From positions 1-35,576 of the forward strand of contig JAJFIV010000019.1 in assembly GCA_021774625.1 (NCBI GenBank): DNA of 35,576 nucleotides, given 5' to 3'. This DNA comes from Alphaproteobacteria bacterium (GTDB lineage: Bacteria > Pseudomonadota > Alphaproteobacteria > Sphingomonadales > JAKSBY01). Position numbers and translations under genes: made by a program. The notes under the pieces are model-generated. The model had not been told where the DNA came from. It did not search any database and saw nothing but the letters and a program-made list of their open reading frames with translations. How positions within the stretch are numbered: the stretch's first letter is position 1; the number at the start of each line of letters is the position of its first letter. Below are positions 1 to 35,576 of the stretch, piece by piece.

Positions 1-88
1 AGGTCAGATTGGGTATCCTAACATTGCCGCGCTGCACGGGAAGGTAAGGATGAAGCAGATCATACTGCTCTCGCGTGATGCTTTTCAT
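1..88 (-). CDS. IS5-like transposase, N-terminal fragment (runs off the window edge)
   Basis: Read on the minus strand from the ATG at 88, the frame is open to the window edge and gives 29 residues beginning MKSITREQYDLLHPYLP and continuing QRGNVRIPNLT. This matches the N-terminus of IS5-type transposases, whose first segment typically reads '…LLP.QRGNV.I.NL…' before the DDE domain. The catalytic domain lies outside the window, so intactness cannot be judged. The outer end of the element should lie between the start codon and the cobalamin leader, probably near 131-160 where a CTAG (137-140) is seen, but the terminal inverted repeat cannot be verified without the other end. Family assignment rests on the short N-terminal match only. 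Confidence 0.6.
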   Translation of the reverse strand, partial: MKSITREQYDLLHPYLPVQRGNVRIPNLT

Positions 89-181
89 GCCCGAAATATA
101 GCACCATAAAATATCAATGAATAGTGTTAACACGCCCTAGGGTCCTTGACCCCAGCCTCACTTTTCGCAATTTTATTCGTC

Positions 182-210
182 TTGCAAATCAAGTGCTTCG
201 GGTCTAACTT
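182..210 (+). promoter_or_regulatory. candidate sigma-70 promoter for the btu operon
   Basis: TTGCAA (182-187) and TAACTT (205-210) are separated by 17 bp. Transcription would begin near 217, just before the first conserved bases of the cobalamin riboswitch at about 224. The placement fits well, but the -10 box is weak. Confidence 0.4.
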
Positions 211-223
211 CCCCCCCACTGAT

Positions 224-425
224 GGTGCCCTGTATTGGGTTTGTTCAAGCAGTCTTGTGGACAAATTCAGGGGGTAAAAGGGAACGCGGTGTGATCCTCT
301 GATCAAATCCGCGGCTGTACCCGCAACTGTAATCGGTGAGCGCCTTGTGCGTGCAAGCCACTGAGGCCAAGGCCTTGGGAAGGCAGCACAGGACGCCGGG
401 ACCCGAAAGCCAGGAAACCTGCCAT
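224..425 (+). ncRNA. cobalamin riboswitch (B12 element)
   Basis: The leader before the btuB-like gene carries the conserved blocks of the cobalamin riboswitch in order. They are GGTGCC at 224-229, AAGGGAACGCGGTG around 278-291, the core 'GCGGCTGTACCCGCAACTGTAA' region around 310-331, CCACTG at 358-363, and the B12-box-like AGCCAGGAAACCTGCC at about 408-423. This class binds adenosyl- or methylcobalamin and turns off B12 uptake or synthesis genes. The aptamer ends about 180 nt before the btuB start, leaving room for an expression platform with several hairpins. The aptamer is secure; the 5' boundary is approximate. Confidence 0.95.
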
Positions 426-431
426 CCTGTC

Positions 432-597
432 GTCCTTCCCGGGACCGGGATTTGTCCATGGGTGCGGAACTCCGTAGCGGCGATACTGGAAAAGGGTTGC
501 CGGGACGGACAGATGAAAGAGTATTTTTCCCATAATATCAGTCTATTAGCGCCGTATTTTGCGTGCCGGCCGCCCGTATTTTTAATTGCAAATACGG
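432..597 (+). promoter_or_regulatory. riboswitch expression platform with alternative hairpins at the btuB ribosome-binding site
   Basis: GTCCTTCCCGG (432-442) can pair with CCGGGACGGAC (500-510) except for one mismatch. Closer to the gene, the same octamer CCGTATTT occurs at 552-559 and 574-581. Either copy can pair with AAATACGG (590-597), which lies immediately before the likely ribosome-binding region of btuB (start 608). Mutually exclusive pairing of this kind is typical of sequester/anti-sequester switches. The pairings are seen in the sequence; their regulatory use is inferred. Confidence 0.5.
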
Positions 598-607
598 AAA
601 GACGGAT

Positions 608-2539
608 ATGAAATACGCATTTTTATCACTCACCTCAGCCCTGACATTTGTTGCGCAAGGCGTTTCTTATGCGCAAACCGCGGAAGAAGTCGATCAACTG
701 ATCATTATCGGCGCCCGCACGCCGGTCAATAAACTGGAAATCGGCAGCGCTGTCAGCGTGATCGATGCACAGGATATCGAAGACCGGCAGGCCAGCTTTA
801 TTCCGGATCTGCTGCGCGATCTGCCCGGCCTCGCCGTCAGCCGCACCGGCACGGTGGGCGGGGCGACCCAGGTGCGTATCCGCGGCGCCGAGGGCAATCA
901 TACGCTGGTTTTTATCGACGGGATTGAGGCCAATGACCCGGCATTCGGGTCCGAGTTTGATTTTTCCGGCCTGACTGCATCCGGCATCGACCGGATTGAG
1001 GTCTTGCGCGGACCGCAAAGCGCCCTTTGGGGCTCGGAGGCCATTGGCGGCGTCATCAATATTGTCACCAAGGGCGGCGAGAAAGGCCTTGGCGGCAGTG
1101 TGGAAGGTGAGGGCGGTTCCTTCGGCACGATCCGGACCGGCGGCCTGATCCGGGCCGGGTCGGACCGCGCCCGCTTTGCGGCTTCAGCGAATTATTTCGA
1201 TAATAAAGGCATCAACACGGCGCAGTCCGGCACGGAAAAAGACGGCTATGAAAATCTGACGCTTCATCTGAAAGGCAGTGTGGATGCGGCGGACAATCTC
1301 TCGTTTAAGGCGGCGCTCCGTTACATTGATGCGGAAGTCGAGACCGATGCGCAGGATTTCAACTTTGGATCGCCAACCCAGGGCTTGGTGGTCGACACCA
1401 ACGATGTCACCAAAAGCCGGCAGTTTTTTGGCCGCATTGATGGCAGCCTTGCGGTCTTTGATGGCCTTTGGCGGCATGACGTCTTCGTTACCCTGACCGA
1501 TACGGACAACGATAATTTCACCGATGATGCCTTTTCCAACAGCTTTAAGGGAGAGCGGGTGAAATATGGCTATCAGTCGGTGATTGATATCGATGACAAT
1601 GATATGAAGCACACATTTGTCGGCGCGCTGGAGCGGGAGGAGCTGAAATTTCAGAACATTCAGGCCGATCCGGCAAATCCCGCCAATCAGCGGCAAAAGG
1701 ATGATCAGACCAGTTTTATCGGCGAATACCGCTTTGGCTTTATCGGGCGGCTGTTTTTCACGGCGGGCGGGCGGTTTGATGATAATGACCGGTTTAAAAA
1801 CGCCACCACTTACCGGCTCACGACCGCCTATCTCATCCCGGACAGCGGCGCGCGGCTGCATGCCAGTTTCGGCACGGGCATCACCAATCCCGGCTTTTTC
1901 GAACTGTTCGGCTTTATTCCGGCAAGCTTTACCGGCAACCCGGGCCTGCGTCCGGAAAAAGCGGTGAGTTTCGATCTGGGCGTTGAACAGAGTTTCCGGG
2001 ATGACAGGGCGGCCATCGACATCACCTATTTCCACGCCAATCTGAAACGGGAAATCACCACTGTCTTTGATCCGCTGACCTTTGCCGCAAGCCCCATCAA
2101 TCTGGATGGCAAAAGCAAGCGGCAAGGCGTTGAAATCACGCTGGCGGCTGAATTGATGAAGGGCCTGCGCTTCGACGGCAGCTACACCTATACGGATACG
2201 GATCAGCCGGACGGCCTGCCGGAGATCCGCCGCGCCAAACATATCGCCAGCGGTGCTCTGAACCATGACTTTGCGGGTGGCCGGGGGAATATCAATCTCG
2301 GCCTCCGTTACAATGGCAAACAGCAGGACAGTGAGTTTATTTTTGCAACGCCGGAAACCCGGGTGACGCTGGACAGTTTCGCCCTGGTTCATGCGGCGGC
2401 GTCCTATGAAATTCATGACGGGATCGAATTGTATGGCCGGGTCGAAAATCTGTTCGACGCGGACAATGTTGAGGTGTTTAGTCACCGGGCGCCGGGCATC
2501 GGCGCATTCGGCGGCCTGCGCTTCCGGTTTGGAGAATAG
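608..2539 (+). CDS. btuB: TonB-dependent vitamin B12 receptor, BtuB-like
   Basis: This is an outer-membrane receptor that takes up cobalamin using energy from TonB. From the ATG at 608 it has 643 residues: a signal peptide (about 1-22, ending near SYAQ), a TonB-box-like stretch (EEVDQLIIIGAR), a plug domain with VRIRGAEGNHTLVFIDG and EVLRGPQSALWGSEAIGGVINIVTK motifs, and a long beta-barrel. The frame is open upstream to 563, but only the start at 608 places a signal peptide at the N-terminus. The last residues are RFRFGE, so the chain does not end on the aromatic residue usual for outer-membrane barrels. Substrate assignment rests on the cobalamin riboswitch and the following B12-type ABC genes; length and plug fit the BtuB family. 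It overlaps no neighbour and is followed one base later by the binding-protein gene. Confidence 0.9.
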   Translation: MKYAFLSLTSALTFVAQGVSYAQTAEEVDQLIIIGARTPVNKLEIGSAVSVIDAQDIEDRQASFIPDLLRDLPGLAVSRTGTVGGATQVRIRGAEGNHTLVFIDGIEANDPAFGSEFDFSGLTASGIDRIEVLRGPQSALWGSEAIGGVINIVTKGGEKGLGGSVEGEGGSFGTIRTGGLIRAGSDRARFAASANYFDNKGINTAQSGTEKDGYENLTLHLKGSVDAADNLSFKAALRYIDAEVETDAQDFNFGSPTQGLVVDTNDVTKSRQFFGRIDGSLAVFDGLWRHDVFVTLTDTDNDNFTDDAFSNSFKGERVKYGYQSVIDIDDNDMKHTFVGALEREELKFQNIQADPANPANQRQKDDQTSFIGEYRFGFIGRLFFTAGGRFDDNDRFKNATTYRLTTAYLIPDSGARLHASFGTGITNPGFFELFGFIPASFTGNPGLRPEKAVSFDLGVEQSFRDDRAAIDITYFHANLKREITTVFDPLTFAASPINLDGKSKRQGVEITLAAELMKGLRFDGSYTYTDTDQPDGLPEIRRAKHIASGALNHDFAGGRGNINLGLRYNGKQQDSEFIFATPETRVTLDSFALVHAAASYEIHDGIELYGRVENLFDADNVEVFSHRAPGIGAFGGLRFRFGE

Positions 2540-2540
2540 A

Positions 2541-3377
2541 ATGGTGCGTCTGGCCGTCATAGGATCGGTTTTTCTGGGTTGGGTTTCCTCCGTTTTGGCG
2601 GATGAGGCCCTGCCGAGAATCGTCTCCTTCGATTTCTGCGCCGATCAATATGTTCTGGCGCTGGCCGATGCGGATCAGATTGTGGCGCTTTCCCCGGATG
2701 CGGCCGCAGTCTTTTCCTATTTCCATGATAAGGCCAGGCCGTTTCCGACCCATAGCGGGAATGCGGAGGAAATTGCCGTTCTGAAACCCGATCTGCTGGT
2801 GCGGATTGCGGGCGGCGCCTTCAAGCTTCAGGAAATTCTCGTCCATTTTGCTATCGAGACCGCCGATATCGGCTTCGGTAACAGTTTCGGGGATATCGAA
2901 GCTGCCATCACGCGAATCGCAGGTGCCGTGGGTCATCCGGAGCGGGGCAGGGCGCTGATTGCCGATATGCGGCGGCGGCTGGCGACATTGCAGGCGAGAG
3001 CGGCAGCCCGTTCCGGTTCCGCTAATCCGGTAGGCGTCTATCTGACCCCCAGCACATCTTCTACCGGGTCGGGCACTTTTGTGCACCAGGCCATGGAAAT
3101 GGCCGGACTTGACAATCTGCTGGCGCTCGCCGGCTATCAGGGCTGGAATGAATTGCCGCTGGAAATGCTGATCGCCAATCCGCCGGATATTCTGGTCACC
3201 AGTTTTTTCGATAATATGCAGGGCCACAGCGAAACCTGGCGCGGCTCGAAACACGCGGTGGTTCGGAACCTTGCTGCTAGCCGTCCCGTTGTTGACGTGC
3301 CGAGCCGTTACTGGTCCTGCACCGGCTGGTTTCTGCTGGACGCTATCGAGCTGATTGAACGGGAAGCAAACCGGTGA
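2541..3377 (+). CDS. btuF: periplasmic cobalamin-binding protein of an ABC importer, BtuF-like
   Basis: This is a 278-residue solute-binding protein of the helical-backbone class (BtuF/FepB family). A signal peptide (MVRLAVIGSVFLGWVSSVLA) is followed by PRIVSFDFCADQYVLALADADQIVALSPDA, the usual first strand and helix of the family. A conserved 'KPDLLVRIAG' and a C-terminal 'ANPPDILVTSFF' belong to the two lobes. The frame continues upstream inside btuB, but the ATG at 2541 is preferred because GGAG (2531-2534) precedes it and the signal peptide starts there. It would deliver cobalamin from the periplasm to the permease encoded next. Other members of this family bind iron-siderophores; the B12 role comes from the riboswitch and btuB context. 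Confidence 0.85.
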   Translation: MVRLAVIGSVFLGWVSSVLADEALPRIVSFDFCADQYVLALADADQIVALSPDAAAVFSYFHDKARPFPTHSGNAEEIAVLKPDLLVRIAGGAFKLQEILVHFAIETADIGFGNSFGDIEAAITRIAGAVGHPERGRALIADMRRRLATLQARAAARSGSANPVGVYLTPSTSSTGSGTFVHQAMEMAGLDNLLALAGYQGWNELPLEMLIANPPDILVTSFFDNMQGHSETWRGSKHAVVRNLAASRPVVDVPSRYWSCTGWFLLDAIELIEREANR

Positions 3378-4366
3378 CGCAGGATCGGCTTATCTGGACG
3401 CTGCTTTTGGCCATGACTGTCCTTTTGGGATTTCTGTCCCTGCTGCCGGGTCCCGCGGATTTATCGGCGGGAGAAGTTTTGAAGGGATTGATCCTGCCTG
3501 ATGAGAGTGCGGCATCCCTCATTGTCCGGGAAATCCGGCTGCCGCGTGCATTGCTCGGCATTATTGTCGGGGCCACCCTTGGCCTTGCCGGCGCCGCCCT
3601 GCAGGGCCTGTTGCAGAACCCGCTGGCGGAACCCGGGATTGTCGGGGTTTCGGCCAGCGCCGGATTGGGAGCCGTGATTGCGCTTTATTTCGGCATATCC
3701 GGCGGTTTCGCCCTTGCCGTGCCGCTGTTTGCCATGGCGGCGGCGCTGGCGGCAACCTTTGTACTTTTTGTGGCGGCAAGCCGGGGCGCGAGCGTGCTGA
3801 CCCTCATTCTGCTGGGCGTTGCCATCAACAGCATGGCGATGGCCTTTACGTCGCTGGCGCTCAATCTTTCCCCCAACCCTTTTGCTCTTAATGATATCGT
3901 GCTGTGGCTGCTGGGCAGTATCACCAATCGCGGTTATTCCGATATTATGCTGGTGCTGCCCTTTGCGGTAATCGGCTGGGTTCTGATGATTGCCGGCGGA
4001 AGAGGCCTGCAGGCGCTGACGCTCGGCGATGAGACGGCCACCTCGCTTGGCGTCAATCTCGGCCGGCTGCGGGGGCAGGTGATCATTGGCGCTTCCGTAT
4101 CCGTCGGCGCCTGTGTGGCCATTTGCGGGGCGATCGGCTTTGTCGGGCTGGTGGTGCCGCATATGGTCCGGCCTTTCGTCGGGCATGATCCGAAGCGCAT
4201 CCTGGTTCCCTCAGCCCTGCTTGGCGCGATGCTGCTGACGGCCGCCGATATTACTGTCCGGCTGCTTCCCGGCGGACAGGAATTAAAACTTGGCGTTGTC
4301 ACCTCTCTGATTGGCTCCCCTTTCTTTGTCTATCTGATTTTCCGGATGAGAAAGGCTCTGCCATGA
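3374..4366 (+). CDS. btuC: cobalamin ABC transporter permease, BtuC-like (FecCD family)
   Basis: This 330-residue integral membrane protein has about nine or ten hydrophobic segments. It carries family motifs such as IRLPRALLGIIVGATLGLAGAALQGLLQNPLAEPGIVG near residues 53-95 and CGAIGFVGLVVPHMVRPFVGHDPKR near 250-275, the latter forming the coupling region for the ATPase. It starts with GTG at 3374, four bases inside the end of the binding-protein gene, which indicates translational coupling. With the downstream ATPase it would form the inner-membrane B12 importer. The fold assignment is secure; the substrate is inferred from the operon. Confidence 0.88.
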   Translation: MTQDRLIWTLLLAMTVLLGFLSLLPGPADLSAGEVLKGLILPDESAASLIVREIRLPRALLGIIVGATLGLAGAALQGLLQNPLAEPGIVGVSASAGLGAVIALYFGISGGFALAVPLFAMAAALAATFVLFVAASRGASVLTLILLGVAINSMAMAFTSLALNLSPNPFALNDIVLWLLGSITNRGYSDIMLVLPFAVIGWVLMIAGGRGLQALTLGDETATSLGVNLGRLRGQVIIGASVSVGACVAICGAIGFVGLVVPHMVRPFVGHDPKRILVPSALLGAMLLTAADITVRLLPGGQELKLGVVTSLIGSPFFVYLIFRMRKALP

Positions 4367-5178
4367 GCCTGATTCTGGCGGAAAATATTTTGCTAGCAAT
4401 TGACGGAAGGGTCATTGTCAAAAACATTTCCATGGCGGGGGCAGAAAGTGAACTGATCGGCCTGATCGGCCCTAACGGGGCCGGCAAAAGCACGCTTTTA
4501 AAAGCGTTCGCCGGTATTTCCTCTTACACAGGCAGAATTTCTATCTGCGGGGAAGATGCCGCGCGGCAAAGCCAAAAATGGCTATCGCAAAAAATTTCCT
4601 ACCTGCCGCAGGATCCGGTCATCCGCTGGCCGGTCACCGGGCGGAAGCTGGTAGAGCTTGGCCGTCTGCCCTATCTTGACCCCTGGCGCCGCAGGGCGGC
4701 CGGGGACCTTCAGGCGATTGATCGGGCGATGGCACTGACTGACACAGTGCAGTTCGCTGATCGGGAAATCATGTCGCTTTCCGGCGGCGAGCGGGCGCGT
4801 GTTCTGCTGGCCCGCGCCTTTGCGACCGGTGCGCCGATTATTCTGGCGGATGAGCCGGTGGCGGCACTTGACCCTTACCATCAGCTTCACACTATGGAAC
4901 TGTTGCAGGAAAAATCACGGGCCGGCTGCTGTGTGATTGTGGTACTGCAGGACCTGACGCTGGCGGCGCGTTTTTGCGACCGGCTGGTCCTGCTGTCGGA
5001 AGCGGGAATTATCGCCGATGATAAGCCTTTGGCTGTCTTGACCGATTCGCATTTGGAATCCGCCTATCAAATATCGGCCATCACTGTCTCGGAGGAAGAT
5101 GAAAAGGCCATTCTGCCATGGCGGCGGCTCGGCTCGCAGGTCACAAAAACAAGCTATGCAGCCAAAAATGGCAAATAG
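4363..5178 (+). CDS. btuD: cobalamin ABC transporter ATP-binding protein, BtuD-like
   Basis: This 271-residue ABC ATPase starts with ATG overlapping the permease stop codon (ATGA). Walker A is GPNGAGKST (36-44), the Q-loop region contains LPQDP (81-85), the signature is LSGGE (139-143), and Walker B is IILADEP (159-165) followed by the D-loop AALD. A switch histidine is not evident: the expected position reads VVLQDLTLAARFCD, where many homologues have 'xxHDLxxA', so Gln stands where His is usual. Iron/B12 ATPases of the FecE/BtuD type often read 'LHDLNLAARF', so this is a real departure worth noting. It closes the B12 operon. Confidence 0.87.
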   Translation: MSLILAENILLAIDGRVIVKNISMAGAESELIGLIGPNGAGKSTLLKAFAGISSYTGRISICGEDAARQSQKWLSQKISYLPQDPVIRWPVTGRKLVELGRLPYLDPWRRRAAGDLQAIDRAMALTDTVQFADREIMSLSGGERARVLLARAFATGAPIILADEPVAALDPYHQLHTMELLQEKSRAGCCVIVVLQDLTLAARFCDRLVLLSEAGIIADDKPLAVLTDSHLESAYQISAITVSEEDEKAILPWRRLGSQVTKTSYAAKNGK

Positions 5179-5184
5179 AAAACA

Positions 5185-5207
5185 GTCGGCAGTTTATTAA
5201 TGCCGAC
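5185..5207 (+). terminator. hairpin after btuD, possible terminator
   Basis: GTCGGCA (5185-5191) and TGCCGAC (5201-5207) form a perfect 7-bp stem with a 9-nt loop, seven bases after the btuD stop. A T-rich stretch follows only about 15 bases later, so intrinsic termination is uncertain. Confidence 0.4.
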
Positions 5208-5223
5208 AGGCGTCAAGATTTTC

Positions 5224-5251
5224 TTGCATTTTTCTTATTTTATCTTAAATG
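5224..5251 (+). promoter_or_regulatory. weak candidate promoter for the polyamine operon
   Basis: TTGCAT (5224-5229) and TAAATG (5246-5251) are separated by 16 bp in an AT-rich stretch between btuD and the structured leader. It is the best match I see there, but it is not strong. Confidence 0.25.
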
Positions 5252-5269
5252 AAGCTTTCCGCACACGCA

Positions 5270-5585
5270 CGTGCCCCTGGCCGTTAGAGTTATGTAACGG
5301 CGTGTCGGCCTTTTGTTAGTTGGATCGTTGGCTGAGTTTGCGTAAAGGCTGCGATTTCTAATTGCCAAGGGAGTCGACAATGACCTCCATAACGCTTGCC
5401 TATCACGGCACTTTATTGATGTGTGATCTTACCGCTGTTTTCCGTCCGCGCACCTATATTAAATGGTGGTATCTGGTCCTGGATATGACCAGTCCGATGC
5501 TCTGTAATCGCTGATTTGACCGCTTTGGCCTTCGGGTCAAATTCTGATCATCAGGCGTCACGGGACGCCGGCAGAGTAGGGTGGA
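5270..5585 (+). ncRNA. speF-type leader region of ornithine decarboxylase
   Basis: A 400-nt stretch between btuD and ornithine decarboxylase contains several hairpins. GCCGTTA/TAACGGC pairs at 5280-5286/5295-5301. CTGGTC/GACCAG pairs at 5473-5478/5487-5492. TTGGCC/GGTCAA with a TTCG loop lies at 5525-5540, and GGCGTC/GACGCC at 5554-5569 just before the ribosome-binding site. Alphaproteobacterial ornithine decarboxylase genes are known to be preceded by the conserved 'speF' RNA motif (Rfam speF), and this region has the right place and size. I could not align it to the Rfam model, so membership is inferred from context plus the visible structure. It also holds an upstream ORF, listed separately. 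Confidence 0.55.
5380..5514 (+). CDS. 44-codon upstream ORF in the ornithine decarboxylase leader (putative leader peptide)
   Basis: The ATG at 5380 has a good ribosome-binding site (AAGGGAG, about 5367-5373) and opens a 44-codon frame ending in TGA at 5512-5514, 75 bases before the ornithine decarboxylase start. The peptide begins MTSITLAYHGTLLMCDLTAV, contains an aromatic cluster IKWWY, and ends SPMLCNR. It resembles no family I recognise. Its stop codon sits directly before two competing hairpins, TTGACC (5516-5521) or TTGGCC (5525-5530) pairing with GGTCAA (5535-5540). A ribosome paused at the end of the ORF would change their balance. Enterobacterial speF is controlled by an ornithine-sensing leader peptide, but this peptide shows no obvious similarity to it. 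The ORF could be fortuitous; RBS and position argue for translation. Confidence 0.45.
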   Translation: MTSITLAYHGTLLMCDLTAVFRPRTYIKWWYLVLDMTSPMLCNR

Positions 5586-5589
5586 CGAT

Positions 5590-6828
5590 ATGACATTCCC
5601 CTTGGTACATACTGAAATAAATCTGTTCGACTGTTCGCATGCCGGTTTGCCGGTTTTCCGCTCGGCGGGCGATACGGTCCGGAAAATTGGTGATGAGGCG
5701 CCGATCCAGTGCCTGTATCCGGAAATCATCCGCAAAACCGCGCATAATTTTCTCGCCAGATTTCCGGGCGATATTCTATATGCGGTGAAATGCAACCCGC
5801 ATCCGGCTGTTCTCAGCTACCTGGTTGAGGCCGGTATCCGGCATTTCGATGTTGCCTCCGTTGCGGAAATCGAAGCGGTGCAGGCGATCATGCCGGAAGC
5901 TGCCCTCTATTTCATGCATCCGATCAAAAGCCGAAAAGCAATTCGCTTCGCCTATGACCGGGGTGTCCGTGATTTTGCTATTGATAGCGACGTGGAACTC
6001 GACAAGATCGTGGAGGAGACGGATGGCGCGCCTGACCTCAATCTTTATGTGCGCATCGCCCTGGCGCGGGGGGCTGTGGAATATGATCTGTCCGGTAAGT
6101 TCGGCATTGCCGGCCCGGCTGCCGTTGAACTGATCGCCCGTGCCCGGTCCAGAGCCCGGACGCTAGGCGTCAGTTTCCATGTGGGCTCGCAATGCATGTC
6201 GCCTTTGGCCTACCGCAATGCCATTGGTGTGGTGCGGGATCTGGTGGATGCGGCGGATGTCACCATCGACCGGCTGGATGTGGGCGGCGGGTTTCCCGTT
6301 AACTATCCCGGCATGACGCCGCCGCCGCTGGGATTTTTCATGGATGAGATCAAACGCGCCGCCGAGCTTTATGGATTCGGCAGTCTGCATCTGATGTGCG
6401 AACCGGGCCGGGCCATGGTGGCGGAAGGCGGCTCGGTCCTGGTGCGGGTCGAGCAGCGGCGGGGCAATGTGCTCTATCTCAATGACGGCACGTATGGCGC
6501 CCTGTTTGATGCGGGCACTCCGCGCTGGCGCTTTCCCGTACAATTGTTGCGCCAAGGTGGTGGGTCCAAAAACATGGCTCCTTTCAGCTTTTTCGGGCCG
6601 ACCTGCGATAGCCTCGATAAAATGGATGGTCCGTTTTACCTGCCCGATGATGTGCGCGAAGGCGACTGGATTGAAGTCAGGCAACTGGGAGCCTATGGTG
6701 CCGTCATGCGAACCAATTTCAACGGTTTTTACACCGATGTGACCGTTGCCGTCTCCGAGAATAATCTGGGAAGCCGGAACCCGTTCGCCCGGCAGGACGG
6801 CCAGGATCAAATCAAATTGGAATTTTAA
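5590..6828 (+). CDS. ornithine decarboxylase (PLP-dependent, alanine-racemase fold)
   Basis: This enzyme decarboxylates L-ornithine to putrescine, the first step of polyamine synthesis. The ATG at 5590 gives 412 residues and sits 6 bases after GGGTGGA; an in-frame GTG at 5581 is less well placed. Visible features of the eukaryotic-type, fold-III decarboxylases are the PLP lysine in ILYAVKCNP (Lys67), the substrate-side HVGSQ, the phosphate-binding GGGFP, the EPGRAMV motif, and the catalytic cysteine in FFGPTCDSLD. It is about 30 residues longer than many alphaproteobacterial homologues. The DHS-like gene follows after two bases, so the two are cotranscribed and probably act in one pathway. 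Lysine can be an alternative substrate in this family and cannot be excluded. Confidence 0.9.
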   Translation: MTFPLVHTEINLFDCSHAGLPVFRSAGDTVRKIGDEAPIQCLYPEIIRKTAHNFLARFPGDILYAVKCNPHPAVLSYLVEAGIRHFDVASVAEIEAVQAIMPEAALYFMHPIKSRKAIRFAYDRGVRDFAIDSDVELDKIVEETDGAPDLNLYVRIALARGAVEYDLSGKFGIAGPAAVELIARARSRARTLGVSFHVGSQCMSPLAYRNAIGVVRDLVDAADVTIDRLDVGGGFPVNYPGMTPPPLGFFMDEIKRAAELYGFGSLHLMCEPGRAMVAEGGSVLVRVEQRRGNVLYLNDGTYGALFDAGTPRWRFPVQLLRQGGGSKNMAPFSFFGPTCDSLDKMDGPFYLPDDVREGDWIEVRQLGAYGAVMRTNFNGFYTDVTVAVSENNLGSRNPFARQDGQDQIKLEF

Positions 6829-6830
6829 AA

Positions 6831-7877
6831 ATGGCTGAAGCAAAACCCAAAAGCAACCGCAAGGCGGAACTGCTTTCGACCCCGGTCGAGCATGTGGATA
6901 TGACCGCCTTCGATGCGCGGCCGATCATTGATGCGATGGACAAGATGTCCTTCACGTCCCGTGATCTGGCGCGCGCAACCGGTATTTTCAATGATATGCT
7001 GGCGGATAAGGACTGCGCCGTGATCCTGACGCTGGCCGGGTCCACATCCGCCGGCGGCTGCATGCAGATTTATGCCGACATGGTGAAATACGGCATGGTG
7101 GACGCGATTGTCTCCACCGGCGCTTCCATCGTTGACATGGATTTTTTCGAGGCCCTTGGTTTCCGGCACTATCAGGGCAGTCCGTTTATTGATGACGGCG
7201 AATTGCGTTCCCATTATGTGGACCGCATTTACGACACCTATATCGATGAAGAGGAATTGCAGAATTGCGATTTCACCATCAAGGCGATTGCCGACGCGCT
7301 CCCGGCCAAACCCTATTCGTCGCGCGAATTTATCCGGGAAATGGGCCGCTGGCTGAAGGACAACGCCAGGAAAAAAGGCTCGCTGATTGAAACGGCCTAT
7401 GATCACGATGTGCCCATCTTCTGCCCGGCCTTCACCGATTCCAGCGCCGGTTTCGGTCTTGTCAGCCATCAGGTTGAACGCCCCGACAATCACCTGACCA
7501 TCGATTCCATCCGGGATTTTCGCGAACTGACCGACATCAAGATCAAGGCGGGCACCACGGGCCTGCTGATGGTCGGTGGCGGCGTGCCGAAAAACTTCGT
7601 TCAGGATACCGTGGTTTGCGCCGAAATTCTCGGCCACGAGGCGGAGATGCACAAATACGCCATCCAGATCACGGTGGCCGATGTCCGGGACGGCGCCTGT
7701 TCCTCATCCACCCTCAAGGAAGCCTCGTCCTGGGGCAAGGTGGACACCACTTATGAGCAAATGGTCTTCGCCGAGGCCGGCTCCGTCATCCCCCTGATGG
7801 CTTCCGACGCCTATCACCGCGGCCACTGGCGGAACCGGAAGAAACACGCATTTTCGACACTGTTTCATAAGTCATAG
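6831..7877 (+). CDS. deoxyhypusine-synthase-like protein, probable polyamine aminobutyl- or aminopropyl-transferase
   Basis: This 348-residue protein belongs to the deoxyhypusine synthase family, NAD-dependent enzymes that move the aminobutyl group of spermidine. Family motifs seen are LAGSTSAGG (NAD site), VDAIVSTGASIVDMDF, the acidic stretch around DSSAGFG, and the active-site lysine in EASSWGKVDT (Lys303), equivalent to the lysine that carries the enzyme-imine intermediate in the human enzyme. Bacteria lack eIF5A, the usual substrate, so the acceptor must be different; homologues have been linked to homospermidine or spermidine formation. The gene starts two bases after the ornithine decarboxylase stop, which supports a role downstream of putrescine. 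Family membership is firm; the exact product is inferred. Confidence 0.85.
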   Translation: MAEAKPKSNRKAELLSTPVEHVDMTAFDARPIIDAMDKMSFTSRDLARATGIFNDMLADKDCAVILTLAGSTSAGGCMQIYADMVKYGMVDAIVSTGASIVDMDFFEALGFRHYQGSPFIDDGELRSHYVDRIYDTYIDEEELQNCDFTIKAIADALPAKPYSSREFIREMGRWLKDNARKKGSLIETAYDHDVPIFCPAFTDSSAGFGLVSHQVERPDNHLTIDSIRDFRELTDIKIKAGTTGLLMVGGGVPKNFVQDTVVCAEILGHEAEMHKYAIQITVADVRDGACSSSTLKEASSWGKVDTTYEQMVFAEAGSVIPLMASDAYHRGHWRNRKKHAFSTLFHKS

Positions 7878-7938
7878 AACCGTATTGGTCTGTTACCACC
7901 GGCTGATGAATCTATCGTGTTACGGATCGGAAAAACAT

Positions 7939-8011
7939 CGTTCGGGCTGAGCTTGTCGAAGCCGGGATCATGGAGTCTGAGGTCGGCTCTTCGACAGGCT
8001 CAGGGCGAACG
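7939..8011. repeat. REP-like imperfect inverted repeat (TTCGACAAGCTCAG family)
   Basis: The left arm (7939-7963) begins CGTTCGGGCTGAGCTTGTCG. The right arm (7985-8011) contains TTCGACAGGCTCAGGGCGAACG, its near reverse complement, with a 21-nt spacer between the arms. Variants of this 'TTCGACAAGCTCAG…GAACGG' palindrome are scattered between genes in many Alphaproteobacteria, notably sphingomonads. It lies after the DHS-like gene and could form a stable transcript-end hairpin. Confidence 0.75.
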
Positions 8012-8044
8012 GGATTGGATTAACCCAGCTTTCCAATACGGCCA

Positions 8045-8073
8045 TTGCCGCCCGCATATTTTTCCGCTATAGC
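8045..8073 (+). promoter_or_regulatory. candidate sigma-70 promoter for ettA
   Basis: TTGCCG (8045-8050) and TATAGC (8068-8073) are spaced by exactly 17 bp. Transcription would start near 8080, giving a 5' leader of about 27 nt before the ATG at 8107. Confidence 0.5.
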
Positions 8074-8106
8074 CTGCGCCAATCTCCAAATCATTAAAGG
8101 GTTCCC

Positions 8107-9762
8107 ATGGCTTCCTATCAGTATGTTTATGTGATGCAGCGGCTGTCCAAGACCTATCCGGGCGGCAAGCAGGTTTTGAAAGATATCACGCTGTCCTTTC
8201 TGCCCGGCGCCAAGATCGCCGTGATCGGCGTCAACGGGGCCGGGAAATCGACCCTGATGAAGATCATGGCGGGCATGGATACGGAATTTACCGGCGAAGC
8301 CTGGGCCGCTGAAGGGGCCAAGGTTGGATATCTTTCTCAGGAACCGGAACTGGACGCCTCGAAGGATGTGCTCGGTAATGTGATGGAAGGGGTGGCCGAA
8401 CAGCGGGCGCTGCTGGATCGTTATAATGAAGTCGCCATGAATTATTCCGACGAGGTCGCCGAAGAAATGGCGCGCCTGCAGGACGAGATCGACGCCCGGG
8501 ATTTGTGGGATCTGGATAATCATATCGAGATCGCCATGGATGCGCTGCGCTGTCCGCCGCCGGATGCGGACGTAACGGAACTTTCTGGCGGAGAACGCCG
8601 CCGGGTGGCGTTGTGCCGCCTGCTTTTGGAAAAGCCCGACCTTCTGATGCTGGATGAGCCAACAAACCATCTGGATGCGGAATCTGTGGCCTGGCTGGAG
8701 CGTTATCTGCAGGAATATAAAGGTACGGTCGTTCTGGTCACCCATGACCGGTATTTCCTGGATAATGTGGTGGGCTGGGTGCTGGAGCTGGACCGCGGAC
8801 AAGGCATACCCTTCGAAGGGAATTATTCCGCCTGGCTGGAACATAAACAGAAGCGCATGGCGCTGGAAGGCCGGGCGGAGGAATCCCGGCAGAAGGCGCT
8901 GCAGCGGGAAATCGACTGGATCAGATCCTCGCCCAAGGCGCGGCAGGCCAAATCTAAGGCCCGCATCAAGGCCTATGATGAGCTATTACAGCAGACTCAG
9001 GAAAAGATGCGCGGAACGGCACAAATCAAGATCCGTCCGCCGGAACGGCTCGGCAATGTGGTGATCGAGGCGGTGGGGCTGAAAAAGGGTTATGGCGACA
9101 AACTCCTGATCGACGATCTTAATTTTCGCCTGCCGCCGGGCGGTATCGTCGGTGTCATCGGACCCAACGGGGCGGGTAAGACAACCCTGTTCCGCATGAT
9201 CACGGGGCAGGAACAGCCGGATGGTGGCACGCTCACCGTAGGGGACAGTGTTCAGCTTGGCTATGTCGATCAGTCCCGGGATTCCCTTGATGCCGGCAAG
9301 AATGTCTGGGCGGAAATTTCCGGCGGTGACGATGTCATTTACTTCGGCAAGGTGGAAATTCAGAGCCGCGCCTATGTGGCCTCATTCGCGTTTAAGGGCA
9401 CCGATCAGCAGAAAAACGTCGGGCAATTATCCGGCGGGGAACGCAACCGGGTTCATCTTGCCAAAATGCTGAAAGAGGGCGGTAATGTGCTGCTGCTGGA
9501 TGAGCCGACCAATGATCTGGATGTGGAAACGCTCCGCGCGCTTGAGGAAGCCCTGGAAAATTTCGCCGGCTGTGCCGTGGTGATTTCCCATGACCGTTTT
9601 TTCCTTGACCGGCTGGCGACCCATATCCTCGCCTTTGAAGGCGACAGTCATGTGGAGTGGTTTGAAGGCAACTTTGAGGATTACGAGGCCGACAAACGCC
9701 GCCGTCTCGGGGATGCCGCCATCGAGCCGCATCGGATCAAATATAAGAAATTCGGACGTTAG
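8107..9762 (+). CDS. ettA: energy-dependent translational throttle protein EttA (ABC-F)
   Basis: This soluble 551-residue ABC-F ATPase has two nucleotide-binding domains and no membrane segments. Walker A motifs are GVNGAGKST (41-49) and GPNGAGKTT (352-360). Signatures are LSGGERRR (159-166) and LSGGERNR (441-448), with LDEPTNHLD and LDEPTNDLD after the two Walker B strands. The linker between them, with [17 protein letters not shown], is the EttA-type P-site tRNA-interaction region. EttA binds the ribosomal E site and gates the first elongation step according to the ATP/ADP ratio. Length (555 in E. coli) and the opening [13 protein letters not shown] fit EttA rather than Uup or YheS. It appears monocistronic, with its own promoter and a palindrome at its stop codon. 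Confidence 0.93.
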
Positions 9763-9790
9763 AGTCTTTTCTGATCAGAAAAGACTCTAA
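9759..9790. repeat. 32-bp perfect palindrome overlapping the ettA stop codon
   Basis: TTAGAGTCTTTTC (9759-9771) and its exact reverse complement (9778-9790) flank the self-complementary centre TGATCA. The repeat includes the ettA stop codon. No T-run follows it, although each arm carries a short T or A run that could serve a bidirectional terminator. Both arms contain a GANTC site, the target of the alphaproteobacterial CcrM methylase, and the centre contains GATC. Confidence 0.8.
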
Positions 9791-9880
9791 TCATGCGTTC
9801 CCGTTAACCATCTTTGTGCGTTGACTCTGGCTTTTGCGGGTGTCACTCTTTTGCCCATAAAGAAAAAAAAGGGAATGGGT

Positions 9881-9997
9881 ATGCAGAAATGGTTAGGGAT
9901 TATCGGGGTTTTTGATCGGGTCCTGCTGCGTCTTATGATGCTGGCTGCGGCCGTGCTGCTGATTATGGCGGGGCTGGGCAACGGCGCCTTTTTTTAA
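9881..9997 (+). CDS. possible 38-residue single-span membrane peptide
   Basis: A short frame between ettA and mlaA starts at ATG 9881 (or the in-frame ATG at 9875) after an AAAAAAAAGGGA ribosome-binding sequence. It encodes a peptide with a basic/aromatic N-terminus (MQKWLGIIGVFDRVLLRL) followed by about 18 hydrophobic residues (MMLAAAVLLIMAGLG) and the tail NGAFF. That is the shape of a small inner-membrane protein. Nothing similar is recognised. It points towards the oppositely oriented mlaA, and its stop is 13 bases from the mlaA end. A chance frame is possible. Confidence 0.35.
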   Translation: MQKWLGIIGVFDRVLLRLMMLAAAVLLIMAGLGNGAFF

Positions 9998-10010
9998 CCT
10001 TAAGAAAGTC

Positions 10011-10883
10011 TTATGGCCGCGACAGGTCCTTTAAGGACAGGAGGTCAATGTAAAGCGGTTCCAGCGGGTCGATCCTGGGCACAGGCTGGCCCGCGCCTTC
10101 CGGCTCACTGTCCAGATCGTCATTGAACAGGTCTTCTTCTTCCTCGCTTTCCACGATTTTTTCGTTGGCGATATTAAAGGCGCGCCGCTGCCGGTACGCG
10201 GAACGCGCAAGGATATAGGGATCGTCGGATTTATAAAGCTCATCAAACAGATCATCGTTTCGCGCCCGAAAGTCGAGAGCTTCCATGCCAAGACGGGCAT
10301 AAGCCAGTTCCTCCTCATCCCATTTGTCGAGGGCAATACTCAGAGGATCGGCAAAAGATTCGCCAACAAGACCAAGAGCGTCGCGCGGGTTGGACGGCCC
10401 GAAAAACGGCAGAACCAGATAGAAGCCTTCGCCAACGCCCCAGGTCGCAGCGGTCTGGCCGAAATCCTCGCCGTGCTGTTCCAGGCCCCAGTTTTCCGCC
10501 GGATCGAACAGACCGCCAATGCCGATTGTCGAATTGATCACAAAGCGCGAAAAGGTGGTTCCCGCCCGCTTGCCCTCGCCCTGCAGCAGATCGTTCAACA
10601 GGATCAGCGGCGTGTTCAGATTATCGAGGAAATTGGTGATGGCGCCGCGGACCGGTCTCGGGACAATAAAATTATAGCCCTTGGCAAGGGGGCGAAACAG
10701 CAGCTTGTCAAAAAAGGTGTTGGCTTTGAATGTGAAACGGTTCAGCGGCTCCAGCGGGTCATTGTTACGCTCATATTCAGCGCGCGCTGCCACATCTTCC
10801 ACGGGGGGTTTGGTGGCGCAGGCGCCAAGACTGGCAGCGAGCAGTAAAATAAGAACAAGCCTGACTGGTTGAATGCCCATCAT
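10011..10883 (-). CDS. mlaA: MlaA (VacJ) outer-membrane lipoprotein, phospholipid transport
   Basis: This 290-residue lipoprotein removes misplaced phospholipids from the outer leaflet of the outer membrane and passes them to the Mla pathway. The signal peptide ends in the lipobox LGAC with acylated Cys22. The family core follows: NDPLEPLNRFTFKAN, FDKLLFRPLAKGYNFIVPRPVRGAITNFLDNLNTP, NDLLQGE, FVINSTIGIGGLFDPA and LPFFGPSNPRD. The C-terminus is extended by an acidic segment (VESEEEEDLFNDDLDSEPEG) absent from E. coli MlaA. No other mla genes are in the window. Upstream on its strand a TATAAT-like box lies within the 95-bp gap after the aminopeptidase gene. An alternative start two codons later (MGIQ) is equally possible. 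Confidence 0.92.
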   Translation of the reverse strand: MMGIQPVRLVLILLLAASLGACATKPPVEDVAARAEYERNNDPLEPLNRFTFKANTFFDKLLFRPLAKGYNFIVPRPVRGAITNFLDNLNTPLILLNDLLQGEGKRAGTTFSRFVINSTIGIGGLFDPAENWGLEQHGEDFGQTAATWGVGEGFYLVLPFFGPSNPRDALGLVGESFADPLSIALDKWDEEELAYARLGMEALDFRARNDDLFDELYKSDDPYILARSAYRQRRAFNIANEKIVESEEEEDLFNDDLDSEPEGAGQPVPRIDPLEPLYIDLLSLKDLSRP

Positions 10884-10978
10884 TTGATATAGCCCGCAGA
10901 TTTATAATATTTCGTTTATTATTATAACTGATAAAGGCGGCGCAATGGATGCGCAACCCCCATCAGGTAAAGTGTTTG

Positions 10979-12439
10979 TTATTCGGCTTCAAAAAAGGCC
11001 TTTGTCGCTTTGTACAGGGAATAGACATCGGCCTTTGAACTGACGGCATAGGGCGTGTGGATCGACAAAACCGGCACCCCGAAATCGATGACCTCCATAT
11101 TATGGCGGGCATATTCACGGCCGACGGTGCCGCCGCCGCTGCCATTGACTTTATAGGTGGCGGTCTGCCAGGGGACCCCGGCTTGATCCAGTAAATTCCT
11201 GGTCCAGGCGATATATTCGGAATTGGCGTTAAAGCCCCGGCCATAAAGCTTCATATTGATGCCGTTGCCCAGCCGGGGCGCATTGCCTTTTTCCCAGGCG
11301 GAAGGCCAGATCGGGTTGATGCCGGGATTGACGTCAATGGAAATGACTTTCGATTTTTTCAGCGCCCGGCGGGCGTCGGGCTCCCGGTAATCGCCGCCCA
11401 TCTGGCGGTACAGAAGACCGGAAATCAGATCGAACAGGTCGGAAGAGGATGCGCCGGTATTATTCACATTGCCGCTTTCCTCATTATCGACCAGATGGGC
11501 GATGGCGGTGTATTCAGGACTATCTGTTGCCAATATACCGCGCACGGAGGCGTAAGCGGAAAGCCGGTCATCCTGTCCGTAAATCGCCATTAGACTGCGG
11601 TCGAACCCGACGTCGCGGGGCGGGAAAGCCGGAACCAGCGCCAGTTCCGCCGACACCAGATCGTCAAGTCCGATCCCGTATTCCGATTTCAGATAGGCCT
11701 CGACCTGAGCGCTGACCCCTTCTTTTTCATCCATCGGTATCGTGCCGATAATGGGGTCAAGCTCCTCATGCTTGATGGCGTCCCGCTGCTTGCGGTCGCG
11801 CAGGTCGCCATCCACATGAGGGGACAGATCGGGAATGATGAAAATGGGCTCGCCCGGATCGAGCCCTATGGAGATTTCCACCGTCGTCCCGTCTTTCTTA
11901 TCGACCCGGCCGATCAGGGCCAGAGGGATACTGGTCCATTGATAGGTTTTCAGACCGCCGTGAAAATTGGTCTGGAACTGTGCGAAGCCTTCCCGTTCAT
12001 AGAGGGGGCGGCCCTTGAGCTCCAGGCGCGGCGAATCGATATGGGACGCGGCGACATGGACGCCGTCCCCGATGCCTTTTTTCCCGATGACGATCAGCAC
12101 GATGGAGCGCTCCCGGTTGCTGTAATAATATTTACGGCCCGGGGAGAGGTTGGATGTATCGGTGAGCTCGGAAAATCCGTTGGCTTCCGCGATCTGGATG
12201 GTTTCCTTCACCGCCATCAATTCAGTCCGTGCCCGGTGCATAAAGGCTTTGTAATCCTCGGCAAAGGCAAAAATCCGTTGCCGTTCCTCATCGGAAACCT
12301 TCAGCCAGCCGGAGGGGCATTTGTCCGTAAAACAGGGCGGTTCGGCTACAGCCTGTTGCGATGTTGCGGGAATCGCCAGACCGAGAATCGCTGAAGTGGC
12401 CAGAAGGCGGGAAAAGTGAATAAAATCAAACTTTTGCAT
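10979..12439 (-). CDS. M18-family aminopeptidase with an N-terminal signal peptide
   Basis: This is a 486-residue zinc aminopeptidase of peptidase family M18 (aspartyl aminopeptidase / LAP4 group). The expected dinuclear-metal residues are visible: His133 in ASHIDSPRLE, Asp290/291 in GQDDRLSAY, the acid pair Glu320-Glu321 in VDNEESG, Asp369 in SIDVNPG, and His461 in SIHTPYAVSSKAD. The start at 12439 has a good AGGA site. The first 33 residues form a signal-peptide-like segment (LLATSAILGLAIPATSQQAVA) followed by a Cys-containing stretch (CFTDKC), so export to the periplasm is likely. That is unusual, since studied M18 enzymes are intracellular. It ends 95 bases before mlaA on the same strand; no functional link is evident. 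Confidence 0.85.
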   Translation of the reverse strand: MQKFDFIHFSRLLATSAILGLAIPATSQQAVAEPPCFTDKCPSGWLKVSDEERQRIFAFAEDYKAFMHRARTELMAVKETIQIAEANGFSELTDTSNLSPGRKYYYSNRERSIVLIVIGKKGIGDGVHVAASHIDSPRLELKGRPLYEREGFAQFQTNFHGGLKTYQWTSIPLALIGRVDKKDGTTVEISIGLDPGEPIFIIPDLSPHVDGDLRDRKQRDAIKHEELDPIIGTIPMDEKEGVSAQVEAYLKSEYGIGLDDLVSAELALVPAFPPRDVGFDRSLMAIYGQDDRLSAYASVRGILATDSPEYTAIAHLVDNEESGNVNNTGASSSDLFDLISGLLYRQMGGDYREPDARRALKKSKVISIDVNPGINPIWPSAWEKGNAPRLGNGINMKLYGRGFNANSEYIAWTRNLLDQAGVPWQTATYKVNGSGGGTVGREYARHNMEVIDFGVPVLSIHTPYAVSSKADVYSLYKATKAFFEAE

Positions 12440-12565
12440 TGAATATCCTTTTGAGTGGCGGCTTGACTGTAGAAGACCCTAACGATTCAGATGCAATTCG
12501 CCAATACTCTTCGCGGTTTGATAATAAGCGACTCTGGTCCGGATAGGAATTTCTTTCTTTACTGG

Positions 12566-12585
12566 ATATAAAGATATCTTTATAT
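12566..12585. promoter_or_regulatory. 20-bp perfect palindrome, probable operator of the SahR-like regulator
   Basis: The half-site ATATAAAGAT (12566-12575) is followed directly by its exact reverse complement (12576-12585). The palindrome overlaps AT-rich candidate -10 sequences (TATAAA at 12567-12572; TATATT at 12583-12588) and ends about 55 bases before the regulator start. ArsR-family regulators bind such AT-rich palindromes, and SahR regulators of methionine genes act from sites of this kind. Operator function and autoregulation are inferred from position. Confidence 0.7.
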
Positions 12586-12639
12586 ATTTCTATCTGATGT
12601 CCGCCGGATGACGCGGCAGACGATTTTGATCTGGATTTT

Positions 12640-13611
12640 GTGATGGATGCCCTGTTAGCTGCCCTTCGCGCTGCCGGCGAGCCGACCCGAATTCGCATTC
12701 TCGGGCTGTTGGGGCATGGCGAACTGACGGTTTCCGAACTCACCCATATATTGCGGCAAAGTCAGCCCCGGGTTTCCCGTCATTTGAAACTGCTGACGGA
12801 AGCCGGGCTTTTGAACCGTTTTCGCGAAGGCACCTGGGTTTTTTACCGGCTGGTCGATGATGACGGCAAGACCGCAACACTTGCCCGTACCCTGGTTGAT
12901 CTCATTCCGGAAGACGATGCGGACCACACGCGGGATCTGGACCGTCTTGCCGAAGTGAAGGAATTAAGGGCGGAAAAAGCGGCAGCTTATTTTAGCGCCA
13001 ATGCCGGTAACTGGGATAAAGTCCGCTCACTTTATGTCGAGGAAAAAGAAGTCGAGCGGGAACTGCTCTCGCAGATTGGTGACCGGGAGATCGAGGATTT
13101 TCTGGATGTCGGCACCGGCACCGGCCGCATGCTGGAGATTTTTGCTCCTTATATCAACCGCGGCCTGGGTATTGATCTCAGCCACGAAATGCTTTCAATG
13201 GCGCGGTCGAACCTGTCCGATAAAAAAATCACCAATTGCCAGGTCCGCCATGGCGATATGTATGCCTTGCCGGTTGATGATGGCAGTCAGGATATCGTTA
13301 TTTTTCATCAGGTTCTGCATTATGCCGACGATCCACAGGATGCTTTGAGCGAGGCGGCGCGGGCGTTGCGGAAGACCGGCACGCTGATCATTGTGGATTT
13401 TGCCCCACATGATTTGGAAATCCTGCGGGAGGAGCACGCCCATCGCCGGCTTGGTTTCCGCGATGAGGAAATCATCAACTGGTCGCGCTCGGCAGGTCTC
13501 AAAATAGAAGATATCACCCATTTTGACGGCGCCGAGTTGACCGCCACCATCTGGCGCGCGGTAAAACCCGGGCCCCGGCACGCAAAAACCAAACTGGCGG
13601 TGGTGCAATGA
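12640..13611 (+). CDS. ArsR-family regulator fused to a SAM-dependent methyltransferase domain, SahR-like
   Basis: This two-domain protein has 323 residues (322 if started at the ATG at 12643). Residues 1-95 form an ArsR winged helix, with EPTRIRILGLL, the recognition helix around SQPRVSRHLKLL (41-52), and the wing FREGTWVFYRL. Residues about 115-320 form a class-I methyltransferase with the SAM loop FLDVGTGTGRML (154-165) and motifs IVIFHQVLHYADDPQDAL and TLIIVDFAPHD. Fusions of this type next to metF and metH in Alphaproteobacteria belong to the SahR group, which senses S-adenosylhomocysteine and represses methionine-cycle genes. The gene overlaps metF by four bases (ATGA), so it leads the operon and probably controls it through the upstream palindrome. 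Whether the methyltransferase domain is catalytic or only binds ligand is unknown. No strong Shine-Dalgarno is seen. Confidence 0.85.
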   Translation: MMDALLAALRAAGEPTRIRILGLLGHGELTVSELTHILRQSQPRVSRHLKLLTEAGLLNRFREGTWVFYRLVDDDGKTATLARTLVDLIPEDDADHTRDLDRLAEVKELRAEKAAAYFSANAGNWDKVRSLYVEEKEVERELLSQIGDREIEDFLDVGTGTGRMLEIFAPYINRGLGIDLSHEMLSMARSNLSDKKITNCQVRHGDMYALPVDDGSQDIVIFHQVLHYADDPQDALSEAARALRKTGTLIIVDFAPHDLEILREEHAHRRLGFRDEEIINWSRSAGLKIEDITHFDGAELTATIWRAVKPGPRHAKTKLAVVQ

Positions 13612-14543
13612 CAGGTTTTCGCTATTCCGAGGGCGGCGGACATGCCTCGCTGTTTGCAGAGAGCCTGAGGGATATTCAGGTTTCCTTCGAGTTTTTCCCG
13701 CCTAAAACGCCGGCGATGGAAGAAACTCTGTGGGCTGCGGTGAAGCGGCTGGAGCCGGTTGGCCCGCGCTTTGTATCGGTGACTTACGGCGCCGGCGGCT
13801 CCACACGGGAGCGGACCCACGCCACCATTTTGCGAATTCTCAATGAAACCGGCATGCAGCCCGCGGCTCATCTCACCTGTGTCGGCGCGGCGCGGGAGGA
13901 GGTGAATGAGATTATCCGGTGCTATCGGGATGCCGGAGTCCGGCATATTGTGGCGTTGCGCGGCGATATGCCCGAGGCGGGTCAGGCTTATACGCCCCAT
14001 CCCGGCGGTTACGAAAATGCTGCGGATCTGGTGGCAGGAATCCGTAAGATTGGTGACTTCGATATTTCTGTTGCGGCTTATCCGGAGCAGCATCCGGACA
14101 GCGGCAGCCTTGCCGCCGATCTCGACAATCTGAAGCGCAAGATTGATGCCGGGGCCAGTCGGGCCATTACGCAGTTCTTTTTTGAGCCCGATCAGTATTT
14201 TCGTTTTCTGGATCATGTGCGTTCTTTCGGAATAGATGTGCCCATCGTTCCCGGCATTCTTCCGGTGACCAATTATAAGCAGCTTGTGCGGTTCGCCGGG
14301 ATGTGTGGGGCGGGCGTGCCGAAATGGCTGGCGGATTTGTTCGATGGCCTGGACGGTTCGCCGGAAACCCGTAATCTGGTGGCGGCGACCGTGGCCGGTG
14401 AAATGTGTCGCCGGCTTCATACGGGCGGCGTGAATGAATTTCATTTCTATACCCTCAACCGGGCGGAACTCAGCTTCGCCATCTGTCATATGCTGGGCCT
14501 TAGGGCCGTAAAGGAATCGGAGGCCGCCCATGCGAACGGATGA
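13608..14543 (+). CDS. metF: methylenetetrahydrofolate reductase MetF
   Basis: This 311-residue FAD enzyme reduces 5,10-methylene-THF to 5-methyl-THF, the methyl donor for MetH. It has the family landmarks SFEFFPPKT with the catalytic glutamate (Glu28), [44 protein letters not shown], and [17 protein letters not shown]. It starts at ATG 13608 overlapping the regulator stop, and its own end overlaps the next gene by 14 bases. It therefore sits inside a tightly coupled methionine operon. Length and motifs match bacterial MetF without gaps. Confidence 0.95.
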
Positions 14544-15594
14544 ACGGATCAAGTGGCTTCGGGGTACCATGGCGCAACGTATTCTGGTGCTGGACGGCGC
14601 CATGGGGACCTCCATTCAGTCCTATAAGCTGTCGGAACAGGATTTCCGCGGTGAGCGTTTCAGGGATTTTGGCCGCGATGTGAAGGGCAATAATGACCTT
14701 CTCAATCTGACGGCTTCCCATATAATCCGGGAAATTCATGACAGTTTTCTGGAGGCGGGCGCGGATATCGTCTCCACCAATACCTTCAATTCAACACAGA
14801 TATCCCAGGCCGATTATGGCATGGAGGATCTGGCTTATGAATTGAACCGGGAAGGAGCGCGGCTTGCCCGTGAGGCCGCCGACGCCTGGTCCGAAAAAAC
14901 GCCGGACCGGCGGCGGTTTGTTGCGGGCTCGCTGGGTCCCACCAACAAAACGCTTTCCATTTCACCAGATGTGAATAATCCGGCTTTTCGCGAAGTCAGT
15001 TTTGACTGGGTGAAGGATAATTACCGCCAGGCGGCCGAAGGGCTGATTGATGGCGGAGCGGACCTGCTGCTGCTGGAAACTATTTTTGACACGCTCAATG
15101 CCAAGGCCTCCATCGCCGGCATTCAGGAACTGGCCGACGAGACGGGAAAGGAAATACCGCTGCTCATTTCCGGCACCATCACCGATTTGTCGGGCCGTAC
15201 TTTATCGGGCCAGACCGTAATCGCGTTCTGGCATTCCGTGCGCCACGCCAAGCCTTTTGCGGTGGGCCTCAACTGTTCCTTCGGCGCCGATGAATTGCGG
15301 CCGCATGTGGCGGACCTTGCCCATCATGCCGATGTGCCGGTCATTGCCTATCCCAATGCCGGGCTGCCCAATGAAATGGGCGACTATGACGAAACGCCGG
15401 AAATGACGGCGGCGCATATTCGCGGCTGGGCGGAAGAAGGGCTGGTGAATATCGTCGGCGGCTGCTGCGGCACCACCCCGGATCATATCAAGGCAATAGC
15501 CGACGCAATGCAGGGGATGAGGCCGCGCGCCATACCGGAAAATTCTATCGCCATGCGGCTGTCAGGGCTTGAGGCGGTAACCATCGGCCTATGA
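14530..15594 (+). CDS. metH: methionine synthase, homocysteine-binding part (split MetH, N-terminal protein)
   Basis: This 354-residue protein corresponds to the first domain of cobalamin-dependent methionine synthase, a homocysteine S-methyltransferase barrel. The opening [17 protein letters not shown] is the family start. The three zinc-binding cysteines are present: Cys249 in [13 protein letters not shown], and Cys312 and Cys313 in [14 protein letters not shown]. It ends where the pterin domain begins in single-chain MetH, and the remaining domains are encoded by the next gene through an ATGA overlap. The two lengths add to 1231 residues, close to the 1227 of E. coli MetH, so this is a clean split rather than a frameshift. 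Split MetH is known in several Alphaproteobacteria. Confidence 0.93.
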
Positions 15595-18224
15595 CCCAAT
15601 TCCCCCGGTTTGTGAATATAGGTGAACGCACCAACGTCACCGGCTCCGCCAAGTTCAAAAAGCTGATCCTTGCCGGCGCTTATGATGAGGCGCTGTCCGT
15701 TGCCCGCGAGCAGGTGGAGAATGGCGCCGAAATCATCGATATCAATATGGATGAGGCGCTGCTGGATTCGGAAAAGGCCATGGTCACTTTCCTTAATCTG
15801 ATCGCGGCGGAACCGGATATTTCCCGCGTGCCGGTCATGCTGGATTCTTCCAAATTTTCGGTGATCCATGCCGGCCTGAAATGCGTTCAGGGCAAGGCCA
15901 TCGTTAACTCCATCAGCCTGAAAGAAGGCGAGGGGCCGTTTCTGGAGCAGGCGAGGATCGTGCAGCGTTTCGGGGCGGCGGCCGTGGTCATGGCGTTTGA
16001 CGAAGACGGACAGGCAGACACGGTCGAGCGGAAATTCTCTATCTGTCGGCGCGGTTACAAATTGTTGACTGCAAAGCTGGATTTCCCGCCGGAGGATATC
16101 ATTTTCGATCCCAATGTTTTTGCCGTTGCGACCGGCATTGAAGAACATAACCCCTATGGCGTCAATTTTATCGAGGCGACCCGGCTGATCAAGAGCAAAC
16201 TCCCCCACGCCAAAGTCTCGGGCGGCATATCCAACGTCTCTTTTTCATTTCGCGGCAACAATCCGGTGCGTGAAGCCATGCATTCGGTCTTTCTCTACCA
16301 TGCCATCAGGGCGGGCCTCGATATGGGGATTGTCAATGCCGGGCAACTGACGGTCTATTCGGAAATCCCCGATGAGCTGCGGGAACGGGTGGAAGACGTC
16401 ATCCTCAACCGGCGGCCGGATGCCACGGACCGGCTGCTGGAAATTGCCGATCAGTATAAGGGTGACGGCGCCGTCCGTCAGAAGGAAGACCTGGCCTGGC
16501 GGCAGGAAGCGGTCGAGGAACGGCTGAAACATGCCCTTGTCAAGGGCATCAATAGCTTCATTGTTGAAGACACCGAAGAAGCCCGGCTGAAATATGACCG
16601 CCCGCTTTCCGTCATCGAAGGTCCGCTGATGGACGGCATGAACGTGGTCGGCGATCTTTTCGGTTCCGGCCAGATGTTTCTGCCACAGGTGGTGAAATCC
16701 GCCCGGGTTATGAAACAGTCGGTTGCCCATCTCCTGCCCTTTATCGAAGCGGCGAAGGAGGAAGGAGCCAGGGCCAGAGGGAAAATCCTGATGGCGACGG
16801 TCAAGGGCGATGTGCATGACATCGGCAAGAATATCGTCGGCGTTGTCCTGCAATGTAATAATTACGAGGTCATTGATCTCGGCGTTATGGTGCCATGGCA
16901 GGATATCCTGAAGGCCGCCAATGAAAATCAGGTGGATATTATCGGGCTTTCCGGCCTGATCACGCCGTCGCTGGAGGAAATGGCGGCGGTCGCCCATGAA
17001 ATGCAGCGGGCGGATATTGACCTGCCGCTGATGATCGGCGGCGCAACCACGTCAAAGGTTCACACGGCGGTCAAGATCGCGCCTAATTATAAAGGCCCGA
17101 CGGTGCATGTGCTGGATGCTTCGCGGGCGGTCGGCGTGGCGGGCAGTCTGCTGAGCGATGAACAGCGCCCGGCTTTCACGGCGGGGATTGCCAGTGAATA
17201 TGAAGCGATCCGTAAAAAGCGCGAAGGCGGCGCCAAGGCCAAATCCCTGATTGATATTGAGGCGGCCCGCGCCAACCGTCACGCCATCGACTGGAAGGGA
17301 TATCAGCCGCCAAAACCCGCTTTCCTCGGGACCCGAACATTTGATGATTATGACCTTTCCGACCTGATTGAGCGCATTGACTGGACCCCGTTTTTCCGGA
17401 CCTGGGAACTGGCGGGGAATTATCCGGCCATTCTGCAGGATGAGGTGGTGGGCGAAGCCGCCCGGCCCCTGTTTGACGATGCGCAACAAATGCTGGAAAA
17501 AATTGTTGCCGAAGGCTGGCTGCAGGCCAAAGGCGTGATCGGTTTCTGGCCCGCCAATGCCAAAGGCGATGATGTTATTCTTTATCAGGATGAGGAGCGA
17601 AGCGAAGAATTTTCCCAGGCCCATTTTCTGCGCCAGCAGATCAAAAAGCGGGAAGGGCGGTTCAATCACTGTCTGGCCGACTATGTGGCGCCGGCGGAGA
17701 GCGGCCTTGCCGATTATCTGGGCGGTTTTGCGGTCACGGCGGGTCTGCGGATTGAAGACAAGCTGGCGCTGTTCAAAAAAGACCATGACGATTATTCCGA
17801 TATTCTTCTGAAGGCGCTGGCCGACCGGCTGGCCGAAGCCTTCGCCGAACGCATGCATGAACGGGTGCGGAAGGAATTCTGGGGCTATGCGGCGGATGAG
17901 ACCCTCGCCAATCAGGAATTGATCAGGGAACGCTATCAGGGCATCCGCCCCGCCCCCGGCTATCCCGCCTGTCCCGACCATTCGGGAAAACCGGAACTGT
18001 TCCGGCTTCTGAATGCCGGCCAAAACGCCTCCATCACCCTCACGGACAGTTTTGCCATGCTGCCGGCCGCCTCAGTCTCCGGCTACTATCTCTCCCACCC
18101 GGACGCCGGGTATTTCGGCATCGGCAAAATCAACCGCGATCAGGTGAAGGATTATGCCAAACGGCGGGGTGTGAGCATGGAGCAGGCGGAAAGATGGCTC
18201 AGCCCGAATTTGGGGTATAAGTGA
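15591..18224 (+). CDS. metH: methionine synthase, pterin/cobalamin/activation part (split MetH, C-terminal protein)
   Basis: This 877-residue protein supplies the other MetH domains. They are a pterin-binding barrel (about 1-270, opening [20 protein letters not shown]), the cap helices (about 290-375), the cobalamin-binding Rossmann domain, and the AdoMet-binding reactivation domain (about 550-877, with [16 protein letters not shown] near the end). In the cobalamin domain, His409 in [11 protein letters not shown] is the lower axial ligand, and [14 protein letters not shown] is also seen. It transfers the methyl group of methyl-THF to homocysteine via methylcobalamin together with the preceding protein. 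The C-terminus WLSPNLGYK is typical of MetH. It starts four bases inside the previous gene and is followed by a strong terminator, marking the operon end. Its need for B12 links it to the btu operon at 608-5178. Confidence 0.95.
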
Positions 18225-18243
18225 TTTGGACCTTAAAATGACA

Positions 18244-18265
18244 AAGCCCCGCCGAAGCGGGGCTT
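18244..18265 (+). terminator. intrinsic-terminator-like hairpin after metH
   Basis: AAGCCCCGC (18244-18252) and GCGGGGCTT (18257-18265) form a perfect 9-bp stem closed by a CGAA tetraloop, 20 bases after the metH stop. The usual T-tract is short, but the stem is very stable. Confidence 0.75.
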
Positions 18266-18270
18266 ATCAA

Positions 18271-18302
18271 GGGTTCATCGGCTTGTCATCGACCCATGAA
18301 CC
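18271..18302. other. second hairpin downstream of metH
   Basis: GGGTTCAT (18271-18278) and ATGAACCC (18295-18302) form an 8-bp stem with a 16-nt loop, directly after the terminator. The 18225-18388 gap holds no gene. Confidence 0.5.
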
Positions 18303-18388
18303 CTGCCGAACCTCAAAAGGCCGGTCTTAAAGCCCGATGCCGAGGCAGAGCGGGAACATCTGTAATATAGGCGCAAAGCCTTAAAATT

Positions 18389-18802
18389 TCAAGAAAACCC
18401 GATACCCAGACCCGCAAGCACGGATTTCCTTATGCCATCAAGGTCTTGCAGACCGAGGCATGGCTGCAGATATCGTCTTTTCCCGGTTACCACGTCCGTC
18501 CCCGCCCGAATCAGGGAAAGCCGGTGAAATCCAACTGTCGCCAGCATATCGCATTTCTCCCAGCAGTCCTGCGCCGAAAAGGGCTTGGGAAAAGACCGTT
18601 CAAATTGCAGAGGATAATGCCAGGCCTCCGTCGGGTTCGGTTCAGTTGTGCTCAAGGGGACCACAGAACAAAGCCCGTGCCGTCTGCGAAGCCGGGGCGA
18701 AACCACCACAACCAGCCGGCGCTTCACCATTTCCGGCACCTTGAAGCCCGGCGAATAATCACAAATGAGAATGGTCCCGGCCTTGGGGTGAAATTTCAGC
18801 AT
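18389..18802 (-). CDS. MazF/PemK-type toxin-like protein, no antitoxin seen
   Basis: This 137-residue protein of the PemK/MazF superfamily contains mRNA interferases of type II toxin-antitoxin systems. Recognisable parts are GTILICDYSPGFKVPEMVKRRLVVVVSPR near the N-terminus and GLCSVVPLSTTEPNP, the beta-barrel core with the conserved basic pair before the VVVVSP strand. On the minus strand an extended -10 (TAGTATAAT; TATAAT at 18824-18829) lies about 21 bases before the ATG. No antitoxin-like frame of useful length is found on either side. This variant of the superfamily is often solitary in Alphaproteobacteria, so it may act alone, pair with a distant antitoxin, or not be a toxin. It lies convergent to metH, inside a patch bounded by repeats. 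Confidence 0.75.
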   Translation of the reverse strand: MLKFHPKAGTILICDYSPGFKVPEMVKRRLVVVVSPRLRRRHGLCSVVPLSTTEPNPTEAWHYPLQFERSFPKPFSAQDCWEKCDMLATVGFHRLSLIRAGTDVVTGKRRYLQPCLGLQDLDGIRKSVLAGLGIGFS

Positions 18803-18872
18803 CCGGGAATATTTATAGGGAGAATTATACTATCTCAAGGTGTATTTTATCGATTAACCTTCCGAAGGAGTA

Positions 18873-18894
18873 GGTATCTGGGGGTATCTGGGGG
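18873..18894 (+). repeat. tandem GGTATCTGGG repeats
   Basis: GGTATCTGGG occurs at 18873-18882 and again at 18883-18892, followed by GG. A related TCTGGGGTATCT is found at 18969-18980. The gap 18803-19105 is AT-rich and otherwise shows only the toxin promoter candidate. Confidence 0.65.
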
Positions 18895-19105
18895 CAGTAT
18901 ATAATTAATTTGAGGCATCTCCAGGTGCTCCTCTCAAACCGCTTGAGAAATACAGTTGCTAGCCCGAATCTGGGGTATCTTTAGTAACCAATAGATTGCA
19001 TTATTAATAAAATGGTAACCCGTGGCTTTTACAACCAAAATGCTGAAGGGCGCGTTATGTCGCGAATTTTGTCGCAATTTATATCAGTTATATCAGGGGG
19101 CACCC

Positions 19106-19747
19106 GTGCGATCATCAAATCCGGATTTATCACGCCGCACCACCATTCGGTTGCTTTCCGCAGCCGGTCTCACGGCCTTGCTTCCCGGCCCGTCCGTGGC
19201 ATTTTCCGGGACCGATAAAATTGGAAAAGCGGGGGCCAATTTAACGGGACGATTGCTGCCGGAAACCCTGGCGGAAGAGCTTTCCGGTTCCCAGGAAGCG
19301 GCCATACAGGAAAATATGATGACGGCGCTCGCTTCCCTGCCGGCGGGCGGCGATGAAGCGGTGCAGCATGTCCTGGAACAATGGGCCTTCTTTTACACAG
19401 GCGACAAATATCATATTTTAAAATGCCCCACCTGCCACCATATCGCTTCACAGGCGCTGGCGGGGGTGGCAGTGCGCGGCAGGCATCTGGTGAGTTATAT
19501 ACCGGAACTTCAGGTTCCGCAGTGTTTCACAATGTATGTTGAAGCCGAAAAGCATGCTGTCAGGAGGGGCGACAAATGTACTCTGCATTTGTCAGAGGGC
19601 GAAATTGCGGCATCGCAAGCCCCCATTGCAGCGCTGATATTTTATCACGGCCGCTATTGGGCCGCCGGCTCCAAGAGCGCATATCTGGGGGAAAGTTTGC
19701 CCTCGCTGGCGCCGCTGAAAGAAGTGGATTGCGCTCAGGCTTCTTAG
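19106..19747 (+). CDS. unrecognised exported protein with a twin-arginine-like signal and a CPTCH motif
   Basis: I do not recognise this family. The GTG at 19106 is preferred because AGGGGG (19095-19100) precedes it and it places a Tat-like signal at the N-terminus: SRRTTIRLLSAAGLTALLPGPSVAFS, with the twin arginine at residues 10-11. The frame is open upstream to a GTG at 19022, but that would bury the signal. The 213-residue product has a helical, acidic middle (about 50-90), then YHILKCPTCHH, where CPTCH fits the CxxCH pattern of c-type haem sites or a thiol/metal site. Two more cysteines follow (VPQCF, DKCTLHL), with a final one near the C-terminus (VDCAQAS). No haem ligand partner is evident and the cysteines could bind metal instead. 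It is flanked by the accessory patch and tRNA-Trp, with no clear operon partner. Confidence 0.65.
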   Translation: MRSSNPDLSRRTTIRLLSAAGLTALLPGPSVAFSGTDKIGKAGANLTGRLLPETLAEELSGSQEAAIQENMMTALASLPAGGDEAVQHVLEQWAFFYTGDKYHILKCPTCHHIASQALAGVAVRGRHLVSYIPELQVPQCFTMYVEAEKHAVRRGDKCTLHLSEGEIAASQAPIAALIFYHGRYWAAGSKSAYLGESLPSLAPLKEVDCAQAS

Positions 19748-19899
19748 GTCCTGACCCTGGCCTGATTCTGAATAAACAAAGTTTTGGCGGACGCGACCGG
19801 CAAAAGACAATCGAATCACAACGACTCTGCCTGGGAGCTGTATAATTGACAGGGACTTGCGTTTGCGCAAAAAAATCACTACATATGCAGGCAAATAGG

Positions 19900-19929
19900 C
19901 CCGAAAGCCGTTATTTTGGGCTGTTCGGG
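19900..19929. other. hairpin in the gap before tRNA-Trp
   Basis: CCCGAA (19900-19905) pairs with TTCGGG (19924-19929), with an inner AGCC/GGCT stem. It lies in the 290-bp gap 19748-20036 and may end the transcript of the preceding gene. A TTGACA at 19847-19852 has no convincing -10 partner. Confidence 0.4.
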
Positions 19930-19995
19930 TAATTTCTACCGTGAACCGTTACTTTTTTGTTGCACTTTAGGGGCAGCATAAGTAAACGGCACGGG

Positions 19996-20025
19996 TTGGT
20001 TTACGCTAGGGCACGTCCCTATGAT
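19996..20025 (+). promoter_or_regulatory. candidate promoter of tRNA-Trp
   Basis: TTGGTT (19996-20001) and TATGAT (20020-20025) are spaced by 18 bp. The expected start near 20032 is five bases before the mature tRNA. Confidence 0.5.
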
Positions 20026-20036
20026 TGGAGAGATGG

Positions 20037-20112
20037 AGGAGTGTAGCTCAATTGGTAGAGCACCGGTCTCCAAAACCGGGGGCTGTGGGTTCGAGTCCCT
20101 CCACTCCTGCCA
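20037..20112 (+). tRNA. tRNA-Trp (anticodon CCA)
   Basis: This is a 76-nt cloverleaf with acceptor stem AGGAGTG (20037-20043) / CACTCCT (20102-20108), discriminator G and an encoded CCA tail (20110-20112). The D-arm reads TAGCTCAATTGGTAGAGCA, and the anticodon stem CCGGT/ACCGG encloses loop CTCCAAA with anticodon CCA at 20070-20072. The T-arm contains GGTTCGAGTCC. tRNA-Trp directly before secE-nusG is a conserved arrangement in Alphaproteobacteria. Confidence 0.97.
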
Positions 20113-20125
20113 AAGAGTTATGATG

Positions 20126-20161
20126 ACCGTCCGGACCGTAGGGTGAAATTGGACGGTTTTT
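20126..20161 (+). terminator. terminator-like hairpin between tRNA-Trp and secE
   Basis: ACCGTCC (20126-20132) and GGACGGT (20151-20157) form a perfect 7-bp stem followed by TTTT. It may end tRNA-only transcripts or attenuate read-through into secE; no separate secE promoter is obvious. Confidence 0.5.
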
Positions 20162-20200
20162 GCTGAGTCGAAGAAGAATTTTTAAAGGTCCGATAGCCAA

Positions 20201-20398
20201 ATGGCGAAAGTCAATCCAGGAGAATTTGTCCGTCAAGTCCGTCAGGAAGTCTCCAAAGTTACATGGCCCAGCCGCAAGGAAACCATGGTGACTTCGGTGA
20301 TGGTGTTTATCATGGTGATACTGACGGGGATATTTTTTCTGGCCGTTGATCAGGTTCTGTCATTCGCTATCCGCCAGATTTTGGGGCTTGGAGGATAA
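20201..20398 (+). CDS. secE: preprotein translocase subunit SecE
   Basis: This 65-residue inner-membrane protein clamps SecY in the translocase. It is the short, single-span form usual outside enterobacteria. A cytosolic amphipathic part ([21 protein letters not shown]) carries the signature KVTWPSRKE, and one transmembrane helix follows ([22 protein letters not shown]). nusG begins two bases after its stop codon. Confidence 0.96.
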
Positions 20399-20400
20399 GC

Positions 20401-20934
20401 GTGAGTAAAGCGCACTGGTATATCATACACGCCTATTCCGGCTTTGAGAAAAAGGTTGCCGAGGCAATCAAGGAACAGGCCGCCATCCAGGGATTGGACC
20501 ATGTGATCGAAGAGGTCATGGTGCCGACCGAGGAAGTGGTGGAAATCCGCCGCGGTCAGAAGGTCAAATCCGAACGCAAATTTTTCCCGGGCTATGTTCT
20601 GGCGAAAATGAGCATGACGGATGAAAGCTATCACCTGATTCGCAACACGCCGAAAGTAACCGGTTTCCTGGGGCCTCAAGGCAAGCCGACGCCGATGACC
20701 GATGCCGAGGCCGGGCGGATTTTTCAGCAGGTCGAGGAAGGCGTCGAGCGGCCAAAATCAGCCATTCAGTTTGAGATTGGTGAAGAAGTGCGGGTTTGCG
20801 ACGGGCCCTTCACGTCTTTCAACGGCATGGTTGAAGAGGTCGATGAGGTCCGTTCCCGGCTTAAGGTTTCGGTTTCCATTTTTGGCCGGGCAACCCCGGT
20901 GGAACTGGAATATGCGCAGGTCGAGAAAAGCTGA
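20401..20934 (+). CDS. nusG: transcription termination/antitermination protein NusG
   Basis: This 177-residue protein has the NGN domain ([54 protein letters not shown]), a linker, and a C-terminal KOW domain ([49 protein letters not shown]). NusG binds RNA polymerase and couples it to Rho or, through S10, to the ribosome. It starts with GTG at 20401, two bases after secE, and the two are cotranscribed. Length matches the family. Confidence 0.97.
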
Positions 20935-20944
20935 TCTGACTATT

Positions 20945-20999
20945 CCGGGACGTTGGTCCCGGTCACTGTGTGGGAGGCTCGCCATGGCCGTACCACACA
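20945..20999 (+). promoter_or_regulatory. structured rplK leader (two hairpins)
   Basis: CCGGGA/TCCCGG (20945-20950/20957-20962) and TGTGTGG/CCACACA (20967-20973/20993-20999) lie between nusG and rplK. Such leaders can hold the L1 autoregulation site of the L11-L1 operon; that role is inferred. Confidence 0.45.
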
Positions 21000-21045
21000 C
21001 CCGTAAACAGGGCCGGAGATTGGCCCATTTGAACAGGGATATGTT

Positions 21046-21474
21046 ATGGCAAAGAAGATAACCGGCTATATCAAGCTGCAGGTGCCGGCCGGCCAGGCCA
21101 ATCCGGCGCCGCCCATTGGTCCGGCATTGGGTCAGCGCGGCCTGAATATTATGGAATTTTGTAAGGCGTTCAACGCAGCGAGCCAGAAGATGGAACCGGG
21201 GATGCCGATTCCGACGGTGATCACTGTCTATGCAGACCGCTCCTTTTCCTTTGAAACCAAAACGCCGCCCGCGTCCTATTATCTGAAAAAGGCGGCGAAG
21301 CTGAAAAAGGGTGGAGCTACGCCGGGGCGGGATACGCAGGGCAAAGTCTCAAAGGCCCAGGTTCGGGAGATTGCCGAAGCCAAGCTGGTCGACCTCAATG
21401 CCAACAGCATTGATCAGGCCATGAAAATCATTGAAGGTTCAGCCCGCTCCATGGGCATCCAGGTGGAGGGCTAG
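21046..21474 (+). CDS. rplK: 50S ribosomal protein L11
   Basis: This 142-residue protein of the GTPase-associated centre binds 23S rRNA helices 43-44. The N-terminal domain has [39 protein letters not shown] with the proline-rich loop that contacts elongation factors. The C-terminal RNA-binding domain carries [22 protein letters not shown] and the closing [10 protein letters not shown]. It starts with ATG at 21046 and is followed three bases later by rplA. Confidence 0.97.
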
Positions 21475-21477
21475 ATC

Positions 21478-22173
21478 ATGGCTAAAGTTGCAAAAAGAAT
21501 GAAGGCTGTCGCGGAAAGCATCGACCGGAACAAACATTATACCATAGCGGAGGCGGTCAAGCTTTTGAAAGGTTGCTCCAAGGTGAAATTTGACGAAACC
21601 GTCGAAGTTGCCATGAATTTGAATGTCGATCCCCGCCATGCGGACCAGATGGTGCGCGGCGTGGTCAGCCTGCCTCATGGCACGGGCAAAGCCGTCCGTG
21701 TCGGCGTTTTTGCCAAGGGCCCGAAAGCGGAAGAGGCCAAAAAGGCCGGCGCCGACGTTGTGGGCGCCGAAGATCTGGCGGAAAAGATTCAAAAGGGCGA
21801 GATTGATTTTGACCGTTGCATCGCAACGCCGGACATGATGGCGGTTGTCGGCCGGCTCGGTAAAATTCTTGGCCCCAAGGGCATGATGCCGAATCCCAAG
21901 CTTGGAACCGTGACCATGGATGTGGGCAAGGCGGTTGAGGCATCAAAGGGCGGCCAGGTGGAATTCCGCACCGAAAAGACCGGCATCATTCATGCCGGTG
22001 TCGGCAAGGTGAGTTTCTCTGAAGAGGCCCTGAAAGAAAATGTAGGAACCTTCGTCGGCGCCATTATCAGGGCGAAGCCGGCAGGCGCAAAAGGGACCTA
22101 TCTGAAGGGAATTGCATTGAGTTCGACCATGGGGCCCGGCCTCAGGATTGAACTGTCCAGCCTGAGCGCTTAA
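21478..22173 (+). CDS. rplA: 50S ribosomal protein L1
   Basis: This 231-residue protein forms the L1 stalk, which moves deacylated tRNA out of the E site. In other bacteria it represses its own operon by binding the leader. Conserved regions are [42 protein letters not shown], the [16 protein letters not shown] signature, and the C-terminal [22 protein letters not shown] strong GGAGGG site precedes the ATG at 21478. Length matches the family. Confidence 0.97.
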
Positions 22174-22199
22174 CGGCGTCAGGTGTTTTGAGATTTCCG

Positions 22200-22545
22200 C
22201 CAGGGCTTGCCCGGGCGGGATGGTCAGGGGATCCGACATGCGGTGTATGGAAGGTCCCCGCCTGTCCGAGACTGCAGGCGCCGAATGATCCCGGTTGGGA
22301 CTGTTCGGCTTAATTGCCAGGGTTCGCCTTCGGCCTGCACAGACGGGGTGCGGGAAACGGTTTGGTTTCTGTTGAAGCTGCGCCGTTTCCAAGGTTTCCA
22401 ACGGTCGGGTTGATCCCGCCCTGCGAAGCCCGGGGACTTTTGTCTCGCCCCGGACAGGATAGTACGGCACAGGTGTCTCGATTGCGCCCGTGTCTGGCTC
22501 AACCGGCGGAGATTCCACCTATTCGGGATCCTCGCCATATCGGAG
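22200..22545 (+). ncRNA. L10 leader region (rplJL autoregulatory RNA)
   Basis: The 379-nt gap between rplA and rplJ holds no gene. It contains several hairpins, for example CCGGGG (22430-22435) with CCCCGG (22448-22453), and the purine-rich GGCGGAGATTCC just before the rplJ ribosome-binding site. The L10-(L12)4 complex is known to bind such a leader and repress rplJL translation. Placement and size fit the Rfam L10 leader; exact bounds are estimated. Confidence 0.6.
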
Positions 22546-22552
22546 ACGTGAA

Positions 22553-23068
22553 GTGGATAGAGCCCAAAAGCAGGAGCTGGTTTCGACCCTTAATAGCGTT
22601 TTCTCGGATACCGAGGTCGTAGTGGTGACCCACTATATCGGCCTGAGTGTCGCCGAGATGACCGACCTTCGCAATCGTATGCGGGAGGCGGGCGCCAGTT
22701 TTAAAGTAACCAAGAACAGGCTGACACGTCTTGCATTGGAAGGCACGGATGCCGGTGCGATTTCGGATCTTTTTACCGGTCCGACCGCAATTGGCTATTC
22801 CGATGACCCGGTGGCAGCGCCCAAGATCCTTTCCAAATTCGCCAAGGAAAATGAGAATCTGAAAATTCTCGGCGGCGTGATGGGAAAAACGGTTTTGGAC
22901 GCAGCCGGTGTCAATGCCTTGGCAATCATGCCGTCGCTGGATGAATTGCGGGCGAAGCTCGTCAGCATTCTGCAGACGCCGGCAACCCGTATTGCCGGGG
23001 TGACGCAAGCCCCCGCTGGCCAGCTGGCCCGGGTATTTGGTGCGTATGGTGCAAAAGACGCAGCCTGA
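22553..23068 (+). CDS. rplJ: 50S ribosomal protein L10
   Basis: This 171-residue protein anchors the L7/L12 dimers on the ribosome. The chosen start is the GTG at 22553, since the family begins (M)[13 protein letters not shown] and a GGAG lies seven bases upstream (22542-22545); the frame extends further upstream but without homologous sequence. Landmarks are [60 protein letters not shown], and the C-terminal helix that binds L12 ([25 protein letters not shown]). Confidence 0.95.
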
Positions 23069-23114
23069 ACACTCAACTGACTGTAACGTTTGAAAGACTT
23101 ATTGGAGACCTGAA

Positions 23115-23492
23115 ATGACTGATCTGAATAAAATTGCTGACGATCTTTCGAAGCTGACCGTGATGGAAGCGGCCGAGCTTTCGAAAATGCTGGAAGAAAA
23201 ATGGGGCGTTTCCGCTGCTGCTCCGGTTGCCGTTGCGGCTGCCGGTGTTGGCGGTGGCGATGCCGCGCCGGTGGAAGAAAAGGATGAATTTGACGTTATC
23301 CTCGCTTCTTTCGGCGACAAGAAGATCAATGTGATCAAGGAAGTGCGCGCCATCACCGGTCTTGGCCTCAAGGAAGCCAAGGATCTGGTGGAGGCGGCCC
23401 CGAAAGCCGTTAAAGAGGCTGCCGGTAAAGACGAAGCTGAAGAAATTAAGAAAAAACTCGAAGCGGCAGGCGCCACAGTCGAGATTAAATAA
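23115..23492 (+). CDS. rplL: 50S ribosomal protein L7/L12
   Basis: This 125-residue stalk protein is present in several copies on L10 and recruits translational GTPases. The N-terminal dimerisation domain ([29 protein letters not shown]) is followed by an Ala/Val/Gly-rich hinge (about 36-55). The C-terminal factor-binding domain has KFDVIL-like [44 protein letters not shown] lies before the ATG at 23115. It is separated from rpoB by a hairpin-rich gap. Confidence 0.97.
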
Positions 23493-23515
23493 TTTCTGTT
23501 CGGCGCGAGAATCCG

Positions 23516-23583
23516 GAACCGGGAGCATCTGCTCCCGGTTCCCCGGGTTCCCGGAGATAAAAAGGGCCGCTTATTGAGCGGCG
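23516..23583 (+). terminator. rplL-rpoB intergenic attenuator-like hairpins
   Basis: GGAACCGGGAGCA (23516-23528) and TGCTCCCGGTTCC (23531-23543) form a perfect 13-bp stem without a T-tract. A second stem GCCGCT/AGCGGC (about 23567-23583) follows. In enterobacteria this gap has an attenuator and RNase III site that reduce rpoBC relative to the ribosomal genes; the same role is inferred here. Confidence 0.6.
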
Positions 23584-23639
23584 AGGCGGTTTCTTTCACA
23601 AGGCCGTCACGGATGATAAAGGCGTAAAAAGGACCTGAT

Positions 23640-27736
<4,097 letters not shown>

Positions 27737-27737
<1 letters not shown>

Positions 27738-27764
27738 GAATCCGGCAGGAATCCGGCAGGAATC
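27737..27764 (+). repeat. short tandem repeat between rpoB and rpoC
   Basis: GGAATCCGGCA occurs twice in tandem (27737-27747, 27748-27758), followed by a partial third copy GGAATC. It begins at the last base of the rpoB stop codon. Confidence 0.7.
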
Positions 27765-27828
27765 ACATGGGGCGGTAAGCCCTGTTACGGCGAATGGACG
27801 CAACCAAGCGCAGCAACGGAAAGAGTGA

Positions 27829-32046
<4,218 letters not shown>

Positions 32047-32072
32047 CCTTACAGCAAAGGCATGATTCGGTG

Positions 32073-32107
32073 ACCCCGGCGGGATTGATTGCGCCGGGGT
32101 TTCCTTA
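32073..32107 (+). terminator. intrinsic terminator after rpoC
   Basis: ACCCCGGCG (32073-32081) and CGCCGGGGT (32092-32100) form a 9-bp GC-rich stem followed by TTTCCTTATTT. It lies 27 bases after the rpoC stop and separates the rpoBC and str transcripts. Confidence 0.8.
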
Positions 32108-32188
32108 TTTAGACGATGCATCGGCGGGCCGGCTGCAAAGCCCGGTATTTCCAGCGTTTTTCGCCAGCATATTCCTGCAATTTTTTGG

Positions 32189-32217
32189 TTGACGGGAAAG
32201 GGGGCGCTGCATATAGT
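32189..32217 (+). promoter_or_regulatory. strong promoter of the str operon
   Basis: TTGACG (32189-32194) and TATAGT (32212-32217) are spaced by exactly 17 bp, the best sigma-70-like promoter in the window. The start would be near 32224, giving an rpsL leader of about 180 nt. Confidence 0.75.
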
Positions 32218-32300
32218 GCCGGCGCGCTTAAGGGCAGGTGGTAGTCCGATCCGGCTAAACGCTGCCCGTTGATAAGCCGAATGTAGAAATTAGGATTTAC

Positions 32301-32360
32301 AGACGGGTCTCTTCAGGAAGCATGGGTTGCTTTCTGAAGTTGTTTTTTTAAGACCTGTCT
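32301..32360 (+). terminator. terminator-like hairpin in the rpsL leader (possible attenuator)
   Basis: CTTCAGGAAGCA (32311-32322) pairs with TGCTTTCTGAAG (32328-32339) over 12 positions with one G-T wobble, followed by TTGTTTTTTT. An outer pair AGACGGGTCT/AGACCTGTCT (32301-32310/32351-32360) can extend the stem. It lies between the promoter and the rpsL start, where a terminator must be conditional for the operon to be expressed. Confidence 0.65.
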
Positions 32361-32405
32361 TTCCCTGTGTCTGAACCACAGGGGCTTGAAATATTGGGAA
32401 TAGGC

Positions 32406-32777
32406 ATGCCGACCATTAACCAGTTGATCAGAAAGCCGCGGAAGAAGCCGGTCGTCCGTAACAAGGTTCCGGCGCTTGACGCCTGCCCGCAAAAGCGCGG
32501 CGTCTGCACCCGTGTTTACACGACCACGCCGAAAAAGCCGAACTCCGCGCTGCGTAAGGTCGCGCGCGTGCGCCTGACCAACTCTGTTGAGGCGACGGCT
32601 TATATCCCTGGCGAGGGCCATAATCTGCAGGAGCATTCGGTTGTTCTGATCAGAGGGGGCCGCGTGAAGGATTTGCCGGGTGTCCGCTATCATATCCTCC
32701 GGGGCGTGCTTGACACCCAAGGCGTGTCGGACCGCCGTCAAAGCCGTTCGAAATATGGCGCCAAACGGCCGAAATAA
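32406..32777 (+). CDS. rpsL: 30S ribosomal protein S12
   Basis: This 123-residue decoding-centre protein begins at ATG 32406 ([14 protein letters not shown]), after a GGGAATAGG sequence; the frame is open 13 codons further upstream but without family similarity. The conserved blocks [17 protein letters not shown] and [29 protein letters not shown] carry the wild-type lysines corresponding to Lys42 and Lys87, so no streptomycin-resistance change is visible. It is the first gene of the str operon, with rpsG 26 bases downstream. Confidence 0.97.
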
Positions 32778-32791
32778 CGTAGAAGCTTTAG

Positions 32792-33274
<483 letters not shown>

Positions 33275-33292
33275 GCGCAAGGATCGTTAATT

Positions 33293-35368
<2,076 letters not shown>

Positions 35369-35435
35369 CCCAGTAATTTTTTGAACGAACTGCCGGCCAG
35401 CGCCGGAATGAGAGAAGAAAGAAGGAACGAACGAG

Positions 35436-35576
35436 ATGTCGAAAGCGAAGTTTGAGCGGACCAAGCCGCACTGCAATATCGGGACGATTGGTCATGTTGA
35501 TCATGGGAAGACGACGCTGACGGCGGCGATTACGAAGGTATTGGCGGAGTCTGGGGGCGCGGAGTTCACGGACTAT
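35436..35576 (+). CDS. tuf: elongation factor Tu, N-terminal part (runs off the window edge)
   Basis: The first 47 codons of EF-Tu are present. It begins [19 protein letters not shown], with the P-loop GHVDHGKTT (19-27) that binds GTP when the factor delivers aminoacyl-tRNA. The ATG at 35436 follows GAAGGAACGAACGAG and is 67 bases after fusA, the usual end of the str operon. The codon choice differs from the genes before it: all five alanines are GCG and six of seven threonines are ACG, whereas fusA prefers GCC and ACC. The rest lies outside the window. Confidence 0.96.

What the first reader, a model, noticed from the sequence alone, without database searches (positions are those of the whole stretch)
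5260..5590. Upstream ORF and competing hairpins in the ornithine decarboxylase leader
A 44-codon ORF with a good ribosome-binding site ends at 5514. Directly after its stop, TTGACC (5516-5521) and TTGGCC (5525-5530) can each pair with GGTCAA (5535-5540), and another hairpin (5554-5569) sits before the decarboxylase RBS. A paused ribosome at the uORF end would cover the first segment and favour the second pairing. This suggests a leader-peptide switch within the region where the alphaproteobacterial speF RNA motif is expected. It would be a peptide-dependent layer distinct in sequence from the enterobacterial ornithine-sensing peptide.
Basis: partly seen in the sequence, partly recalled or inferred. 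Interest (0 to 1): 0.7.

Follow-up and report, generated by a model that had tools for sequence, protein, structure and literature searches.

The report
Leader peptide in alphaproteobacterial polyamine gene
The start of this bacterial message for making polyamines carries a conserved RNA element and a conserved 44-residue mini-gene that most likely regulates the ornithine decarboxylase behind it, giving a testable lead on an RNA motif (speF) whose function has been unknown since 2005.

Summary
A 44-codon uORF (5380-5514, RBS AAGGGAG) precedes ornithine decarboxylase (ODC, 5590-6828). It is not a chance ORF: a profile built only from relatives' ODC-leader uORFs finds it as the one hit in the whole genome (E 8e-8). 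All 9 ODC-positive genomes of two sister families have a uORF there. Substitutions show selection on the peptide in that frame only (pN/pS 0.28-0.42; about 1 or more in other frames). Rfam's speF model misses this leader. A covariance model built without the window and without Rfam speF loci finds the window once (5251-5328, E 1e-7 per genome) and also 5 of 6 Rfam speF loci. So this is a speF-type leader with a leader-peptide gene downstream. In 66 of 87 alphaproteobacterial leaders a Shine-Dalgarno plus start codon sits 88-138 nt after the element (about 8 expected), nearly always opening a short ORF. What is sensed, and how, is inference.

The parts
5224..5251 (+). promoter-like TTGCAT (5224-5229) and TAAATG (5246-5251), spacing 16
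   Evidence: Weak: by position against relatives, where CTTGCA-N17-TATATC-like pairs sit about 40 nt before the element; the strict consensus scan finds no promoter here.
5251..5328 (+). 5' element homologous to the 5' domain of the speF RNA (RF00518)
   Evidence: R1 covariance model built without the window: 43.1 bits, E 1.5e-9 in the window, 1.3e-7 in the genome, single hit.
5259..5267 (+). 5' arm of helix P1: CCG, bulged C, ACACG
   Evidence: Pairs with 5301-5308; part of the MFE of the isolated element.
5266..5275 (+). CGCACGTGCC, nearly invariant core of the element
   Evidence: Alignments A3/A4.
5294..5308 (+). conserved GTAACGGCG (AACGACG in most relatives) and 3' arm of P1 (CGTGT CGG, 5301-5308), followed by CCTTTTGTT
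5367..5373 (+). Shine-Dalgarno AAGGGAG of the uORF
   Evidence: Sequence; same position in relatives.
5380..5514 (+). uORF: MTSITLAYHGTLLMCDLTAVFRPRTYIKWWYLVLDMTSPMLCNR*
   Evidence: Profile of relatives' uORFs: E 4.5e-10 among 982 window ORFs, 8.2e-8 in the genome; frame-specific selection in sister families.
5449..5496 (+). codons of the conserved C-terminal stretch RTYIKWWYLVLDMTSP
   Evidence: Aligned part of the profile match.
5514..5542 (+). post-stop hairpin AUUUGACC/GGUCAAAU overlapping the stop codon
   Evidence: general tendency at uORF stops across lineages.
5524..5541 (+). alternative hairpin UUUGGCC-UUCG-GGUCAAA using the same 3' partner
   Evidence: -7.8 against -8.2 kcal/mol; not seen in relatives.
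5554..5569 (+). GC-rich hairpin before the ODC RBS, no U tract
   Evidence: -10.9 kcal/mol; no terminator-like site.
5571..5587 (+). ODC RBS region, predicted to pair with uORF codons 5494-5505 and 5443-5449
   Evidence: MFE; not stronger than with shuffled uORFs in this sequence (fraction 0.32).
5590..6828 (+). ornithine decarboxylase (alanine-racemase-fold type)
   Evidence: Pfam Orn_Arg_deC_N E 3e-37; best solved relatives are lysine/ornithine decarboxylases.
6831..7877 (+). deoxyhypusine-synthase-family enzyme (PRK02492), next gene in the presumed operon
   Evidence: NCBIfam 581.9 bits, cut-off 500.

Best explanation
This is a regulatory leader of the alphaproteobacterial speF type. Shown by comparison: the leader begins with the conserved 5' speF element; about 110 nt later a good RBS starts a genuine leader-peptide gene whose amino-acid sequence is under selection in sister families and whose conserved part ends next to the stop codon; a hairpin tends to follow that stop. 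Inferred: translation of the uORF controls ODC. The ribosome near the uORF stop, held or released according to the polyamine or ornithine state through the nascent C-terminus, sets the fate of the mRNA behind it (post-stop hairpin, Rho access, pairing of uORF codons with the ODC RBS). This is the logic known from Salmonella orf34/speF, carried out with an unrelated peptide, the 5' element probably setting uORF translation. The sensed molecule and the direction of the effect are not known.
For: uORF homology by a profile without the window: E 4.5e-10 in the window, 8.2e-8 in the genome, all strong hits before ODC. uORF at the same place in 9 of 9 ODC-positive genomes of two sister families. pN/pS 0.28-0.42 in frame against 0.97-2.06 in other frames. 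5' element: R1 finds the window once, and the Rfam speF loci. Architecture: 66 of 87 leaders have SD+start 88-138 nt after the element, 7.9 expected, control window 6 of 87. Raised fold stability at uORF stops. Precedent for the mechanism: orf34 translation, post-stop hairpin, uORF-RBS pairing (PMC6386406).
Against: No expression or ribosome data. Sequence-unrelated peptides of 10-60 residues stand at the same place in other lineages, which speaks against one conserved sensor; six leaders (and L112) have ODC itself there. In the window, RBS sequestration by the uORF is not stronger than with shuffled uORFs. No terminator. Selection could not be measured on the window's own uORF: no close relative is held.
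Confidence: 0.62

Rival explanations
1. Peptide-independent coupling: translation of the uORF matters (it keeps Rho off or opens the ODC RBS), gated by the 5' RNA element, but the peptide sequence is irrelevant and no nascent chain senses anything.
For: Peptides differ wholly between lineages while position and RBS are kept. In some leaders ODC itself is the first ORF after the element. RBS accessibility is lower with native than with shuffled uORF in 15 of 18 leaders, clearly in L003, L011, L013.
Against: Frame-specific selection on amino acids and the conserved C-terminal stretch; Ser-Pro near the C-terminus in 14 of 51 peptides against 2.85 by shuffling, though from only about seven lineages.
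Confidence: 0.25
2. Classical attenuation by codon supply (arginine starvation), as part of the Salmonella orf34 mechanism.
For: Known precedent with consecutive arginine codons (PMC6386406); ornithine is close to arginine in metabolism.
Against: No run of arginine codons in the window uORF; arginine fraction 0.134 in frame against 0.132 in the other frames of the same sequences; no terminator.
Confidence: 0.05
3. An independent functional small protein that merely shares the ODC transcript.
For: Selection on the amino-acid sequence.
Against: No Pfam or NCBIfam family; strong hits only before ODC; unrelated peptides at the same place in other lineages.
Confidence: 0.05
4. One reading: a ribosome paused at the uORF end covers 5516-5521 and the alternative UUCG hairpin forms, changing ODC expression.
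For: Both pairings exist with similar energy, and masking the ribosome footprint does exchange them.
Against: Both use the same partner, and RBS and start-codon access barely change; relatives lack the doubled segment; no terminator.
Confidence: 0.03

Closest known systems
speF RNA element (Rfam RF00518; PMC1273637)
   Same: Same 5' domain, located by a model that finds both; leader of a COG0019-type ODC; conserved sequence starting near the putative transcription start.
   Different: Rfam's model does not match the window. The 3' long bulged stem-loop of the published element is not seen; a leader-peptide gene stands there. No consistent reading frame was found at that place in the Rfam speF loci examined.
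SpeFL / Orf34 leader peptide of E. coli and Salmonella speF (PF10940; PMC6386406)
   Same: uORF before ODC, post-stop hairpin, predicted pairing of uORF codons with the ODC RBS.
   Different: No sequence relation, no HIRRxxH core, no consecutive arginine codons; the ODC is of a different fold family (alanine-racemase type here; the E. coli fold is from my own knowledge).
odc1 (uORF-25-1) motif (PMC8632094)
   Same: uORF-containing leader of alphaproteobacterial ODC; the matching 11-aa uORF is visible in same-order loci L018-L022.
   Different: odc1 is a pseudoknotted hairpin hiding a RBS, with two neighbouring UUG starts and an 11-residue peptide overlapping ODC; here the uORF has 44 codons, is separate and follows a speF-type element.

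Membership tests
speF RNA (RF00518) | match to the Rfam covariance model at its gathering score | tested here: not met
   No match in the window even at E 10 nor in the genome.
speF RNA (RF00518) | conserved 5' domain (CGCACGUGCC .. AACGACG .. U-rich run, closed by P1) | tested here: met
   Independent model R1 hits the window (E 1.3e-7 per genome) and the Rfam speF loci at the same place.
[quoted passage not shown]
   The full model finds no match; a hairpin of another sequence precedes the uORF RBS. Not aligned column by column to the published structure.
speF RNA (RF00518) | leader of a COG0019-type ornithine decarboxylase | tested here: met
SpeFL/Orf34 leader peptide (PF10940) | match to the Pfam family | tested here: not met
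   No family for the uORF product.
SpeFL/Orf34 leader peptide (PF10940) | HIRR core / consecutive arginine codons | tested here: not met
   Absent from the peptide; arginine not enriched in the family of uORFs.
SpeFL/Orf34 leader peptide (PF10940) | ornithine-dependent ribosome arrest at the uORF stop | not testable with these tools
   Needs toeprinting or ribosome profiling.
odc1 motif | 11-aa uORF starting with UUG just before the UUG start of ODC | tested here: not met
   uORF is 44 codons, AUG, ends 75 nt before ATG 5590.

The most novel reading that the evidence does not exclude
A widespread, fast-diverging family of polyamine- or ornithine-responsive arrest peptides works together with the 5' speF element across alphaproteobacteria. 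The orphan speF RNA is then not a self-sufficient riboswitch: its readout passes through translation of a leader peptide, which would explain why no ligand was found for the naked RNA.
Probability: 0.3. Interest if true: 0.82.

Novelty: new variant of a known kind. Interest (0 to 1): 0.62.

Why it matters
The alphaproteobacterial speF RNA has been an orphan since 2005: no ligand, no mechanism, and conserved blocks before the start codon that its discoverers could not assign (PMC1273637). Here its 5' domain is shown to reach well beyond the Rfam model (R1: 46 of 289 sampled genomes; RF00518: 6 of 190 in another sample) and to be followed, in most leaders, by a leader-peptide gene. That turns an old riboswitch puzzle into a direct test (remove or frame-shift the uORF), and adds leader peptides unrelated to SpeFL before bacterial polyamine genes.

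Tried and rejected
Rfam at the gathering threshold and at E 10: nothing for speF in the window or in 20 relatives' loci. RNAalifold on the MAFFT alignment: no useful structure, because P1 shifts register between lineages, so pairs were set by hand. My first uORF scans read minus-strand loci on the wrong strand; corrected. P1 in single sequences is not significant; only the comparison supports it. Arginine-codon attenuation: no enrichment. Leader-wide fold energy: ordinary. uORF in the rhizobial-type Rfam speF loci: no consistent reading frame. Viral collection: three ODC hits, not informative.

Full report
OBSERVATION. All stated coordinates check out. The uORF runs from ATG 5380 to TGA 5512-5514, with AAGGGAG at 5367-5373. 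TTGACC, TTGGCC and GGTCAA are where stated, and so is the 5554-5569 hairpin. The gene behind is an ODC of the Orn/DAP/Arg decarboxylase family, most probably starting at ATG 5590. The next gene, 6831-7877, is a deoxyhypusine-synthase-family enzyme (PRK02492), which fits a polyamine operon.

IS THE uORF REAL? ODC leaders of the nearest available genomes contain uORFs at the same place: 6 of 6 ODC-positive genomes of one sister family and 3 of 3 of another. The peptide of one of the nine (L008) is only weakly similar; the others end like the window's, for example DRGYWRWRFMVLDKHSPMLA* against PRTYIKWWYLVLDMTSPMLCNR*. A profile made from seven relatives, without the window, ranks the window uORF first of 982 ORFs of the window (E 4.5e-10; next 0.045); with only one sister family in the profile it is still first (1.1e-5). 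In the whole genome it is the only hit (E 8.2e-8), and all strong hits in the relatives lie before ODC. A class-wide sample of 289 genomes has no further convincing hit, so this particular peptide belongs to a limited clade. Pairwise substitutions within the sister family give pN/pS 0.28-0.42 in the uORF frame and 0.97-2.06 in the other two frames; third codon positions vary most. Caveat: no close relative of the window itself is held, so selection was measured in sister families.

THE 5' ELEMENT. Upstream of these uORFs lies a conserved block, GACGY..CGCACGUGCC..(variable hairpin)..AACGACG..GCGUCCUUUUUGG, found in ODC leaders of Azospirillum, Roseomonas and other Acetobacteraceae, Telmatospirillum and many other alphaproteobacterial genomes (names). 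I built a covariance model, R1, from 19 of them, without the window and without any Rfam speF locus. P1/P2: 83.5% of cells paired; covariation score 0.216 against 0.147 in shuffles (1 of 500 as high); sliding the partner by 1-3 columns drops pairing to 25-46%. This support is moderate, and the pairs were read from one of the sequences. R1 finds the window once, at 5251-5328 (43.1 bits, E 1.5e-9), and only there in the genome (E 1.3e-7). It also finds the six loci that Rfam's speF model recognises, at the same place, five of them with E below 0.005 and the sixth at 0.07. Rfam's own model gives no match in the window even at E 10. So the window carries the 5' domain of the speF RNA in a form the Rfam model does not reach. 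P1 reads CCG.ACACG / CGUGU.CGG in the window and is part of the MFE of the isolated element; it reads GCCC/GGGC in Rfam speF loci, GACG/CGUC in most other lineages and GACA/UGUC in L012.

GENERALITY. Of 87 distinct leaders with the element, 66 have a Shine-Dalgarno plus ATG/GTG 88-138 nt after GCACGUG. Shuffles give 7.9 (maximum 17 in 200), and a control window further downstream gives 6 of 87. In 60 cases the ORF is short; in 6 it is a long ORF, ODC itself, as also in L112. Peptides differ between lineages: 11 residues in Azospirillum (MLARHGRALRR), 15-16 in Acetobacteraceae (for example MLLERVAAMRSPLRIA), 14 in Telmatospirillum (MVVERARISPHFRS), 30-60 in others. Ser-Pro within the last 10 residues occurs in 14 of 51 peptides against 2.85 after shuffling; several of these are homologous, so the effective number is nearer seven lineages, and I chose the motif after looking. 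The element also precedes homospermidine-synthase-like genes in L146 and L164 (Pfam saccharopine dehydrogenase domains for L164; the enzyme name is my reading) and a glutamine amidotransferase gene in L147.

HAIRPINS AND MECHANISM. Fold stability peaks at the uORF stop across lineages, with different sequences, so a post-stop hairpin is probably a real feature, although it is not significantly stronger than structure just upstream (p 0.19). The RBS is predicted to pair with uORF codons 5443-5449 and 5494-5505, much as in orf34/speF of Salmonella, where such pairing was shown by compensatory mutations (PMC6386406). In the window that pairing is no stronger than with shuffled uORFs (0.32); in 15 of 18 leaders it points the same way, clearly only in L003, L011 and L013. 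No intrinsic terminator is present. Shown: conserved element, conserved uORF, selection on the peptide in relatives, a tendency to structure at the stop. Inferred: effect on ODC, arrest, ligand, Rho.

KNOWN OR NEW. speF was described without ligand or mechanism, with unassigned conserved blocks before the gene (PMC1273637), and was still listed with unknown substrate or function later (PMC3766115; PMC7717549). odc1 is another uORF-bearing ODC leader in alphaproteobacteria (PMC8632094). No paper in the searched library describes a leader peptide in speF-type leaders; most subscription journals are not held. I therefore file it as a new variant of a known kind: a leader-peptide ODC leader joined to the speF 5' RNA domain.

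Noticed in passing
window 221-426 (+): Cobalamin riboswitch (95 bits) at the start of the contig; FecCD-type permease and ABC ATPase genes lie at 3374-5178, so a cobalamin or iron-chelate uptake operon ends just before the ODC leader.
   Followed up: no
window 6831-7877 (+): Gene directly after ODC matches NCBIfam PRK02492 (1,9-bis(guanidino)-5-aza-nonane synthase, deoxyhypusine synthase family) above cut-off; its role beside ODC, perhaps homospermidine formation, is not settled.
   Followed up: no
L146, L164, L147: The same 5' element precedes homospermidine-synthase-like genes (L146, L164, the latter with a 14-aa uORF and ODC as next gene) and, in L147, a class-I glutamine amidotransferase gene: the element's regulon is wider than ODC.
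   Followed up: partly
L112 and L142, L149, L150, L165, L166, L174: In these leaders a long ORF, ODC itself, starts where the uORF normally starts; several genomes have two ODC paralogues, each with its own copy of the element (for example G498: L142 and L168).
   Followed up: partly
L152, L154, L155: uORF peptides of one genus end in SSMRAPD*; RAP(P/G) is the core of known bacterial arrest peptides (my own knowledge), so these may be good first subjects for arrest tests.
   Followed up: no
L018-L022: Same-order loci show the 11-aa TTG uORF of the odc1 motif (LNWPSTIARWG* and the like), so two different leader-peptide designs for ODC exist within one order.
   Followed up: no
L031-L036, L200-L204: Rfam speF loci keep a highly conserved stretch (AAGAGGCACACCAUC..UGCCCCAUGUGCGG) after the 5' domain with an AUG in some genomes but no consistent frame; whether a uORF exists there is open.
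   Followed up: partly
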